DNA of 64,000 nucleotides from Pseudonocardia sp. TRM90224 (GTDB taxonomy: Bacteria > Actinomycetota > Actinomycetes > Mycobacteriales > Pseudonocardiaceae). The DNA lies in assembly GCF_021245725.1 (NCBI RefSeq), contig NZ_JAJGSX010000029.1, positions 1 through 64,000 on the forward strand. Reading direction: 5' to 3'. The stretch's first letter is position 1; the number at the start of each line of letters is the position of its first letter. The notes under the pieces were generated by a model that saw only the letters and a program-made list of their open reading frames with translations, had not been told where the DNA came from and searched no databases. The position numbers and the translations under genes are program-made. Shown in pieces: positions 1 to 64,000 of the stretch.

Positions 1-66
1 AAACAAACTGGCATAAAACCAATTCATGATAAAGCTCGACACACTGTTGAGTTCTCAAAAGACACC
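1..66 (-). promoter_or_regulatory. rRNA operon leader, antitermination/processing element
   Basis: Read on the minus strand this stretch contains the motif TTTGAGAACTCAACAGTGTG (about 40-60). This motif is characteristic of actinobacterial pre-16S leaders, where it acts in antitermination and pre-rRNA processing. It is followed toward position 1 by TGCCAGTTTGTTT, which normally lies just before the mature 16S 5' end. The 16S gene therefore probably starts a few bases left of the window and reads leftward. A 16S-23S spacer is less likely, because no rRNA sequence precedes it and a strong promoter lies about 190 bases upstream. Confidence 0.8.
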
Positions 67-230
67 CGCACACCATCGGCTACCGCTAGGCAGCTATCCG
101 GGGCCTGTGCCAACCACTGTACACCTCCCGATCCGAGTGGATCCGGGGGCCCCAGTGAGGCGATCAGCTAACCCTGTTGACCTCAGCCCCGAGGGGCTTC
201 GTTCTGTCCGGTGTCTCGCTGACAAAGAGA

Positions 231-260
231 AAGTTACGCCAGGGGTTGACAGGACGTCAA
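231..260 (-). promoter_or_regulatory. Probable rrn promoter
   Basis: On the minus strand there is a -35 TTGACG (255-260) and a -10 TAACTT (231-236), separated by 18 bases. These match the usual actinobacterial rrn promoter elements TTGACN and TANNNT. The promoter points at the rRNA leader at 1-66. The 350-base gene-free stretch holds this promoter, a GC-rich hairpin AGCCCCGAGGGGCT near 184-197 and the leader. I see no protein gene there. Confidence 0.7.
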
Positions 261-350
261 ATCGGCCCCCCTAAACGGCGCTGACCAGCGCAAACGACCT
301 GATTCCTGTCACTCACCGTCGTTGCCGGCCGGTTGCGGCGCGACGAACGG

Positions 351-2552
351 TCAGCGTCGCCTGTCCACTTCGGCGGCGTTCCCGTCCTCGATGGATGAGC
401 CCTGACCTGCGGCGATGCCCTCAGGAGTGGGACCACCCTGGTCGTCGGAGGGCTCTTCCACGTCGTTCGCGTCCACTTTCGTGTGACCTGGGGAACATTC
501 TGATTCGTCGCTCTGCGCGACCAACGGTGCGGTTCCCGTCGCCAGGCGGCTGAGCATCGCGTTGTACGCCTTCAGCTCCGCATCCCCATCCACCTCTGCC
601 CGACGATCGGCGCTTCTGGCCGACCGTTCGTCCTGGCGCGACCATTGGATGAGCAGGACGACGACAACGAGCAGCAGCGGAATCTCCCCCGATGCCCACG
701 CGAGGCCGCCGCCGAGGCGCTGGTCGTCGAGCGGATTGGGCACCCACGGCAGGCCGAGCGACCGGTAGTACTCCCCGCCGATCACCGAGTTGTAGCTCAT
801 CAGCGCCACCCCGAAGAAGGCGTGGAACGGCACGGACGCGAAGACCACGCCCAGCCGCGCGGCGGGTGGCAGCCGGCGGGGCGCCGGGTCGATGCCGACG
901 ATCGGCCAGAAGAACAGCGAGCCGACCAGCAGGAAGTGCAGGTTCATGACGACGTGCGCCCAGTGCTCCGGCAGCGCGGCGGCGAACAGCCCCGAGAAGT
1001 ACAGGAGGTAGTAGCTCCCGACGAACAACGGCAACGTGACGAGCGGGTGGGTCAGCAGGCGCGCAACCGGCGAGTGGACGCCGGCCAGCAGCCACTCCCG
1101 TGGTCCCGGCGGACCCGTGCGCCCCGCGGGCGGCAACGCCCGCAGCGCGAGCGTGACCGGCCCACCGAGCACCAGCAGGATCGGCACGAGCATCGACAGG
1201 ATCATGTGCTCGGCCATGTGCACGCTGAACATGGCGTGCCCGTACGGTCCGATCCCCGAGCTCGTCGCGATGAGCAGCGCGGCGCACCCCGCCAGCCACG
1301 CGATCGTCCGGCCGACCGGCCACGCGTCACCTCTCCTGCGCAACCGGAGCACGCCGAGCACGTAGCAGAGCGCCATCGCGAGCGCGGCCGTGCCGAAGAT
1401 CAGGTCGAACCGCCACCCGAACGCGAGCGCGGCCGGCGTCGGCGGCCCGAAGAGGTCGTAGCCGAGCACCACCTCGAGCCGCGACGGGGCGCCTTCCCCG
1501 GTGTCGGGTGTCGCACTGCGCCCCAACGCCACGGCCAGCCCGATGGTGGCGGCCATCAGCACCACCTCGGCCCCGCCCAGCCGTAGCAGTGCGCCGGGTC
1601 TCCCCTGCGCCGCGGCGTCGACCGAGCTGCGCCGGTGCGCGGCTCCCATTGCGCCCAGCACGATCAGCGCGGCCGTCTTGAGCAGGATGAGCAGCCCGTA
1701 CGTCGAGCCGAACAGCGCCGCGATCGGGATGCGCACCAGCGCGTTGACCACACCGGTGACGGCCAGCGCCGTCCAGCACACCAGCGCCAACCGGGAGAAG
1801 CGTGGGACCGCCGTGGCCAGGCCGGTGAGCCGGTCGGGTGCCCTGCCTGCGGCGAGCACCAGCACCGCGACGAGTCCGCCGACCCACAGCGATGCCGCAA
1901 GCACGTGCAGCACGAGGCTGTTGGTGGCGATGTCGTGCGAGCCGCCCGACGCCGAGTGCCCCGTGAGCGTCACCGGGAGCGGGCCGAGCAGCGCCACCCC
2001 GAACAGGACGACGCTCCAGCCCCACGTCAGCACCGTGCGGCAACCCACCACGACCACCAGCGCGATCAGCGCGGTGAAGCCCCACGACGTCGACGCGGAC
2101 AGGCGGGGCACCAGATCGACGAGCAGCCGCAGATCGAGCACGTCGGAGACGGGGCGGCCCAGCGCATCGGCGACCGTCAACGGGATCAGCAAGGCTGCCG
2201 CGACCGTCCAGCCGACGGCGGTCCACGACGCGATCCGCAGCGCCCGGTACCCGGAGACGTCCAGGTACCCGGAGCGTTGGGGTGGCACGAGGAACGCCGC
2301 CAGCAGCGTGCCGCCGAGCGTCAGGACCATGAAGGTCTCCGCCGCCGCGCGCACCGCGGGGAGGCCGATCGTCGTCAACGTCCCCGGGTCGGGAAGGCCG
2401 AGCGACGCCAGCGGACGGGCACCCGACATCGCGGTGATGCCACCCGCGATCAGCACGGCGATCAGGACGCCGAGCCCGATCAGCATCGGCATCCCGTCGG
2501 GTTGGCGGTTCCGCGGAGTCGGTGCGGCTGGCTCGACGGTCGCTTGCGCCAT
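351..2552 (-). CDS. CopD/CtaG fusion: copper resistance and cytochrome c oxidase assembly membrane protein
   Basis: This 733-residue polytopic membrane protein has two known modules. The N-terminal part (about residues 25-350) is hydrophobic and resembles the CopD copper-transport domain. The C-terminal part (about 380-640) resembles caa3-type CtaG, with the His-rich MFSVHMAEHMILSM segment and the following helices. Such CopD-CtaG fusions are common in actinobacteria. The expected role is moving copper across the membrane and helping metallate cytochrome oxidase. A hydrophilic, acidic tail of about 90 residues follows the last helix. The gene is read toward the rRNA promoter and divergently from the methyltransferase gene. 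The ATG at 2552 fits the hydrophilic start MAQATVEP. The domain call is strong; copper specificity is inferred from the family. Confidence 0.85.
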   Translation of the reverse strand: MAQATVEPAAPTPRNRQPDGMPMLIGLGVLIAVLIAGGITAMSGARPLASLGLPDPGTLTTIGLPAVRAAAETFMVLTLGGTLLAAFLVPPQRSGYLDVSGYRALRIASWTAVGWTVAAALLIPLTVADALGRPVSDVLDLRLLVDLVPRLSASTSWGFTALIALVVVVGCRTVLTWGWSVVLFGVALLGPLPVTLTGHSASGGSHDIATNSLVLHVLAASLWVGGLVAVLVLAAGRAPDRLTGLATAVPRFSRLALVCWTALAVTGVVNALVRIPIAALFGSTYGLLILLKTAALIVLGAMGAAHRRSSVDAAAQGRPGALLRLGGAEVVLMAATIGLAVALGRSATPDTGEGAPSRLEVVLGYDLFGPPTPAALAFGWRFDLIFGTAALAMALCYVLGVLRLRRRGDAWPVGRTIAWLAGCAALLIATSSGIGPYGHAMFSVHMAEHMILSMLVPILLVLGGPVTLALRALPPAGRTGPPGPREWLLAGVHSPVARLLTHPLVTLPLFVGSYYLLYFSGLFAAALPEHWAHVVMNLHFLLVGSLFFWPIVGIDPAPRRLPPAARLGVVFASVPFHAFFGVALMSYNSVIGGEYYRSLGLPWVPNPLDDQRLGGGLAWASGEIPLLLVVVVLLIQWSRQDERSARSADRRAEVDGDAELKAYNAMLSRLATGTAPLVAQSDESECSPGHTKVDANDVEEPSDDQGGPTPEGIAAGQGSSIEDGNAAEVDRRR

Positions 2553-2626
2553 GCCCCTCAGGCTATGCCCGTGTCGTGCGACGCCAGGCGGGCGGCGGCG
2601 CGCGGTGGGGGTGCGACACTGCCGGC

Positions 2627-3295
2627 GTGGTCGACGGCGACGAGGCGGAGCGTGTGCTGCACGCGCTCACCGACCGGTTCGGACGGGGGCCGCTGGAGTG
2701 GGCGGCGGCCCCGCTCACGAAGGCCGAGCGGGTGCTCGACCTGTGTTGCGGGACGGGCGCCCTCGCCGATGCGTTGCCCGGCAGCTGGGTCGGCGTCGAT
2801 GCGGCGGCGGGGCCGCGGCGCCCCCGGATCCGTGGTCTGGCCACCGCGCTCCCGCTGCGGACGAGCTCGGTCGACGGGATCTGCATGCTGCTCGTCCTGC
2901 CCCGGCTCGGTGCGGTGGACGCCGTCTTCGCCGAGCTGCGACGGGTGCTGCGACCTGCGGGGACGCTCGTGCTGCTGGTCCCCTCGGCGGCGCCGCGGTC
3001 GCTGGCCGAGCTGGGCCTGCTGCGCAAGGTGCACCGCAGCGGCTGGACGAACCGCTCCGCATTGGACGGTGCGGGCTGGCTGCTGACGGCAGCGGACTTC
3101 GCGCTGCTCTCCGACGACCGGGAGCTCTTCCGCTATCGGCCGGGGCCGGAGCACGACCCGGTCGCCGACACGATGGCGCTGGCCACGGCCGGGGTGTGGC
3201 CGCCATCGCCGGCCGCTGATGTGCCGGTGCTCCTCGCCCGGCGCGCCGGCCAGCCGATCCCGGTGCCTATGCGCAGGATCGTCGCGCGCCGCTGA
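2627..3295 (+). CDS. Class I SAM-dependent methyltransferase
   Basis: This is a 222-residue Rossmann-fold methyltransferase. Motif I VLDLCCGTGALA lies near residue 29 and is followed by the second acidic strand (GVDAA) and a hydrophobic strand with LRPAGTLVLLVPS typical of UbiE-like enzymes. The substrate cannot be told. I use the GTG at 2627, which puts VVDGDEAERVL at the N-terminus. The longer frame from 2522 would overlap the divergent copD/ctaG start and adds Arg-rich, non-homologous residues. The next gene (PP2C) is convergent, 34 bases downstream. Confidence 0.8.
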   Translation: MVDGDEAERVLHALTDRFGRGPLEWAAAPLTKAERVLDLCCGTGALADALPGSWVGVDAAAGPRRPRIRGLATALPLRTSSVDGICMLLVLPRLGAVDAVFAELRRVLRPAGTLVLLVPSAAPRSLAELGLLRKVHRSGWTNRSALDGAGWLLTAADFALLSDDRELFRYRPGPEHDPVADTMALATAGVWPPSPAADVPVLLARRAGQPIPVPMRRIVARR

Positions 3296-3329
3296 GCCCG
3301 GCTCTGCGGTGGCGACCCATCGGCTCGGG

Positions 3330-4127
3330 TCAGCCCAGCTCGCGTTCGGCTGCGGCGCCCACGACGAGCGGCGTGTCGTCGGCGATCATCGGCTCGTCCA
3401 CGAGGTCGGCGACGATGACGGTGATGTTGTCGGGGCCGCCGCCCGCGTTCGCGCTCTCGATCAGCCTCGCCACCGCGCCGGCCCGTTCCGGCTCGTTCGT
3501 CAGGATCTCCCGCACGCCGTCGTCGTCGAGCACGGCGGTGAGGCCGTCGGAGCAGATCAGGTAGCGGTCGCCGACCCGGCCTTCGTAGAGGAAGAGGTCG
3601 GGCTCGGCCGCCGCGCCGTCCTGGAGCGTGCGGATGAGCCATGACCTGCGCGGATGGTCGACGGCCTCCTCCGCGGAGATCCGGCCCTCGTCGACGAGCG
3701 CCTGCACGAGGGTGTGGTCGCGGGTGAGGCGCAGCAGCTCGCCGTCGCGCAGGAGATAGGCGCGCGAATCGCCGATGTGCGACACGCCGATGCGGTCGCC
3801 GTCGACGAGGAACGCGACGACGGTGGTGCCGGTGCCGCGCAGCTCGGCGTTGTCGTGCGCGAGGGCGGTGAGGCGGCCTGCGGCGTCGTCGAGCGCGGCG
3901 CTCAACGTGCCGAGCAGGTCCACGTCGCGCAGGTTGGCCCCGCGAAGTTGGGAGTCCATGTCGAGCAGCGCCGATATCGCGACGGAGCTGGCCACTTCGC
4001 CGTGGGCGTGCCCGCCCATACCGTCGGCGACGGCGAGCAGTCGCGGACTTGTGGCAGCCGAATCCTGGTTCATCGGCCTGCGTCGGCCGGTGTCGGAGCC
4101 GGCCGCGGAGCGCAGCGTCGGAGCCAT
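3330..4127 (-). CDS. PP2C-family Ser/Thr protein phosphatase
   Basis: This 265-residue protein has all the metal-binding signatures of PPM/PP2C phosphatases: NQDSA near residue 20, ADGMGGHAHGE near 34, GDSRAYLLRDGE near 119, the SDGL segment near 193 and GPDNITVIVAD near 231. It should be a cytosolic Mn2+/Mg2+-dependent phosphatase reversing Ser/Thr kinase signals. No kinase gene is next to it. It is transcribed divergently from the methylase-like gene at 4193, with 65 bases between them that carry repeated TGTGAAC motifs. The catalytic residues look intact, so activity is likely. Confidence 0.92.
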   Translation of the reverse strand: MAPTLRSAAGSDTGRRRPMNQDSAATSPRLLAVADGMGGHAHGEVASSVAISALLDMDSQLRGANLRDVDLLGTLSAALDDAAGRLTALAHDNAELRGTGTTVVAFLVDGDRIGVSHIGDSRAYLLRDGELLRLTRDHTLVQALVDEGRISAEEAVDHPRRSWLIRTLQDGAAAEPDLFLYEGRVGDRYLICSDGLTAVLDDDGVREILTNEPERAGAVARLIESANAGGGPDNITVIVADLVDEPMIADDTPLVVGAAAERELG

Positions 4128-4143
4128 GGCGTCAGACTCTCAT

Positions 4144-4180
4144 GCTGTGAACATGCTTCACAAGCAGGGTTACTGTGAAC
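4144..4180. promoter_or_regulatory. Divergent operator/promoter candidate
   Basis: Between the PP2C and methylase-like genes, TGTGAAC occurs twice in direct orientation (4146-4152 and 4174-4180), 28 bases apart. The first copy is part of the dyad GTGAACATGCTTCAC. TGAACA (4148-4153), 17 bases and TACTGT (4171-4176) could form a promoter for the methylase-like gene, giving an almost leaderless mRNA that starts close to the GTG at 4193. The HTH at the N-terminus of that protein is a candidate binder. This is inference from sequence symmetry only. Confidence 0.4.
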
Positions 4181-4192
4181 TAGCGTCACTAC

Positions 4193-5968
4193 GTGGCTGG
4201 TGACACGACCGTCAGCACGGGCGAGATCGCCCGGCTCGGCGGTGTGGGCCGGGCCGCGGTGAGCAACTGGCGTCGACGCCACAAGGACTTCCCCACGCCG
4301 GTCGCCGGCACAGCGGCGAACCCGCGGTTCGCGCTGGTCGACGTCGAGGCATGGCTCCGTCGTAACGGGAGACCGTACCGGCTGTCCCCCGCGGACCGCG
4401 CATGGCAACACCTTCGCCCCGAAGGCGACGACCTCCACGTCGCCAGCAGGCTTGCCGCAGCGGGTGAGTTCCTGCTCGCCGACTACGACCCAGCGCTGCT
4501 CGAACGCCTTCCCGGGCGGCCCACCCAGCTGCGGATCGACCGCCCGCTGCGGCAGGCGCTGAGCGAGATGACCGCGTCCATGGGCGCGGGTGCGGCGTTC
4601 GAGGAGATCTGCGGGCGACACCGCCGCCGGCAGGATCCGACCGACGAGCTCGCGGCCGCCATGGCCCAGATCGCGATGCCGACGGCCGGCACGTTGCTCG
4701 ACCCGGCATGCGGCACGGGCGCGCTGCTGCTCGCGGCGGCTCCACGGCTCGCGCTGGGGCAGGCGGGCGACCCGGTCGTCGCCCGGATCGCCGCGACGCG
4801 GCTCCTGCTCGCGGGGATCGAGTGTGAGCTGCTCGCGTCCGATGCGCTGCTCGCGCCGGGCTTCCCCGGCGAGCCGGTCGACGCCGTGGTGTGCAACGCG
4901 CCTGGTGACAAGGCCCGCGGGCATGCCGCGCTGGCCGGCGATCCGCGTTTCGTCCACGGGCTGCCGCCGCGCAACGAGCCCGAGCTCGCGTGGCTGCAGC
5001 ACAGCCTCAGCAGGGTCCGTCCCGACGGCATGGTGGTGGTGCGGATGCCACACGCCGCCGCATCGCGACGGTCGGGGCGCCGGATCCGCGCGAGCCTGCT
5101 GCGCAGCGGCGCCCTCCGGGCCGTCATTACGGTGCCGGAAGGAGATCTGTGGGTGCTGCGCGCCGCGGCCGACGACACGGGCCCGGCGCGGGCGCTGCTG
5201 CTCGGACGGGTGCCGCCGGAGCGGGCCGCCCCGCTCTGGGAGGAGTTCGGCGCGGGCGCGGCGACCCCCCGGGGCGGTGTTGTCGTCCCGGTGGTCGACC
5301 TGCTCGACGACGACGTCGACCTCAGCCCCGACCGGCACCTGCCGCGCGCGGACGGGACGGATCCGGGACACGCCTTCGCAACGCTGCTCGGCTCCGGCGC
5401 CGAGGACGTCCCCGCGCTCGAGGCGCTGCCGGAGCGGCGGGCGCTGCCCACCGCAACCGTCACGGAGCTGACGAGGGCAGGCGCGCTGCGGCTGCGGCAC
5501 GCGCCGTCGCGGCTCGCGCTCGGCAGCGGCTCGGTCGCCGTGCTCACCGCGGCCGACCTCGCCGTCGGCACCACTCCGACGGCGCGCACGACGTCGGGCC
5601 CCGCGCTGGTCAGGATCCGGCCGGGAGACGTCGTCGCGGCGGCGATGGGCCGGGTCCGTGTGGCGTCGGCGAAAGCCGTGCTCGGGCCGGGTCTGACGGT
5701 GTACCGCGTCGACCCCGAGCAGCTCGATCCCGAGTTCCTGGCCGGCGTGCTGCGGGCCGCACCCGCGGTCGGGAACGGCTCGTCGCGCTACGGGCGGGTG
5801 CGGGTGCCGCTGATGGAGCTCGCCGAGCAACGCGCGTACGGCGCGGCCTTCCGCGAGCTGCTGGAGACCGCCGACGTCGCGCGCGCCGCGGCGACGCGGG
5901 CGGAGCAGCTGCAGCAGCTCGGCGAGGAAGGGCTGGTCACCGGGTGGTTGCGGCCCAGGCCGTGTTGA
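4193..5968 (+). CDS. HTH plus N6-adenine methylase-like protein with degenerate catalytic motif
   Basis: This 591-residue protein has an N-terminal winged/HTH segment (STGEIARLGGVGRAAVSNW, residues 7-26, extending to about 60). A type-I-like N6 DNA methylase core follows, with SAM motif LLDPACGTGALLLA near residue 165. Where family members carry NPPY/F, this protein reads VVCNAPGD (about residue 234), so the catalytic Pro-Pro-aromatic is missing. The last 200 residues resemble a target-recognition part. No hsdR or hsdS gene is nearby. The GTG start is chosen because it gives the HTH a natural N-terminus. The gene may encode a DNA-binding regulator derived from a methylase rather than an active enzyme. 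Its stop codon lies inside a long hairpin. Confidence 0.75.
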   Translation: MAGDTTVSTGEIARLGGVGRAAVSNWRRRHKDFPTPVAGTAANPRFALVDVEAWLRRNGRPYRLSPADRAWQHLRPEGDDLHVASRLAAAGEFLLADYDPALLERLPGRPTQLRIDRPLRQALSEMTASMGAGAAFEEICGRHRRRQDPTDELAAAMAQIAMPTAGTLLDPACGTGALLLAAAPRLALGQAGDPVVARIAATRLLLAGIECELLASDALLAPGFPGEPVDAVVCNAPGDKARGHAALAGDPRFVHGLPPRNEPELAWLQHSLSRVRPDGMVVVRMPHAAASRRSGRRIRASLLRSGALRAVITVPEGDLWVLRAAADDTGPARALLLGRVPPERAAPLWEEFGAGAATPRGGVVVPVVDLLDDDVDLSPDRHLPRADGTDPGHAFATLLGSGAEDVPALEALPERRALPTATVTELTRAGALRLRHAPSRLALGSGSVAVLTAADLAVGTTPTARTTSGPALVRIRPGDVVAAAMGRVRVASAKAVLGPGLTVYRVDPEQLDPEFLAGVLRAAPAVGNGSSRYGRVRVPLMELAEQRAYGAAFRELLETADVARAAATRAEQLQQLGEEGLVTGWLRPRPC

Positions 5969-6122
5969 GGAAGTCAGGGTCGATGCTCTTCGTGATCCAG
6001 ATCGCCGCTGGCAAGGCGCCGCCACGAGCCGTCGTACTTGACGTACCCGGTCGTGGCGGCAACGCCGCCAGCGGCGATCTGGGCGCGAAGAGCGCGATCA
6101 GGACTTTCTCAACACGGCCTGG
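5955..6122. repeat. Long imperfect inverted repeat (168 bp)
   Basis: Two arms of about 75 bases (5955-6029 and 6048-6122) are mostly complementary. The left arm opens with CCAGGCCGTGTTGAG and the right arm closes with CTCAACACGGCCTGG. Both share the inner block CAGATCGCCGCTGGC on opposite strands. The loop contains GTACTTGACGTAC. The element covers the last codons and TGA of the methylase-like gene and ends 14 bases before the WYL regulator start. It could be a MITE-like insertion, an RNA hairpin or a terminator without a U tract. No flanking target-site duplication is obvious. Confidence 0.75.
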
Positions 6123-6136
6123 TTAGGGTCCGAGAG

Positions 6137-7114
6137 GTGTGGGACACCTCGGGGCGGCTGCTGCGGGTGCTCGAGCTGCTCCAGCAACGCCACGAGTGGA
6201 GTGCGACGGAGCTGGCCGAACGCCTGGACGTCTCGACGCGGACGATCCGCCGCGACGTCGATCGGCTCCGCGCGATCGGCTACCCGGTCGAGGCCAAGCT
6301 CGGCGTCGACGGCGGCTACCACCTGGAGCCGGGCGCGACGCTCCCGCCGCTGATGTTCGACGCCGACGAGGCCGTCGCGACCGTCCTCGCGTTGCAGGCG
6401 TTCAGCTCCTCGCCGATCGGGCCCGCCGACGGCAGCGCGTTGCGTGCGCTCGTGAAGCTGGTGCGCGTGATGCCGCGGCGCCTGCGCGGCCGGATCGACG
6501 CGGTGGTGAGCGGGGTGCGCCAGACCGACGTGGGGACGATCCGCGGCCAGGACGCGCCGCTCATGTCGATGGAGGCGCTCGTGGACGTCGCTGCGGCGTG
6601 CCGCGACCGGCGGCGGGCCACCGCCGTGAACGCGACCGACGGCGAGCTGCTCATCGACCCGCTGAGCGTCGTCCGGGCGGGGCAGCGCTGGTTCCTGGTG
6701 GCGTGGGACGTCGTCGCCGGTGAGTGGCGCACTCTGCGCGTCGATCACCTGACGTCGTTCGAGGCGACCGACCGGCCCGCGATGCCGCGGGAGCCACCGA
6801 GCGCCGACCTGGAGAGCTACGTCGTCCAGCACCTCGGACGGCAGATCCAGCAGGTGCGGGCGACGGTCCGGGTCGAGGCGCCGGCGGAGCGGGTGGTGCC
6901 GTGGATCGACCCGGCGTTCGGCACGGTGGAGCCGGCCGGTGCGCAGGCATGCGTCGTCCGCTGCGGGGCGGACACCTACGCGGCCATCGCACGCTGGATC
7001 CTGCTGCTCGACGCCGAGGTCACCGTCGTCGAGCCGGCCGAGCTCGCCGCGGAGTACGCGACGATCGCCGAGCGGGCGGCCGACATCGCCCGCCGCTACC
7101 GGTCCGCCGGCTGA
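6137..7114 (+). CDS. YafY-type HTH/WYL-domain transcriptional regulator
   Basis: This 325-residue protein starts with a DeoR-like HTH (SATELAERLDVSTRTIRRDV, about residues 20-39). A WYL domain follows (about 140-220, with RAGQRWFLVAWDVVAGEWR) and then a WCX-like C-terminal extension. WYL proteins sense nucleic-acid or nucleotide ligands and regulate stress, defence or metabolic genes. The GTG at 6137 places WDTSGRLLRVLELL at the N-terminus, as is typical. The open frame extends further left only through the inverted repeat. The convergent GPP34 gene ends 6 bases downstream. The target is not known from the sequence. Confidence 0.88.
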   Translation: MWDTSGRLLRVLELLQQRHEWSATELAERLDVSTRTIRRDVDRLRAIGYPVEAKLGVDGGYHLEPGATLPPLMFDADEAVATVLALQAFSSSPIGPADGSALRALVKLVRVMPRRLRGRIDAVVSGVRQTDVGTIRGQDAPLMSMEALVDVAAACRDRRRATAVNATDGELLIDPLSVVRAGQRWFLVAWDVVAGEWRTLRVDHLTSFEATDRPAMPREPPSADLESYVVQHLGRQIQQVRATVRVEAPAERVVPWIDPAFGTVEPAGAQACVVRCGADTYAAIARWILLLDAEVTVVEPAELAAEYATIAERAADIARRYRSAG

Positions 7115-7119
7115 GGGTT

Positions 7120-7785
7120 TCAGGAGCTGCTGGCCGCGCTCGCGCTGACCGCGGCGGACACCGCGATCGCCACGCTGGTCTGCACGGCCTGCACGGCCTT
7201 GCGCACCGCGGCGCCGGCCCACTCGCCGCTGGTGATCTCACGTGCGCGGGCCCGGACCTCCCGCCGCGGGCCGTCGACGATCTTGTGCTCGGCCTTCACG
7301 GCGTGCAGGAGCGACACGAGGCAGGCGGTGTGCTCGTCGGGCCGGCCGCCTTTCAGCAGCACGTCGCCGAGGCGGGACCGCAGTGCCTCTCGCGGTGCGG
7401 GGTCGATCGCGGGCCAGGCCGTCGCCGGGAACAGCCCGAGCCGCCGTTCGGAGCGGCGATCGAGCACCCCGCGCTCGACGAGCCGCTCCAGCACCGGGAC
7501 ACGGGTCTTCGACGCGAGCCGCTCGACGGCGCGCTGGGCGCGGACCGGACTTCCACCCAGCTTGGCGAGCGCGGCGTCGAGGATGTTGTTGCCGGTCGAC
7601 GAGGGGTCGGCGACGGTCAGCCGGGCCTTCGCACCCTCGCCGGCGGCGGTGACCCGGCCCGAGAGCGAGAGGTCCAGCAGCAGCGCACCGCCGATCGCCC
7701 GGTCCAGCGAGGTTCCGTCGACGATCGACCGTCCGGTCGTGGGATCGAACAGCAACAGGGCGAGGTCCTCAGCAACGCTTGCCAT
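7120..7785 (-). CDS. GPP34 (GOLPH3-like) family protein
   Basis: This 221-residue protein begins SVAEDLALLLFDPTTGRSIVDG, typical of the bacterial GPP34 family related to Golgi phosphoprotein 3 (Vps74). Eukaryotic members bind phosphatidylinositol-4-phosphate; bacterial roles are mostly unknown. The middle part has the expected helical pattern and the C-terminus is an Ala/Ser-rich helix. It lies 12 bases downstream of the TetR gene on the same strand, at the end of a likely operon of ABC ATPase, ABC permease, TetR and GPP34, so a membrane-associated role is possible. Family assignment is strong; function is open. Confidence 0.85.
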   Translation of the reverse strand: MASVAEDLALLLFDPTTGRSIVDGTSLDRAIGGALLLDLSLSGRVTAAGEGAKARLTVADPSSTGNNILDAALAKLGGSPVRAQRAVERLASKTRVPVLERLVERGVLDRRSERRLGLFPATAWPAIDPAPREALRSRLGDVLLKGGRPDEHTACLVSLLHAVKAEHKIVDGPRREVRARAREITSGEWAGAAVRKAVQAVQTSVAIAVSAAVSASAASSS

Positions 7786-7797
7786 GCGGTTCTCCTT

Positions 7798-8391
7798 TCA
7801 CCCTGCCCGCAGCGCGAGCAGAACTGCCGTCTGAAGTTCCGTTGCGGCGGCGTCGAGGTCGAACGTGGGGTCGGCGATCCACTCGGCCACCACCCCGTCG
7901 AGCGCACCACCGATCGCCAGCGCCATCACGCGGGAGTCGACGTCGCGGAACCTGCCCGCTTCCTTGCCGAGGTCGATCATGCTCGCGACGGCCTGCCACC
8001 GCTGGGTGGCACCTGTGGTGCCCGGTGCGGCCGCCCCTGTGTTCGCCAGCACCTCGACGATGACGCGGACGTGCGTCGGGTGCTCGCCGAGGTGGCGCAT
8101 CGCCGCCCCGATGTAGGCGACGATCATGCCCTCGGCGTCGGGCGCGGCCTCCACCTGCTGCGACACCGCTGCCACGTAGGCATCCAGCACGTGCGCGAGC
8201 GCCGCCTCGATCACCTTGTCCTTGGACGTGAAGTGGTAGAGCACCGCGGCCTTGGAGATCCCAGCCGCCGCCGCGATGGCCGAGAGGGACGTGCCGGCGT
8301 GGCCGCGCTCGGACATCAGCCCGATCGTGCAGTCGACGATCTGCCGGCGCCGCGCCTCCTCGGTGAAGGTGAGCCGCCGGTTCTCCGTCAT
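7798..8391 (-). CDS. TetR/AcrR-family repressor
   Basis: This 197-residue regulator has the N-terminal HTH TSLSAIAAAAGISKAAVLYH (about residues 31-50) followed by FTSKDKVIEAALAHVLDAYV, typical of TetR, and a ligand-binding C-terminal domain. The ATG at 8391 is used because MTENRRLTFTEEARRRQIVD is a standard TetR N-terminus. The open frame runs further upstream only as a shadow of the permease gene. It lies 13 bases downstream of the ABC permease and probably controls its own operon through the palindrome at 10112-10127. The likely inducer is a substrate of the ABC exporter. Confidence 0.9.
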   Translation of the reverse strand: MTENRRLTFTEEARRRQIVDCTIGLMSERGHAGTSLSAIAAAAGISKAAVLYHFTSKDKVIEAALAHVLDAYVAAVSQQVEAAPDAEGMIVAYIGAAMRHLGEHPTHVRVIVEVLANTGAAAPGTTGATQRWQAVASMIDLGKEAGRFRDVDSRVMALAIGGALDGVVAEWIADPTFDLDAAATELQTAVLLALRAG

Positions 8392-8404
8392 GTCCTGCCT
8401 CCGG

Positions 8405-9172
8405 TCACACGTCGCGCGAGCGGACGCTCCAGAGTGCGAGCGCCCCGGCGAGCATCGTCCACCCGACGAGTGACAGCGCAGCGGGCCCCGCGGCCAGGTA
8501 CTCGGCGGTGCCGGGGTCGGCGGCGCCCGAGATCCCGTGCAGCGCAGCGGCGGGCAGCAGCACGACCAGCCCACCGATACCGGGGATCCACCCGACGATC
8601 GCCGGCAGCACCAGCAGCACGAGCGCCATGACGACGCCGCCGCCGGAGCTGCGGAATGCGAGCGCGCCCGCCATCGCGACCAGCGCGTAGAAGACGGGCC
8701 CGAGCGCCGAGCCGAGCGCGAGCCGAACGAGCGGGCCGTCGACCGGGACGCCCGGCACCCCGGACACGAGCAGCGCCAGCTCACCGACGAGCACGCACAG
8801 CACGGCCGTCACCACTGCCACACCGAGCGCCACAGCCGCGACGACCGTCGCCTTCGCGATCACGACCCGGCCGCGACGCGGCGTGAGCACGAACGTCGGC
8901 TGCACCGTGCCCGTCGAGTACTCGGACCCGGCGAACGACGCTCCGAGCACGATCAGGACGATCGCCGCGACGTCGATGCCGACGAGCGCGGCGCCGATCA
9001 CGTCGGACGGCGCAACGTCGCCGATGCTGCGGCCCTGCGTGATGGGCAGGCTGACGATGAACAGCAGCGCCATCAGCGTCGATGCCGCGACGGCGACGGC
9101 CGTGAGCCACGGCAGGGACCGGATGGTCGAGAACTTGGTGCGTTCCGCGCGGAACGCGGCGACGACGGTCAT
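8405..9172 (-). CDS. ABC-2 type transporter permease
   Basis: This 255-residue membrane protein has about six hydrophobic helices and the N-terminal signature MTVVAAFRAERTKFSTIRS seen in ABC-2 permeases of antibiotic or lipid exporters. It contains GSEYSTGTVQPTFVLTPRR, a typical coupling segment after the second helix. Its start overlaps the stop of the ABC ATPase gene by four bases, so the pair is translationally coupled. It presumably exports a hydrophobic compound; the substrate is unknown. Confidence 0.88.
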   Translation of the reverse strand: MTVVAAFRAERTKFSTIRSLPWLTAVAVAASTLMALLFIVSLPITQGRSIGDVAPSDVIGAALVGIDVAAIVLIVLGASFAGSEYSTGTVQPTFVLTPRRGRVVIAKATVVAAVALGVAVVTAVLCVLVGELALLVSGVPGVPVDGPLVRLALGSALGPVFYALVAMAGALAFRSSGGGVVMALVLLVLPAIVGWIPGIGGLVVLLPAAALHGISGAADPGTAEYLAAGPAALSLVGWTMLAGALALWSVRSRDV

Positions 9173-10077
9173 GACCGTCCTCCAGGTGCTCCGGGTGAGG
9201 TGAGGGCGAGGAACGACTCCTCGAGCCCGCTGGCGTGCAGCGAGAGCTCGCGCAACGCGACGCCGCTCTGCAGCGCCAGCCGGCCGATCGCGTCGGGTGT
9301 GGTGCCGCGGACGTCGATCGCGTCGGCGTCAGCGCCGTCGGTCACGGACGCGCCGGACCGGCGCAACGCTTCGGCGAGAAGCGGCAGCCCCTCGGGATCG
9401 GCCGCGGCGACCCGCACGGCGGCCGCGCGCCCGCGCAGCTCCGCGACGTCGACGGCGTCGATGAGCCGACCGTGCCCGATCACGACGACCCGCTCGGCCG
9501 TCTGCTCCATCTCGTTCATGAGGTGACTGGAGACGAAGACCGTACGACCTTCCGCCGCAAGGTCCTTGAGCAGGGACCGGACCCAGCGGATGCCCTCCGG
9601 GTCGAGCCCGTTGAGCGGCTCGTCGAGGATGAGGACGGCCGGGTCGCCGAGGAGCGCACCGGCGATCCCGACGCGCTGCCGCATGCCCAGCGAGAACTCC
9701 CCCACCCGCCGGTCCGCCGCGTGCGCGACACCGACCTGGTCGAGCACCTCGTCGACCCGCGCCCGCGAGATGCCGGCGGCGTCGGCCATCCAGCGCAGGT
9801 GGTTGCGCGCCGAGCGGCCGGGGTGGATGCAGCCCGGGTCGAGCAACGCACCGACCTGCCGGGCGGGCGCGTCGAGGTCGCGGTAGGCGCGCCCGGCGAC
9901 CGTGACGCTGCCCGACGTGGGGGTGTCGAGGCCGAGCACCATCCGCATCGTCGTCGACTTGCCTGCGCCGTTGGCGCCGAGGAACCCGGTGACGGCGCCC
10001 GGCCGGACGTCGAACGACAGGTCGTCGACGGCCAGCACGTCGCCGTACCGCTTCGTGAGACCACGTGCGCTGATCAT
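9169..10077 (-). CDS. ABC transporter ATP-binding protein
   Basis: This 302-residue ATPase of the DrrA/CcmA type has Walker A GANGAGKSTT near residue 40, signature LGMRQRVGIAGALLGDPAVL near 134 and Walker B ILDEPLNGLDPEG. The C-terminal 80 residues form the extension usual in ABC-2 export ATPases. The ATG at 10077 is preferred: MISARGLTKRYGD is the canonical start and GAGGAGG precedes it closely. The upstream codons of the open frame run through the promoter/operator. It is first in the operon ABC ATPase, permease, TetR, GPP34. Confidence 0.92.
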   Translation of the reverse strand: MISARGLTKRYGDVLAVDDLSFDVRPGAVTGFLGANGAGKSTTMRMVLGLDTPTSGSVTVAGRAYRDLDAPARQVGALLDPGCIHPGRSARNHLRWMADAAGISRARVDEVLDQVGVAHAADRRVGEFSLGMRQRVGIAGALLGDPAVLILDEPLNGLDPEGIRWVRSLLKDLAAEGRTVFVSSHLMNEMEQTAERVVVIGHGRLIDAVDVAELRGRAAAVRVAAADPEGLPLLAEALRRSGASVTDGADADAIDVRGTTPDAIGRLALQSGVALRELSLHASGLEESFLALTSPGAPGGRS

Positions 10078-10111
10078 GCCGCCTCCTCTGACTGAACGAA
10101 TGGTAGAGTAT

Positions 10112-10127
10112 CTAACCGATCGGTCAG
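10112..10127. promoter_or_regulatory. Probable TetR operator/promoter of the ABC operon
   Basis: CTAACCGATCGGTCAG is a 16-base palindrome with one mismatch, 35 bases upstream of the ABC ATPase start. On the minus strand it sits where the spacer and -10 region of the promoter should be (TAGATACT follows it). The size and symmetry are typical of TetR operators. The TetR encoded in this operon is the likely ligand. No experimental support is available here. Confidence 0.6.
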
Positions 10128-10137
10128 TCCGCAACGT

Positions 10138-10197
10138 CCCCACCGTTTTGCCAACTTGCAGACCCGTTCGGGTGTGCAGGTCGGCAAAACGGTGGGG
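10138..10197. repeat. Dispersed palindrome family A, copy 1
   Basis: This 60-bp inverted repeat is bounded by CCCCACCGTTTTGCC and GGCAAAACGGTGGGG, with an inner arm CTTGCAGACCC / GGGTGTGCAGG around a GTTC loop. Related copies lie at 23321, 32707 and 55639. It is followed by about 90 bases without a gene and then tRNA-Arg. It can fold as one long hairpin in DNA or RNA. Confidence 0.9.
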
Positions 10198-10287
10198 AAG
10201 TCGAGGCGCCGGGGAAGATGACCATCGGCGTGCAGCGCTGAAGGACCGCCCGCTACGCTCGACCCAGCGGCACCAGCGGCCGCACCG

Positions 10288-10361
10288 GCCTCCGTAGCTC
10301 AGCTGGACAGAGCAAGAGCCTTCTAATCTCTAGGTCGCAGGTTCGAATCCTGCCGGGGGCA
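10288..10361 (+). tRNA. tRNA-Arg (anticodon TCT)
   Basis: The 74-base sequence folds as a cloverleaf. The acceptor arm is GCCTCCG paired with CGGGGGC, the D arm is GCTC/GAGC, the anticodon loop is CTTCTAA with anticodon TCT, and the T arm is GCAGG-TTCGAAT-CCTGC. The discriminator is A and CCA is not encoded. It reads AGA codons, which are rare in this genome. The bottom pair of the anticodon stem is a mismatch (C-T). Accessory, partly decayed genes begin right after it, so it may have served as an integration site. I did not find a repeated 3' end marking an island border. Confidence 0.93.
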
Positions 10362-10510
10362 CCGACTACCAGGTGAAACGCCTGGTCGAAAGATCGCCAG
10401 ACGAAGATCAAACGACAGAAAGTCGACGGAAAAGCCCCGCAGGCCTCGCTGATCGAGGTCACCCATCCGCCCCACGTCGAGGTCTCGCCGGCGTGCCTGC
10501 GGGGCGCAAG

Positions 10511-10675
10511 ATGGTCGCCATGACCCAGCCCGGCGCCACACCCGACGTGCTCGCCGAGATCCTCTGCGTCGACGAGAACGACCTCCGCTACGTCGCCGAC
10601 GACTGGGACGCCTGGCTAGCCGAACACGACCTCGACCCACGGCTCCCTCGCCAGCCGAGGCGCGCAGGTAGGTAG
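10511..10675 (+). CDS. Small hypothetical protein
   Basis: A 54-codon frame (MVAMTQPGATPDVLAEILCVDENDLRYVADDWDAW and on; first 20: MVAMTQPGATPDVLAEILCV) lies 150 bases after the tRNA. ATG codons at 10511 and 10520 are possible starts. The composition (acidic, Trp-containing helix) looks protein-like rather than a shadow frame, and no better frame overlaps. No recognised domain. An imperfectly spaced repeat GCCCCGCAGGC (10434-10444) / GCCTGCGGGGC (10495-10505) precedes it. Coding status is uncertain. Confidence 0.35.
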   Translation: MVAMTQPGATPDVLAEILCVDENDLRYVADDWDAWLAEHDLDPRLPRQPRRAGR

Positions 10676-10850
10676 CGACACCTCCTACTCCGGGACACGC
10701 GACAAACACACCTACCCACGGCAGCTCACATTCCCGTGCAACATCATCCGGGCTGTGTGGGCCGCCGATGAGGCGATTGATCAGTAAGGGGCTGGTAGCG
10801 CGACGCCGCCGGGTCGGCCAGATGATCGAAGTGGGCGGGCTTGGGGCACG

Positions 10851-11783
10851 ATGAGCAGCGTCGGATTGCCACAGGGTCGAAGGGTCGGTGTGTCGATGCG
10901 CCTCAGACCGGGTTTCCGCATCGGGTCCTCGTTCCAGGCACGCTTCGACGACCAGGGAGCTCGACTCGCGACGATCGGTCACCGCGGCGCGGTCTGGGAC
11001 GTCGCCAACAGGCAGAAGATCGGCTTCTTCCGCCAGCTCAAGCACACCGCGCACGTCGGCCTCTCACCGGACGGCTCCCTCCTCGTCAGCAAGAACACCG
11101 CCGGCGATGTCCTCCTGATCTCCGTCCCGACGCTGACCGAACACATGCGCATGCCGGGAGCGCGCTACGGCGAAGGATCAGATATCCACTTCTCGCCTTG
11201 CGGCCGCTACATCATCGACGGGTCCTGGAGCGGACACCTCACCGTGCGGGATGTCGACACCGGTGCCGTGGCGTGGGAGGAGTACGTCGAAGACACGAGG
11301 ATCGGCTCCATTACCCACAGCTGCGACCGACAGACGTGGGCTTATACCCGCAGCGTCCCGGATGACCGACCGATGACCGAGGTCCTCGTGCGGGAGTGGC
11401 CGTTCGCGGATAACCAGCCACGGCTCGTGACCCGCACCCGGCTACTCAAAGCCATCGCCATTCACTCGAACGGTCCGCGCGTCGCCGTCGAAGGAACGAC
11501 GACACCGCTGCAGATCTGGTCCCTGGACCAGCCAGAACCAGACCGCCAGCACGCCGCAGCGCCGAACTCGATACATGCGATGTCGTGGGCGCCCGATGGT
11601 GCCCACCTGGCGTTGTCCACCGACTCCGGACTTCGTGTCCTGACGGCAGATCTGGAACTTGCCTTTGAGCAGAAGCTTGAGTACCCCTCCGACGTGGACT
11701 GGTCGCCCGATGGCCGACTCATCGCGGCCGGCGACTGGGGCCGCGGCATCGCCCTCGCGTGGCCGCCGACGGTAGGCGCATGA
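10851..11783 (+). CDS. WD40-like beta-propeller protein
   Basis: This 310-residue protein contains repeated beta-propeller blades with motifs such as HVGLSPDGSLLVSK, IHFSPCGRYIIDGSW, MSWAPDGAHLALST and VDWSPDGRLIAAGDWG. Such cytosolic propellers act as scaffolds; in actinobacterial accessory regions they often accompany regulators or conflict systems. There is no signal peptide. ATG 10851 is used; GTG 10890 and ATG 10896 are alternatives that would remove a short non-propeller leader. Its end overlaps the start of a truncated regulator-like ORF at 11780. Codon bias is weaker than in neighbouring core genes, fitting acquired DNA. Confidence 0.7.
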   Translation: MSSVGLPQGRRVGVSMRLRPGFRIGSSFQARFDDQGARLATIGHRGAVWDVANRQKIGFFRQLKHTAHVGLSPDGSLLVSKNTAGDVLLISVPTLTEHMRMPGARYGEGSDIHFSPCGRYIIDGSWSGHLTVRDVDTGAVAWEEYVEDTRIGSITHSCDRQTWAYTRSVPDDRPMTEVLVREWPFADNQPRLVTRTRLLKAIAIHSNGPRVAVEGTTTPLQIWSLDQPEPDRQHAAAPNSIHAMSWAPDGAHLALSTDSGLRVLTADLELAFEQKLEYPSDVDWSPDGRLIAAGDWGRGIALAWPPTVGA

Positions 11784-12022
11784 GCGCTGAATCTTCAAAC
11801 AAGGCAAGGGAGCCGACGTTCGCCGAGCTACTCGATCGGCTCTTCGTGATCTTGCAGCCGGTTGGAGGCAAGCCACGGAGCCTCCGCGAGGTGTCGAGAA
11901 GGGGTCTCCTGCGCTGTCGAAGAATCGGTAGAGGACGCCGGTTCTGTGGACGCCTCAGCCATTCGCGCTGCCCGGCTCGTCAACAACCGGCTGCGGTCGG
12001 CGTCCACGCTTGTCGGTGCTGA
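11780..12022 (+). pseudogene. Truncated HTH-regulator-like ORF
   Basis: The frame begins MSAESSNKAREPTFAELLDR and continues LFVILQPVGGKPRSLREVSR. This resembles the first 40 residues of actinobacterial XRE-type regulators, which then continue into an HTH. Here the HTH is missing and the sequence turns into Arg/Cys-rich frameshifted text ending at 12022. The start overlaps the WD40 stop by four bases (ATGA), so the pair was probably once an intact two-gene unit. I read it as a remnant cut off near 11900. The family call is tentative. Confidence 0.5.
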
Positions 12023-12263
12023 CCGGCGGCTGCGCCCAACGCGACGCCGACGCCCGGGAGGTGCCGATGTGCTCGGCGATGGTCTCGAAGTACTCGCCCT
12101 GCTCGTTGAGGGCGGTCAGCACGCGATGCAGCGCGTGCCGGGCAGTGGCCGGCTTGAGCAGTCGCGCGATCGCGTAGAGGTCTTCGGTCGGAACGCCCTG
12201 CAGGTCGCCCTCCGGTTCATGACTCGGAAGCACCTTCGCCGCCTCTGGTGTCAGCTCCGCCAT
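11955..12263 (-). CDS. Small HTH-type hypothetical protein
   Basis: This 102-residue frame on the minus strand (starting MAELTPEAAKVLPSHEPEGD) has protein-like composition. An HTH-like segment GEYFETIAEHIGTSRASASR near residues 56-75 suggests a sigma-like or XRE-like DNA-binding helix pair. It overlaps the damaged tail of the ORF at 11780 on the other strand, which supports that tail being non-coding. It is probably a regulator or transfer-related gene of the accessory patch. Function is not recognised. Confidence 0.5.
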   Translation of the reverse strand: MAELTPEAAKVLPSHEPEGDLQGVPTEDLYAIARLLKPATARHALHRVLTALNEQGEYFETIAEHIGTSRASASRWAQPPVSTDKRGRRPQPVVDEPGSANG

Positions 12264-12541
12264 GGGGTCGGTAGATGATCTGGGCTTGATTCTTGGTTCT
12301 GCGGGCCGGTTTCAGCACCGGTCTCGACACGAGGCATCGCCAGACGTCGCTTGGAGTACTAGGCCCTCTGACCTGCGAAGATGCCACCTCACAGGTGGAC
12401 GACGAGCCCAGCACGGGCCCGTAGCCCTACTACAAGGACCGGCTCCTACCGGCGTCCTTCGGCCGCTGGCCACGTCCTCCCACGCCTTCGGCGCCAGTCG
12501 TCCGCGGCCTGTGCAGCTGAGCCGCGAGTGTCGGAAGCCGA
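12264..12541. other. Spacer without recognisable gene
   Basis: About 280 bases between the small HTH gene and the terpene cyclase remnant. Base composition is more even than in the flanks and no frame has convincing codon bias. Reading on from the end of the cyclase remnant gives frames with many Arg/Cys codons, typical of non-coding GC-rich DNA. It may contain eroded gene ends. Confidence 0.4.
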
Positions 12542-13461
12542 TCAACGAGCGTCGGCGACACCGAGCGCGCGCATGCCTGAGCTTCCCGCCGGTCTGCGTG
12601 TCACGACGTTGACGACTCCGTCGTAGCCCTCGCAGTACCGCCCGATGGGCAGCCGCGGCCTCGTCGTCGCACATCCGCGAGACCAAGGCGAAGGCCTCGG
12701 CCAGCGTGCACCCGCGGTCACGTGCGACGAGCGTGGGCAGGGCCAGCGGGAGCCCGTCGCCCCGGGTGTCCTCCCAGGCGAAGGAGCCGAGGTCGTTGAC
12801 CCATCCCATGAGGTTGTTGCAGGCGTCGATCACCCTGCGCACGGTCGGCCGCCGACGCACGCTGTCGGAGAGGTGGAAATTGTTCGTCGGTTCGACGAAC
12901 GATTCCATCAGAGTGGCATACGTGGAATGCGGCCGCATTGCGATGTATTCGTCCAGCGAAACGACTGCAGGATCGACCCGGGCCTCCCACAGCTGGGCGA
13001 CCAATATGCCGCGCATCGCCTCGACGATGCGGTCGACCTGCTCCGGCAGCATCACCGCCCGCAGCTGCCCGACTCCGTCTGCGAGCGCGGCGGCGAACCT
13101 GTCCGGCTCCGGATCAGCAGGCGGGATCTCGAGAGCGGCAGCCATCGCGCCGATGATCTCCGCTGTCATCTTGCCTGAGGCGCTGACCTCGGCGAACGTG
13201 TCGTCGAACGCGGTCGCCCACGCGAAGAGCGTGCGACGGCCTCGAGCATCCGCGCATCGCCGGCCGGGTACAGCGTGGCTATGCAGATACCGATGCGGGT
13301 ACGGCGCATCCGTGCGGCCACCGCAGGTTCCTCGGCCAGCCGGATCGGGCCACCCATTCCTCGGCGTAGGCCTCGACCACATCTGCATGACCGTTGCTGC
13401 GGAACGGGAAGAGTGATTCGCCGAAGGCGGGCAGAGCGAGCTGCAAAGGCACTGCGTCCAT
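12542..13461 (-). pseudogene. Class I terpene cyclase, frameshifted remnant
   Basis: Pieces in three frames join into one bacterial terpene synthase. The N-terminus (MDAVPLQLALPAFGESLFPF and on, start 13461) is followed in another frame by PIRLAEEPAVAARMRRTRIG and in a third by LFAWATAFDDTFAE, which holds the first metal motif. The same frame holds the second metal (NSE) motif NDLGSFAWE near 12760 and RPTVRRVIDACNNLMGW before it. Near 12640 another shift leads to a stop at 12542. At least three frameshifts mean no intact protein unless the sequence is wrong. Length (about 300 residues) fits the family. The original product is unknown. No prenyl or P450 partner lies nearby. Confidence 0.7.
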
Positions 13462-13556
13462 TCCGTCGACGGTAATCGTCGACGAAGGGAGAACCGGCCG
13501 GCGCGACCCGCCGATTTGTTTCAGATCCGCCTACGTTCCGCGTCAGGCGACTCGGA

Positions 13557-13808
13557 TCAGCCGGACGGCCACACCGACCGGCCGTTGAGCTTCAGGTCGG
13601 TCGGGGCCTCCACGTCACCGGCGAGCGAGACCCACAGCCTCTCTCCGAGCTCGCCGGGACGCAGGTCGATCTCGATCAGGGCTTCGGGCCCGTCCTCGAT
13701 CTCGACGACGAGCGAGTCCTGCGGGCTCAGCGTCAGTTCGTCGCCATACGGTTCGATCTGCCATATCCGGGATCGCTCGGACACGTTGGTCACACGAACT
13801 ATCAGCAC
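13557..13808 (-). CDS. Small hypothetical protein
   Basis: This 83-residue protein (MLIVRVTNVSERSRIWQIEP at the start) is rich in beta-strand-forming residues, acidic and free of membrane segments. It looks like a small immunoglobulin-like or beta-sandwich domain of unknown role (ending LKLNGRSVWPSG). Codon use is typical of real genes. It lies alone between the cyclase remnant and the FtsX-type permease on the same strand. Confidence 0.6.
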   Translation of the reverse strand: MLIVRVTNVSERSRIWQIEPYGDELTLSPQDSLVVEIEDGPEALIEIDLRPGELGERLWVSLAGDVEAPTDLKLNGRSVWPSG

Positions 13809-13973
13809 CTTCCCGATCGTTCCGGATCAACCGACCTGGTCGGACGGTTCGAGGGACCGCTCGGCGATCGGGGAGCAGCTGGGCGGATATCGGGCACCAC
13901 GTGGCCAGATGCCAGGGAGATCACCTCGATCATGGGCGCAGGAACTGGTGGCTGCCGACCTGGGCCGCCCGCG

Positions 13974-16442
13974 TCACTCGTCGGTCAGCGCCACCGCAAC
14001 CGCAACCCGGGTGGCCCGCCGCGACGGCAGCAGCGACGCCAGGATCGTCGCGACACCGGCACCGACGACCGTGATCGCGATGACGTCCCACGGCACGTCC
14101 ACCACGACGTCGTCGTTGATCACCCGCGCGGCCGACGCACCGAAGGCGGTGCCCAGCACCGTGCCCACCAGGCCCGCGACCACTCCGAACACGAGCGCCT
14201 CAGCGCAGAGCATCGTGCGCAGCCCGCCGGCTGACATGCCGAGCGCCCGCAGCGTCGCCGACTCCCGGGTCCGTTCGAGGACCGACAGCGTGAGCGTGTT
14301 CGCCACCCCGATCAGCGCGATGATCATCGCCAACGCCTGGAGTGCACCGACCATCGCCGTCGCCTGCCCGAGGTTGGCGGCGACCCGCTCGCGCACGTCA
14401 TAGGTGGAGACGATGCGGACCGTCGGGTCCTGCGCCGTTGCTCGCTCGACGACCGCGCGCGACTGCTCGGGCGAGGTATCGGACGAGAACCCGACGAGCA
14501 CCGCCGAGTCGCCCCGGTCGGGGAACAAGGTCTCGAACCATCCGGGGCCGATGACGATCCGCGGCACGGGCTCCCCGGTGATCAGCCTGACCACGGTCAG
14601 CACGATCGCCTCGCCGTCGACGGTGAGTCTGATCTTGTCGCCGATCTCCGCCCCGAGCTCGGCGGCGCGCTCCGGTCGCAGGGCGACCTCACCCGGGCCG
14701 AGCGGCGCCGTCGAACCGGCCGCGACCGTCGGGGTGAGCGTCCCCTCGATCGTGCTCAGCTGCACCGGGCTGTCACCGATCGTCGCCGACACCTCACGCA
14801 CCCTGGTCACGCTCTGGACCTCGGGAGCCGAGCGCAACGCTCCGAAGACGCGTGGGGGGATGGTCGAAGCGGCGGTGGAACCGGGCGGGCTGATGACGTA
14901 GTCCGCCGGTACGACGCGCGAGACGCCCTCGTCCACCGACGACGTGAGGGAACGTGTGATGACCGAGACGCCCGTGGTCAGCGTGATTCCGATGACGAGT
15001 GCCAGCACCGTCGTGGCTGCCCGCACCGGGTTGCGGACCGCGTTGGCCACCGCGAGCCGCCCAGGTGCGCCGAGCAACCGCGTGACGGGGAACCCGACGA
15101 TCCGCGCGATCGGCCCGACGACCACCGGCCCGAGCAGGACGACGCCGAGGAAGAACAACCCACCACCGAGCCCGACGAGCCCCAACGGGTACATCCGACC
15201 GTCGCTGGCAACGGCGACGACCGCGCTCAGCAGCCCGAGCACGCACAGCACGACACCACCGACGACCCGTCGCGATGCGATACGGGCGACCGGGGCCGCG
15301 GAGATGCCACGCAGCGCGGCGACCGGCGACACCCGAGTGGCCGCGCGAGCCGGCCCGACCGACGCGGCCACGGTCGCGACGACGCCGGCCAGCAGCGAGA
15401 CGAGGAGTGTCAGCGGGGTGACGGTCACGACCGATCTCGGCAGTGCCGCGCCGCCAACCTCGATCAGCGGGAGCGTGAAGTACGCGACGGCAACCCCGGT
15501 GGCGGTCCCGAGGAGCGACGCGATCACCCCGACCGTCGCCGACTCCGCGAGAACGGCTCTGAACACCTGGCCGCGTGATGCGCCCATGCAGCGGGCGAGC
15601 GCCAGCTCGTGGGTGCGCCGGTCGAGCAGGATCTTGAACGTGTTCTGGATGACGAACCCGGCCACCAGCAGCGCCACCAGCGCAAACGTCACGAGGCCGG
15701 TGCCGAGCACCGCTGGGTCGAGCCCGCTGCTCGCGGCCTGCGCCTCGGCGTGGTCCCGCCCGGTGCTGACATCGAATGGTCCTGGGCCAAGGGCCGCGCC
15801 GACCCGCGCCCGCAAGGACTCCGGATCCGCGCCGCGGACGTGGATTTCACTGAAACCGGACTGCCCAGTTGTCACCGCCGCCGCGGCGACGGTCATCCCG
15901 ATGCCGCCACGAAGCGCCAACTGCCCCTGGCCGGCGACCCCGGCCAGGCCGGTCACGACGAACTGCCGGGCAGCGCCCGTTTCGAAGTCGAGCACTTCGA
16001 TCCGGCTGCCGATCGGTCGATCCAGTGCCCGGGACGTCTGCTCGGCGAGCAGGACCTCGCCGTCGGAGGCCGGAGCATGACCGGCAAGGACGTCCGTGCG
16101 GGTCGTCACCGAGAAGCCGACCGGCTGCTCCGACGTGGGCCGCCCGTTCGAGCCGAGGACGACGACGTCCCCCATCACCAGCCCTTCGGCCGAGACGACG
16201 CCGTCGACCGCGCGGATCCGGTCCAGATCGCCCGACGTCAGCGGCGTCAGCCGGTTGGTCGTCGCGACGACGACGTCGATGCGCGACGCGCCACCCACGA
16301 CCGTGCGTTCGACGTTGGCCCGCATGGTGTCGCTGATGACCAGCGTGCCCGCGACGAAGGCGGTCCCGATCAGCGTGGCGACGCCGGCGAGCACGAGCCG
16401 GCGGCCGTAGGCGCGCATCCCCGCCAGGAAGAGCCTGCGCAC
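13974..16442 (-). CDS. MacB/FtsX-family ABC transporter permease
   Basis: This 822-residue permease has two FtsX repeats. It starts with a transmembrane helix (VLAGVATLIGTAFVAGTLVI), then an extracytoplasmic domain (about 40-240), a three-helix FtsX block (about 250-370), further helices to about 460, a second extracytoplasmic domain (about 480-680) and a final FtsX block including LALGMSAGGLRTMLCAEAL. Such proteins form mechanotransmission pumps or lipoprotein/peptide exporters with a dedicated ATPase. The ATPase gene ends 4 bases upstream, so the two form an operon. Confidence 0.9.
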   Translation of the reverse strand: MRRLFLAGMRAYGRRLVLAGVATLIGTAFVAGTLVISDTMRANVERTVVGGASRIDVVVATTNRLTPLTSGDLDRIRAVDGVVSAEGLVMGDVVVLGSNGRPTSEQPVGFSVTTRTDVLAGHAPASDGEVLLAEQTSRALDRPIGSRIEVLDFETGAARQFVVTGLAGVAGQGQLALRGGIGMTVAAAAVTTGQSGFSEIHVRGADPESLRARVGAALGPGPFDVSTGRDHAEAQAASSGLDPAVLGTGLVTFALVALLVAGFVIQNTFKILLDRRTHELALARCMGASRGQVFRAVLAESATVGVIASLLGTATGVAVAYFTLPLIEVGGAALPRSVVTVTPLTLLVSLLAGVVATVAASVGPARAATRVSPVAALRGISAAPVARIASRRVVGGVVLCVLGLLSAVVAVASDGRMYPLGLVGLGGGLFFLGVVLLGPVVVGPIARIVGFPVTRLLGAPGRLAVANAVRNPVRAATTVLALVIGITLTTGVSVITRSLTSSVDEGVSRVVPADYVISPPGSTAASTIPPRVFGALRSAPEVQSVTRVREVSATIGDSPVQLSTIEGTLTPTVAAGSTAPLGPGEVALRPERAAELGAEIGDKIRLTVDGEAIVLTVVRLITGEPVPRIVIGPGWFETLFPDRGDSAVLVGFSSDTSPEQSRAVVERATAQDPTVRIVSTYDVRERVAANLGQATAMVGALQALAMIIALIGVANTLTLSVLERTRESATLRALGMSAGGLRTMLCAEALVFGVVAGLVGTVLGTAFGASAARVINDDVVVDVPWDVIAITVVGAGVATILASLLPSRRATRVAVAVALTDE

Positions 16443-16446
16443 CCGC

Positions 16447-17178
16447 TCACCCCTCCAGCTTCTTCATCGTGTCCATGACCTCGTCGGGCGTCGGTTGCGA
16501 CTGCTCGTGCACGAGGCTGCCATCGCGGAGGAAGACGACGCGTTCGGCGTACGACGCCGCGAAGGCATCGTGGGTCACCATCACCAGCGTCTGTCCGAAC
16601 TCGCGAACGCAGATCTGCAAGAATTCGAGCAGATCCGTCCGAGAATTCGAATCGAGATTCCCCGTCGGTTCGTCCGCGAATACGATCGGCGGCCGATTCA
16701 CCAACGCCCGCGCCACGGCGACCCGCTGCTGCTGTCCTCCCGACATTTCCGACGGCCGGTGGCCCAGCCGGCTGCGCAGCCCCAGCCGGTCGACGACCTG
16801 GTCGAACTTCGTGTGGTCGATCTCGTGGTTCGCGATCTCCGCCGGGAGCCGGATGTTCTCCTCGGCGGTCAACGTCGGCATCAGGTTGAAGTTCTGGAAG
16901 ATGAACCCGACGTGCACTCTGCGCAGGGCCGTCAGCCCGCGGTCGTCCATGTCGGACAGCAGCTGCCCGGCGACCTCCACCGCGCCGTCGGTGACCCGGT
17001 CGAGGCCGGCGAGACACTGCAGCAGCGTCGACTTCCCCGACCCCGACGGCCCCATGATCGCGGTGAAGCTGCCCTCATGCAGGTCGAGATCGACGCCACG
17101 CAGCGCAGCCACCGCCGATTCCCCGGCTCCGTACATTTTCCGCACATGTTTGGCGCGTACCGCTATCCGTCCCCCCAT
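16447..17178 (-). CDS. MacB/LolD-type ABC ATPase
   Basis: This 243-residue ATPase has Walker A GPSGSGKSTLLQ, Q-loop FIFQNFNLMPTLTAEEN, signature MSGGQQQRVAVARALVNRPP and Walker B IVFADEPTGNLDS, the set typical of LolD/MacB ATPases. The ATG at 17178 gives MGGRIAVRAKHVRKMYGAGE. The frame extends upstream to 17226 without family resemblance. It works with the permease encoded immediately downstream. The substrate is unknown. Confidence 0.92.
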   Translation of the reverse strand: MGGRIAVRAKHVRKMYGAGESAVAALRGVDLDLHEGSFTAIMGPSGSGKSTLLQCLAGLDRVTDGAVEVAGQLLSDMDDRGLTALRRVHVGFIFQNFNLMPTLTAEENIRLPAEIANHEIDHTKFDQVVDRLGLRSRLGHRPSEMSGGQQQRVAVARALVNRPPIVFADEPTGNLDSNSRTDLLEFLQICVREFGQTLVMVTHDAFAASYAERVVFLRDGSLVHEQSQPTPDEVMDTMKKLEG

Positions 17179-17234
17179 GGGCTGGCAGCGTAGCGATTCT
17201 TCGACCGCCCAATGGCGCGGTCTCACAGCGGACT

Positions 17235-17714
17235 CTAAGAATTACCGGTCGTTACCTCATCGAAGGTCAGGAACCGGTAGTGCAGCCCTGTCGTCGACTC
17301 CCGCCACTGCCCGACGGCGCACGGCGAGCGTCCGATCTCCGGCGCGAACGTGTCACCCTCGAAGGTCTCCCGGATCTCGGTGACCTCGATCCGGTCCGCG
17401 AACGCCAGCGCGGCCGCGTAGACCGCCGCGCCGCCGATCACCCACACGTCACCGGACGCCGCGGCGAGCGCGGCAGGCAGATCGGGGAACGTCTCCACGC
17501 CCTCCTGCGGTGTGCGGGAGAGCACCAGGTTGCGCCGGCCCGGCAGCGGTCGGAACCGCGGCGGCAACGACTCCCAGGTGCGCCGGCCCATGAGCACGGT
17601 CCCGCCGGCCGTCAGCGTGCGGAAGTGCTTCATGTCCTCCGGCAGGTGCCACGGCAGCGTGCCGTCGCGGCCGATGACGCCGTTGGCCGACTGCGCCCAG
17701 ACGAGCCCGATCAC
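17235..17714 (-). CDS. folA: Dihydrofolate reductase
   Basis: This 159-residue enzyme starts with GTG (17714): [20 protein letters not shown], followed by [15 protein letters not shown] and [18 protein letters not shown], the canonical DHFR substrate and NADPH segments, then [15 protein letters not shown]. It reduces dihydrofolate to tetrahydrofolate with NADPH in the cytosol. The start overlaps the stop of thyA by four bases, so the two are translationally coupled. ThyA produces dihydrofolate, which this enzyme recycles. Confidence 0.97.
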
Positions 17715-18508
17715 ACGGCCACCGGGGCCTTGATGCCCGGGTGCGGGTCGTAGCCGTCGATGGTGAAGTGCTCGTAGGTGTACTCGAAGAGGCTGTCGGC
17801 CGGCTTCAGCGACAGGGTCGGGAACTCGCGGGCCTCGCGGGCGAGCTGCGTGTCGACCTGCTCGGCGTGGTTGTCGTAGATGTGGCAGTCGCCCCCCGTC
17901 CAGACGAAGTCGCCGACGTCGAGGCCGACCTGTTCCGCGATCATGTGCGTCAGCAGCGCGTAGCTCGCGATGTTGAACGGCACACCGAGGAACAGGTCGG
18001 CGCTTCGCTGGTAGAGCTGGCACGACAGCTTGCCGTCGGCGACGTAGAACTGGAAGAACGCGTGGCACGGCGGCAGTGCCATCCGCGGGATGTCGGCGAC
18101 GTTCCAGGCGGAAACGATGATCCGCCGGGAATCGGGGTTCGCGCGCAGGGTGCGCAGCACCTCGCTGATCTGGTCGACGTGCCCGCCGTCGGGGGTCGGC
18201 CACGAGCGCCACTGCACGCCGTAGACCGGGCCGAGGTCGCCGTCGGGCGCCGCCCACTCGTCCCAGATCGAGACGCCGTTCTCCTGCAACCACGTGACGT
18301 TCGAATCACCGCGGAGGAACCACAGCAGCTCGAAGGCGATCGAGCGGAAGTGCACCTTCTTCGTCGTGATCAGCGGGAAGCCGTCGGACAGCCGGTAGCG
18401 CAGCTGGTGACCGAAGACCGACCGCGTGCCCGTGCCGGTGCGGTCGCCCTTGCGCGCGCCCGTCGCGAGCACGTGGCGGAGCAGGTCTTCGTACTGCGTG
18501 TCCGACAT
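17711..18508 (-). CDS. thyA: Thymidylate synthase
   Basis: This 265-residue ThyA-type enzyme carries [20 protein letters not shown], the substrate segment WDEWA, and the catalytic loop [13 protein letters not shown] with the nucleophilic Cys. It ends [13 protein letters not shown] as in the family. It methylates dUMP to dTMP using methylene-tetrahydrofolate. Length and motifs match the E. coli enzyme. It is the first gene of the thyA-folA pair. Confidence 0.98.
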
Positions 18509-18559
18509 GCGACGAGCCTAATCTTCGGACGGGCCCGGCCGGGATCGCCCGATGTCGTG

Positions 18560-19948
18560 TCACGGCAGCAGCAGGCCCCACCACACTCCCCAGGCCACGA
18601 ACGCCACAACGCCGGTCAGCAGCAGGGCATGGCGACCGGTCGGACGGTTGCGGGCGAACGTCACCACAGCGGCGACAACAGCTACGACGGCCAGCACCTG
18701 CAGGCCCAACCACGGCAGTGTCCGGCCGGCGACCAGCGGCCCCGGGTCGATCGTGCCGTTCGCCGTCGGCGTTCCGCCGGAGACGGCCTGCAGGTAGCTG
18801 ATGTAGACGGGCGCCCCGAGCGCGGCCACGAACCCCGCGCCGGCGGCGAGGTAGGCGGGCCACGACGTCCGGCCACCACGCAGGCGCCTCCACAGCGACG
18901 CCAGCACGAACCCGCCCAGGCCGACCACCGCGACGCCGAGCACGCCGAGCTGCACGGGCGCCGATTCGATCAAGGATGGCGGCCGCATCTCCCTGGTCGC
19001 CCCCGACTGCTCGCCCGCGGCCTCGATCGAGGTCGCCGGGGCCCGGCCGGCGGCGGCCTCGTGCACCCAGCCCGTCATGAGCTCGACGTAGCCGGGCGCG
19101 AACTCGTCGCCCTTCGCCCAGCCGTCGGCCGACTGCAGCACCTGGTGCTCGGCGCCGGCGACGGTCCGCAGCGTGTAGTGCCGGTTGCCGGCGGCGTCGA
19201 GGTTCAGACGGAAGGCCTCGACGTTCTCGACGGGCGCCGTGCTCCGATCCAGCGCACCCCAGATCCCGAGCACCGGGAGCGTCAGCGAGCGCAGCGTCGG
19301 CGTGGGGTCGTGGTGCGCCTCCGCGAACAGACCCATGGCATCGAGCAGGCGCCAGAACGTCCGCGAGTAGGCCGTCACCATCGAGCCGCGAATGCCAGCG
19401 TGCTCGGCCTTGACCCGCTCGGCCCAGCTGTGCTGGCGCAGTGGTGGCATCCCGTTCGCCCCGATGACCACGAGGAACGCGGTGCGCGGCTCGCGTGAGG
19501 CGGCGAGCGGCGCGACCCATCCGCCCTCGCTCAACCCCCAGAGACCGACCTTGGCCGGATCGACCTCCGGACGGGTGCGCAGCACGTCGGCCGCGGCGAG
19601 CGCGTCGTCGGCCAGCTGCGAGTACGAGCGTTCGGTGAGCGAGTAGCCGACGGTCCGCTTGTCGTAGGTGAGCGTGGCGATGCCGGCGCGGGCGAATGCC
19701 GTGGCCTCGCGTTCGTAGTACTCGCGCGCGCCGGGGCCGGCACCGTGCACGAGCACGACCCCCGGCGCTCCGGCCCGGACCCCCGGTGGCACGTGCAGGG
19801 TGGCCGGCAGGTGCTGGCCGTCGTTCGTGGTGACGGTCAGCTCGACCGTCCGGCCCTGCGCCGGCTCAGGCATTGATACGGCCGCAGCTGCGGGCAGCGT
19901 CGTCGCTGCGACGGTTGCCAGCGCGAGAGCCAGCATCTTGATCAACAT
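18560..19948 (-). CDS. Secreted alpha/beta hydrolase with C-terminal membrane domain
   Basis: This 462-residue protein begins with a signal peptide (MLIKMLALALATVAATTLPA), followed by an alpha/beta hydrolase domain with VVLVHGAGPGAREYYEREA (oxyanion region) and the nucleophile elbow GLWGLSEGGW. The last 130 residues hold about three to four membrane helices and end at WWGLLLP. Catalysis is therefore outside the cell membrane, anchored by the tail. The ATG at 19948 is preceded by GGAGGGG. Upstream codons of the long frame belong to the divergent regulator region. It is divergent from the ArsR-type gene and probably its target. The substrate (ester or peptide) is unknown. Confidence 0.85.
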   Translation of the reverse strand: MLIKMLALALATVAATTLPAAAAVSMPEPAQGRTVELTVTTNDGQHLPATLHVPPGVRAGAPGVVLVHGAGPGAREYYEREATAFARAGIATLTYDKRTVGYSLTERSYSQLADDALAAADVLRTRPEVDPAKVGLWGLSEGGWVAPLAASREPRTAFLVVIGANGMPPLRQHSWAERVKAEHAGIRGSMVTAYSRTFWRLLDAMGLFAEAHHDPTPTLRSLTLPVLGIWGALDRSTAPVENVEAFRLNLDAAGNRHYTLRTVAGAEHQVLQSADGWAKGDEFAPGYVELMTGWVHEAAAGRAPATSIEAAGEQSGATREMRPPSLIESAPVQLGVLGVAVVGLGGFVLASLWRRLRGGRTSWPAYLAAGAGFVAALGAPVYISYLQAVSGGTPTANGTIDPGPLVAGRTLPWLGLQVLAVVAVVAAVVTFARNRPTGRHALLLTGVVAFVAWGVWWGLLLP

Positions 19949-19965
19949 TGTCCCCTCCGAGTGAC

Positions 19966-20008
19966 TGCAGAGTTCTTTGCAGAAATCTTTGCATAGATCT
20001 CTGCTAAA
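19966..20008. promoter_or_regulatory. ArsR-type operator: three 12-bp direct repeats
   Basis: TTCTTTGCAGAA (19973), ATCTTTGCATAG (19985) and ATCTCTGCTAAA (19997) follow each other with a 12-base period between the hydrolase start and the ArsR-like start. An outer dyad GCAGAG / CTCTGC spans about 19967-20004. The stretch is strikingly AT-rich for this genome. It is a good candidate for cooperative repressor binding at a divergent promoter. Confidence 0.6.
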
Positions 20009-20017
20009 GTAACCCTC

Positions 20018-20596
20018 GTGGCGGAACAGAGGGAACCCCGAGAGCTGACCGACGCCGCGGCGATCCGGGCGTTGCGCCATCCGCTGCGGCAACGGATCCT
20101 GCGGCACCTGCACCGCGAGGGCCCCGCAACGGCGACGACGCTCGCGCGCGCACTCGGCGAGAACACCGGCGCCACGAGCTACCACCTGCGCCAGCTGGCC
20201 GAGCACGGGTTCGTCCAGGACGACCCCGAGCACGAGGGCGGCGGGCGGGAACGCTGGTGGAAGGCGCCGCGGCAGGACCTCCGCTTCCCGCCGCGCAGCC
20301 GGATGAGCGGCGAGATGCGCCACGAGATGGGCCAGATGGAACAGCACAACGCCGCCGAGGACGTGGACGCCCTCGCCCGGTTCGAGGCACAGCGCGAACG
20401 GATGGGCAAGTGGGGCGACGCGTTGCTGATCGCCCGCGGTGAACTGACCCTCTCCCCCGACCAGCTGCTCCGGTTCTGGAACGACTACCTGGCCTTGTTC
20501 AACCGGTACGTCGCGGAGGGCGAAGAGGATGCCGGCGCGGACGGGCGCTCGGTGCTGGTGCGGTTCATGGCGTTCCCCGACGTCGACGCAGGGTGA
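20018..20596 (+). CDS. ArsR-like winged-helix regulator
   Basis: This 192-residue protein has an ArsR/HTH_20 winged helix: DAAAIRALRHPLRQRILRHL followed by GPATATTLARALGENTGATS and YHLRQLAEHGFVQDD. The C-terminal 100 residues are helical and probably bind an effector or dimerise. GTG 20018 is the only sensible start. Divergent from the membrane-anchored hydrolase with an obvious operator between, so it likely represses that gene and itself. No metal-binding Cys pair is visible, so metal sensing is unlikely. Confidence 0.88.
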   Translation: MAEQREPRELTDAAAIRALRHPLRQRILRHLHREGPATATTLARALGENTGATSYHLRQLAEHGFVQDDPEHEGGGRERWWKAPRQDLRFPPRSRMSGEMRHEMGQMEQHNAAEDVDALARFEAQRERMGKWGDALLIARGELTLSPDQLLRFWNDYLALFNRYVAEGEEDAGADGRSVLVRFMAFPDVDAG

Positions 20597-20680
20597 GGCC
20601 AGACGTCAGGAAAGCCCGCCATGGCCTTCGGCCGCCACAACCTCGCCCGGGGCTGGGCCAGCATGCGTGCGGTACCACGC

Positions 20681-20739
20681 GAGGGCAGGAAAGCCACTTT
20701 CCTGCCCTCACAGGGCCTGAAAGTGGCTTTCCTGCCCTC
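20681..20739. repeat. Dispersed palindrome family B, copy 1
   Basis: A 59-bp element of two nested palindromes: GGCAGGAAAGCCACTTTCC and the mirrored GGAAAGTGGCTTTCCTGCC around CCTCACAGGG. It is identical, in reverse orientation, to the element at 53944-54002. It is preceded by ACGCGAG, which is also shared with other copies. Confidence 0.92.
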
Positions 20740-20745
20740 CCGACA

Positions 20746-20770
20746 CGGGTTCGAACCCGGTTCGAACCCG
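20746..20770. repeat. Tandem palindrome CGGGTTCGAACCCG
   Basis: The 14-base perfect palindrome CGGGTTCGAACCCG is followed by an overlapping second one sharing GTTCGAACCCG. The core resembles a tRNA T arm, but there is no tRNA fold around it. It may be a protein-binding site or part of the surrounding repeat cluster. Confidence 0.6.
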
Positions 20771-20843
20771 TACACGAGCCTCCGCCCACCACCTGCCACT
20801 GCACGCCCCGGACGCCGGCGAGATGGGTGCGGGACGCACACGT

Positions 20844-20868
20844 TGCCGGGAAAGCCACGTTCCCGGCA
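20844..20868. repeat. Half-size relative of family B
   Basis: TGCCGGGAAAGCCACGTTCC and its completion form one hairpin with GCCGGGAA / TTCCCGGC arms around AGCCACG. It shares the GGAAAGCCAC core with family B but is only one palindrome long, so it may be a precursor or decayed form. Confidence 0.6.
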
Positions 20869-20939
20869 CCCTCGAACCGCCCGCCGAGCGGTGTCCGCCC
20901 GAGGCCGTCGGGGTCCGGGCACGCCGAGCCGAAGAGTTG

Positions 20940-20990
20940 GAACGAGCGGCACTCTCGTCCAATAGGTGTGGACGAAAGTGCCGTTCGTTC
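20940..20990. repeat. Palindrome family C
   Basis: GAACGAGCGGCACTCTCGTCC (arm 20940-20960, given here as its 21 positions) is mirrored by an arm ending CGTTCGTTC at 20990, with loop AATAGGTGT. The inner GAAAGTGC resembles the AAAGTGGC of family B and of the array at 33.9 kb. No second copy was seen in the window. Confidence 0.7.
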
Positions 20991-21045
20991 ACCGAACCTG
21001 CCCGCCGCCCGCGCACTCAACCTCACGGTTCCATGAGGCGCCGGG

Positions 21046-21747
21046 TCAGGCGTTCGCCGCCGGCCGCCGCTTCGGCAGCAGCACCGCCGCGGCGATCAGC
21101 CACAGCAGGCCGCCGAACCGGCCGATGGGCACGAGGGGCATCAGGCCGTCGACGAGCAGCGTGAGGGTGGCCAGCTCCGACACGGCCGCGATCACCAGAC
21201 CGACGACCGCAACCCACCGCGGCAGGAGGCCGGCGAGCAGGCCCGGCACGGCGATGCCGGCGACGAGCAGGCCCAGCAGCACGACGTGTCCCGGGCCACC
21301 GGTCAGGAACGTCAGGCCCTGCAGCGCGTGCACGACCCCGGCGTCACCTGCGACGTCCGGTCGCGAGAGCACCCAGCCGAGCAGCCCCGAGAGGCACAGG
21401 AACGCCGACGCGACGATCCCGCCGACCAGAGCGATCGTGGCACCGGGGTTCCGGATGCCGAGGTTGTGCAGCCGGGCGGACACCGTGGCCGCGTAGATGG
21501 CCAGCGGGACGCCGGACGCGAAGGTGAAGAACCCGGTGATCGCGACGGCTGTGGAGTTGTTCCGGAAGTAGCTCTCGACGAGGTCGGCGGCGGCGTACGG
21601 CGATGGGAACGTCTCGCCGGCCAGCGTCGTGCTGATGATCAGCCCGGCGAGCAGCAGCGCCGTCGAGACGCCGGCGAGCACAACGAGCGGCGGACCCGCG
21701 TCGGCACGGTACGGGCGAGCGGGGCGGGTGACTTCGGTGGTGGTCAT
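21046..21747 (-). CDS. Multi-pass membrane protein, unknown function
   Basis: This 233-residue protein has six or seven hydrophobic helices (for example VVLAGVSTALLLAGLIISTT and VVGLVIAAVSELATLTLLVD). It is similar in overall pattern to DUF4386-like actinobacterial membrane proteins. A non-membrane loop GETFPSPYAAADLVESYFRN follows helix 1. It ends next to the repeat-filled spacer. No transporter or enzyme motif is recognised. Confidence 0.7.
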   Translation of the reverse strand: MTTTEVTRPARPYRADAGPPLVVLAGVSTALLLAGLIISTTLAGETFPSPYAAADLVESYFRNNSTAVAITGFFTFASGVPLAIYAATVSARLHNLGIRNPGATIALVGGIVASAFLCLSGLLGWVLSRPDVAGDAGVVHALQGLTFLTGGPGHVVLLGLLVAGIAVPGLLAGLLPRWVAVVGLVIAAVSELATLTLLVDGLMPLVPIGRFGGLLWLIAAAVLLPKRRPAANA

Positions 21748-21857
21748 GACGTCTCCTGTTTGATGTCGTTTGCGCTGACACCGACGCTAGGGAGACGCCC
21801 GCCGAGGCGAATCGGCGAAATCGCCGGTGGCACCACCGGCCGCTCAGCTCAGTTCGG

Positions 21858-22286
21858 CTAGCAGCCGCAGGCGCGGGCTCCGGCGGGTGCGGTGAGGGCG
21901 TCGACGTCGAGCGTTCGCGCGCCGGCGGCCGTCTCGACCGTGAACCCTTCGCGCACCCAGTACTCGTAGCCGCCGATCATCTCCTTCACCGGGTAGCCGA
22001 GCTGCGCGAACGCCAGCGCTGCCCGCGTCGCGCCGTTGCATCCCGGCCCCCAGCAGTACGTGACGACCGCCGAGCCGGGCGGCACGAGTGCGGCCGCTCG
22101 CTCGGCGATCTGTGCGGTCGGCAGGTGCACTGCGCCGGGGATGCGGCCCTGCGCCCACGCCGCATCGCCGCGGGAGTCGACGAGCACCAGGTCGGTGCCG
22201 GCGTGCAGGTCGGCGTGGACGTCGGAGACGTCGGTCTCGAACGTGAGACGGGAGGCGAAGAAGGCGACGGCAGTGGTCAGCGTCAT
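21858..22286 (-). CDS. Rhodanese-like domain protein
   Basis: This 142-residue single-domain protein shows the rhodanese pattern: DLVLVDSRGDAAWAQGRIPG, AVHLPTAQIAERAAALVP, and the active-site loop VVTYCWGPGCNGATRAA, which contains two Cys; the first is at the catalytic position. It would transfer sulfane sulfur in the cytosol. ATG 22286 (MTLTTAVAFF) is preferred to an upstream codon at 22337 that would reach into the divergent promoter. It ends CGC, with a possible metal- or redox-active pair (ARACGC). The divergent AraC-type gene at 22357 may regulate it. Confidence 0.85.
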   Translation of the reverse strand: MTLTTAVAFFASRLTFETDVSDVHADLHAGTDLVLVDSRGDAAWAQGRIPGAVHLPTAQIAERAAALVPPGSAVVTYCWGPGCNGATRAALAFAQLGYPVKEMIGGYEYWVREGFTVETAAGARTLDVDALTAPAGARACGC

Positions 22287-22356
22287 GCGACAACGGTGCC
22301 GCTGCCATCCGGCCGCAAACAGTGGCGCGAACGACATCGATCGCTAACATCTCGCC

Positions 22357-23307
22357 ATGCCCCACACGGTCTCGGTCCTGCTCTACCCGGGCATGTCCGT
22401 GTTCGAGCTGGGCATCGTCACGGAGGTCTTCGGGCTCCCGCGACCCGAGCTCGACGCGGACTGGTACCGGCTGACCATCTGCTCCGAGCGGCCATCACCC
22501 GTCCCCGTGGTGGGCGGCGCGTCGATCGTCGCCGGCGGCGGCCTCGACGAGTTCTCGGCAGCCGAGACCGTGATCGTCCCCGGGGTGCCCGACGTGTGCG
22601 GCTCGACGTCGCCCGAGCTGGTCGGCGCGCTGCGTGCGGCCCACGAGCGCGGGTCGCGGATCGTCTCGATCTGCTCCGGGTCGTTCGCGCTCGCCGCGGC
22701 CGGGCTGCTCGACGGCCGCCGCGCAACCACGCACTGGCGCTACGCCGACCTGCTCGCCGCGCGGTTCCCCGCCGTCCGGGTCGACCCGCGGGTGCTCTTC
22801 TTCGACGACGGCGACGTGCTGACCAGCGCGGGCAGCGCCGCGGGGCTGGACCTCTGCGTGCACATCGTCCGCACCGACCACGGCCCGAAGATCGCCAACG
22901 CGGTCGCGCGCCGGCTGGTGATCGCGCCGCACCGCGACGGCGGCCAGGCCCAGTTCATCGAGGCCCCGGTGCCGGCCGACGCGGACGACGACCGGCTCAC
23001 GAGGACGATGGAGTGGGCGCTCGCGCACCTGACGGAGCCGGTGACCGTCGAGCGGCTGGCCCGGCTCGCGCACATGTCCACCCGCACCTACCTGCGCCGG
23101 TTCGCCGCTGCCACCGGCACCAGCCCGATCCGCTGGCTCATCACCCAGCGTGTGCACGCCAGCCTGCCGTTGCTGGAGGGCACGGCCCTGCCCGTCGAGG
23201 AGGTGGCCGTTGCGGTCGGCTTCGAGAGCGCCGTGACGTTCCGCCACCACTTCGACCGGACGATGCGCACGTCACCCTCGGCGTACCGGCGCTCCTTCCG
23301 GGCCTGA
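22357..23307 (+). CDS. FtrA-type transcriptional regulator (DJ-1/PfpI-like plus AraC HTH)
   Basis: This 316-residue protein has an N-terminal class I glutamine-amidotransferase-like domain (about 1-175), with SICSGSFALAAAGLLDGRRA and the nucleophile-elbow Cys. An AraC-type double HTH follows (about 215-312), including PVTVERLARLAHMSTRTYLR and VAVAVGFESAVTFRHHFDR. FtrA-like regulators often control rhodanese or other sulfur/aldehyde-handling genes. The rhodanese gene is divergent with 70 bases between, consistent with that pattern. Family A copy 2 follows the stop codon. Confidence 0.92.
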   Translation: MPHTVSVLLYPGMSVFELGIVTEVFGLPRPELDADWYRLTICSERPSPVPVVGGASIVAGGGLDEFSAAETVIVPGVPDVCGSTSPELVGALRAAHERGSRIVSICSGSFALAAAGLLDGRRATTHWRYADLLAARFPAVRVDPRVLFFDDGDVLTSAGSAAGLDLCVHIVRTDHGPKIANAVARRLVIAPHRDGGQAQFIEAPVPADADDDRLTRTMEWALAHLTEPVTVERLARLAHMSTRTYLRRFAAATGTSPIRWLITQRVHASLPLLEGTALPVEEVAVAVGFESAVTFRHHFDRTMRTSPSAYRRSFRA

Positions 23308-23320
23308 GCACCCCGAATCT

Positions 23321-23379
23321 CCCCACCGTTTTGTGCATCTGCGCGCTCCGCAGGCGCGCAAGTGCACAAAACGGTGGGG
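23321..23379. repeat. Dispersed palindrome family A, copy 2
   Basis: The outer arms CCCCACCGTTTTG / CAAAACGGTGGGG are the same as in the other copies. The inner stem is different in sequence (TGCATCTGCGCG / CGCGCAAGTGCA) yet still self-complementary. It lies between two convergent stop codons (AraC-type regulator and quinone oxidoreductase), where a bidirectional terminator would be useful. Confidence 0.9.
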
Positions 23380-23401
23380 AAGTTCGGGTGGTGGCGGCGC
23401 T

Positions 23402-24373
23402 CTACGGGCGCAGCGCCTGCTTGCCGACCGTTGCGCGCGACTCCAGCTCCGCCAGCACCTTCGGCCCCTCGGCCAGGTCGTGGACGGTGGGCTCGCCGGG
23501 CGGGTAGACGCCGGCGGCCTGCAGTTCCTGCAGCTCGGCCATCAGCTCTCCGAAGATGTGCGGCGCGTGCTGGATGAGCACGCCGATGTGCAGGCCGATC
23601 AGGTGGATGTGGTGCTTGAAGTTCAGGTCCCAGTTCGTGACGGGGACCGTGCCGCCGGCGACGCCGAACACGACAACGCGCCCCGTGACCCGCTTCGCCG
23701 CCGCCAGGCTGGCCGTGAAGGTCTCCCCGCCGACCGATTCGAGCACGAGGTCGACGCCCTGGCCGCCGGTCAGTTCCGCGACCCGGGCGGCGACGTCCTC
23801 ACTGCGGTAGTCGATGACGTGGTCGGCGCCCAGCGCCCGCACGACGTCGTGCTTGCCGGCGGACGCCGTAGCGATGACGACCGCGCCGTAGTGCTTGGCC
23901 ATCTGCACCGCCGCCTGACCGACCGCGCCGGCCGCGGCGTGGACCAGCACCGTCTCCCCCGCCGCCAACCGGCCGAGCGGGCGCAGCGCCGCCAACGCCG
24001 TCGCCCAGTTCAGGACCAGCCCCAGCGCCTGCTCGTCGCGCCATCCCGCCGGCACCGGTGCGACCCCGGCCGCGGGCAGCACGGCGTACTCCGCGAACGC
24101 CGCGTAGCCGGTACCGATCACGTGCTGGCCGAGCCGAACGTCCCCGACGCCCTCGCCGAGCGCCACCACCTCACCCGCCGACTCGAACCCGGCGAGGTAA
24201 GGCGCCTGTGGCCCGCCGTGGTACGTCCCGCGGGTCTGCATCACGTCGGCGAAGTTCACGCCGGCGGCCGAGACGCGGATCAGAACCTCTCCAGGCCCGG
24301 GCGCGGGCACCGGCACATCGGCCAGCTCCATCGCCGCCGGACCGTCGAGGGTGGGCTGGCGCAGAGCGCGCAT
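23402..24373 (-). CDS. Zinc-independent quinone oxidoreductase (MDR superfamily)
   Basis: This 323-residue enzyme starts MRALRQPTLDGPAAMELADV and has the quinone-oxidoreductase core: GVNFADVMQTRGTYHGG, the NADPH-binding Rossmann fold GETVLVHAAAGAVGQAAVQM and GADHVIDYRSEDVAARV. No structural or catalytic zinc Cys residues are present. It likely reduces quinones or enones with NADPH. The ATG at 24373 matches the family; the 35 upstream codons of the frame are Arg-rich and not conserved. Alternative reductase substrates are possible. Confidence 0.92.
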   Translation of the reverse strand: MRALRQPTLDGPAAMELADVPVPAPGPGEVLIRVSAAGVNFADVMQTRGTYHGGPQAPYLAGFESAGEVVALGEGVGDVRLGQHVIGTGYAAFAEYAVLPAAGVAPVPAGWRDEQALGLVLNWATALAALRPLGRLAAGETVLVHAAAGAVGQAAVQMAKHYGAVVIATASAGKHDVVRALGADHVIDYRSEDVAARVAELTGGQGVDLVLESVGGETFTASLAAAKRVTGRVVVFGVAGGTVPVTNWDLNFKHHIHLIGLHIGVLIQHAPHIFGELMAELQELQAAGVYPPGEPTVHDLAEGPKVLAELESRATVGKQALRP

Positions 24374-24413
24374 CGTGTTGGTCACCAACCGACGAACACC
24401 GCGCCCGGGCGAT

Positions 24414-25661
24414 TCATGCCCGAACGTGCATCTTTTCCGGGAGGTCCGCGGCCGCCAGCTCCGCCGGCGTGACAACACGCAGGAACGGGAGGACGAGCGC
24501 GGCCGTCACCACCGCGAAGACGCCGAAGGCCACATTCATTCCGAACAGCTCGGCGAGCACGCCGACAACACCCGCGCCGACCGGGAACGCACCCCAGCTG
24601 AACAGCCGTGCCGCGCCGCTGTAGCGGCCCATCAGCGACTCGTCGACGATCTGCTGGCTGATCGTCCGCGCCGTCACCGACCACAGCGTGCCGCCCATCC
24701 CGCCGAGGATGGCGCCCATCGCGACCAGCGCGAGGTTCGTCGTGACCGCCGGGAGCGCAACCATCGCGAACGTCCCGACGATGTCGGCGAAGAGCACGGC
24801 TCGGCGTCCGAACAGCCGGTTGAGCCGGCGCACCGTCAGCGCCCCGACCGCGCCGCCGACGCCGAGCGCGCTGAGCAGCGTGCCGTAGCCGGTGGCGTCG
24901 AGGCCCATCACCATGGTCGCGTACAGCGGCATGATCGCGAGCCAGGCACCCCAGCACGAGCACAGCACCGTCAAGGTCAGCGCGAGCAGGCGCAGCAGCC
25001 GCTGGTTCCAGAGGAACGCGAGCCCCTCCCGGATCTGTGCGTGCACCGAGGCCGCGGGGACGTCGTCGGCGCGCTCCACCCGGAACCGCCCGACCAGCCA
25101 GAGCAGCAGCACCGCACCGACGACGTAGGCGCCGGCGGACGCGCCGAGAGCGATCGCCGAACCCGCGGCCACCAGCAGCCCACCGACGAACGGGCCGCAG
25201 AACTCGTTGCAGACGGTCTCGGCGCCGGTGATCCACGCGTTGGCCCGCTCCCGATCGGGCGGAGCGACGACCGAAGGGATCAGTGCCGATGCCGCGGTCA
25301 GCGCCAGCACCTCCGCGAGCCCGAGCGCGAGGCCGCCTGCGTACAGCATCGGCAGGGTGACGACCCCGGTCACGCCGGCGGCGAGCAGGCCGAGGACCAC
25401 GGCGGTCCGCACGGCGTCGGCAACCCAGAGCAGGACCCGCCGGTCGAACCGGTCGACGAGCACACCCACATGCAGCGCCGCGAACAGCCACGGCAGCGTC
25501 AACGTCATCGAGACGCCGGAGATCTGCAGCGGCGACGTCGTGAGCGTCGTCGCCATGATCGGCAGTGCCACCTTCGTCACGCCGTCGGCCAGGTTGGTCA
25601 CGGCGGTGAAGCCGACCAGGACCGTCGTGTTGCGAGCGCTTCCCATCGGGCGTTCCCCCAC
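24414..25661 (-). CDS. MFS transporter (MDR type)
   Basis: This 415-residue protein has 12 predicted helices. The first loop VGVLVDRFDRRVLLWVADAV is the canonical MFS motif A (G-x-L-x-D-R-x-x-R). It resembles enterobactin-exporter-like drug pumps. ATG 25646 (MGSARNTTVLVG) is an alternative start. It is divergent from a CGNR protein, with a 20-base palindrome just upstream of the start. Substrates are unknown. Confidence 0.9.
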   Translation of the reverse strand: MGERPMGSARNTTVLVGFTAVTNLADGVTKVALPIMATTLTTSPLQISGVSMTLTLPWLFAALHVGVLVDRFDRRVLLWVADAVRTAVVLGLLAAGVTGVVTLPMLYAGGLALGLAEVLALTAASALIPSVVAPPDRERANAWITGAETVCNEFCGPFVGGLLVAAGSAIALGASAGAYVVGAVLLLWLVGRFRVERADDVPAASVHAQIREGLAFLWNQRLLRLLALTLTVLCSCWGAWLAIMPLYATMVMGLDATGYGTLLSALGVGGAVGALTVRRLNRLFGRRAVLFADIVGTFAMVALPAVTTNLALVAMGAILGGMGGTLWSVTARTISQQIVDESLMGRYSGAARLFSWGAFPVGAGVVGVLAELFGMNVAFGVFAVVTAALVLPFLRVVTPAELAAADLPEKMHVRA

Positions 25662-25664
25662 TAA

Positions 25665-25684
25665 CCGGCTATTGCGTTAGCCGG
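25665..25684. promoter_or_regulatory. Operator candidate in MFS/CGNR divergent region
   Basis: CCGGCTATTGCGTTAGCCGG has 7-base perfect arms (CCGGCTA/TAGCCGG) around six bases. It lies 4 bases upstream of the MFS start codon and 60 bases from the CGNR start. The position suits repression of the pump, and the CGNR protein is the obvious candidate binder. No experimental support. Confidence 0.5.
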
Positions 25685-25743
25685 ATAGTAGCGGCCCGCT
25701 GCGAGTAAGCTCCAGGACCAATAACCACCAAGTGGACTAGCCG

Positions 25744-26283
25744 GTGATCACCGTGATCGAGCTGCCTGCGCGTGCCGAGCTGATCAGGTCCTTCGCGAAC
25801 ACGATCGACGTCGAGGAAGGCACCGACGTGCTGGCCGAGCAGGCCACCGCCGCCGCGTGGCTCGCCGGGAAGCACCTGAGCGCCGGCCCGCGGCTGAGCG
25901 CGGACGACCACCACGACCTGCTCGCCCTGCGCGGGGGCATCCGCGACGCGCTCGGTGCGGACGGCGCGTCCTCCCCCGACGCCAGAGCGGCCGCAGAGCG
26001 GGTGTTGCGCTCCCTCCCCCTGCACGCCGGGATCGACGGCGACGCGCTCGCGTCCGACGGAAGCGCGGCGGCCCGGATCGCCATAGCGTGGGTGGAGCTG
26101 CGCATCACCGGCGAGGTCGCGCGCCTCAAGCGCTGCCCCGACGACACCTGCGGCTGGGTGTTCTGGGACGTCTCGCGCAACAACAGCCGTCGCTGGTGCT
26201 CGATGCGCGTCTGCGGCAATCGGGCGAAGGCCCGCGCCTACTCGGAGCGACAACGGGAGGCGGTGCCGGGCGGGGTGGGATGA
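25744..26283 (+). CDS. ABATE/CGNR zinc-finger protein, probable regulator
   Basis: This 179-residue protein has the N-terminal ABATE-like stress domain and a C-terminal CGNR zinc finger with ligands in RCPDDTCGWVFWDVSRNNS and RRWCSMRVCGNRAKARAYSE (Cys-x4-Cys and Cys-x4-Cys). CGNR proteins are DNA-binding regulators found near transporters. The GTG at 25744 gives MITVIELPARAEL. Its position, divergent from the MFS pump, suggests it controls it. The next gene begins 7 bases downstream. Confidence 0.88.
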   Translation: MITVIELPARAELIRSFANTIDVEEGTDVLAEQATAAAWLAGKHLSAGPRLSADDHHDLLALRGGIRDALGADGASSPDARAAAERVLRSLPLHAGIDGDALASDGSAAARIAIAWVELRITGEVARLKRCPDDTCGWVFWDVSRNNSRRWCSMRVCGNRAKARAYSERQREAVPGGVG

Positions 26284-26290
26284 GCGTGCG

Positions 26291-27391
26291 GTGGCCACGC
26301 TGCGCGGGGCCGCGCTGGCTCCGCTGTTCTCGGCTCTGATCTCGAGCACGATCGTCGTCGCCATCGTCGTGATCTCGCAGACCGGAGGGATCCCGGCGCC
26401 GATACCGCCCAACCCGGTGCGGCCCGCGCCCGCGCCGGTCGACCTCGAACGGGAGAGCCTCGACCGGTGTGTCGCGGCGGTCGTCGCGGCCGGGATCGCC
26501 GATCGCTACCCGCCGGCGGAGCAGTGGACCCCGCTGACCCGCCTGTCGACGGACGGCCGCCGGGTGATCATGGTCGACGCCCCGGTTCCGTTCGTCTGCG
26601 TCACGACCGCAACCACCGTCGACGTCTCCGATCCGCGCGGCGCGGTGCCGATGGAATCGGCGTCGTTGCTGCTCAGCACACATGACGGGGTGCTGGCCGC
26701 CACCGCGACCGACGGGCGCTCGATCGAGGTGGTCACGGCCGGCGGGCGGCAACCGGGGTTCGCCGCAGCGCGCTACTTCCTCCGGATCGTGCCCGGCCCG
26801 ATCAACGATCCCGCCGACCTGGTGGCGGCCGTGGGCGGCCAGGACGGCGTGCGGCAACGCGGCTCCCCCACCGCGCTGGCCCTGCCGGCGGTGCACGTCG
26901 TCGACCGCGCGACAGCACCGGCCGACACCTCCGCCTACGCCGTCGACCTGGTCCGCAGGTGCTCGGAGGCCGGCGCCGACCCGGCGTTCCTGCCGTGGGA
27001 CCCGGCGCAGGTGCTGGCGTTCCGCCACGACGGGCAGCCCACGACGCTCGTCGTCGCCCGCGGGAACAACGCGATCGGCGGCTGCGCCGTCTCGCCGGGG
27101 CGAGTGGATCCGATCCGCACCTGGCGGACCCCGCTCACACCGACACCCGGGCGGCCGTTCACCTGGCTGTCCGCGCTGCCAGGGCTCCCGCCGGACGTCG
27201 CGGCCGGCCCGGTGGACACCGGCGTGGCCGGGCTGACGGTCGCGTTCGAGGGCAAGACCTGGCACGCCGCCGTCGCAGGCGGGACGTTCGCGACGCAGCT
27301 GCCGCCGTGGGCGCCGACCGACCCCACACTCCTGGTCGTCACGGCGTTCGACGCCGCCGGCACCGTCCTCTACACGGGACCGGCGGCGTAG
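26291..27391 (+). CDS. Membrane-anchored secreted protein of unknown function
   Basis: This 366-residue protein has one N-terminal membrane helix (LFSALISSTIVVAIVVISQT), a Pro-rich linker (PAPIPPNPVRPAPAP) and a large extracytoplasmic domain with four Cys residues that may pair. No enzyme motif is recognised. Its GTG start is 7 bases after the CGNR stop. Its end overlaps the convergent ROK repressor gene by 22 bases. A role in the cell envelope is an inference from topology only. Confidence 0.65.
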   Translation: MATLRGAALAPLFSALISSTIVVAIVVISQTGGIPAPIPPNPVRPAPAPVDLERESLDRCVAAVVAAGIADRYPPAEQWTPLTRLSTDGRRVIMVDAPVPFVCVTTATTVDVSDPRGAVPMESASLLLSTHDGVLAATATDGRSIEVVTAGGRQPGFAAARYFLRIVPGPINDPADLVAAVGGQDGVRQRGSPTALALPAVHVVDRATAPADTSAYAVDLVRRCSEAGADPAFLPWDPAQVLAFRHDGQPTTLVVARGNNAIGGCAVSPGRVDPIRTWRTPLTPTPGRPFTWLSALPGLPPDVAAGPVDTGVAGLTVAFEGKTWHAAVAGGTFATQLPPWAPTDPTLLVVTAFDAAGTVLYTGPAA

Positions 27392-28575
27392 GAACCGCCG
27401 CCGGCCTGCGCGCGGCGGTCGAAGAGCATGTCGCGGGCCACGCCGAGGGCACGCGCGACCGCACCCTGCAACACCCCGCTCTGCCCCAACGCACTGGCCA
27501 CGATCGGCGGCCGGAACGGGCCCAGCTCCGCCATCCGCCGCTCGATCGGCTCGCCGAGCACGTCGACGTTGCGCCCGACCCCGCCACCGAGCACCACGAG
27601 GTCGGGGTCGAGGATCGCGGTCACGGCCGCGACGACCGACCCGATCCGCCTGCCTTCGGCCTCGACGACGGCCCTGGCCACGTCGTCGCCGGCGGCAGCG
27701 GCGTCGAAGACCTCCTTCGCCGAGCCGACCGGGAGCCCGGCCTGCCGCGCGGCCTCGGCGACCCCGGCCGCGGAGGTGAGAGCCTCGGTCTCACCGCGCT
27801 CGCGTGTGTTGACGCCGGTGGCTTCGCCGCCGGCGGCGGGGAGGAACGACACCTCGCCCGCCAAGCCGCGCCCGCCGACGTACAGCTGACCGTTGATGAC
27901 GATGCCCATGCCGACACCGGTGCCGACGGAGACGAGCACGAAGTTGCGCACGCCCTGCCCCGCGCCGCGGGCCTGCTCACCGACGGCGGCGAGGTTGATG
28001 TCGTTCTCGATCGTCATCGGGACGCCCAGCGCGGCGCGGAGCTGGTCGACGAGGCCGGGACGGCCCCATCCGGGCAGGTTGGGCGCGAAGTCGAGGCGTC
28101 CCGTCGCCGGGTTGAGCACGCCGGGGCTGCCGACCACCGCGTAGGCCAACGCCGACCACTCGAGCCCGGCGTCGCCGGCGACCTCGAGTGCGAGCGAGCG
28201 GACGCGGCGCACCAGGTCGGCCGCGGATCGTGCGGTGTTGCGGACGTCGCGGCGCCCGACGAACTCGCCGCGCAGGTCGGCCACGGCGAGCCGGACCCAG
28301 TCGCGCCCGATGTCGATGCCGCCGACGAAGCCGGCGCGCGCGTTCAGGTCGTAGATCGCGGTCGTCGGGCCGGGCCGCCCGTGCAGCGACCCGATCTGCT
28401 GCACCAGCCCGGCCGCCTCCACGCCGGCGAGCGCCGCCGACACCGTCGGCTTGGACAGCCCGGTGGCTTTCGCAAGATCACCGCGGGACGAGGGGCCGTG
28501 CTCGAGGAAGTGGTCGAGCAACAGCCGTTCGTTCATCGAGCGGAGCAGCTGGGGGTTGCCCACCTGACGCTTCAT
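27370..28575 (-). CDS. ROK-family transcriptional repressor (XylR/NagC type)
   Basis: This 401-residue protein has an N-terminal winged HTH (SSRGDLAKATGLSKPTVSAA, about residues 30-49) and a ROK domain with GGIDIGRDWVRLAVADLRGE (phosphate-1 loop) and VLVSVGTGVGMGIVINGQLY. The usual zinc-binding Cys cluster of ROK proteins is not evident. ATG 28575 gives MKRQVGNPQLLRSMNERLLL, a standard start; the frame continues upstream only through the promoter of the sugar operon. Divergent from the XylF-like gene, so it should repress that operon and respond to its sugar. Confidence 0.92.
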   Translation of the reverse strand: MKRQVGNPQLLRSMNERLLLDHFLEHGPSSRGDLAKATGLSKPTVSAALAGVEAAGLVQQIGSLHGRPGPTTAIYDLNARAGFVGGIDIGRDWVRLAVADLRGEFVGRRDVRNTARSAADLVRRVRSLALEVAGDAGLEWSALAYAVVGSPGVLNPATGRLDFAPNLPGWGRPGLVDQLRAALGVPMTIENDINLAAVGEQARGAGQGVRNFVLVSVGTGVGMGIVINGQLYVGGRGLAGEVSFLPAAGGEATGVNTRERGETEALTSAAGVAEAARQAGLPVGSAKEVFDAAAAGDDVARAVVEAEGRRIGSVVAAVTAILDPDLVVLGGGVGRNVDVLGEPIERRMAELGPFRPPIVASALGQSGVLQGAVARALGVARDMLFDRRAQAGGGSYAAGPV

Positions 28576-28693
28576 CAGCCCTCCCGTCGGCCCACAGATG
28601 AGGCGATCGTGCCTCAGGCTGGACACCGAGGTTGTCAGTAAACTACCTTTCTTATCAACGCTCCAACCAAAACTCCTGAACAAGAGGGTGACC
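28576..28693. promoter_or_regulatory. Divergent promoter region of sugar operon and ROK repressor
   Basis: This 118-base gap has an AT-rich core around GTCAGTAAACTACCTTTCTT (28635-28654). The flanks TTGTCAGTAA and TTCTTATCAA form a weak dyad. ROK operators are often AT-rich dyads of this kind. No exact consensus can be claimed. AAGAGGG before 28694 is the ribosome-binding site of the substrate-binding protein. Confidence 0.45.
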
Positions 28694-29797
28694 ATGCGTC
28701 GAGTGGGATTCGCGGCGGCGGCAGGTGTCGCGCTGCTGGTCGCAGCAGGGTGTGGGTCCAGCGGCGGATCCAGTCCCGCAGCTCCGACGGGTGCCGCGCC
28801 GAGCGCGACCGGCTCCGACGCGACCATCGCGCTCTTCCTCCCGGAGTCGAAGACCACCCGGTACGAGGCCTTCGACCGCCCGATCTTCGAGGCGCAGGTC
28901 AAGAAGAGCTGCCCGGGCTGCACGGTGCTCTACTTCAACGCCGACCAGGACGCCGCCAAGCAGCAGGGCCAGGTCGAGTCGGCGCTCACGCAGGGCGCCG
29001 ACGTGCTCGTCCTCGACGCCGTCGACGCGTCGGCCGTCGCACCGCTGGTCAACCAGGCCAAGCAGAAGAAGGTGCCGGTCGTCGCCTACGACCGGCTGAT
29101 CTCCGGCATCGCGTACGAGTACTACGTCTCCTTCAACAACGTGAAGGTCGGCGAGGTGCAGGGCCAGGCGCTGCTCGACGAGCTGACCAAGCGCGGCACG
29201 ATCGGCAGCGGCCAGGTCGTCATGATCAACGGCGCACCGACCGACCCCAGCGCGGGCGACTACAAGAAGGGCGCGCACAACGCGCTCGACGGCAAGGTCA
29301 CGATCGGACGCGAGTTCGACACCCCCGACTGGAGCCCCGACAAGGCGCAGCAGCAGATGGAGCAGGCCATCACCGCGCTGGGCAAGGACTCGATCGTCGG
29401 TATCTACTCCGCGAACGACGGCATGGCGACCGGCGCGATCGCCGCGCTCAAGCGGGCCGGCTACACCACGTTGCCGCCGGTCACCGGCCAGGACGCCGAG
29501 CTCGCCGGCGTGCAGCGCATCGTCACCGGCGAGCAGACGATGACCATCTACCTCAACATCCGCTCGCAGGCGGAGAAGGCGGCCGAGCTCGCCGTCGCGC
29601 TGGGCAAGGGTGAGAAGCCGGCCGCGCCGACGACGTACAAGAACGACGTCGCCGACATCCCCGCCTTCCTGCTCGACCCGATCGCGGTCTCGAAGTCGAA
29701 CATCAAGGACACGATCGTCAAGGACGGGTTCTACACCGTCGACCAGATCTGCACGCCCGAGGTTGCGGCAGCCTGCGCGGAGGCCGGGCTGAAGTGA
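28694..29797 (+). CDS. XylF-like sugar ABC substrate-binding lipoprotein
   Basis: This 367-residue lipoprotein has lipobox LLVAAGCGSSGG after the signal peptide. The periplasmic-binding fold shows the D-xylose-binding-protein pattern: VPVVAYDRLISGIAYEYYVS, FNNVKVGEVQGQALLDEL and GQDAELAGVQRIVTGEQTMT. The ATG at 28694 is preceded by a good ribosome-binding site. It delivers a sugar to the ATPase and permease encoded next. Xylose is likely by homology, but the ROK kinase downstream would fit a hexose better, so the sugar is unsure. Confidence 0.88.
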   Translation: MRRVGFAAAAGVALLVAAGCGSSGGSSPAAPTGAAPSATGSDATIALFLPESKTTRYEAFDRPIFEAQVKKSCPGCTVLYFNADQDAAKQQGQVESALTQGADVLVLDAVDASAVAPLVNQAKQKKVPVVAYDRLISGIAYEYYVSFNNVKVGEVQGQALLDELTKRGTIGSGQVVMINGAPTDPSAGDYKKGAHNALDGKVTIGREFDTPDWSPDKAQQQMEQAITALGKDSIVGIYSANDGMATGAIAALKRAGYTTLPPVTGQDAELAGVQRIVTGEQTMTIYLNIRSQAEKAAELAVALGKGEKPAAPTTYKNDVADIPAFLLDPIAVSKSNIKDTIVKDGFYTVDQICTPEVAAACAEAGLK

Positions 29798-30564
29798 CCT
29801 CCCAGAAGCCCACGGCCCGGGCCGAGACGCAGGGGGTGCTTTCGGCCCGGGCCGTGACCAAGCGCTACGGCGCAGTGCAAGCGCTGGCGGGCGCCGACCT
29901 CGACGTGCACGCCGGCGAGGTCGTCGCGCTCGTCGGCGACAACGGCGCCGGCAAGTCCACGCTGGTCAAAGCCATCTCCGGGGCCGTCGCAGCCGACTCG
30001 GGCACCATCGAGTTCGACGGCAAGCCGGTCCGGATCACCCGCCCGCAGGACGCCCAGGCGCTCGGCATCACGACGGTCTTCCAGGACCTCGCCCTCTGCG
30101 AGAACCTCGACGTCGTCGCCAACCTGCACCTCGGCTCGGAGGCCCGGACGGGCGGTGTGCTCGGCGAGATCCGCATGGAACGTGCCGCGCGCGACCTGCT
30201 CGCGTCGCTCGACGTCCGGATCCGCGACGTGCGGGCGCCCGTCGCGGCGCTCTCCGGTGGCCAGCGCCAGTCGGTCGCGATCGCACGCGCGCTGCTCGGC
30301 AAGCCGCGCATGGTGATCCTCGACGAACCGACGGCCGCGCTGGGCGTCGAGCAGACCGCACAAGTGCTCGCGCTGGTCGGCAGGCTGCGCGAGCGCGGGC
30401 TCGCGGTGCTGCTGATCTCGCACAACCTCGCCGACGTCCGCGCGGTGAGCGACCGGGTCGTCGTGCTGCGGCTCGGCCGCAACGCCGGCGACTTCGTCAC
30501 CGCGCAGACATCACAGGAGACGATCGTGGCTGCCATCACCGGCGCAACAGCGGGGGCGGCGTGA
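29794..30564 (+). CDS. Sugar ABC transporter ATPase (single ABC domain)
   Basis: This 256-residue ATPase has Walker A GDNGAGKSTLVKA, signature LSGGQRQSVAIARALLGKPR and Walker B VILDEPTAALGVEQT. E. coli XylG and RbsA carry two ABC domains (about 500 residues); this one has one, so the transporter would use a homodimer. Overlaps the previous gene by four bases (GTGA) and the permease by four. Confidence 0.92.
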   Translation: MTSQKPTARAETQGVLSARAVTKRYGAVQALAGADLDVHAGEVVALVGDNGAGKSTLVKAISGAVAADSGTIEFDGKPVRITRPQDAQALGITTVFQDLALCENLDVVANLHLGSEARTGGVLGEIRMERAARDLLASLDVRIRDVRAPVAALSGGQRQSVAIARALLGKPRMVILDEPTAALGVEQTAQVLALVGRLRERGLAVLLISHNLADVRAVSDRVVVLRLGRNAGDFVTAQTSQETIVAAITGATAGAA

Positions 30565-31802
30565 TGGCCGGCGCAGGCGCGACCGCCGCCGGCCCGACGG
30601 CCGGATCCGACGCAACAGGAGCTTCGATGTTGCGCTCGGTGCTCGACGCGGGCCGCGACCGGCTGCGGCGCGGCGACCTCGGCTCGCTCCCCGTCGCCGT
30701 CGGGATAGTCCTGATCGCGATCGTGTTCTCGTCGCTGAACGACCGCTTCCTCTCGGCCGAGAACCTCACCAACCTCGCGCTGCAGATGGCCGCGACCGGC
30801 ACGATCGCGCTGGGCATCATCCTGGTGCTGCTGCTCGGCGAGATCGACCTCTCCGCGGGGTCGGTCAGCGGGCTCTCCGCGGTCGCCATGACCCTCCTGT
30901 ACGTCCAGCAGGGCTGGAACGTCGTGCTGGCGGTGCTCGGCGCGCTGATCACCGGCGGGGTGATCGGGCTGATCCACGGCCTGATGCGCACGAAGCTCGC
31001 GATGCCGTCGTTCGTCGTGACGCTCGCCGGGCTGATCGGCTGGCAGGGCCTGATGCTCTACCTGCTCGGCGACGACGGCACGATCAACCTCCCGTTCGAC
31101 CGCGGGGTCGCGCAGCTCTCCGACACGTGGCTGCCGGCGTGGCTGGGCTGGCTGCTCGTCGTGCTGCTGTGGGCGGGGCATCTCGCGTCGACGCTGGTCA
31201 CGCGGCAGATGCGGGTCGCGGCGCGGCTCGCGGTGCAGGCTCCCGTCTGGATCGTGGTGCGCTCGGCCGCGCTCGGGCTGCTGCTCGCCGTCGCGGTCGT
31301 CGTGCTGAACTCCGACCGCGGCGTCCCGCTCACCCTCGTGATCTTCGGCGGGCTGGTGGTCGGGCTCGACCTCGTGCTGCGCCGCACGGTGTGGGGCCGG
31401 CGGATGTACGCGGTGGGCGGCAACGCGGAGGCGTCGCGGCGGGCCGGGATCAACGTCACCAGCGTGCGGATCATGGCGTTCGTCGGGGCGTCGATGCTGG
31501 CCGCGGTCGGCGGCATCCTCGCGGCGTCGCGGCTGGCCGCGGTCAACCAGAGCTCCGGCGGCAGCGACATCCTGCTGAACGCCATCGCCGCGGCCGTCAT
31601 CGGCGGCACCAGCCTCTTCGGCGGGCGCGGCCGGGCGTACGCGGCGCTGCTCGGCATCCTCGTGATCCAGTCGATCACCAACGGGATGCTGCTGCTCAAC
31701 GTGGACTCGTCGGTGCGGTTCATGGTGACGGGCGCGGTGCTCGCCATCGCGGTCGCGATCGACTCGCTCGCGCGACGGGGAGCGGCGGACGGGCTGCGGT
31801 GA
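30561..31802 (+). CDS. XylH-like sugar ABC permease
   Basis: This 413-residue permease of the BPD_transp_2 family has about ten helices. It contains LLGEIDLSAGSVSGLSAVAM (the conserved E-D-L-S-x-G segment), NAEASRRAGINVTSVRIMAF and GGTSLFGGRGRAYAALLGIL. The GTG start overlaps the ATPase stop by four bases. The first 35 residues are a Gly/Ala-rich cytosolic extension. It forms the membrane channel of the sugar importer. Confidence 0.93.
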   Translation: MMAGAGATAAGPTAGSDATGASMLRSVLDAGRDRLRRGDLGSLPVAVGIVLIAIVFSSLNDRFLSAENLTNLALQMAATGTIALGIILVLLLGEIDLSAGSVSGLSAVAMTLLYVQQGWNVVLAVLGALITGGVIGLIHGLMRTKLAMPSFVVTLAGLIGWQGLMLYLLGDDGTINLPFDRGVAQLSDTWLPAWLGWLLVVLLWAGHLASTLVTRQMRVAARLAVQAPVWIVVRSAALGLLLAVAVVVLNSDRGVPLTLVIFGGLVVGLDLVLRRTVWGRRMYAVGGNAEASRRAGINVTSVRIMAFVGASMLAAVGGILAASRLAAVNQSSGGSDILLNAIAAAVIGGTSLFGGRGRAYAALLGILVIQSITNGMLLLNVDSSVRFMVTGAVLAIAVAIDSLARRGAADGLR

Positions 31803-32692
31803 GCGAACCGTACGTTCTCGCCGTCGACTTCGGCGGCACGAAAGCCGGCCTGGCCGCGATCGACCGCAGCGGTGCCGTGCTGGCCGGCGAGCGGCTGGCG
31901 ATGCACGCCGAGCGTGGCGCGGAGCAGGCCATCGTCCGGACGATCGACGCCGCACGCGCGCTCGTCACCGATGCAGGGGCCGGTGCGCTGCTGGCCTCGG
32001 GCGTCGCCAGCCCCGGGATCGTGCTCCCCGACGGTGTGCTGCTCGCGCCCAACGTGCCGGGTTGGTCGACGGTGCGGCTGCAGGCGCGGTTCGAGGAGGC
32101 GCTGGGCGTGCCCGCGGTGTGCGCGACCGACGTCAAGGCGGCAACGCTCGCCGAGGCGCGGTGGGGGCGGCTGCAGGACGTGCAGACGGGGATCCACCTC
32201 AACCTCGGCACCGGCATCGCGGTGGGGGTCGTGGTCGACGGGACCGTGCTGACCGGCGCGCACGGCGCCGCCGGTGAGATCGGGTACTACCTGCGCTCCC
32301 CCAGCGACCGGGTCGGTCCGCACGAGGGGTTCGCGCCGCTGGAGGAGCACGTCGGTGGGAAGGCGATCGGCGAGCGCGGGCGGGCCGTCGGCGGCGACGG
32401 CGACGCGGCCTCGGTGTTCGCGCTCGCCCGCACGGATCCGGCGGCGCGCGCGTTCGTCGACGCGACCGTCGCCGACCTCGCCGTCCACATCGCCAACACC
32501 GCGATACTCGTCGACCCGCAGCGGATCACCGTCGGCGGCGGGATGGCGGAGGTCGCCGACGTGCTGCTGCCGGCGATCGCCGACGTTCTCGACCGGGCGG
32601 TGCCGTTCCCGCCGCAGCTCGTCACGGCACGGTTCACGCAGGACGGCCCGCTGGTCGGCGCCGCCGCGCTGGCCTGGGACTCACTGCGGTGA
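31799..32692 (+). CDS. ROK-family sugar kinase
   Basis: This 297-residue kinase begins with GTG and has the phosphate loop LAVDFGGTKAGLAAIDRSG. The sugar-binding/catalytic part includes VPGWSTVRLQARFEEALGVP, NLGTGIAVGVVVDGTVLTGA and HGAAGEIGYYLRSP. The characteristic ROK zinc motif (CxCGxxGC) is absent; the region reads HEGFAPLEEHVGGKAIG instead. It overlaps the permease stop by four bases and closes the operon. It should phosphorylate the imported sugar. Activity is likely but unproven given the missing zinc motif. Confidence 0.88.
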   Translation: MSEPYVLAVDFGGTKAGLAAIDRSGAVLAGERLAMHAERGAEQAIVRTIDAARALVTDAGAGALLASGVASPGIVLPDGVLLAPNVPGWSTVRLQARFEEALGVPAVCATDVKAATLAEARWGRLQDVQTGIHLNLGTGIAVGVVVDGTVLTGAHGAAGEIGYYLRSPSDRVGPHEGFAPLEEHVGGKAIGERGRAVGGDGDAASVFALARTDPAARAFVDATVADLAVHIANTAILVDPQRITVGGGMAEVADVLLPAIADVLDRAVPFPPQLVTARFTQDGPLVGAAALAWDSLR

Positions 32693-32706
32693 CGCACACC
32701 GAACTT

Positions 32707-32766
32707 CCCCACCGTTTTGCCAACCTGCACGCCCTTTTGGGTGTGCAAGTAGGCAAAACGGTGGGG
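32707..32766. repeat. Dispersed palindrome family A, copy 3
   Basis: A 60-bp palindrome with the family arms CCCCACCGTTTTGCC / GGCAAAACGGTGGGG and a TTTT loop. It starts 14 bases after the sugar kinase stop, in the position of a terminator for the sugar operon. The flanks GAACTT and AAGTT extend the symmetry. Confidence 0.9.
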
Positions 32767-32849
32767 AAGTTGGGGACCCCTCCCGAGGGGGATGTGGTCC
32801 ACTCCGTGAGGGGAGGGGACGCCCGGTCGGGGGGCCGAGACTCCTTCCT

Positions 32850-33911
32850 ATGGGGGGAACGAGGGAAGGCCAGGCCGCCGAGTGGTGGGGGCGGTGGCCG
32901 GTATGGACGGCGTACGCGGCGGTCGGGGGGTCGCTCGCGTACGCCGTCGCCGGCACGCACTGGGCGCTCGGCGGGGGCGGGTTCCCGTTCGGTGCGGCTG
33001 ATCTCGACGCGGCCGACAACGGAGATCTGCTGGCGGGTGTGACCCCGCAGGCCGCCGGGCCGGTGATCACGGCGCTCGGGGTTGCGGGCGCGCTCGCCGG
33101 CTGGGCGATGCTGCGGCGGACCCGCATCGCGCGGCCGCTGGTGCTGGCGGTCGGGATCGGGCTGGCGGTGCTGCTGGCCGTCGTCCTCCCGGAGTCGAGA
33201 GCGGTCAAGTGGATGCCGCCGCTGGGGCTGCTGGGCTTCTTGCGGCCACCGAGCGGGTCGACCGTGCAGTTCCTCGTGCTCATGCTGCTCGGGTTCGTAT
33301 GGGCCGGCGCGATGTTGGCCTACTGGCGCGCAACCCGGGGCGCGTGCGCCACTTGCGGACGCTCGGGCAGGCCCGACGACCCGCGCTGGGCGCGGTGGGG
33401 GCGGATCGTGACGTACGTGGCGATCGTGGCGCCGTTCGGGTACGCGCTCGTGCGGGTCGGGTGGGCGATGGGAGTCCCGATCGGTGTGCCGCCGGAGTTC
33501 CTGGAGCGGATCAACGCGGCGAACCCCGGCAACACGACGATGATCTTGGAGCTCGCGCTCGCCGGCTTCGCCACCGGTGGCGCGCTGCTCACCGTCGGGT
33601 TGCTGCGGCCGTGGGGGACGAGGTTCCCGCGGTGGCTGGGCGGGCGGCCGGTGCCCGTCGCGTTCCCGGTGGCGTTCGCCGGCACGGTCGCCGTGAGCCT
33701 GACGGCGTTCGGGCTGTCGATGGCGCCCGACGTCGTGCGGTTCTTCGCCGGCGGGATGCACGCCATGGGCTACCGGATGGGGCTGCTGTGGGCGCTGCCG
33801 CCGGTCGCCATCCTCGTCTGGGGACTGAGCCTCGGGGCGGCGACGTGGGCCTACCACCGGCGACGTCGGACGGCGTGCAAACGCTGCGGTCAGGGCGATC
33901 CGATCCGCTGA
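32850..33911 (+). CDS. Membrane protein with cytosolic CxxC pairs
   Basis: This 353-residue protein has about seven hydrophobic helices. A CATCGRSG motif lies in a loop near residue 167 and CKRCGQ near the C-terminus; together they form a possible zinc-ribbon-like pair joined across the membrane fold. ATG 32850 (MGGTREGQAAEWWGRW) is used because upstream codons are Arg-rich and overlap repeat A3. No family is recognised. It is followed by the 22-bp tandem array. Confidence 0.65.
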   Translation: MGGTREGQAAEWWGRWPVWTAYAAVGGSLAYAVAGTHWALGGGGFPFGAADLDAADNGDLLAGVTPQAAGPVITALGVAGALAGWAMLRRTRIARPLVLAVGIGLAVLLAVVLPESRAVKWMPPLGLLGFLRPPSGSTVQFLVLMLLGFVWAGAMLAYWRATRGACATCGRSGRPDDPRWARWGRIVTYVAIVAPFGYALVRVGWAMGVPIGVPPEFLERINAANPGNTTMILELALAGFATGGALLTVGLLRPWGTRFPRWLGGRPVPVAFPVAFAGTVAVSLTAFGLSMAPDVVRFFAGGMHAMGYRMGLLWALPPVAILVWGLSLGAATWAYHRRRRTACKRCGQGDPIR

Positions 33912-33929
33912 GACGAACCGGAACTCGCA

Positions 33930-34061
33930 ACTCACCGGGCTGAAAGTGGCGACTCACCGGGCTGAAAGTGTCGACTCACCGGGCCGGAAGTGGCGACTCA
34001 CCGGGCCGGAAGTGGCGACTCACCGGGCTGGAAGTGACGACTCACCGGGTGTGGCGACTCG
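33930..34061. repeat. Tandem array, six copies of a 22-bp unit
   Basis: ACTCACCGGG recurs at 33930, 33952, 33974, 33996, 34018 and 34040. The unit is about 22 bases, with GGCTGAAAGTGGCG or close variants between. The period is exact and the last copy is shortened. The AAAGTGGC core recalls family B. It separates the CxxC membrane protein gene from yibE/F. A frame across it is open but only as repeats of R/T/P. Confidence 0.85.
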
Positions 34062-34124
34062 CTGTGGTGAGCGTGCGACACGGTGTGGTCGGGGTGCCGA
34101 AGCACGTGCGAGAGGATCTCGGGT

Positions 34125-35378
34125 GTGGAGCACACCGAGCGGCCTCGGCGCGCGCGGCACCGCCGGGCCGAGGAGCACCCGGACGACGGGACGGACCTCG
34201 CGCTCGAAGCGGGGCACGGCCACGGACACGGCCACGGGCCCGCACCGCCGGCCGGCCGCCGGATTCGGATCATCATCGCGTGCCTGCTGGTGCCGGCGGT
34301 GCTCGCGACCCTCGCCGGGCTCGTGCTGCTGTTCCCGACCGCCCAGCGGCCGACCGGGGCGGCGGCGTCCCCGCGGGTCGACGGCCACGTCACGACGGCG
34401 TCCGAGACCGCCTGCGACGTCGGGCAGGAACCGACCGGCTGCGTCGCGCTGACCATCGCGCTGACCGACGGGCCGCTGCCGGGCCGCGAGATCGTCGTCG
34501 TGGTCTCGAAGGTCCGCGGCAACGCGCCCTTCGGCGCCGGCGACGACGTCGTGCTCGTGCAATCCGGCGACGACCCGGCCGATCCGGCGTCGTACGACGT
34601 CACCGACTTCCAGCGGGACACCCCGATCCAGCTGCTGGCCGTCCTTTTTGCGATCGCCGTCGTCACGCTCGGGCGCTGGCGGGGCTTCGCGGCGCTGGTG
34701 GCGCTCGGGCTCACCGGCGTGGTGCTGATCATGTTCGTGCTCCCCGCGATCCTCGACGGCCGCGACCCGCTCCTCGTCGCGATCGTCGGCTCCTGCGCGA
34801 TCATGTTCGGGGTCCTCTACCTCACGCACGGGTTCTCGGCCCGAACGTCGACGGCGGTGCTCGGCACGCTGCTCAGCCTCGTGCTGATCGGGGTGCTCGG
34901 CGCGGCGTTCGCCGCGGCGGCGCGGCTGACCGGCGACGGCGAGGACACCGCCAGCCTCTCCGCGGCGCTGGGCACCAGCGTCGACGGGCGCGGGCTCGTG
35001 CTCGCCGGGCTCGTCATCGGTGCGCTCGGCGCGCTCGACGACGTCACCGTCACCCAGACGAGCGCCGTGTGGGAGCTGCGCAGGGCGAACCCGCAGCTCG
35101 GGCCCGCGGCCCTGTTCGGCGCGGCGATGCGGATCGGGCGAGACCACGTGGCGTCGGCGGTCAACACGCTCGTGCTCGCCTACGCCGGCGCGGCCTTGCC
35201 GCTGCTGCTGCTCTACTCCGTCGCGGAGCGCGGACTGGGCGAGACGCTCACCGCCCAGGTGATCGCGACGGAGGTGGTGCGGACGCTCGTCGGCAGCATC
35301 GGGATCGTCGCCTCGGTGCCGATCACGACCCTGCTGGCGGTTGCGGTTGTGAATCAAGAACGAACTTCGGCCACGTAA
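34125..35378 (+). CDS. YibE/F-like membrane protein
   Basis: This 417-residue protein has a His-rich cytosolic N-terminus (GHGHGHGHG), a membrane helix (IIIACLLVPAVLATLAGLVL), an extracytoplasmic domain and about seven further helices. The segments GLVLAGLVIGALGALDDVTV and AAMRIGRDHVASAVNTLVLA are the YibE/F signature. Function in bacteria is unclear. GTG 34125 (VEHTERPRRARHRRAEE) is preferred to the longer frame that would overlap the repeat array. The His-rich start might bind metal. Confidence 0.85.
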   Translation: MEHTERPRRARHRRAEEHPDDGTDLALEAGHGHGHGHGPAPPAGRRIRIIIACLLVPAVLATLAGLVLLFPTAQRPTGAAASPRVDGHVTTASETACDVGQEPTGCVALTIALTDGPLPGREIVVVVSKVRGNAPFGAGDDVVLVQSGDDPADPASYDVTDFQRDTPIQLLAVLFAIAVVTLGRWRGFAALVALGLTGVVLIMFVLPAILDGRDPLLVAIVGSCAIMFGVLYLTHGFSARTSTAVLGTLLSLVLIGVLGAAFAAAARLTGDGEDTASLSAALGTSVDGRGLVLAGLVIGALGALDDVTVTQTSAVWELRRANPQLGPAALFGAAMRIGRDHVASAVNTLVLAYAGAALPLLLLYSVAERGLGETLTAQVIATEVVRTLVGSIGIVASVPITTLLAVAVVNQERTSAT

Positions 35379-35436
35379 CCGGGACCCCTCCCCGACCGAC
35401 CGAATAGGTTGGACACGAGAGAACTGGGGGCGAACG

Positions 35437-36783
35437 GTGGCGGAGCAGCCGGAACAACCGAAATGGACCTCGCCGAGCGGGGGCGACGGCGAGCCGCAGA
35501 ACGGGCCGGCGCCGGAGGGCGACCAGCCGCAGCCGGGCATGCCCGCGCCCGGCGTCCCCTCTTCGGCGCCACCTCCGCCGACACCACCTCCGTCGGAACC
35601 GCCCCCGTCGACACCGTCTCCGACGACACCGCTTCCATCAACACCGCCTCCGTCGACCCCACCCGAATCGGCACCGCCCCTTGGGCCGTACCCGCAACCG
35701 GACCAGCCGCAGTACGGCGCTCCACAGCAGTACGGCGCTCCACAGCAGTACGGGCCACCCCAGCAGTACGGGCCACCCCAGGCGGGCCCCGGTGCGTACG
35801 GTGCGACGCCCTACGGCGCCGCGGGTCAGTGGGGTGGACCGCCGGTCGCCCCGAAGCCGGGCGTCATCCCGCTCCGCCCGCTCGGGCTCGGGGAGATCCT
35901 CGACGGCGCGATCTCCTACATCCGGAAGAACCCGAAGGCGACGCTCGGCCTCTCGGCGATCGTGGCCGTCGTGATCGAACTCTTGAGGGTCCCGATGACG
36001 GCTCTCGCCATCGGCCAGCTGGAGGCGATGGCGAACTCCGGTGCGTCCACGTCCCAGATCGGGATCAACGCCGTCTTCTCCGGTTTGGGGAGCCAGGTCG
36101 TCGGGGCGATCATCGCGGCGATCGGCGTCGTGGTGCTCACCGGCCTGCTGATCGTCGTGCTCGGGCACGCGGTGATCGGGCGCACGATGGCGCTCGGCGA
36201 GGTGTGGGCGGCCGTCCGCGGTCGGATCCCCGGCCTGCTCGGCATCACGGCCGTGACGACGCTCGCGCTGCTCGGCATCATGGCGGCCGGATTCCTCCCG
36301 CTGATCTTCCTGGCGCTCGGGGAGAACGGTCGCGGCGCCTTGCTGCTGCTGATCATCACCCTGCCGCTCTCCTGGGGCCTCATGGTCTACCTGGGGACGT
36401 CCTGGGCGCTGGCGACCCCGGCATTCATCCTCGAAGGGATCCCGGCAATGGCCGCGCTGCGGCGGTCCCGGCACCTGGTCGGCGGCTCGTGGTGGCGGAC
36501 GTTCGGCATCCTGCTCGTCGCCGCCGTCATCGCCTGGTTCATCTCGATCGCCATCGCGGTGCCGTTCGGCATCGTGCAGACCTTGACGACGGGGGCGTTC
36601 ACCCAGCCCGACGCGTTCGCGGGCCTCTCCATCGAATCGTTGATCATCGGTGCGATCGCGTCGATCATCGCCACCACGGTGACCGCCCCGTTCATGGCGG
36701 GTGCGACCGGCCTGCTGTACTTCGACCAGCGCATCCGCAAGGAGGCGTTCGACATCCAGCTGACCCGGGAAGCGGCACGGTGA
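35437..36783 (+). CDS. Pro-rich membrane protein (GDPD membrane-domain-like)
   Basis: This 448-residue protein has a disordered Pro/Gln/Tyr-rich N-terminus of about 135 residues, with repeats such as QYGAPQQYG and PPSTPPP. It is followed by RPLGLGEILDGAISYIRKNP and about six helices, the pattern of the glycerophosphodiester phosphodiesterase membrane domain family. It has no phosphodiesterase catalytic domain. In mycobacteria a similar protein heads the DUF4129-DUF4350-moxR cluster. GTG 35437 is used. Confidence 0.8.
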   Translation: MAEQPEQPKWTSPSGGDGEPQNGPAPEGDQPQPGMPAPGVPSSAPPPPTPPPSEPPPSTPSPTTPLPSTPPPSTPPESAPPLGPYPQPDQPQYGAPQQYGAPQQYGPPQQYGPPQAGPGAYGATPYGAAGQWGGPPVAPKPGVIPLRPLGLGEILDGAISYIRKNPKATLGLSAIVAVVIELLRVPMTALAIGQLEAMANSGASTSQIGINAVFSGLGSQVVGAIIAAIGVVVLTGLLIVVLGHAVIGRTMALGEVWAAVRGRIPGLLGITAVTTLALLGIMAAGFLPLIFLALGENGRGALLLLIITLPLSWGLMVYLGTSWALATPAFILEGIPAMAALRRSRHLVGGSWWRTFGILLVAAVIAWFISIAIAVPFGIVQTLTTGAFTQPDAFAGLSIESLIIGAIASIIATTVTAPFMAGATGLLYFDQRIRKEAFDIQLTREAAR

Positions 36784-36790
36784 TCGGACT

Positions 36791-37429
36791 GTGATCGGAC
36801 TCCCGTTCGAGGTGCCCGTCGACCTCGGTCGCGACGAGGCACGCGAGCTCGCCGAGCGTGAGCTGGCCAAACCCGAGTTCACGGCTGCGCTGCCGCCGCT
36901 GCCCGAGCGCATCCTGCGATGGATCGCCGAGTGGATCGGGGACCTGCTGCGCGGCGCGGCGGACATCTCGCCGGGCGGGTACGGCGGGCTGGCGGTCTTC
37001 GCCATCCTGATCGTGCTGGCCGTGATCGCGATCCGGCTGCGGGTCGGCCGCGTCGGGCGGAACACGTCGGCGGCGGGCGGGCTCTTCGGCACGACGATCA
37101 GGTCGGCCGCCGACCACCGCGCGGCCGCCGACGCGCACGCCGCGGCAGGGGCATGGGCCGACGCCGTGCGCGAGCGCCTGCGTGCGATCGTGCGCGGCCT
37201 CGAGGAACGCGACCTGCTCGACGCGCGGGCCGGCCGGACCGCCGACGAGGCCGCCGCGGAGGCCGGGCGGATCCTGCCCGAGTGCGCCGCGGGGCTGCGA
37301 TCGGCCGCCGTGGTGTTCGACGACGTCTGGTACGGCGGGCGGCAGGCGACCCCGGCGATGGACGCGCAGCTGCGGGCGCTCGACGAGAGCGTCCAGCAGG
37401 CCCGACCGGCGGTCGGTGCCCTGCGATGA
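36791..37429 (+). CDS. DUF4129 domain protein
   Basis: This 212-residue protein has one membrane helix (GLAVFAILIVLAVIAIRLRV) and a cytosolic C-terminal DUF4129 domain with AWADAVRERLRAIVRGLEER and FDDVWYGGRQATPAMDAQLR. It lies 7 bases after the previous gene and overlaps the next by four. In actinobacteria it goes together with DUF4350, MoxR and DUF58. The exact role is unknown. Confidence 0.87.
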   Translation: MIGLPFEVPVDLGRDEARELAERELAKPEFTAALPPLPERILRWIAEWIGDLLRGAADISPGGYGGLAVFAILIVLAVIAIRLRVGRVGRNTSAAGGLFGTTIRSAADHRAAADAHAAAGAWADAVRERLRAIVRGLEERDLLDARAGRTADEAAAEAGRILPECAAGLRSAAVVFDDVWYGGRQATPAMDAQLRALDESVQQARPAVGALR

Positions 37430-38580
37430 CGACCCCAACGAGCACAACGTCCGTCCATCGCGACCCGGCACGCATCTGGAAAGCCGCACGCACGCCGCTC
37501 GTCATCGCGGCGCTGGTGCTCGCGGCCGCGACCCTGATCGCGTTGCTGACCGACCGCACGACCCGCGGCGCGCTCGACCCCGAAGGGGTGAGCCCGGCCG
37601 GGAGCCGGGCCGTGGCGACGATCCTGCGCAACGAGGGCGTCACCGTCACCGTGGTGCGCACTTCCGCGGACGTCCGGCTGGCCGGCCGCGGGACCACCGT
37701 GCTCGTGCCGTTCCCCGAGCTGCTCTCGCAGGTCCAGCTCGACGCGCTGCGCGGCTCCGCCGACGTCGTGCTGGTCGCGCCCGACGAGCGGGTGCTCGAC
37801 GCCGTCACGCCCGACGTCGAGCTCACGCAGTCGGCCGGCCCGGTCGACGTCTCGCAGCCGGACTGCACGTTGGCTGCGGCCACCCGCGCCGGCGCCGTCC
37901 AGATCGGCGGCCGCCGCTACCGGTCGCTCACCGCGATCGGCTGCTACCCGGCGGAAGGCGGGAACGCGCTGATGCAGGCCGTTGTCGACGGCCGGACGGT
38001 CACCGTCATCGGCAGCGCCGACATCCTCACCAACGACGCGCTCGACGAGGAAGGCAACGCGTCGCTGGCGTTGTCACTGCTGGGCGGCAACGAGGAGCTG
38101 CGCTGGTTCCTGCCCTCCCCCGAAGGGCCGCCGGCCGGCGACGAGCGCTCGTTCTCGGAGCTGATCCCCGCTGGTTGGGTGTTCGCCGCGGTGCAGCTGA
38201 TGGTCGCGGCGCTGGTCGTCGTGCTGTGGCGGGCGCGGCGGCTGGGCCCGGTCGTGGAGGAGCCGCTGCCCGTGGTGGTGCGTTCCGCGGAGGCGGTGGA
38301 GGGTAGGGCCCGGCTCTACCGGGCGGCCGGGGCCCGCGACCACGCTGCCGAGGTGTTGCGGGAGGCGGCCCGCGCGCGGCTGATCCCGATGCTCGGGCTG
38401 CCGGACACGACGGCGACGGGTCCGAGTCCCGCGCTGATCGAGGCTGTCGCGGGTCGGGTGCACCGGCCCGCCGTGCAGGTCGAATGGCTCCTGTACGGTC
38501 CGGCGCCTGCGGACGATGCCGGCTTGATCGAACTGGCTAACCTGCTCGACATGTGCGAATCGGAGGTCCGTCAGTCATGA
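37426..38580 (+). CDS. DUF4350 domain protein
   Basis: This 384-residue protein has a membrane helix near the N-terminus (TPLVIAALVLAAATLIALLT), an extracytoplasmic DUF4350 domain (about 50-245, starting SPAGSRAVATILRNEGVTVT), a second helix (AGWVFAAVQLMVAALVVVLW) and a cytosolic tail. ATG 37426 overlaps the DUF4129 stop; its end overlaps the moxR start. It is homologous in position to Rv3691 of M. tuberculosis. Confidence 0.87.
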   Translation: MTTPTSTTSVHRDPARIWKAARTPLVIAALVLAAATLIALLTDRTTRGALDPEGVSPAGSRAVATILRNEGVTVTVVRTSADVRLAGRGTTVLVPFPELLSQVQLDALRGSADVVLVAPDERVLDAVTPDVELTQSAGPVDVSQPDCTLAAATRAGAVQIGGRRYRSLTAIGCYPAEGGNALMQAVVDGRTVTVIGSADILTNDALDEEGNASLALSLLGGNEELRWFLPSPEGPPAGDERSFSELIPAGWVFAAVQLMVAALVVVLWRARRLGPVVEEPLPVVVRSAEAVEGRARLYRAAGARDHAAEVLREAARARLIPMLGLPDTTATGPSPALIEAVAGRVHRPAVQVEWLLYGPAPADDAGLIELANLLDMCESEVRQS

Positions 38581-39569
38581 GCCAGGACGTCGTGTCGGTC
38601 GACAAGAGCGGTGTGGACGCCGGGCAGGCCAGGGAGGCCCTGCACGCGCTGCGCCGCGAGGTCGCCAAGGCCGTCGTCGGCCAGGACGCCGCGGTCACCG
38701 GTCTGGTCGTCGCGCTGCTCTGCCGCCGCCACGCGCTGCTCGAAGGTGTGCCGGGGGTGGCGAAGACGCTGCTGGTGCGCGCGTTGGCGCGCAGCCTCTC
38801 GCTCGACAGCAAGCGCGTGCAGTTCACCCCCGACCTGATGCCCGGCGACATCACCGGTTCGCTCGTCTACGACGCGAAGAGCTCCGAGTTCTCCTTCAGG
38901 GAGGGCCCGGTGTTCACGAACCTGCTGATCGCCGACGAGATCAACCGCACGCCGCCGAAGACGCAGGCGTCGCTGCTGGAGGCGATGGAGGAGCGGCAGG
39001 TCTCAGCCGACGGCGTGAGCCGCCCGCTGCCCGACCCGTTCGTCGTGATCGCGACGCAGAACCCGATCGAGTACGAGGGCACCTACCCGCTCCCCGAGGC
39101 GCAGCTCGACCGCTTCCAGCTCAAGATCACGATGGCGCTGCCGGGACGGGAGCAGGAGATCGACATCCTCTCGCGGCACGCGGCGGGCTTCGATCCCGGC
39201 GACCTCGCCGCTGCGGGCGTAGAGGCGGTCGCGGGACCGGCCGAGCTGCGCGCCGCACGCCAGGCCGTCGGGCAGGTCACCGTGCACCCCGCGGTGATCG
39301 GCTACGCCGTGGACGTCTGCCGGGCGACCCGCTCGGCGCCGGCCGTCTCGATCGGGGTGTCGCCGCGCGGGGCGACCTCGCTGCTCGCGGCGAGCCGGGC
39401 CTGGGCGTGGCTCTCCGGGCGCGACTACACCACCCCGGACGACGTCAAGGCGCTCGCGCCGGCGGCGCTCCGGCACCGGTTGCGGCTGCGGCCCGAGGCC
39501 GAGCTCGACGGGGTCAGCGCCGACGGCGTGGTCAACGGGGTGCTGGCCGGCGTGCCCGTCCCCCGCTGA
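38577..39569 (+). CDS. MoxR-family AAA+ ATPase
   Basis: This 330-residue MoxR protein has Walker A LEGVPGVAKTLLVRAL, Walker B NLLIADEINRTPPKTQASLL, and the FVIATQNPIEYEGTYPLPEA sensor region, all typical. MoxR ATPases act as chaperones for metallo- or complex-assembly proteins with a DUF58 partner. ATG 38577 overlaps the DUF4350 stop (ATGA). The DUF58 gene starts 12 bases downstream. Confidence 0.95.
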   Translation: MSQDVVSVDKSGVDAGQAREALHALRREVAKAVVGQDAAVTGLVVALLCRRHALLEGVPGVAKTLLVRALARSLSLDSKRVQFTPDLMPGDITGSLVYDAKSSEFSFREGPVFTNLLIADEINRTPPKTQASLLEAMEERQVSADGVSRPLPDPFVVIATQNPIEYEGTYPLPEAQLDRFQLKITMALPGREQEIDILSRHAAGFDPGDLAAAGVEAVAGPAELRAARQAVGQVTVHPAVIGYAVDVCRATRSAPAVSIGVSPRGATSLLAASRAWAWLSGRDYTTPDDVKALAPAALRHRLRLRPEAELDGVSADGVVNGVLAGVPVPR

Positions 39570-39581
39570 CGGGACGGGCCC

Positions 39582-40877
39582 GTGGCGATCACCGGACGCA
39601 CGGCGCTGCTCGCCGTGCTCGGCGCACTCGTGGTCGGCTTCGCGCTGCCGAACTGGTGGGGCGTGCTGGCCGTCGCGGTCGTGCTGCTCCTCGCTGTGGC
39701 GGTCGACGTCGCCCTCGCCGCGAGCGTGCGCGGGTTGACCATGCGACGCGAGGGCGACACCTCGGTGCGGCTCGGCGGCACGGCGACGGTCGACCTGGTC
39801 GTCACCAACCCGGGCAGCCGGACGCTGCGCGGGGTGCTGCGCGACGCGTGGCCGCCGAGCGCGGGCGCGGTGCCGAGCCGGCATCCGTTGCTGGTGCCGC
39901 CGGGTGAGCGCCGCCGGCTCACGGTGGAGCTGACGCCGGTGCGGCGCGGCGACCGGCGGGCCGCACGGGTCACCGTCCGCTCCCTCGGCCCGCTCGGGCT
40001 GGCCGCCCGGCAGGGTCGTCACGACGTGCCGTGGACGGTTAGGGCGCTGCCGCCGTTCACGTCGCGCAAGCACCTGCCGTCCCGGCTCGCCCGGCTGCGT
40101 GACCTCGACGGGCGCACCGCGACGATGATCCGCGGTCAGGGCACCGAGTTCGACTCGCTGCGCGAGTACGTGATCGGCGACGACGTGCGCTCGATCGACT
40201 GGCGCGCGACCGCGCGGGCCGCCGACGTCATGGTCAGGACGTGGCGCCCCGAGCGCGACCGGCACCTGCTGCTGGTGCTCGACACCGGCCGGACGTCGGC
40301 GGGCCGGATCGGCGACGCGCCAAAGCTCGACACCGCGATGGACGCCGCGCTGCTGGTCGGGGCGCTCGCCGCGCGGGCCGGCGACCGCGTCGACATGATC
40401 GCCTACGACCGTGCGGTGCGCGCGAGCGTGACCGGGGTCAGCGTGAGCGAGCTGCTCCCGTCGCTGGTCAACGCGATGGCGCCGCTGGAGCCGGAGCTGG
40501 TCGAGACCGACGTGCACGGCATGGTGTCGGCCGTGCTGAACCGGGCCTCGCGTCGTTCGCTGGTGGTGCTGTTCACCGGGCTGGAGCCCGCGGCCGTCGA
40601 GGAAGGGCTACTGCCCGGGCTGCCGTCGCTGATCACCCGGCACCGCCTGCTCGTCGCGTCGGTCGCCGACCCCCGCGTGACGGAGATGGCGGCGGGGCGC
40701 GACAACTCCGTCGCTGTGTACGAGGCAGCGGCCGCGGAACGGGCCAGCGCCGAACGGCGGTCGGTCGCGAAGCTCCTCAGCCGCCGCGACGTGACGGTCG
40801 TGGACGCGCCGCCGGCGGAGCTGGCGCCCGCCGTCGCCGACGCCTACATCGCGCTCAAGGCGGCGGGCCTGCTGTAG
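39582..40877 (+). CDS. DUF58 domain protein, MoxR partner
   Basis: This 431-residue protein has two N-terminal membrane helices, a beta-rich segment, and the DUF58 signature EFDSLREYVIGDDVRSIDWR near 187. A vWA-like fold follows (HLLLVLDTGRTSAG, with the metal-binding DTGRTS in place of DxSxS). It should function with the MoxR ATPase encoded immediately upstream. GTG 39582 is used. A family B palindrome begins 12 bases after its stop. Confidence 0.9.
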   Translation: MAITGRTALLAVLGALVVGFALPNWWGVLAVAVVLLLAVAVDVALAASVRGLTMRREGDTSVRLGGTATVDLVVTNPGSRTLRGVLRDAWPPSAGAVPSRHPLLVPPGERRRLTVELTPVRRGDRRAARVTVRSLGPLGLAARQGRHDVPWTVRALPPFTSRKHLPSRLARLRDLDGRTATMIRGQGTEFDSLREYVIGDDVRSIDWRATARAADVMVRTWRPERDRHLLLVLDTGRTSAGRIGDAPKLDTAMDAALLVGALAARAGDRVDMIAYDRAVRASVTGVSVSELLPSLVNAMAPLEPELVETDVHGMVSAVLNRASRRSLVVLFTGLEPAAVEEGLLPGLPSLITRHRLLVASVADPRVTEMAAGRDNSVAVYEAAAAERASAERRSVAKLLSRRDVTVVDAPPAELAPAVADAYIALKAAGLL

Positions 40878-40888
40878 AGCCCGCACGC

Positions 40889-40947
40889 GAGGGCAGGAAA
40901 GCCACTTTCCGGCCCTCACAGGGCAGGAAAGTGGCTTTCCTGCCCTC
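40889..40947. repeat. Dispersed palindrome family B, copy 2
   Basis: A 59-bp element between two convergent stop codons (DUF58 and SpoIIM). The same layout as copy 1, with a few substitutions (CCGGCCC for CCTGCCC in the first half). Flanked by GCACGC, which is shared with copy 3 in reverse orientation. Confidence 0.92.
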
Positions 40948-40957
40948 CCCCGGGCGG

Positions 40958-41953
40958 TCAGCCCGCGGTGGGGAGGTGGTCGCCCGCTTCCGCGGCCGAG
41001 ACGTCGCCCGACTCACCCGCGCGGGCTGCCCGGCGGCCGAGCGTGAAGACGTACACGAACAGCGCGGCCTCCACGAGCACGCCGATCCCGATCCGGGCCC
41101 ACGTCGGGAGCGATGACGGCGTCACGAACGCCTCGACGATCCCGGAGATCAGCAGCAGCACCGCCACACCGAGCGCCATGCCGACGGTCGCCCGGCCGGC
41201 TTCCGCCACGGCCCGCGATCGGGGCAGCGGGCCGGGGTCGACGAGCGCCCAGCCGAGGCGCAGCCCCGCGCCGGCCGCGATGAACACGGCGGTGAGCTCA
41301 GGCAGGCCGTGCGGGGTGATCAGGCCGAAGAAAAGGTCGAGCCGGTCGGCCGACGCCATGATCCCGGCGGTGACGCCGAGGTTGAGCAGGTTCGACCACA
41401 GCACCCAGATCACCGGCACGATCACGATGCCCGAGACCAGGCACATCGCGGCGATCAGCGCGTTGTTCGTCCAGACCTGCGCGGCGAACGAGCCTGCGGG
41501 AGCGGACGTGTAGTACTCGGCGAACTCGACATCGACGAGCCTGCGGATCTCCTCCGGCGTAGCGATGCTCGCCTGCACGTCGGGGTTCGCGGCCACCCAC
41601 GCCCCGATCACCCACGCCAACCCGAGGAAGACCACAGCGACCGTGCCCCACCAGCGCCTGCTCAGGTAGAGCGCGGCCGGGAAGCCGACCACGAAGAAGC
41701 GTGCGGCGTCGCGCCACGCAGGGGTGTGCGAGCCCGTCACGGCCGCCCGTGCGCGGGCCACCAGCGTCGACAGCCGCGCGACCAGCGCGGGGTCGGGCGA
41801 GGACGAGCGGATCGCCGAGAGGTGCGTCGCGGTGCGCTGGTAGAGCGTCACCAGCTCGTCGGCCTCCTGCCCCGAGCGAACCTTCTTGCGGAGCAGCGCC
41901 TCGAGCCGCTGCCATTCCGCGCGGTGGGCGGCGGCGTAGGCATCGACGTCCAT
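40958..41953 (-). CDS. SpoIIM-like membrane protein
   Basis: This 331-residue protein of the stage II sporulation M family has a long cytosolic helix (ADELVTLYQRTATHLSAIRS), then about six membrane helices, with FGLITPHGLPELTAVFIAAG being the family signature. It does not imply endospores; actinobacterial homologues sit beside moxR and DUF58. ATG 41953 (MDVDAYAAAHRAEWQRL) is chosen over an upstream ATG. Divergent from the RDD gene by 20 bases. Confidence 0.9.
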   Translation of the reverse strand: MDVDAYAAAHRAEWQRLEALLRKKVRSGQEADELVTLYQRTATHLSAIRSSSPDPALVARLSTLVARARAAVTGSHTPAWRDAARFFVVGFPAALYLSRRWWGTVAVVFLGLAWVIGAWVAANPDVQASIATPEEIRRLVDVEFAEYYTSAPAGSFAAQVWTNNALIAAMCLVSGIVIVPVIWVLWSNLLNLGVTAGIMASADRLDLFFGLITPHGLPELTAVFIAAGAGLRLGWALVDPGPLPRSRAVAEAGRATVGMALGVAVLLLISGIVEAFVTPSSLPTWARIGIGVLVEAALFVYVFTLGRRAARAGESGDVSAAEAGDHLPTAG

Positions 41954-41973
41954 GTACCGGCACAATAGTCGGG

Positions 41974-42861
41974 GTGAGTGACCTGATCACAGGTGACGCG
42001 GTTGTCGTCGAGCTGCGCATCGCGGAGTTCGCCAGTCGCGCGGTGGCGTTCGCGATCGACGTCGCCGTGATGGTCGTCTTCTACCTCCTGATGCTGTGGA
42101 TCGCCGCGGCGAGCGGCGTGCTGTCGGTCGATCCCGCGCTCGCGGCGACCATAAGCATCGTGGCGCTCGTGACGGTGTTCGTGATCTACCCCGTGACCAT
42201 CGAGACGCTCACCCGCGGGCGCTCGCTCGGCAAGATGGCGATGGGGTTGCGGGTGGTGCGCGAGGACGGCGGGCCGATCCGGTTCCGGCAGGCGCTCGCG
42301 CGCGGCCTCGCCGGGTTCGTCGTCGACTTCGGCATCTTCAGCTTCTTCACCGGCGCGATCGGGCTAATCACGTCGCTGATCTCACCGCGGGGCCGTCGTG
42401 TCGGCGACATGCTCGCCGGCACGGTCGTGGTCCGCGAGCGGGCGCCCGTGCAGGCCGCGTACGACATCATGATGCCGCCGCCGCTCGCCGGCTGGGCGTC
42501 GACGCTGGAGCTCTCGCAGCTCCCGGCCTCGCTGGCGCTCTCGGCCCGGCAGTTCCTGCTCCGCACGTCGCAGCTCGACCCGCAGGTCAGGGCGGCGCTC
42601 GGGGCCGACCTCGCCGGTCAGGTCGCCGCGCACGTCAGCCCGCCCCCGCCGCCGGGAACCCCGCCGGAGCCGTTCCTCGCTGCCGTGCTGGCGGCGCGCA
42701 CCCAGCGCGAGCACGCACGGCTCGTGCGCGGGCAGGCGCCGACCCCGCCACCGACGTCCGTCCCCGCGTACCCGACACAGGTGCCCCAGCCACCCCTGCC
42801 ACCCACGCCGCCGCCGGCCGCGCCATCACCGCCCACGGACGGCTTCGCCCTCCCCCGCTGA
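41974..42861 (+). CDS. RDD-family membrane protein
   Basis: This 295-residue protein has the RDD signature FASRAVAFAIDVAVMVVFY and the second motif RGRSLGKMAMGLRVVREDGG, with about three to four helices. A Pro-rich C-terminus ends the protein. GTG 41974 is the start by conservation of VVVELRIAEFASR. It is homologous in position to Rv3695. Its stop is immediately followed by palindrome E and the convergent ABC ATPase end. Confidence 0.9.
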   Translation: MSDLITGDAVVVELRIAEFASRAVAFAIDVAVMVVFYLLMLWIAAASGVLSVDPALAATISIVALVTVFVIYPVTIETLTRGRSLGKMAMGLRVVREDGGPIRFRQALARGLAGFVVDFGIFSFFTGAIGLITSLISPRGRRVGDMLAGTVVVRERAPVQAAYDIMMPPPLAGWASTLELSQLPASLALSARQFLLRTSQLDPQVRAALGADLAGQVAAHVSPPPPPGTPPEPFLAAVLAARTQREHARLVRGQAPTPPPTSVPAYPTQVPQPPLPPTPPPAAPSPPTDGFALPR

Positions 42862-42926
42862 CCGTCGACAACGACGTTATTGCTGTTGTGAGCGCTCACG
42901 AACGACCACAACGTCGTTGTCGACGG
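42862..42926. repeat. Palindrome E overlapping a gene end
   Basis: Arms CCGTCGACAACGACGTT (42862-42878) and AACGTCGTTGTCGACGG (42910-42926) are perfect mirror images around 31 bases that include GTGAGCGCTCAC (42888-42899), itself a palindrome. The whole element supplies the last codons and TAA of the convergent ABC ATPase gene. The centre resembles LacI-family operators, but this may be chance. Confidence 0.9.
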
Positions 42927-43923
42927 GGTGGTGCGCCCGCGCCCAGGCCGTCAGGTCGGACCAGCCGGTCACTGTCTCCGTTCCCCCGCTGGTGCTGAGG
43001 TGGAAGGTGGCGTCGCCCGCCGGCTCGACGACGACGTCCGACGGCTCGCCGCGCACCCGCCGCCAGCCCTCCCTGGCGAACGCGCGGGTGATCAGGGCGG
43101 CGGCCGGTTCGGTGGCGAGCACCTCCACCGTCGAAGAGCGGTCGGCCTCCAGTGCGAACGTCCCGGTGACCGCGTTGAACGCGAGCCCGGTGGTGTCGAA
43201 GACGGCGGCGACGGCGCCGTCGGCCACCAGGCTCTCCGGCGTCCCCGTATGCAGCACGCCGCCGCGGTCGACGAGCCACAGGTGGTCGGCGAGCCGCAGC
43301 GCCAGCTCGAGGTCGTGCGTGGAGACGACGACGCACATCCCCTGCTCCCGCGCCAGCCGCCGCAGCAGGCCGAGCAGCCCCACCCGCGCGGAGACGTCGA
43401 GGAACGCGCTGGGTTCGTCCAGCAGCAGCACCGACGGCTCCTGCGCCAGCGCGCGTGCGACGAGCACCCGCTGCCGCTCGCCGTCGGAGAGCTCGCCGAC
43501 CCGGCGCGCGGCGAGGTGCTCGGCGCCCACCGATTCGATCGCGCCCTCGACGACGGCGACGTCGCGCGCGTGCAGCACGCCGGTGGCCCCGGTGTGCGGG
43601 TGGCGGCCCAGTGACACGAGCTCGCGCGCGGTCAGCAGGCCGGCGTCGACCCGCTCGGTGAGCACGACGGCCAGCCGCAGCGCACGCTCGGCGGGGGCGA
43701 GGGCCAGCAGGTCGGCGCCGTCGAGTGCGACAGCCCCGGCGAGCGGTGGCTGCAGGCCGGCGACCGTGCGGAGCAACGTCGACTTGCCGGCGCCGTTCGG
43801 GCCGATCAGCGCCGTCAGGTCGCCGCGACGGGCCCGCGCGACGAGACCCTTCAGCACGGCTCGCTCGCCGCGACGGCCCGCGCGGTAGCCGACGGCGAGA
43901 TCGTCGAGCAGCAGCCCGTTCAC
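42877..43923 (-). CDS. Cobalamin/siderophore-type ABC ATPase (BtuD/FecE-like)
   Basis: This 348-residue ATPase starts with GTG (VNGLLLDDLAVGYRAGRRG) and has Walker A GPNGAGKSTLLRTVAG, signature LSDGERQRVLVARALAQEPS and Walker B VLLLDEPSAFLDVSAR. A C-terminal extension of about 100 residues goes beyond usual BtuD/FecE size. Its last 15 residues (VDNDVVVVRERSQQQ) are encoded by palindrome E. It overlaps the permease gene by four bases. Confidence 0.92.
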   Translation of the reverse strand: MNGLLLDDLAVGYRAGRRGERAVLKGLVARARRGDLTALIGPNGAGKSTLLRTVAGLQPPLAGAVALDGADLLALAPAERALRLAVVLTERVDAGLLTARELVSLGRHPHTGATGVLHARDVAVVEGAIESVGAEHLAARRVGELSDGERQRVLVARALAQEPSVLLLDEPSAFLDVSARVGLLGLLRRLAREQGMCVVVSTHDLELALRLADHLWLVDRGGVLHTGTPESLVADGAVAAVFDTTGLAFNAVTGTFALEADRSSTVEVLATEPAAALITRAFAREGWRRVRGEPSDVVVEPAGDATFHLSTSGGTETVTGWSDLTAWARAHHPVDNDVVVVRERSQQQ

Positions 43924-44963
43924 ACGACCGCTCCGGCGGCGAGCCGCCTGCTGCGCAGCAGCACCACGATCACCACCGGCGCGCCGGCGAGCGACGTCAC
44001 CACGTTCAGCGGGATCACCGTCTCCGAGCCGGGCGGGTGGCTGACGATCGAGCAGGCCAGCGCGGTGATCGCCCCGACGAGCGCGGTGGCGGGCAGCAGC
44101 ACGCGGTGGTCCGACGTGCCGATCGCCAGCCGCGCGAGGTGCGGGATCGCGATGCCGATGAACGCGATGGGCCCGCAGAAGGCGGTGACGGTGCCGGCCA
44201 GCAGCCCCGCGGAGACCGAAGCGCCGATCCGGACCCGGCCGACGTCGACGCCCATGCTGCGGGCGTAGCCGTCGCCGAGCAGCAGCGCGTTGAGCGACTT
44301 CACGAGCAGCACCGAGAGCCCCAGCCCCAGCGCGATCGCGGTGGCGAAGACCGGGAGGTCGTCGCGGGTGGTCGCGTCGACGCTGCCGAGGCCCCACACG
44401 AAGAACTGCTGCGCGATCCGCGGGTCGGTCCACACCAGCACCAGACTGATCATCGCCGACGTCACGGCGCCGATCATCACGCCGACGATCAGCAGCGTCA
44501 CCGCCGAGCGGGCCCAGCGCGCGAGCGTCAGCACGAGGGCCATCACGGCGGTCGCGCCGATCGCCGCCGCGGCGACGGCACCGAGCCGCCCGGCGCCGAC
44601 CAGCCCCGAGCCGAACGTCGCCCCGAACGCGGCCGCGGTGGTCGTCGCGAGGAAGACGGCCATGCCGAGGCTCGCACCGGAGCTGACGCCGAGGACGTAC
44701 GGGTCGGCGAGCGGGTTGCGGAAGAGCGTCTGCATGAGCAGGCCCGCGACGCCCAGCGCGGCCCCGACCAGCGCGGCGGTGATCGCCCTCGACAGGCGGA
44801 CGCTGCCGATGACCACCGTCCAGCGCGGGTCGGACGGCTCGGCGCCGACGAGCACGAGTGCGGTGTCGACGAGCGGGACGCTGACCGGCCCGAGCGCCAC
44901 CGCGAGCACGAACGCGATCGCACCGACGACCGCGAGGGCTGGCAGCAACCAGACTCGGCTCAC
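43920..44963 (-). CDS. FecCD-family ABC permease
   Basis: This 347-residue permease of iron-siderophore/vitamin B12 importers has about ten helices, with LGVSSGASLGMAVFLATTTA, ARSMGVDVGRVRIGASVSAG and GPIAFIGIAIPHLARLAIG, the FecCD signatures. It overlaps the substrate-binding protein gene by four bases upstream and the ATPase downstream. One permease gene suggests a homodimer. Confidence 0.95.
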   Translation of the reverse strand: MSRVWLLPALAVVGAIAFVLAVALGPVSVPLVDTALVLVGAEPSDPRWTVVIGSVRLSRAITAALVGAALGVAGLLMQTLFRNPLADPYVLGVSSGASLGMAVFLATTTAAAFGATFGSGLVGAGRLGAVAAAAIGATAVMALVLTLARWARSAVTLLIVGVMIGAVTSAMISLVLVWTDPRIAQQFFVWGLGSVDATTRDDLPVFATAIALGLGLSVLLVKSLNALLLGDGYARSMGVDVGRVRIGASVSAGLLAGTVTAFCGPIAFIGIAIPHLARLAIGTSDHRVLLPATALVGAITALACSIVSHPPGSETVIPLNVVTSLAGAPVVIVVLLRSRRLAAGAVV

Positions 44964-46141
44964 CCGCTCGCCTGCTGGTAGTAGACGAACTGGTGGCCCG
45001 GCATCAGCTCAGGGTGCAGCACGGCGACGATGTCGGCGAGGATCTCGTCGGGGTGGGTGACACCGCGCTCGAAGACGTCGTTCCCGCCGGTCGGGCCCTT
45101 GAGCTTGTCGCGGGTCCAGATCGTGCCGGTGCGCACGGCCGTCAGGTCGGCGTAGCGCGGATCGGCCGCGACGGCCGCCGCGCGGGTCGGGAGCGGGCCG
45201 TCGGTCAGCCACGTCGGCGCGCTGCCGTCGGTCGCGAACACCGTCTCGAAGTCCTTCGGCACCGAGCCGACGATCGGGTTGTCGCGCTCCGACCACGTCG
45301 CGCCGGCGTCCCGGAAGAGGACGCCGGCCGTGCCGCCGCCGGTGGGGACGGACCACGTGCCCTGGAAGAGCGAGCCGATCAGCACCGGCGCCGGTGGCAC
45401 CGCGGCCGCCTTCGCGGCGGTCCCGGTGTAGCGCTGCTCGATGCCGTCGAAGACGCGGGCGGCGTCGACCTCGTGCCCGGTCAGCGCGCCCATGATCTTG
45501 ATCCACTCGGCCTGGCCGAGCGGGCTCGCCTCGAGGTACTCGGCCCAGCCGATGACCGGGATGCCGGCACCCCGCAGGGCGGGGAACGCCGGGTTGTCGG
45601 CGCCCTGGCTGAGCAGGACGTCCGGCTCGGCCGTGACCACCGCTTCGGTGTTGATCTGCGCGTCGGGCGCGAACGCGGCGACGCCACCCGCGGCGATCTT
45701 CGCGCGAACCTCGGCGCCGGAGACGAAGTCGGGAGCCGCGACCCCGGTGAGCACGTCGAGCGCGCCGATCTCGACGATCATCGGCAGCTGCGTCGTCGAC
45801 TCGGAGTAGAGGCTGCGCACGGGCGTCTCGACGACCGGCGCCGCGGCCAGCTGCGACGGCAGCTGCGGCTTCGGGGCACCACACTTGAGCAGCACGTACG
45901 ACTCGGGCGCCGCGCCGGGGAACGGCTGGCGAACCGTGAGCACCTGGTAGCTGCGCTCGTAGGTGAGCGTGACGTTGCGGGCGTGCGCGAGCTCCGCCTT
46001 GACCGGGAAGTAGTCGGTGGCGGGGTCGAACGCCGTGATGCAGCCGGGGCGATCGGGCGCCGGCGCGGTCGCGGGCGGTGCGGCGCAGGCGCCGAATACG
46101 AGCAGGGCAGCGACCGCGAGCGCAGCGGAGACGTGCTTCAT
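44960..46141 (-). CDS. Fe-siderophore/B12-type ABC substrate-binding lipoprotein
   Basis: This 393-residue lipoprotein has lipobox LLVFGACAAPP. It has the two-lobed TroA-like fold of siderophore/cobalamin binding proteins, with ALDVLTGVAAPDFVSGAEVR, EPDVLLSQGADNPAFPALRG and PVIGWAEYLEASPLGQAEWI. ATG 46141 is used. It heads the operon of binding protein, permease and ATPase. A perfect palindrome lies 11 bases upstream. Whether the cargo is a siderophore, cobalamin or another chelate is unsettled; no Fur or Zur box is evident. Confidence 0.88.
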   Translation of the reverse strand: MKHVSAALAVAALLVFGACAAPPATAPAPDRPGCITAFDPATDYFPVKAELAHARNVTLTYERSYQVLTVRQPFPGAAPESYVLLKCGAPKPQLPSQLAAAPVVETPVRSLYSESTTQLPMIVEIGALDVLTGVAAPDFVSGAEVRAKIAAGGVAAFAPDAQINTEAVVTAEPDVLLSQGADNPAFPALRGAGIPVIGWAEYLEASPLGQAEWIKIMGALTGHEVDAARVFDGIEQRYTGTAAKAAAVPPAPVLIGSLFQGTWSVPTGGGTAGVLFRDAGATWSERDNPIVGSVPKDFETVFATDGSAPTWLTDGPLPTRAAAVAADPRYADLTAVRTGTIWTRDKLKGPTGGNDVFERGVTHPDEILADIVAVLHPELMPGHQFVYYQQASG

Positions 46142-46151
46142 GTCCGTCCTT

Positions 46152-46165
46152 TGAACAGCTGTTCA
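46152..46165. promoter_or_regulatory. Perfect palindrome upstream of the importer
   Basis: TGAACAGCTGTTCA is a 14-base perfect palindrome just upstream of the importer start and about 107 bases before the GH6 start. TetR- or LuxR-like repressors use such sites. It does not match the usual Fur or IdeR consensus. Its position close to the importer start suggests control of that operon. Confidence 0.5.
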
Positions 46166-46272
46166 GATGAGTGATTCTCACACGGACCCCGATCCGGGAT
46201 CTTCTCCCGAAACGCCACGCGACCCGGTGGCCCTCTGCAACGCTTCGACCACAGGTTCTGGAGGTGCGCACG

Positions 46273-47343
46273 ATGGCTGTCGGGCTCCCCACGCTTGCTG
46301 CGGCCTTGCTGGCGGCGGCCACGCTCGCGCCGGCGGGCAGCGCGCCCCTCGACTGCTCGCAGGTCGGGCAGCCCGCCACCGAACAGCTCCGGTCCGGCGA
46401 GGCCGTCGTGCTCGTCGTGCGGTGCGCACCCGCGCCGGCCCGATCCGTCTCTCCCAAGCCGTTCTACGTCGACCCGACCACCCCCGCCGCCCAGCAGGTG
46501 CGCGAGTGGGAGAGCGACGGCCGCGCCGGCGACGCCGCCCAGCTGCGCAAGCTCGCCGACCAGCCACAACCGCTCTGGGTGACCGCCGACGCCGGCTCGG
46601 TGGAGGCCGAGGTCGCCGAGTACGTCGGGCGGGCGGAGCAGGCGGGCGCGCGGCCGCTGCTCGTCGGCTACAACATCCCCGACCGCGACTGCGGCAGCTA
46701 CTCCGGCGGCGGGGCCGGCGACGCCGAGAGCTACCGGCAGTGGGCGGCCGCGTTCGCGGCGGGGCTGAAGGGCTCGGGACTGAAGAGCAGGGACGCGCTC
46801 GTCGTGCTGGAGCCGGACGCCATCCCGCACCAGCTCTCCGGCTGCGCCGGCGGCGGCGAGGAGCGGTACGCGCTGCTCTCCGACGCCACCGACGCGCTCA
46901 CCGCCGCCGGCGCCGACGTCTACATCGACGCCGGTCATCCCGGCTTCACGGGCGACCCCGTCGCGACCGCGGACGCGCTCGAACGGGCCGGCGTCCGGCG
47001 CGCCGCCGGGTTCAGCCTGAACGTCTCCAACTTCATCTCCACCCAGGAGAACATCGAGTACGGCACCGCGATCTCGAAGCGGCTGGGCGGCGCGCACTTC
47101 GTCATCGACACCAGCCGCAACGGCGCCGCCGACCCACCGGAGTCGACCGGCGGCGCCCCGGAGTGGTGCAACCCACCCGGCCGACTGCTCGGCGTCCCAC
47201 CAACCACCGAGACCGGGAACCCGCTGGTCGACGCCCTGCTCTGGGTCAAGCGCCCCGGCGAGTCGGACGGCGCGTGCCGCGACTCCGACCCGCCGGCCGG
47301 CGGCTGGTTCCCCGAGTACGCCCTCGACCTCACCCGCGGCTGA
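46273..47343 (+). CDS. Secreted glycoside hydrolase family 6 enzyme
   Basis: This 356-residue protein has a signal peptide (MAVGLPTLAAALLAAATLAP) and a GH6 catalytic domain. The acid Asp is in IPDRDCGSYSGGGAGD, a second conserved Asp in VVLEPDAIPHQLSG, and the FSLNVSNFISTQENIEYG and EWCNPPGRLLG segments also match. It should cut beta-1,4-glucans outside the cell. No cellulose-binding module is present. GGAGG at 46260 supports the ATG at 46273. It is convergent with metE across the repeat array. Confidence 0.92.
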   Translation: MAVGLPTLAAALLAAATLAPAGSAPLDCSQVGQPATEQLRSGEAVVLVVRCAPAPARSVSPKPFYVDPTTPAAQQVREWESDGRAGDAAQLRKLADQPQPLWVTADAGSVEAEVAEYVGRAEQAGARPLLVGYNIPDRDCGSYSGGGAGDAESYRQWAAAFAAGLKGSGLKSRDALVVLEPDAIPHQLSGCAGGGEERYALLSDATDALTAAGADVYIDAGHPGFTGDPVATADALERAGVRRAAGFSLNVSNFISTQENIEYGTAISKRLGGAHFVIDTSRNGAADPPESTGGAPEWCNPPGRLLGVPPTTETGNPLVDALLWVKRPGESDGACRDSDPPAGGWFPEYALDLTRG

Positions 47344-47351
47344 GCCCCCAC

Positions 47352-47645
47352 CAACAGCGAGTCCCCCGCCCCACCCGGCGAGTCCCCCGTCCCGGTCGGC
47401 GAGTCCCACGTCCCGGTCGGCGAGTCCCACGTCCCGGTCGGCGAGTCCCACGTTTCAGTCGGCGAGTCCCACGTTTCAGTCGCGCCGTGCACGCGCGAGT
47501 CCGGCTGCGCCGACGTGAGACTCACGCACCGCAACGCGGCACTCGCCCGCTGGAACGCGGGACACGCCCGCCGAAACGCGGGACTCGCGCGCTGGAACGT
47601 GGGACACGCGCGCTGGAACGTGGGACTCGCGCGCCGAGACGTGGG
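47352..47645. repeat. Two mirror-image tandem arrays (about 21-bp units)
   Basis: Left block (to about 47485): GGCGAGTCCCACGTCCCGGT and close variants repeat about six times in one direction. Right block (from about 47520): units such as GAACGTGGGACTCGCGCGC run in the opposite sense about six times. The two blocks are thus inverted relative to each other and could form a very large hairpin. They fill the 310-base gap between convergent GH6 and metE, where nothing else is visible. Confidence 0.85.
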
Positions 47646-47653
47646 ACTCGCGG

Positions 47654-49906
47654 CTACGGGCGGACGGCGCGGGCTGCGGCGACGAGGTTGCGGAGGGCGG
47701 CGGTCACCTCCCGCTCGCCGCGGGTCTTGAGCCCGCAGTCGGGGTTGGCCCACAGGCGGTCGGGTGTGACCCACGTGCCGGCCGCGCTGAGCAGCCGCTC
47801 GATCTCGGCGGTGCTGGGCACCTGGGGCGAGTGGACGTCGTAGACGCCGGGGCCGATTCCTCGCGTCACACCGGTGCCCAGCTGCTCCAGCTCGGCCATG
47901 CTCGACCGGGCCGCCTCCACCGTGGTGACGTCGGCGTCGAGGGCGTCGATGGCAGGCACCACGACCTCGAACTCCGAGTAGCACAGGTGGGTGTGCACCT
48001 GGGTGGAGTCGGCCACCCCACCCGTGACGAGCCGGAACGCGTCGACCGACCACTCCAGGTAGGCCGGCTGCGCCGCCGCGCGCAGCGGGAGCAGCTCACG
48101 CAGCGCCGGCTCGTCGACCTGGATCACCCGCAGCCCCGCGGCCTCGAGGTCACGCACCTCGTCGCGCAGCGCGAGCCCGACCTGACGTGCCGTCTCGCCG
48201 AGCGGCTGGTCGGCGCGCACGAACGACCAGGCGAGGATGGTGACGGGCCCGGTCAGCATCGCCTTGACCGGCTTCGACGTGAGCGACTGCGCGTAGGAGC
48301 TCCACCCGACGGTGATCGGCGCCGGCCGGGACACGTCGGCGTAGAGCACCGGCGGCCGGACGCACCGCGTGCCGTACGACTGCACCCAGCCGTTCTGCGT
48401 GATGGCGAACCCGGCGAGGTTCTCCGCGAAGTACTGCACCATGTCGTTGCGCTCGGGCTCACCGTGCACGAGGACGTCGAGGCCGATCTCCTCCTGCAGC
48501 CGGATCACGCGCTCGATCTCGGCCCGCATCCTCGACTCGTACGCGGCGTCGTCGAGCGTGCCGGACCGGTGCGCCGCGCGGTCCTTGCGGATCTGCGCGG
48601 TCTGCGGGAACGAGCCGATCGTCGTGGTCGGGACGGGCCCGAGCGCGAGGTGGCTGCGTTGTGCAGCGGTACGGGCGTCGGCGCTGCCGCGGCGGTAGTG
48701 GTCGGCGCCGAGCGTGTCGAGGCGGGCCCGCACGTGCTCGTCACGTTCGTCGGCCCGGTCGACCGCTCGCAGTGCCTTCGCCGCAGCGAACTCGCTCGCA
48801 ACGGCGTCACGGCCCTCGTGCAGCGCCCTGCCGAGCAGCACCACCTCCTCGACCTTCTGCGCGGCGAACGCCAGCCGGTCCTTGACGACGCCGAGCGCGG
48901 GTTCGCCCTCGACGTCGTACGGCACGTGCAGCAGCGAGCACGACGTCGCGATCTCCACCCGCCCGGCGGTGCCGAGCAGCGTCGCCGCGGTGCCGAGCGC
49001 GACGTCGAGATCGGTGCGCCAGACGTTGCGGCCGTCGACCACCCCGGCCAGCACGGTCTTCTCGCGCAGAGCGGGCAGCGCCGCGGCCGCCGACAGATCG
49101 GACGCGCCGGCGACCAGGTCGAGCGAGATCGCCTCGACCGGGCTCTCGGCGAGCACCTGCAACGCGGGCCCCAGGTCGCCGTAGTAGGCCGCGACCAGGA
49201 TCTTGGGCCGCGCCGCAACCGCGCCGAGCGCCCGGTAGGCCGTGCCGAGCGCGGCGAGCTCGCGCCCCGAGCGGTCGGCGACGAACGCCGGCTCGTCGAG
49301 CTGCACCCAGGACGCGCCGGCCGCGGCCAGCTCGCCCAGGAGCTCGGCGTAGACCTCGACGAGCCGGTCGAGCAGGTCGAGCGGGTCCACCCCGTGCCCC
49401 TTGGCCATCAGCAGGAAGCTGACCGGGCCCAGCAGCACCGGGCGCGTCTCGACGCCGGCCGCGCGGGCCTCCCGGTACTCGTCGACGGGCTTGCGGTCGG
49501 CGAGCCGCAGCGCCGTGTCCGGGCCCAGCTCGGGCACGAGGTAGTGGTAGTTGGTGTCGAAGAACTTGGTCAGCTCCAGCGGCGCGACGCCGTCGGTGCC
49601 GCGGGCCATCGCGAACAGGGTGTCGATGTCGGAGCGCCCGAGTTCGGCGAACCGCGCCGGCACGGCGCCGACCGTTCGTGCCATGTCGAGCACGTGGTCG
49701 TAATAGGAGAACGTGTTGCTCGACACGGAGCCGAGCCCCGCGTCGCGCAGCCCGGTCCAGGTGCTGCGGCGCAGCTCGGCCGCGGCGGCCCGCAGGCCGT
49801 CCTCGCCGAGGGTGCCGGCCCAGTACCGCTCGACGGCGCGCTTGAGCTCCCGGTCGGGCCCGATGCGCGGGTAGCCGAGGACGGTCGATCCGATCTGTTG
49901 AGTCAC
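47654..49906 (-). CDS. metE: Cobalamin-independent methionine synthase
   Basis: This 750-residue enzyme matches MetE in length and motifs. The N-terminal half includes [20 protein letters not shown]. The catalytic half contains the zinc ligands in HTHLCYSEF and in [14 protein letters not shown] near the end, with the substrate segment [19 protein letters not shown]. It transfers the methyl group of methyl-tetrahydropteroylglutamate to homocysteine. GTG 49906 is chosen because [16 protein letters not shown] matches the family N-terminus and GGAG precedes it. The cobalamin riboswitch upstream explains regulation: B12 turns it off. Confidence 0.97.
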
Positions 49907-50030
49907 TGCTCTCTCCTCGCGAGCGTGCGGGACGACCCACCGGAACGCGGGCAGCACGAGGAGACCGAGTGGTCCACTCGGCCCTCCCACGAGGCCGACG
50001 GATCTGCGCGCACCGGAAGGTGCACGCACC

Positions 50031-50225
50031 GGCGGCAGGTATTCGGACTCGCGGGCACCGCCGGACCTTCGTCCGGCGACCTACCGGCCGTCGCTTCCCA
50101 GGTCCTGCGACCCAGTGCTCGTTGACGGCTGTCGTTCCCGCTCACCGCTGCGGGGCAGTCCCGGACTCTCACCGGGTTCCCTCTTGCCTCGGATCTGCAC
50201 CACCATCTCGTGCATAGCCGAACCA
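50031..50225 (-). promoter_or_regulatory. Cobalamin riboswitch of metE
   Basis: Read on the minus strand, this leader has the cobalamin riboswitch landmarks in order: GAGGGAACCCGGTGAGAGTC, CGGGACTGCCCCGCAGCGGT, the CACTGGG segment, GGGAAGCGACGGCCGGTAGG, and the B12 box AGTCCGAATACCTGCC. A downstream hairpin CCGAGTGGTCCACTCGG (49965-49981) lies before the metE start and could be part of the expression platform. Binding of adenosyl- or methylcobalamin would switch metE off when the B12-dependent synthase can work. Confidence 0.95.
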
Positions 50226-50238
50226 CCAGCAGACCGGA

Positions 50239-50814
50239 CTATAGATGAGTTGCAGCCCGATCCGCGGAATCGTGATCAAGGAGGTCGGCGAATGCCGCCG
50301 CGGCGGCGTCGACCCGTGCCGGGCGCGAGGTGACGAGACTGTCGAGGAGCAGACCGTCGACGGTGTCGAGGATGAGGTCGGCGAGGGGCTCCACGCGTGG
50401 CTGGGGGATGGCGAGTTCGGCCAGTCCGGTGCGCAGCATGATCAGCCACGGTTCGCGGGATTGTTCATGGGCGGAGCGCCAGCCGTCCGACTCGTGCACC
50501 GACAGGACGCACATCTGCAGGTACAGACGCATCGCGCCGTGCGCGACGGGGTCGTTCACGACCCGCCAGGCGTAGCGCACGAGATCACCGACGGTCCGCA
50601 CGGGCGGATCTGCCTCGTCGATGGACTCGGCCAGACGGCGGTTGGCCAGGGCGACCACCTCGGCGATCAACGTCTCCTTGTTGGCGAAGTGGTAGATCAG
50701 CATGCGGTCGCTGGTGCCCAGCGCCGCAGCGAGCGGGCGCAGCGACAGCCCGATCAGCCCGTGCTCGAGCACGTAGGCCAGTGCACCTTCGGTGAGCGCG
50801 GCGCGGCGGTCCAC
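50239..50814 (-). CDS. TetR-family repressor
   Basis: This 191-residue TetR regulator has the HTH LSLRPLAAALGTSDRMLIYH near residues 24-43 and FANKETLIAEVVALANRRL after it. Its ligand-binding domain is typical in length. It is divergent from the small membrane protein at 50881. Two copies of a palindrome lie between the two starts, the expected operator. It probably controls that neighbour and itself. Confidence 0.92.
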   Translation of the reverse strand: MDRRAALTEGALAYVLEHGLIGLSLRPLAAALGTSDRMLIYHFANKETLIAEVVALANRRLAESIDEADPPVRTVGDLVRYAWRVVNDPVAHGAMRLYLQMCVLSVHESDGWRSAHEQSREPWLIMLRTGLAELAIPQPRVEPLADLILDTVDGLLLDSLVTSRPARVDAAAAAFADLLDHDSADRAATHL

Positions 50815-50823
50815 CCGCGGACT

Positions 50824-50860
50824 GTAGCAACTGCTTCACATTGGATGTAGCGACTGCTAC
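50824..50860. promoter_or_regulatory. Twin TetR-type operator
   Basis: GTAGCAACTGCTTC (50824-50837) and GTAGCGACTGCTAC (50847-50860) are two copies of the same dyad, 23 bases apart start to start. The second copy is nearly perfect. They lie in the 66-base gap between the TetR gene and the membrane protein gene, suggesting cooperative repression of a divergent promoter. Confidence 0.65.
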
Positions 50861-50880
50861 GTTTTCGGAGGTCGAGAGGA

Positions 50881-51297
50881 GTGACCGTGACGACGTCGCG
50901 CTCTACCCGGTTCGATCTGCGTGTCCTGCTTCGTGGGGATGCGGTGTTCGAGTGCGTCTTGGCAGCGGGGTGTCTGTGGCTGGCCATCGGGCTGCCCGCC
51001 GCCGGCGCCTGGGCATCGCCGCCCTGGCTGGGCCGTCCCGCCCTGCTCGTGGTGGCGGTGGTACTGCTGGCCGCCGCCGGCGCGCTGTGGTGGCTGTCGA
51101 GCCGGAACGATCCCGCCGCAGCACGGGTGGTCGCCGTGGCCAATGCGGTGACGGCAACCCTGATCGCCGTCTGGGCCGTTCTCGGCGGCGGCGCCGGCGG
51201 ATCCCTCCGCGTCAGCCTGGCGGTGGTCGCTGTCCTGCTCGCCGGGCTCGCCGCAGCGCAATGGCACCGCTCACACCTGCACCGATCCGCTACCTGA
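50881..51297 (+). CDS. Small membrane protein
   Basis: This 138-residue protein has four hydrophobic helices (for example LLVVAVVLLAAAGALWWLSS and LAVVAVLLAGLAAAQWH), with a short hydrophilic start. No family is recognised. GTG 50881 follows GGTCGAGAGGA. Divergent from the TetR repressor with twin operators; it is the probable target. It could be a small efflux or stress membrane protein. Confidence 0.75.
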   Translation: MTVTTSRSTRFDLRVLLRGDAVFECVLAAGCLWLAIGLPAAGAWASPPWLGRPALLVVAVVLLAAAGALWWLSSRNDPAAARVVAVANAVTATLIAVWAVLGGGAGGSLRVSLAVVAVLLAGLAAAQWHRSHLHRSAT

Positions 51298-51357
51298 CCC
51301 AGCGCAGCGAAGGTTGAGGACAATGCTGCGGTCCCACGCGTGACGGGAGGAGCAGAG

Positions 51358-52137
51358 ATGGATCACACGGTCGACTGCAACGGGATCACGGTGCACTACG
51401 AGGACCACGGCACGGGGGCGCCGATCGTCCTGCTGCACGGCGGGCTGGTGACCGCCCGGATGATGTGGGGACCGCACATCGAGATGTTCGCGGCGGCGCA
51501 CCGCGTGCTCGCGCCGGACACGCGCGGGCACGGCCGCACCGACAACCCGGCCGGCAGCCTGCGTTACGAGCAGTTCGCCGACGACACCGCGGCGTTCATC
51601 GCGGCGCTCGGCCTGGAGCGGCCCGTCGTCGTCGGGTACAGCGACGGTGCGCAGACCGCGCTCGAGCTGGCGCTGCGGCATCCCGACGCGGCAGGCGCGG
51701 TGGCGCTCGGCGGGATCGTCGTCGAACAGGACGCCGACTACGCGGCGATGCTGGAGAGCCTCGGCATGGCGGTGCCCGGCCAGGTCGACGTCGACCGGCT
51801 CCGGGGGACCGTCGGCGACTTCGCCGACGCCGTGATCGAGCTGCACGGGGACCGCTGGCGGGCGCTGCTGGAGGAGACGAGCGTGCTCTGGCACAACGTC
51901 CCGGAGTACTCCGACGAGACCCTCGCCACGGTCTCCCTGCCGACGCTCGTGCTCACCGGCGACGCCGACACCGCGGCGTTCGCCCAGGCGCACCGGATCG
52001 TCCAGGCGGTGCCCGGCGCCGAGCTGGCCGTCCTGCCGGGCGCCGACCACGGCGGCGCGATCACCCGGCCGCTCTTCACGCACGTCGTTCTCGACTTCGT
52101 GGAGCGGGTCGCGCCGACGAAGGTCGCCGAGGACTGA
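51358..52137 (+). CDS. Alpha/beta hydrolase
   Basis: This 259-residue cytosolic hydrolase has APIVLLHGGLVTARMMWGPH (oxyanion region), DTRGHGRTDNPAGSLRYEQF, nucleophile elbow VVGYSDGAQTALE (Ser), the acid in LVLTGDADTAAF and the final His in LPGADHGGAITRPLF. All three catalytic residues are present. It resembles haloperoxidase/lactonase-type hydrolases. GGAGGAG precedes ATG 51358. Immediately followed (1 base) by the LigT-like gene. Confidence 0.92.
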   Translation: MDHTVDCNGITVHYEDHGTGAPIVLLHGGLVTARMMWGPHIEMFAAAHRVLAPDTRGHGRTDNPAGSLRYEQFADDTAAFIAALGLERPVVVGYSDGAQTALELALRHPDAAGAVALGGIVVEQDADYAAMLESLGMAVPGQVDVDRLRGTVGDFADAVIELHGDRWRALLEETSVLWHNVPEYSDETLATVSLPTLVLTGDADTAAFAQAHRIVQAVPGAELAVLPGADHGGAITRPLFTHVVLDFVERVAPTKVAED

Positions 52138-52138
52138 C

Positions 52139-52663
52139 GTGGCACGGCTCTCGGTCGCGTTGCGGCTCCCGCCGGACGTCTCGGCGGTGCTCGCGGCGCT
52201 GCCCCGGCCCCCGACGCCGCGGGTGTCGTGGTCGGCGCCCGAGCAGTGGATCGTGAAGCTACGCCCGCTCGGCCACGTGCCGGACGATCTGGTGGAACCG
52301 CTGGTCGACGCGCTGCACGACGAGCTCGACGGGCTGCCGGCGACCCGCTGCGAGCTCGGGCCCGCGACCCGCAGGTTGGGCGGGCAGTGGCTCGGCGCTC
52401 CGGTGGTAGGGCTCGACGACCTCGCCGCGACCGTCTTCGACGCGACGGTCGGGCTCGTCCCGGTGACCCACCCGCAGCCGTTCCAGGCCGACGTCGTGCT
52501 CGCGCGCGGCCGCGTCCCCGCCGACCTGGCCGGGGAGCCGGTCGCGGCGAGCTGGGTGGCCGGTGCGGTGTTCCTGGTCGCGGACCGATCGGCGCCCGGC
52601 CGGCCCCGGCTCGACGACGTCGCTGAGTTCGCGCTGACGGAAAGCCGGTTGCCCCGTTCGTAG
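52139..52663 (+). CDS. 2'-5' RNA ligase-like (LigT) protein, HxT motifs missing
   Basis: This 174-residue protein fits the LigT/2H phosphoesterase layout (VSWSAPEQWIVKLRPLG where an HxTL motif is normal, and HPQPFQADVVLAR in the second position). The conserved His-x-Thr/Ser pairs are absent, so phosphoesterase or ligase activity is doubtful. GTG 52139 is one base after the hydrolase stop, so they are cotranscribed. Downstream is the leader of the PheRS-like gene. It may bind RNA without cutting it. The assignment is structural and tentative. Confidence 0.6.
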   Translation: MARLSVALRLPPDVSAVLAALPRPPTPRVSWSAPEQWIVKLRPLGHVPDDLVEPLVDALHDELDGLPATRCELGPATRRLGGQWLGAPVVGLDDLAATVFDATVGLVPVTHPQPFQADVVLARGRVPADLAGEPVAASWVAGAVFLVADRSAPGRPRLDDVAEFALTESRLPRS

Positions 52664-52790
52664 ACTGGAGCCATGAGTTCCGTGCAGCGGCGATTTTGCC
52701 GCCCCCGGCCGCGCAGCGGTCGCGGGCGCCTGCACTGCTGAGCTCCCGCGCCGAGCCGGTCGGGGGGTGATTCCCCTCCCCTGCTCTCCG
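52661..52790 (+). promoter_or_regulatory. Structured leader of PheRS-like gene
   Basis: A -10-like TAGACT (52661-52666) precedes a strongly folded leader. Three helices fit a junction: GTGCAG (52682-52687) with CTGCAC (52730-52735); GCGGC/GCCGC (52687-52702) around GATTTT; and CCGCG/CGCGG (52709-52725). A GGGG/CCCC hairpin near 52773-52785 follows. A leader ORF runs through it. The layout suggests attenuation of the synthetase-like gene. No known RNA family is recognised. Confidence 0.5.
52673..52741 (+). CDS. Possible leader peptide
   Basis: A 22-residue frame MSSVQRRFCRPRPRSGRGRL plus HC, ending TGA at 52739-52741, runs through the structured leader. It has one Phe, encoded by TTT (TTC is the normal codon in this genome), placed in the loop of the second helix, and many Arg. 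Ribosome movement over it could switch the structure. The ribosome-binding site is weak and the transcript may be nearly leaderless. Very uncertain. Confidence 0.35.
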   Translation: MSSVQRRFCRPRPRSGRGRLHC

Positions 52791-52802
52791 TGAGGAACTC
52801 CG

Positions 52803-53909
52803 ATGACCACCCTGCTCTCGCCCGGCGAGCTCGCCGCGGCGCTCGAACTGCGCGACCTCTCCGATCCCGCGTGCGGCCCGCACGCCATGCAGATCCTGCT
52901 CGACGACGCCGTGGCGGCGCTCGCCGCGCTCTGGGACTGCGCGGTCGACCTGCGCCGGCCGCGGGCCGTCGTCAGCGTCGAGGACAACTACGACCGGCTC
53001 GGCTACAGCCCGGCCGCTGCCACCAGGGACGGGCGGTACTCCCGCTACATCAGCGAGACCGTCATGCTGCGCAGCCACACCTCCGCGGCGATCCCACCCG
53101 CGCTGCGCGAGCTGGCCCGCCGCGCCGATGCCGCGCCGGACGTGCTGCTGGTGCGGCCGGGACTCGTGCACCGGCGCGACGTCATCGACCGGTTGCACGT
53201 CGGCTCGCCGCACCAGCTCGAGCTCTGGCGGATCGTGCGTGGCGGCGTCGGCGGCGGAGTCGGCGCCGACGACCTGCGCGCGATGGCGGGGGCGCTCGTC
53301 GAGGCGTTGCTGCCCAGCACGGTGTGGCGGATGGTGCCCGCCGAGCACCCGTACACGGTGCACGGCAGCCAGATCGACGTCGACCGCGACGGACGGTGGG
53401 TCGAGCTGGCCGAATGCGGTCTCGTCGCGCCGGGTGTGCTGGCCACCGCCGGCCTGGATCCCGCTCGGTGGAGCGGGCTCGCGCTCGGGATGGGCCTCGA
53501 CCGGGCGCTCATGCTGCGCAAGCACATCCCGGACATCCGGTTGCTGCGATCCGCCGATCCGCGGGTTGCCGCGCAGATGCGCGACCTGACGCCATGGCAG
53601 CCGGTCTCGATGATGCCGCCGGTGCGCCGAGACCTCTCGATCGTCACAGCTACACCGGATGAGGAGCTGCTCGGCGACCTGGCCCGCACGGCCCTCGGCG
53701 GCGCAGCGGACGTGCTGGAATCGCTGACGGTGCTGACCAGGACCGCGCACGCCGACCTGCCGCCGCACGTCCAGGAACGGCTCGGCAGCCGCCCCGGCCT
53801 CACGAACGTGCTGCTCAGGATGGTGCTGCGGCCGATCGACCACACCCTCACCGACACGGAGGCGAACCAGCTGCGCGACCAGGTGCACGCGGTGCTCGAC
53901 GCGGCATAA
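52803..53909 (+). CDS. Single-chain phenylalanyl-tRNA synthetase-like protein (core plus FDX-ACB)
   Basis: This 368-residue protein has the class II PheRS alpha core: VMLRSHTSAAIPPALREL, motif 2 LVHRRDVIDRLHVGSPHQLEL with the conserved Arg and His, and motif 3 GLALGMGLDRALMLRKHIPD. A C-terminal FDX-ACB (anticodon-binding) domain follows, MPPVRRDLSIVTATPDEELL to NQLRDQVHAVL. The order is that of mitochondrial PheRS, which works as one chain; normal bacterial PheRS has alpha and beta subunits. No pheT is next to it. It may be a second PheRS-like enzyme or a moonlighting paralogue. A structured leader lies upstream. Confidence 0.85.
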   Translation: MTTLLSPGELAAALELRDLSDPACGPHAMQILLDDAVAALAALWDCAVDLRRPRAVVSVEDNYDRLGYSPAAATRDGRYSRYISETVMLRSHTSAAIPPALRELARRADAAPDVLLVRPGLVHRRDVIDRLHVGSPHQLELWRIVRGGVGGGVGADDLRAMAGALVEALLPSTVWRMVPAEHPYTVHGSQIDVDRDGRWVELAECGLVAPGVLATAGLDPARWSGLALGMGLDRALMLRKHIPDIRLLRSADPRVAAQMRDLTPWQPVSMMPPVRRDLSIVTATPDEELLGDLARTALGGAADVLESLTVLTRTAHADLPPHVQERLGSRPGLTNVLLRMVLRPIDHTLTDTEANQLRDQVHAVLDAA

Positions 53910-53943
53910 CCCGGCGCCTTCGGGACCACCCGGCCGCCGGGGG

Positions 53944-54002
53944 GAGGGCAGGAAAGCCACTTTCAGGCCCTGTGAGGGCAGGAAAGTGGCTTTCCTGCCC
54001 TC
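53944..54002. repeat. Dispersed palindrome family B, copy 3
   Basis: A 59-bp element identical to copy 1 (20681-20739) when read on the opposite strand. It lies between two convergent stops, the PheRS-like gene and the hypothetical at 54027. Downstream GCGTGCGG is the mirror of the CCGCACGC upstream of copy 2. Confidence 0.93.
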
Positions 54003-54026
54003 GCGTGCGGACTGGACGGCCGTCAT

Positions 54027-54344
54027 TCAGTTGAGCGAGACCTTCCCGCCCACGAGCTCCAGCCTGCGGGTGCGGATGCGCTCCACCATCGAGGAGAGGA
54101 AGACGCTGACCGAGGTGGATGCCCCCATCTGCGGTTCGTCGGCCGACGCGACGGCCCAGCGGTAGGAGAACTCGACCTCCGGGTGGGCGTCCAGCGCGAA
54201 CGTGCACTCGACCCAGTCCGACTCGTCGTCCCGGATCACGGAGAAGCGGTGCAACTCGCCCTTCTCCCAGGTCTGGAAGAACTCGAACAGCGATCCAACA
54301 GCGTCGCCGACGAACTCCTGCGTGTACACGTCACGTGAATACAA
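54027..54344 (-). CDS. Hypothetical protein
   Basis: This 105-residue protein (MYSRDVYTQEFVGDAVGSLF) has alternating strand-like segments (GELHRFSVIRDDESDWVECT, AHPEVEFSYRWAVASADEP) and no membrane helix. No family is recognised; the size and acidic strands recall small immunity-like proteins, but that is speculation. Its start overlaps, on the same strand, the damaged end of the exported ORF 54236-54802, suggesting that junction is a deletion or insertion point. Confidence 0.5.
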   Translation of the reverse strand: MYSRDVYTQEFVGDAVGSLFEFFQTWEKGELHRFSVIRDDESDWVECTFALDAHPEVEFSYRWAVASADEPQMGASTSVSVFLSSMVERIRTRRLELVGGKVSLN

Positions 54345-54802
54345 CCGACGCCCCTGTCAGCAGACACATGGATTCCTGAAGTAGGCCGTATACCCACAAT
54401 GTGGGCGTCCGAAGAGCGGGGATCACGGCCGGTGTCGTAGACGACCTCCACCTCGTCGGACTTGCACAGTATCCGGTTGAAACCACTAGGAGCGCATGCC
54501 GCCGCGAGCGCATCTATGATCACCCGATCCGCCGGCACGATGCCATGGCCGTCGATGATGTGAACCCTGCCGAACCCATCGACGACGCCTGCTTGCGTTC
54601 GCAGGTCGTGCTGCCCGACACGCATCGGAACGACGTGACCGAGGGCCGAGGTGTAGAAGGCAAGCACTGTCCAATCAAGCGGATTGGTGTTTCTCGGTGG
54701 AGGCCGAGCTGAAGCCGATCCTGTGAAGGCAAACCCAAGGCTTCCGCTCAGCGCAAACGCGACCACGATCGCGAGTACCTTTCGGGATAACGTCCAGGTC
54801 AT
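54236..54802 (-). CDS. Exported protein, probably truncated
   Basis: The frame starts with a clear signal peptide (MTWTLSRKVLAIVVAFALSG, cleaved near ASA) and continues as a soluble domain to about residue 130 (VEVVYDTGRDPRSSDAHIVG). After that the composition turns Ser/Arg/Cys-rich and overlaps the next gene, so the real C-terminus is probably lost. Base composition is lower in GC than the surroundings, suggesting transfer. No family is recognised. Confidence 0.5.
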   Translation of the reverse strand: MTWTLSRKVLAIVVAFALSGSLGFAFTGSASARPPPRNTNPLDWTVLAFYTSALGHVVPMRVGQHDLRTQAGVVDGFGRVHIIDGHGIVPADRVIIDALAAACAPSGFNRILCKSDEVEVVYDTGRDPRSSDAHIVGIRPTSGIHVSADRGVGCIHVTCTRRSSSATLLDRCSSSSRPGRRASCTASP

Positions 54803-55079
54803 TACTTCTCACTTCCATTCCGGACTGCGCAGGCAATCGAGTCGCTGGTTGACGATCAACGATGGTTGCAGCGCAAGCCGGTGGACGGTCTCGCCTTTCG
54901 CTCAAACGTTCGCGATCACAAACGCGTCAGCGCGTTGGGTGCGCGGTGAGCCCGACTCACCCACGCGCTGAGCCCGACTCGCGCACGGGGTGAGCCCGAC
55001 TCGCGCCCTCCCGACCCCAACCGATCCGGCCTCGCCGGGGTCGTCTCTGGTGAACGACGGATCCCAGTGGAGGTAGGCC
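54803..55079. other. Spacer with short repeats
   Basis: No gene is evident. The first half is lower in GC than average and looks foreign. Around 54944-55010, GAGCCCGACTC recurs three times (GGTGAGCCCGACTCACCCAC, GCTGAGCCCGACTCGCGCAC, GGTGAGCCCGACTCGCGCCC), about 22-24 bases apart. The GACTCGCG core is shared with the arrays at 33.9 and 47.4 kb. Confidence 0.6.
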
Positions 55080-55625
55080 ATGCCCACGACGCAACGCCGG
55101 ACCCGGTTCGACCTCATGAAGGCGCTCTTCGTGCTGATGGTCGGGATCGCGGTCTTCGCCGCCGCGGTCGGCGTCGCGGTGCTGCTCCTCGGCGTGGACG
55201 CCGTGCCGCAGTGGATGCGGACGACGGCGCTCGCGTTGGGGGCGGCGGTGGTGATCGCGGCAGTGCGCGGGTCGATCGAACGGTGGCTCGACGGCCGCAG
55301 CATCAGGTTGGCGCAGCGCTACCTCGAAGCGGGTGACCTGCTCCGGGCCGGGGTGCAGGTGCAGCTGCTGATCGAGAGCAACGAGAAGCTCGTCGGCGCG
55401 TACGACCCGCTCACGCTGCGCTGGACGATGACGCTCGCGCAGATCCGGATGAAGCAGGGGCTCCTCCTGCAGAGCGCGGCGTTGATGGAGAAGGTGGTCG
55501 ACGGCCAGCTCTCCACGCTCGGCGCGGGCCACCCCGACACCCAGCGGACGTACAGGCTGCTGCAGCGGCTCGTCGAGCCGGGTGGGCTCGACGAGCCGGT
55601 GGAGATCTGGTGGCGCCGGCGCTGA
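55080..55625 (+). CDS. Membrane protein with TPR-like region, unknown
   Basis: This 181-residue protein has two membrane helices (ALFVLMVGIAVFAAAVGVAV and TTALALGAAVVIAAVRG) and a cytosolic C-terminal helical part (LAQRYLEAGDLLRAGVQVQL and following) that resembles tetratricopeptide-like helices. Good ribosome-binding site GGAGG. No partner can be named. Family A copy 4 follows the stop. Confidence 0.7.
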   Translation: MPTTQRRTRFDLMKALFVLMVGIAVFAAAVGVAVLLLGVDAVPQWMRTTALALGAAVVIAAVRGSIERWLDGRSIRLAQRYLEAGDLLRAGVQVQLLIESNEKLVGAYDPLTLRWTMTLAQIRMKQGLLLQSAALMEKVVDGQLSTLGAGHPDTQRTYRLLQRLVEPGGLDEPVEIWWRRR

Positions 55626-55638
55626 GGAGCCCGAACTT

Positions 55639-55698
55639 CCCCACCGTTTTGCCTACTTGCACACCCTGGAAGGCGTGCAGGTTGGCAAAACGGTGGGG
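55639..55698. repeat. Dispersed palindrome family A, copy 4
   Basis: A 60-bp palindrome with the family arms and inner CTTGCACACCC / GGCGTGCAGG. It lies between convergent stops (membrane protein and IclR regulator). The flanks GAACTT / AACTTT continue the family consensus on one side. Confidence 0.92.
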
Positions 55699-55708
55699 AA
55701 CTTTCGCG

Positions 55709-56485
55709 TCAGGCCATGGCGCCGCGGGCGTCGAGGTGGCCGGCGAGCGCCTCGGCCGACTGGCGCAGCAGCGGTGCGATGCGTTCGACGGCCGCCCAGC
55801 TCACGCGTGATTCCGGGCCCGACACCGAGATCGCCGTCATGGACGGGCCGCCGGGCACGGCGACGGCGATGCAGCGCACGCCCAGCTCCTGCTCCGCGTC
55901 GTCGACGGCGTACCCCTGCTGCCGGATCCGCTCCAGCTCGGCCGCGAGCCGGGCCGGTTCGGTGATGGTGTGCGGGGTCTGCGCCGCCATGCCCGTGCGT
56001 CGCAGCAGCGCCAGCACGTCGTCCGGCGGCAGCTGCGCGAGCAGCGCCTTGCCCACCCCCGTGCAGTGCACCGGGACCCGGCGCCCCACCTCGGTGAACA
56101 TCCGCATGGAGTGCCGCGAGGGCACCTGCGCGACGTAGACGACGGCGTCGCCGTCGAGCATCGCCATGTTGGCCGTCTCGCCGACCTGGTCGACCAGCAG
56201 CGCGAGTTGGGGCCGGGCCCACTCCCCCAGCATGCGCGACGCCGCGTCGCCGAGCCCGATCAGCCGCGGGCCGAGCGCGTAGCGCCGCGACGGCAGCTGC
56301 CGCACGTATCCGGACGCGACGAGCGTCCGCACGATCCGGTGGATCGTCGGCATCGGCAGGCCGGAGCGGGCGGCGAGCTCCGAGAGCGCGACGTCGCCAC
56401 CGGCCTCGGCCATGTGTTCGAGCAACGCGAACGCCCGGTCGAGCGACTGGACTCCGCCGCTCCGATCAGGACCGGCCTCGGTCAT
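55709..56485 (-). CDS. IclR-family transcriptional regulator
   Basis: This 258-residue regulator has the N-terminal winged HTH (VALSELAARSGLPMPTIHRI, near residues 26-45) and IclR effector domain with ETANMAMLDGDAVVYVAQVP and VPVHCTGVGKALLAQLP. ATG 56485 is used. It lies 49 bases downstream of the enoyl-CoA hydratase gene, as the last gene of the transporter operon. An IclR-type operator lies between that operon and the divergent aminotransferase gene. Confidence 0.94.
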   Translation of the reverse strand: MTEAGPDRSGGVQSLDRAFALLEHMAEAGGDVALSELAARSGLPMPTIHRIVRTLVASGYVRQLPSRRYALGPRLIGLGDAASRMLGEWARPQLALLVDQVGETANMAMLDGDAVVYVAQVPSRHSMRMFTEVGRRVPVHCTGVGKALLAQLPPDDVLALLRRTGMAAQTPHTITEPARLAAELERIRQQGYAVDDAEQELGVRCIAVAVPGGPSMTAISVSGPESRVSWAAVERIAPLLRQSAEALAGHLDARGAMA

Positions 56486-56534
56486 CGGACTCCCCTGCAA
56501 CGCGTTACGGACCGTCCAGGGTATCCGCCGGCGG

Positions 56535-57305
56535 TCACGTGCCGGTCCAGGTCGGGCGTTGCTTCGCCGCGAACGAGCGAACCGCCGCCGCGAAGTCGGC
56601 GCTCGCGTAGACCGCCGAGACGATGTCGTCGCCCTCGGGCAGCTGCGCCCTGCGCAGCCGGGCCACCGACTGCTTCGCCGCCCACATGCTGAGCGGCGCG
56701 TTCGCCGCGAGCTCCGCGACGGTGTCGGCGACGGCGGTGTCGAGCCCCGCGGCGTCCTCGACGAGCTGCGTGACGAACCCGGCCGCGTGGGCCGAGCCCG
56801 CGTCCAGCAGCTTGGCCCGCAGCAGCATGTCCAGCGTCCGCGCCGGCCCGATGTGCCCGACGAGCAGCGCGTGCGTGTCCATCGAGAGGCAGTTGCCCAG
56901 CGTGCGCGCGATCGGCACCCCGAACCGGGACGCCGCGGTGGCGATCCGCAGGTCGCAGACCGCGGCGAGGGCGAGCCCGCCGCCGATGCAGTACCCGTCG
57001 ACGGCCGCGACGGTCGGCACCCGCGTGTCCTCCAGCCGGTGCAGGACGCGCGTGATGCGCTTCTCGTACGCGACGCCGTCCTGGCCGTCGAACCCCTCGA
57101 ACTGCGCGATGTCCGTGCCCGAGACGAACGCCTTCCCGCCGGCGCCGCGCAGCACGAGCACGCGGATGTCGGGATCGGCGTCGGCGGTCTCGCACGCGTC
57201 GTGCACGCCCTCGTACATCGCGAACGTCAGCGCGTTGTGCGCCTTCGGTCGGTTGAAGGTGACGTGCAGCGCCGGGCCGGCGCGCTCCACCAGCAGGTCG
57301 CTCAT
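56535..57305 (-). CDS. Enoyl-CoA hydratase/isomerase (crotonase)
   Basis: This 256-residue crotonase has the oxyanion-hole segments AFVSGTDIAQFEGFDG and GYCIGGGLALAAVCDLRIAT. The catalytic glutamates of typical hydratases (usually in the regions FGVPIARTLGN and after) are not obvious, so isomerase, lyase or other crotonase chemistry is possible. ATG 57305 overlaps the CoA-transferase stop by four bases. It should act on the CoA ester made by that enzyme. Confidence 0.9.
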   Translation of the reverse strand: MSDLLVERAGPALHVTFNRPKAHNALTFAMYEGVHDACETADADPDIRVLVLRGAGGKAFVSGTDIAQFEGFDGQDGVAYEKRITRVLHRLEDTRVPTVAAVDGYCIGGGLALAAVCDLRIATAASRFGVPIARTLGNCLSMDTHALLVGHIGPARTLDMLLRAKLLDAGSAHAAGFVTQLVEDAAGLDTAVADTVAELAANAPLSMWAAKQSVARLRRAQLPEGDDIVSAVYASADFAAAVRSFAAKQRPTWTGT

Positions 57306-58459
57306 CTGGCCACCTCGTCCATCTCGGCGTCGCTGTAGCCGAGCTCGGCCAGCACGGTCCGGGTGTCGGCGCCGAGCGGCGGGCCCGCGTTGTCGTGGCG
57401 GGGTGGGCTCTCGGAGAACCGCATCGGTGAGCCCAGCTGGCGGACCGGCCCCAGCTGCGGGTGGTCGGCGTCCCAGAAGAACCCGCGCTCGCCGAGGTGC
57501 GGATCGCTGAAGACGGCCGCGTAGTCCTCGATCGGCGCGACCGGCACCCCGGCCGCCACCAGCGCGTCGACGACCGCCGCCGTCGAACGCGCCGAGGTCG
57601 CCTCCTCGACGGCGGGCACGAGCGACGCGCGGTGGGTGTGCCGAGCGGCCGAATCGCCGTAGCGCGGGTCGGTGTGCAGGTGCGCGAGGTCGAGCGCGGC
57701 GCACAGGCCGTCCCACGTCTTCGGGGTGATCGCGCCGAGCGTCACCCAGCCGTCGGCGCACCGGAACGCCTGGTAAGGCGCGCCGGTCTGGTGCGCCGAG
57801 CCGAGCGGGCGGCCGACCTCCCCGGTGGCGAAGTACCGCCCCGCCTCCCAGACGGCGAGCGAGACGCCCGACTCCAGCAGCGAGACGTCCACGTGCTGGC
57901 CGGTCGCGCCGCGCAGCGCGGCCGTCACCGCCAGCGCCGTGTAGAGGCCCGCGACGAGGTCGCAGATCGGCACGCCGACCTTCACCGGGTCGCCGCCCGG
58001 CTCCCCCGTGATGCTCATCAGCCCCGAGCGGGCCTGCGCCATGATGTCCAGCCCTGGCAGCGCGGCGAGTGGGCCGTCCTGCCCGAACCCCGACGCCGAC
58101 GCGTACACGAGGTCGGGGTTCACCGCCGCCAGGTCGTCGGGGCCGAGCCCGAGCTTGCGCAGCGCGCCCGGCCGGAGGTTCTCCACCAGCGCGTCGGCCC
58201 GCTCGACGAGCCGCAGGAACGCCCGCCGGCCCGCCTCCGACTTGAGGTCGAGCGCCACCGACTCCTTGTTGCGGTTGAGCCGCGCGAACGGCGAGCTGTG
58301 GCCATCGACGAACGGCCCGGTCGCCCTGGTCGGGTCGGGCCCCTCCGGATTCTCGATCTTGATGACCCGCGCCCCGAGGTCGGCGAGCTGCATGGTGGCG
58401 AACGGCCCCGCCATGAACACGCCGACCTCGAGGACGGTGACACCGGAAAGCGGTGGCAT
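57302..58459 (-). CDS. Class III (CaiB/BaiF) CoA-transferase
   Basis: This 385-residue enzyme begins MPPLSGVTVLEVGVFMAGPF and contains the catalytic Asp region LPGLDIMAQARSGLMSITGE plus GVPICDLVAGLYTALAVTAA. Class III enzymes move CoA between carboxylic acids, for example formyl, succinyl or dicarboxyl groups. Its gene follows the dicarboxylate transporter by two bases and overlaps the hydratase by four. It presumably activates the imported acid. The acid is not identified. Confidence 0.92.
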   Translation of the reverse strand: MPPLSGVTVLEVGVFMAGPFATMQLADLGARVIKIENPEGPDPTRATGPFVDGHSSPFARLNRNKESVALDLKSEAGRRAFLRLVERADALVENLRPGALRKLGLGPDDLAAVNPDLVYASASGFGQDGPLAALPGLDIMAQARSGLMSITGEPGGDPVKVGVPICDLVAGLYTALAVTAALRGATGQHVDVSLLESGVSLAVWEAGRYFATGEVGRPLGSAHQTGAPYQAFRCADGWVTLGAITPKTWDGLCAALDLAHLHTDPRYGDSAARHTHRASLVPAVEEATSARSTAAVVDALVAAGVPVAPIEDYAAVFSDPHLGERGFFWDADHPQLGPVRQLGSPMRFSESPPRHDNAGPPLGADTRTVLAELGYSDAEMDEVAR

Positions 58460-58461
58460 GC

Positions 58462-59802
58462 CTACAACCAACCAGGCACCACCAGCAGCAGCCATGTGAT
58501 CGGCGGCGCGATCACCACCATCGAGAAGCCCCACATCATCAGCCGCCGGTAGACGTACTCGCGCCGGTCCTCCGGCGCGTTCGCCGCGACCAGCGCACCC
58601 GACGTGGAGAACGGGCTGGAGTCGACCACCGACGACGAGATCGCGAGCGCGGTGATCAGCCCGATCGGCCCGACGTGCCCGGCCAGCAGGAACGGCACGG
58701 CCAGCGGGATGAGCGCGCCGAGGATGCCGGTCGTCGACGCGAACGCGGACACCGCGGCGCCGATGTAGCAGATGACGAGCGCCGCGAGCAGCGGCACACC
58801 GATCGTCGCGACCTGGTTGCCGAGGAAGTCGACCGTGCCGATGTCCTGCATCAGGTTGACGTAGGTGACGATACCGCAGATCAGCAGCACGGTCGGCCAC
58901 GCGACCTGCGCGACGGCGCCCTTGTAGGTCTGCGGCGCGAGCAGCGAGAGCAGCACGGCCGCCGTGACGGCTAGCAGCCCGACGTCGAGCTGGAACCCGA
59001 GCGCCCCGACCGCGACGCCGACCAGCGCGACGAGGGTGAGCGAGCGGTTCAGGTCGAGGGTCGTGACCGGCTCGTGCTCGCTCTCGCTGAACGACGCCCC
59101 GGTCGCGCCTGACGTGACTGCCTTCGCGGCCCCGGGTCCGCCACCGGCCGCAACCTCCTGGGCGGGCTCCTCCTCGACGACCCGGCCGAGCAGCTCGCGC
59201 CCACCGAAGATCACGAAGACGACGACGTTGAGCAGGATGTTGAACACGAGGCTGCCCAGGAACAGCACGAGCGGGCTGCCGGGCAGGTTGTTGTCGGCGA
59301 CGACGCCGTTCGTGATGACGCCGAAGATCGCGAGCGGGGAGAACCCGCCCGCGCTGGCGCCGTTGATGATCGAGAGGCCCATCAGCACCGGGTTGATCCG
59401 GTGCCGCACGGCGAAGCCCAGCCCGACCGGCGCGATGATCGCGACCGCGGCCGGGACGACGGCGCCGAATGCCGTCAGCAACCCGGTGACCATGAACATG
59501 ATCCACGGGATCAGCGCGATGCGGCCGCCGACGCCGCGCATCGCCATGTGCACCAGCCAGTCGACGGTGCCGTTGGCACGCGCGATCGCGAACAGGAACG
59601 TGACCCCCACGAGGATCACGAAGAGGCTGCCGGGGAAGTTCTCGAAGATCTTGTCGGCGACGTCGTCGGGGCTGCCCTCCACGACGATCGAGCCGATCAC
59701 GAACGCGGCGACGAGGGAGAGCGCGCCGAGGTTGATCGGGCGGATCGTGGCGATGATGAAGGCCACAACCAGCGCGAGGATGGAGATCACCTGGTAGGAC
59801 AT
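58462..59802 (-). CDS. Dicarboxylate/MatC-like transporter (SLC13-like)
   Basis: This 446-residue carrier has about twelve helices in two halves and starts MSYQVISILALVVAFIIATI, typical of MatC/SLC13-like dicarboxylate carriers. Residues 230-250 form a hydrophilic central loop. ATG 59802 is preferred over 59844, which would place the N-terminus on the operator. It is first in the operon of transporter, CoA-transferase, hydratase and IclR. Imported acid is unknown. Confidence 0.85.
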   Translation of the reverse strand: MSYQVISILALVVAFIIATIRPINLGALSLVAAFVIGSIVVEGSPDDVADKIFENFPGSLFVILVGVTFLFAIARANGTVDWLVHMAMRGVGGRIALIPWIMFMVTGLLTAFGAVVPAAVAIIAPVGLGFAVRHRINPVLMGLSIINGASAGGFSPLAIFGVITNGVVADNNLPGSPLVLFLGSLVFNILLNVVVFVIFGGRELLGRVVEEEPAQEVAAGGGPGAAKAVTSGATGASFSESEHEPVTTLDLNRSLTLVALVGVAVGALGFQLDVGLLAVTAAVLLSLLAPQTYKGAVAQVAWPTVLLICGIVTYVNLMQDIGTVDFLGNQVATIGVPLLAALVICYIGAAVSAFASTTGILGALIPLAVPFLLAGHVGPIGLITALAISSSVVDSSPFSTSGALVAANAPEDRREYVYRRLMMWGFSMVVIAPPITWLLLVVPGWL

Positions 59803-59823
59803 AGGCACGTCCTGTTCCACGAT

Positions 59824-59841
59824 ACGGAAGTGAATTTCCGT
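59824..59841. promoter_or_regulatory. IclR-type operator
   Basis: ACGGAAGTGAATTTCCGT has 6-base perfect arms and resembles the GGAA-N-TTCC dyad of E. coli IclR sites. It lies between the divergent transporter and aminotransferase starts. The IclR regulator encoded at the end of the transporter operon is the likely ligand, so both operons would be co-regulated. Confidence 0.65.
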
Positions 59842-59889
59842 CATGGAGTATGGTTCGCGTCACAGCGACCGTCAACCCGAGGAGGAAAC

Positions 59890-61044
59890 GTGAGTTCGAC
59901 GGGTGGCCGCCACTTCCTGCAGATCCCCGGCCCGACCAACGTCCCCGACCGGGTGCTGCGCGCGATGCTCGCGCCGACGATCGACCACCGCGGGCCTGAT
60001 TTCGCCGAGCTGACCCGCGCCGTCCTGCCCGCGCTCGCACCCGTCTTCGGCACGTCCGGCCCCGTGGTGATCTACCCGTCGTCCGGCACGGGCGCGTGGG
60101 AGGCAGCGCTGGTCAACACGCTGAGCCCGGGCGACCGCGTGCTGATCGGCGAGACCGGGCAGTTCTCGACGCTGTGGGCGGAGCTGGCTGCGCGCCTCGG
60201 GCTGGAGGTCGAGGTGATCCCCGGCGACTGGCGCCACGGCGTCGACCCCGCCGCCGTCGAAGAGCGGCTCGCAGCCGACACGGCGCACACGATCGCGGCG
60301 GTCTGCGTCGTCCACAACGAGACCTCGACGGGTGTGACCAGCCGCGTTCCGGAGGTGCGGGCGGCGATCGATGCGGCCGGGCACCCCGCGCTGCTGCTCG
60401 TCGACACGATCTCGTCGCTCGGCTCGATCGACTACCGGCACGACGAGTGGGGTGTCGACGTCACCGTCGCCGGCTCGCAGAAGGGTCTGATGCTGCCGCC
60501 GGGGCTGGGCTTCAACGCCGTCAGCGAGAAGGCGCTCGCCCGGTCCGCGGGCCTCCCGCGCTCCTACTGGGACTGGGCGCCGATCATCGAGGCGAACTCG
60601 CGCGGCTTCTTCCCGTACACCCCGGCCACCAACATGCTCTACGGGCTGAAGGAGGCGTGCGCGATGCTCGCCGAGGAGGGCCTCCCGGCCGTCTTCGAGC
60701 GCCACCAGCGGCACGCGGCCGCCACCCGCGCCGCCGTGCGGGCGTGGGGGCTCGAGGTGTGGTGCGCCGACGAGCGCGAGCACTCCGGCGCGCTCACCGC
60801 CGTGCTCCTTCCCGAGGGCCACGACGCCGATGCCATGCGCCGGATCATCCTGGAGCGGTTCGACATGTCGCTCGGTGCCGGGCTCGGTCGGCTCGCCGGC
60901 ACGGTGTTCCGGATCGGGCACCTCGGCCACTTCAACGACCTGACGCTCGCCGGCACGCTGGCGGGCGTGCAGATGGGCCTGCAGCTGGCCGGAGTGCCGA
61001 TCAAACCCGGCGGCGTGGAGGCGGCGCTGGAGCTGCTGCGTTGA
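59890..61044 (+). CDS. Class V aminotransferase (serine/alanine-glyoxylate type)
   Basis: This 384-residue PLP enzyme has GPTNVPDRVLRAMLAPTIDH, HRGPDFAELTRAVLPALAP, the PSSGTGAWEAALVNTLSPGD phosphate region, and the Lys motif VAGSQKGLMLPPGLGFNAV. It probably transfers an amino group from serine or alanine to glyoxylate or a related 2-oxoacid. GTG 59890 follows GAGGAGGAAAC. It overlaps the dehydrogenase start by four bases. Confidence 0.93.
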   Translation: MSSTGGRHFLQIPGPTNVPDRVLRAMLAPTIDHRGPDFAELTRAVLPALAPVFGTSGPVVIYPSSGTGAWEAALVNTLSPGDRVLIGETGQFSTLWAELAARLGLEVEVIPGDWRHGVDPAAVEERLAADTAHTIAAVCVVHNETSTGVTSRVPEVRAAIDAAGHPALLLVDTISSLGSIDYRHDEWGVDVTVAGSQKGLMLPPGLGFNAVSEKALARSAGLPRSYWDWAPIIEANSRGFFPYTPATNMLYGLKEACAMLAEEGLPAVFERHQRHAAATRAAVRAWGLEVWCADEREHSGALTAVLLPEGHDADAMRRIILERFDMSLGAGLGRLAGTVFRIGHLGHFNDLTLAGTLAGVQMGLQLAGVPIKPGGVEAALELLR

Positions 61045-63974
61045 ACGACCTCGCACAGGCACTGGCCCGCGAGATCGAGGGCGAGGTCGCGTTCGACGAC
61101 TACACCCGCCACCTGTACTCGCGCGACGCGAGCATGTACACGATCCGGCCGCAGGGTGTGGTCGCGCCACGGCACGCGGGTGATGTCGTCGCGGCCGTGC
61201 GGCTGGCCGCGGAGCACGACGTCGCCGTGCTGCCCCGCGGCGCGGCGACCAGCCTCGCCGGGCAGACCGTCGGCGACGCGCTGGTGCTCGACTTCTCGCG
61301 GCACATGTCCACGATCGTCGAGCTCGACGCGGAGGCGCGCACCGCGCGCGTGCAGCCGGGGGTGGTGCAGGACCAGCTGAACCGGGCCGCGGCGGCGCAC
61401 GGGCTGATGTTCGGTCCCGACACGTCGACGTCGAACCGCGCGACGCTCGGCGGCATGATCGGCAACAACTCCGCGGGCAGCGGCTCCGTGCGGTACGGGA
61501 TGACGATCGACCACGTGCAAGGGCTCGACGTCGTGCTCTCCGACGCGTCGACGGCCCGGTTCGCGCCGGTCGACGACGCCGAACGAACCCGCCGGGCAGC
61601 GGCGTCGACGCTGGAGGGCGCGCTCTACCGCGAGCTGCCCGCTCTCGTCGACGCGCAGCGCGACGCGATCGACACCGGGTTCCCGCAGTTCTGGCGCCGC
61701 GCGGGCGGCTACCGGCTCGACCGGCTCGTCCGGCCCGCAGACGGGTTCGACCTGGCCAAGTTCGTCGTCGGTTCGGAGGGGACGCTCGTCGTGCTCACCG
61801 AGGCGACGGTCGGGCTCGTCGAGAAGCCGCGCCACACCATGATCGCGGTCGGGCACTTCCGCTCGACGCAGGCCGCGATCGCCGCCACCGAGGACGCGTT
61901 GAGCTGCGACCCCGCGGCCGTCGAGCTGATGGACCGCACGATCCTCGACCTGTCCCGGCAGAAGATCGAGTACGCCGCGCTGGGCTCGATACTCGTCGAC
62001 GACCCCGACGCGCTGCTCTTCGTCTCCTTCACCGGGCCCGACCCGGCGGAGCTGGCGGCCTCACTGGACCGGTTGACCGCGCTGTGGGAGCGCCACCACC
62101 ACGGCTACCACACGCTGCGCGCCGACACGCCCGCCCAGCAGGGTGCGCTGCTGAAGGTGCGCAAGTCGGGGCTCGGGCTGCTGATGGCGGCGAGCGAGGG
62201 CACCAACCGGCCGCTCGCCTTCATCGAGGACACCGCGGTGGAGCCGGCCAGGCTGGCCGAGTACACGCAGCGGTTCGCGAAGGTGCTCGACCGGCACGGG
62301 ATGCGCGCCGGGTTCTACGGGCACTGCTCGGTGGGCTGCCTGCACATCCGCCCGTTCGTCGACCTCGCCAAACCCGACGAGGTGGTGAAGATGCGTGCGG
62401 TCGCGGAGGAGATCCGCGATCTGGTGGCCGAGTTCGGGGGCGCCAACTCGTCCGAGCACGGCGACGGGCTGGCCCGCAGCGAGTTCAACCGGCAGCTGTT
62501 CGGCGACGCGCTGTACGAGGCGATGCGGCAGGTCAAGGCCATCTTCGACCCGGACAACCGGATGAACCCCGGCAAGATCGTCGACTCGCCGGCGATGACC
62601 GAGCACCTGCGCGACGCCGCGCTGCCGCCCGCGCCGCCGCTGCGGACCGCGCTCACGTTCAGCGTGGTCGGAGGCGGGAGCGGGGGCGGGATGCGCGATG
62701 CCGCCGACCGCTGCATGAACATCGGCGCCTGCCGCAAGAGCGACACCGGCGTCATGTGCCCCTCGTACATGGCGACCCGGCGCGAGGAGGACTCGACCCG
62801 CGGGCGGGCGAACGCGCTGGTCAAGGCGCTGTCGGAGCCGGACCCGCGGGCCGCGCTCGGCGACGAGCGGCTGCACGAGGTGCTCGACCTGTGCCTGATG
62901 TGCAAGGCGTGCAAGAGCGAGTGCCCGCTCGGCGTCGACATGGCGACGCTGAAGAGCGAGGCGCTGCACCAGAAGCACGCGACGCAGGGGACGCCGCTGC
63001 GGTCGCGGGTCTTCGGCAACATCCGGCGGCTGAACCGGCTCGGCTCGGCGACGGCACCGCTGTCGAACCTGGCCGGCAAGCTGCCGGGGATGCGGCGCCC
63101 GCTGGGCATCGCAGCGCAACGGCCCCTCCCCACGTTCACGCGCCGCACCCTCCCCCGCTGGTTCGCGCGCCGGCACGCCGCTGGGGGACGCCAGGAAAGC
63201 CACTTTCCTGGCACCACAGGACAGGAAAGTGGCTTTCCTGGCACCCTCCAGCCCCGCGGGCCGCTGACGTTCCTGGCCGACTCGTTCACCGCCTTCACCG
63301 AGCCCGGCGTCGGGATCGCGGCCGTCGAGCTCCTGGAGCGGGCGGGGTGGGACGTCCGGCTGGAGTCGGGCGGCTGTTGTGGACGGGCCGCGTTCTCCAA
63401 GGGCCTGCTCGACCAGGCGGCCCGGCAGGCGTCGGGGCTGGTGGACGCGCTCGCCAGGGCGGAGGGCCCGATCGTCGGCGTCGAACCGTCGTGCCTGCTG
63501 ACGCTCAAGGACGAGCACAGGGCGCTGCTCGGCGACGACCCTCGGGTGACCGACATCGGCCGGCGCGCGGTGCTCGTCGAGGACCTGCTGGTCGACGCGA
63601 TCGACAGCGGCGCGCTGGTGCCGAGCGCCGACGTGTGGCCGGCCGGGCAGCGGATCCTCTTCCACGGCCACTGCCACCAGAAGGCCGAGGTCGGGACGGC
63701 GGCATCGGTGGCGCTGCTGCGCCGGATCCCCGGCGCCGAGGTGGTCGAGCTGGACGCGGGGTGCTGCGGCATGGCCGGCTCGTTCGGCTTCGAGGCCGAG
63801 CACTACGACGTCTCGATGACGGTCGGCGAGGATCGGCTCTTCCCCGCCGTCCGCGCCGAACCGGCAGGCACCGTCGTCGCGGCGACCGGTGTCTCGTGCC
63901 GCCAGCAGATCGCGCACGGGACGCAGCGGAAAGCGTTGCACCCCGTCGAGCTGCTGCGGGCGGTGCTTGTCTGA
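61041..63974 (+). CDS. FAD/Fe-S 2-hydroxyacid dehydrogenase (YdiJ/GlcD-GlpC type)
   Basis: This 977-residue fused enzyme starts with TTG overlapping the aminotransferase stop. An FAD-binding PCMH domain (PRGAATSLAGQTVGDALVLD, near residue 70) is followed by the FAD-linked oxidase C-domain and a Fe-S domain with MNIGACRKSDTGVMCPSY (about 557) and CLMCKACKSECPLGVD (about 617). Two CCG segments (ESGGCCGRAAFSK, about 777, and DAGCCGMAGSFGFEAEHYD, about 905) complete it. It oxidises a D-2-hydroxyacid to a 2-oxoacid, which the aminotransferase could use. An in-frame family B palindrome adds about 19 residues at 716-735. Confidence 0.93.
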   Translation: MNDLAQALAREIEGEVAFDDYTRHLYSRDASMYTIRPQGVVAPRHAGDVVAAVRLAAEHDVAVLPRGAATSLAGQTVGDALVLDFSRHMSTIVELDAEARTARVQPGVVQDQLNRAAAAHGLMFGPDTSTSNRATLGGMIGNNSAGSGSVRYGMTIDHVQGLDVVLSDASTARFAPVDDAERTRRAAASTLEGALYRELPALVDAQRDAIDTGFPQFWRRAGGYRLDRLVRPADGFDLAKFVVGSEGTLVVLTEATVGLVEKPRHTMIAVGHFRSTQAAIAATEDALSCDPAAVELMDRTILDLSRQKIEYAALGSILVDDPDALLFVSFTGPDPAELAASLDRLTALWERHHHGYHTLRADTPAQQGALLKVRKSGLGLLMAASEGTNRPLAFIEDTAVEPARLAEYTQRFAKVLDRHGMRAGFYGHCSVGCLHIRPFVDLAKPDEVVKMRAVAEEIRDLVAEFGGANSSEHGDGLARSEFNRQLFGDALYEAMRQVKAIFDPDNRMNPGKIVDSPAMTEHLRDAALPPAPPLRTALTFSVVGGGSGGGMRDAADRCMNIGACRKSDTGVMCPSYMATRREEDSTRGRANALVKALSEPDPRAALGDERLHEVLDLCLMCKACKSECPLGVDMATLKSEALHQKHATQGTPLRSRVFGNIRRLNRLGSATAPLSNLAGKLPGMRRPLGIAAQRPLPTFTRRTLPRWFARRHAAGGRQESHFPGTTGQESGFPGTLQPRGPLTFLADSFTAFTEPGVGIAAVELLERAGWDVRLESGGCCGRAAFSKGLLDQAARQASGLVDALARAEGPIVGVEPSCLLTLKDEHRALLGDDPRVTDIGRRAVLVEDLLVDAIDSGALVPSADVWPAGQRILFHGHCHQKAEVGTAASVALLRRIPGAEVVELDAGCCGMAGSFGFEAEHYDVSMTVGEDRLFPAVRAEPAGTVVAATGVSCRQQIAHGTQRKALHPVELLRAVLV
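63189..63246. repeat. Family B palindrome inside a coding sequence
   Basis: CCAGGAAAGCCACTTTCCTG, ACCACAG and CAGGAAAGTGGCTTTCCTG lie inside the dehydrogenase gene. They are read in frame as QESHFPGTTGQESGFPGTL without a stop. They sit between the Fe-S and CCG parts, in a linker. Similar to the intergenic copies but with flanks changed (GGCACC for GCCCTC). Confidence 0.85.
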
Positions 63975-64000
63975 CATCTTCCAATCGGCCACGGAGAGGG

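Follow-up and report, generated by a model that had tools for sequence, protein, structure and literature searches.

A dispersed palindromic repeat lies in frame in an interdomain linker of a conserved FAD/Fe-S oxidase gene of Pseudonocardia

Results

The oxidase gene and the element within it

The window, that is, the whole stretch of 64,000 nucleotides analysed here from Pseudonocardia sp. TRM90224 (genome G000 in what follows), carries near its right end a gene for a FAD/Fe-S oxidase in which two flavin-related Pfam matches are followed by an Fe-S domain and a CCG domain. The features to which the text refers are these:

59890..61044, + strand: aminotransferase class V gene, upstream of the oxidase gene and overlapping its start
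61041..63974, + strand: FAD/Fe-S oxidase gene, 977 aa; its TTG start overlaps the stop codon of the upstream gene
aa 37-171 of the oxidase: FAD_binding_4 Pfam match
aa 262-513 of the oxidase: FAD-oxidase_C Pfam match
62703..62936, + strand: Fer4_8 (Fe-S) domain of the oxidase, aa 555-632, ahead of the insert
63189..63245, + strand: in-frame double-hairpin element (family 1) in the oxidase gene, ~57 nt, ends uncertain by a few bases
63190..63212, unstranded: hairpin unit 1, GCCAGGAAAG-CCA-CTTTCCTGGC, arms 100% complementary
63222..63240, unstranded: hairpin unit 2, CAGGAAAG-TGG-CTTTCCTG, arms 100% complementary
63300..63509, + strand: CCG domain of the oxidase, aa 754-823, past the insert
20683..20737, unstranded: intergenic family-1 element, convergent genes on either side
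40891..40945, unstranded: intergenic family-1 element, convergent genes on either side
53946..54000, unstranded: intergenic family-1 element, convergent genes on either side
20844..20868, unstranded: lone family-1 half-unit with the altered core GAAAGCCACGTTC

A first-pass annotation had placed a palindrome inside this gene, between the Fe-S and CCG domains and with no stop codon in frame, and had assigned three intergenic palindromes of the window to the same family. All of this is borne out. The element consists of two hairpins that lie 30 nt apart from start to start, and an outer pair of arms (63180-63210/63222-63252) is 90% complementary. It begins at about residue 717, between the Fer4_8 and CCG Pfam matches, and the frame of the gene runs through it as ...GGRQESHFPGTTGQESGFPGTLQ... 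without a stop, so that it encodes ~19 extra residues around QESHFPGTTGQESGFPGT. The three other members each lie between convergent genes according to our own gene calls. The family-1 core pattern, with up to two mismatches allowed, matches the window eight times, which corresponds to both halves of the four elements, while 100 dinucleotide shuffles of the window gave a mean of 0.01 core matches and never more than one. As RNA, the element in the oxidase gene is predicted to fold into a stem of -42.7 kcal/mol (z -8.6), so that an effect on translation is conceivable. The element belongs to no Rfam family, since a search of the window at the gathering score returned only a tRNA and a cobalamin riboswitch, the latter at 50017-50242 on the - strand.

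The extra residues are an insertion

The linker between the two domains was read by tblastn in 103 of 105 orthologous loci, a set in which six genomes are counted twice. As the first-pass annotation had supposed, the ~19 residues have the distribution of an insertion: they are missing in most orthologues and, besides the window, were seen only in genomes G011, G034, and G049, all of them Pseudonocardia. No row from another genus among the 103 loci carries them, a match to the peptide pattern in a Streptomyces locus (L093, RERHV) being a chance one. Measured from RPLP to ADSF, the linker of the window oxidase is 52 aa long, against a median of 33 aa over 90 measured rows; among rows that have no recognised element and a measured linker, 70 of 92 fall between 29 and 35 aa, and the ten that exceed 35 aa hold other sequences, G012 with a repeat of its own among them. 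Insert-free rows separate the window lineage from G011, G034, and G049 on both of the trees described below. Since the G011 and G049 forms of the repeat recur in their own genomes and insert-free rows stand between the lineages, we conclude that the residues are an inserted genomic repeat. The nearest protein found, P0001 (94% identity), has a linker that is 10 residues shorter and holds a single QESHFP unit, as read from protein only, and the element-free site was seen only in orthologues at ~84% identity or less.

In a structure model built with 57 sequences (mean pLDDT 86.8), runs of at least three residues with pLDDT below 50 occur only at 716-734, which is the insert, and at 544-547, and the insert is thus the sole long segment of such low confidence. 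The oxidase alignment (57 rows) contains invariant columns, cysteines included. Identity to the orthologues of G008, G035, and G018 is 85, 85, and 83% past the insert compared with 85, 83, and 87% ahead of it, and most of the changes relative to these three are at third positions. The domain past the insert is conserved like the part ahead of it.

Family 1 across the genome and the order

The family-1 core, GAAAGYSRCTTTC, occurs at 977 sites in the 9.38-Mb genome of the window. At least one core site is present in 25 of the 62 genomes of the genus that were searched (its own included), where the three next-richest genomes have 96, 54, and 37, and in 51 of 397 genomes of a sample of the order. 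Hundreds of sites in the order sample were found only in the window genome and in six genomes of a second genus of Pseudonocardiaceae (g30, perhaps Amycolatopsis). These six hold 149 to 376 core sites, and many of the pairs among the sites listed are 30 nt apart.

A census of 2.03 Mb of the window genome, in which a simple codon-based finder called genes over 88% of the sequence, yielded 161 family-1 elements: 133 of two units, 26 of one unit, one of three, and one of four. The spacing is exactly 30 nt in 130 of the 133 two-unit elements, and the loops are ordered CCA then TGG in 118 of 128. A stretch of ~60 nt is strongly conserved, and a further ~15 nt to one side of it weakly so. With respect to genes, 150 elements are intergenic, a class in which the codon-based finder would also score any element that had broken a gene, seven partly overlap a gene call, and four lie inside genes, all in frame, compared with the 83% that random placement would put there. 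Of the 161 elements, 128 lie closest to the 3' end of a gene. Spacers between convergent genes hold 65 of 151 elements although they make up 200 of the 996 spacers of at least 60 nt, whereas spacers between divergent genes hold 17 of 151 and make up 279 of 996. Family-1 elements thus strongly avoid genes, and in-frame insertion is real but rare; extrapolated from four in 2.03 Mb, ~18 in-gene elements would be expected in the whole 9.38-Mb genome. Two-unit elements have on average 4.98 of six frames open compared with 3.49 after shuffling of their letters, and the 30-nt unit means that the gain or loss of one unit preserves the reading frame.

In a count without a control, 33 of the 128 two-unit elements have a TGCG-N2-5-CGCA pair in the 40 nt upstream and 17 have one in the 40 nt downstream; these pairs are perhaps a partner hairpin or a piece of a composite element.

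Other in-gene elements

The three other in-gene elements lie, by Pfam, in genes for a nucleosidase-LytB fusion, a FAD_binding_3 monooxygenase, and a SNF2 helicase. It should be noted that four in-frame elements out of four are no test in themselves because the gene caller finds only elements that preserve the frame. The nucleosidase-LytB element is missing in all five orthologues read (16 loci were fetched, most of the others matching the LytB half only), the monooxygenase element in 16 of 16 orthologues, and the helicase element in six of six genomes. The peptide frame used is QESH in three of the in-gene elements and RKATF in one. Two further censuses, based on coding scores of the flanks (50 clusters; 117 of 121 elements assessed, the other four lying at edges), each flagged the oxidase element and one doubtful other (C1:554404, C1:213341). 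The second of these missed the C13 in-gene element, which the gene finder and the orthologues later supported, and hence the count of in-gene elements depends on the method.

The linker of the monooxygenase holds a different palindrome in other species, namely the 40-nt GTGAGTGG palindrome (family 2, below), in G022 and G030, and a diverged form in G034. A second linker, in addition to that of the oxidase, thus holds both palindrome families in different species. At the site of the SNF2 helicase element, loci L335 and L336 (G022 and G034) have other extra sequence (HGESG). In P. xinjiangensis (G016, locus L339) a predicted membrane protein apparently contains a family-1 element, RKATFRPSPGRKVAFL, in frame and close to its N terminus.

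Recurrence and turnover in the oxidase linker

The oxidase linker holds one family-1 variant in G011 and G034 and another in G049. The form in G049, TCAGCAAAGCCACTTTGCTGA, has seven exact copies in that genome, one in G011, and none in G000, and the G011 linker form is likewise repeated elsewhere in the genome of G011. The insert is missing in G004, while G022 has no element and retains a piece equal to the flank of the G011 element, which from its sequence is likely a scar. In P. acaciae (G046) the same linker holds the family-2 palindrome, and in G012 (locus L066) it holds, in frame, a third dispersed repeat resembling GCGAGTCGGCGTTTC, of which the G012 genome has 22 sites at no more than one mismatch, three of them exact. 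Family 2 was recorded as follows:

GTGAGTGG-N24-CCACTCAC, 11 distinct copies among the loci analysed, every one 40 nt long: family 2, six genomes of the genus
L059 (4430), L067, L075, L084, L206-L214, L317, L331: family-2 loci

The inner stems of family 2 vary between copies yet still pair.

Among at least 120 proteins, read as protein only, 13 have two family-1 units in the linker, two have one unit, two have a possible scar, seven have the family-2 peptide, 95 have no recognised element, and one was left unread. Variants of the insert occur in the proteins of P. cypriaca and P. xinjiangensis, among others. A tree was made without the linker from 68 rows, comprising the first 62 proteins less P0012, P0023, P0050, and P0060, together with the window and nine others. 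On it, the five linker states require a minimum of 11 changes, a number that counts losses and scars as well; taken separately, family 1 with its scars needs five and family 2 needs four. These counts are blind to gain versus loss and come from a quick tree in which 19 of 65 inner forks are weak. Family 1 is carried apart by the window with P0001, by P0002, and by a clade of 19 rows in which three rows have no element and two have scars, and a careful tree of 27 rows also separates the window row from the G011 clade. G012, with the third repeat, is nested within a family-2 clade. In the clade of G011, G004, G022, G034, and G049 the insert is probably an old one passed on by descent, so that these species are not all independent events.

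Candidate mobilisers, tags, and carriers

A RAYT transposase (PF01797) has no match in the window genome, the assembly of which is 96.7% complete, and matches occur in five of the 62 Pseudonocardia genomes. As the mobiliser of family 1 it was rejected, for the window genome has no match and none of the ten RAYT loci returned holds the element core. A MITE would share its terminal inverted repeats with a known transposase and be flanked by a target-site duplication; the transposase search covered PF01797, and the empty sites are too diverged for such a duplication to be read. The tags of known palindromic repeats are no feature of the family either: GTAG/CTAC lies within 12 nt of an element end in six of 161 cases compared with 6.7% of random places, so the GTAG superfamily tag is absent, and CGTC/GACG does so in 25 of 161 compared with 43%, so the tag of the CGTC, RPE-4, and RPE-6 repeats is absent as well. 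Flanking hairpins (stem of at least 6) were discarded as targets, being found at 17 and 11 of the 128 elements on the two sides compared with 10.7% of 709 random intergenic sites. Carriage by plasmids or phages was likewise set aside, since a single 76-base query (the intergenic element at 40880-40955) had no match at E 0.01 in either collection.

Discussion

Origin of the insert in the oxidase

The oxidase gene is conserved, its linker is tolerant, and within that linker lies, in frame, a dispersed palindromic repeat that most orthologues lack. We consider it very probable that this element landed in the linker in frame and lengthened it, and that the enzyme has stayed under selection. Specifically, we propose that the element would be one copy of a dispersed repeat of two hairpins 30 nt apart that moves as DNA, most copies of which would settle between genes and near 3' ends. 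The rare copies in genes would survive where they meet a flexible stretch, offer a stop-free frame, and add a net multiple of three nucleotides. In the oxidase, the connection from the Fe-S domain to the CCG domain would have gained ~19 seemingly unstructured residues, with selection on the enzyme unchanged, and this tolerant joint would take the same and unrelated palindromes in related species, some of which would lose one 10-codon unit or leave a scar. From these patterns we infer that the element moves as DNA, that the insert is translated, and that it is neutral; the element would have no genes of its own, and the added peptide is probably without a separate function.

Other readings of the same data differ in what they make of the recurrence at this one joint. 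The linker DNA could be a preferred target of the moving machinery, with the tolerance of the protein not the main cause. Three repeats unrelated in sequence within one short linker across species, the two families in the linker of another gene, and the TGCG-N2-5-CGCA pairs beside the two-unit elements would all suit such a hot spot; however, the empty sites share no common sequence by eye, flanking hairpins are about as common as in random intergenic DNA, and unrelated families would all have to require one target, and we regard this reading as rather unlikely. Somewhat less credit still can be given to a single ancient insertion in the ancestor of these Pseudonocardia, followed by many losses and by homogenisation to the form of each genome. 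That the family-1 rows share both linker and peptide frame is what such a history would leave, but the rows without an insert that separate the window lineage, P0002, and the large family-1 clade would have to have lost it (some of these forks being weak), the history fits poorly with a G049 form that is repeated in G049 and lacking in G000, and the sequences of families 2 and 3 are unrelated.

The strong predicted RNA stem, the position at a domain boundary, and the retention of one variant across several species of a clade raise the question of a selected role, in which the insert would be kept because its mRNA hairpin, or the peptide that it encodes, slows translation or sets the distance from the Fe-S domain to the CCG domain. 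We judge this to be quite improbable, as the insert is absent in G004, reduced to a putative scar in G022, one unit shorter in P0001, and replaced by other sequences in other species, and 95 of at least 120 proteins have no recognised element. That the high-copy repeat led to an error of assembly or sequencing here can be practically dismissed. In G016 the matches to the oxidase do end on two contigs at the start of the linker (residues 697 and 696), but like inserts occur in proteins from other assemblies, including P0001, and the reading frame is intact.

The insertion of a dispersed element into a tolerant linker, our preferred explanation, leads to a broader and tentative hypothesis, which we think could be right but would not yet rely on. 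Certain linkers of Pseudonocardia proteins may be long-term landing sites in which unrelated palindromes enter the reading frame without breaking it, change in steps of 30 nt (10 codons), and take each other's place, the elements having become compatible with coding in that they have few stops in any frame and a unit length divisible by three. DNA parasites would then shape such linkers more than point mutation does.

The essence of these observations is that a high-GC actinobacterium shows in-frame palindromic insertion by elements that lack the known tags, in a genome in which no RAYT was found, and that, from species to species, a single linker is seen with the element, with one unit lost, with a scar, or with a different repeat in its place. 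This series is a natural system for testing how elements move and how proteins take up new sequence. It also cautions that a variable linker in an actinobacterial protein can owe its sequence to mobile DNA rather than to adaptation.

Comparison with known palindromic elements

A close parallel to the in-gene copies is that raised by the first-pass annotation, the Rickettsia palindromic elements (RPEs). These are described as dispersed palindromic repeats of several families, many of which lie in genes without shifting the frame, the proteins of these genes being likely functional (PMC3733652, PMC10969869). Family 1 is likewise a dispersed palindrome with in-frame copies in genes, so that RPE-like behaviour does occur in a high-GC actinobacterium. 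All four in-gene elements agree with the pattern of in-frame copies in genes that still function, with selection past the insert tested for the oxidase only. The differences lie in size and placement. RPEs are ~150 bp long and almost half of them lie within genes, according to PMC10969869, whereas family 1 is ~60 nt long, is built of two 30-nt units, and has four of 161 copies in genes; the CGTC end tag reported in R. conorii RPEs is also no feature of it.

As a short palindrome of high copy number that is mainly extragenic and downstream of genes, family 1 has the attributes of REPs in the broad sense. The repeats of the GTAG and CGTC superfamilies are described in PMC3733652 as mostly intergenic, between convergent or same-direction genes, and often dimers. 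The same text reports that intragenic REP dimers or groups encode 20-30 aa and that recB carries distinct REPs at roughly the same position in two Xanthomonas species (PMC3733652). Family 1 shares the intergenic and convergent preference, the paired units, and the occurrence of some copies in genes, while it differs in having no GTAG tag and no RAYT in its genome. BIMEs are mosaics of REP units, with paired inverted palindromic units at fixed spacing. Family 1 resembles them in its paired inverted units, fixed spacing, and loop order, and differs from them in unit sequence and tag. BIMEs are named in PMC3733652. The main text of that paper makes no mention of actinobacteria, Pseudonocardia, Streptomyces, Mycobacterium, Amycolatopsis, or Frankia. 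A literature search at the level of titles and abstracts, with most subscription papers outside it, returned nothing on the family-1 repeat, its core letters included.

Palindromic insertions in frame are already known from Rickettsia, and intragenic REPs from several other bacteria. Within the reach of the literature search, the novelty lies in this family of elements, in the group of bacteria that hosts it, and in how deep a series a single linker displays.
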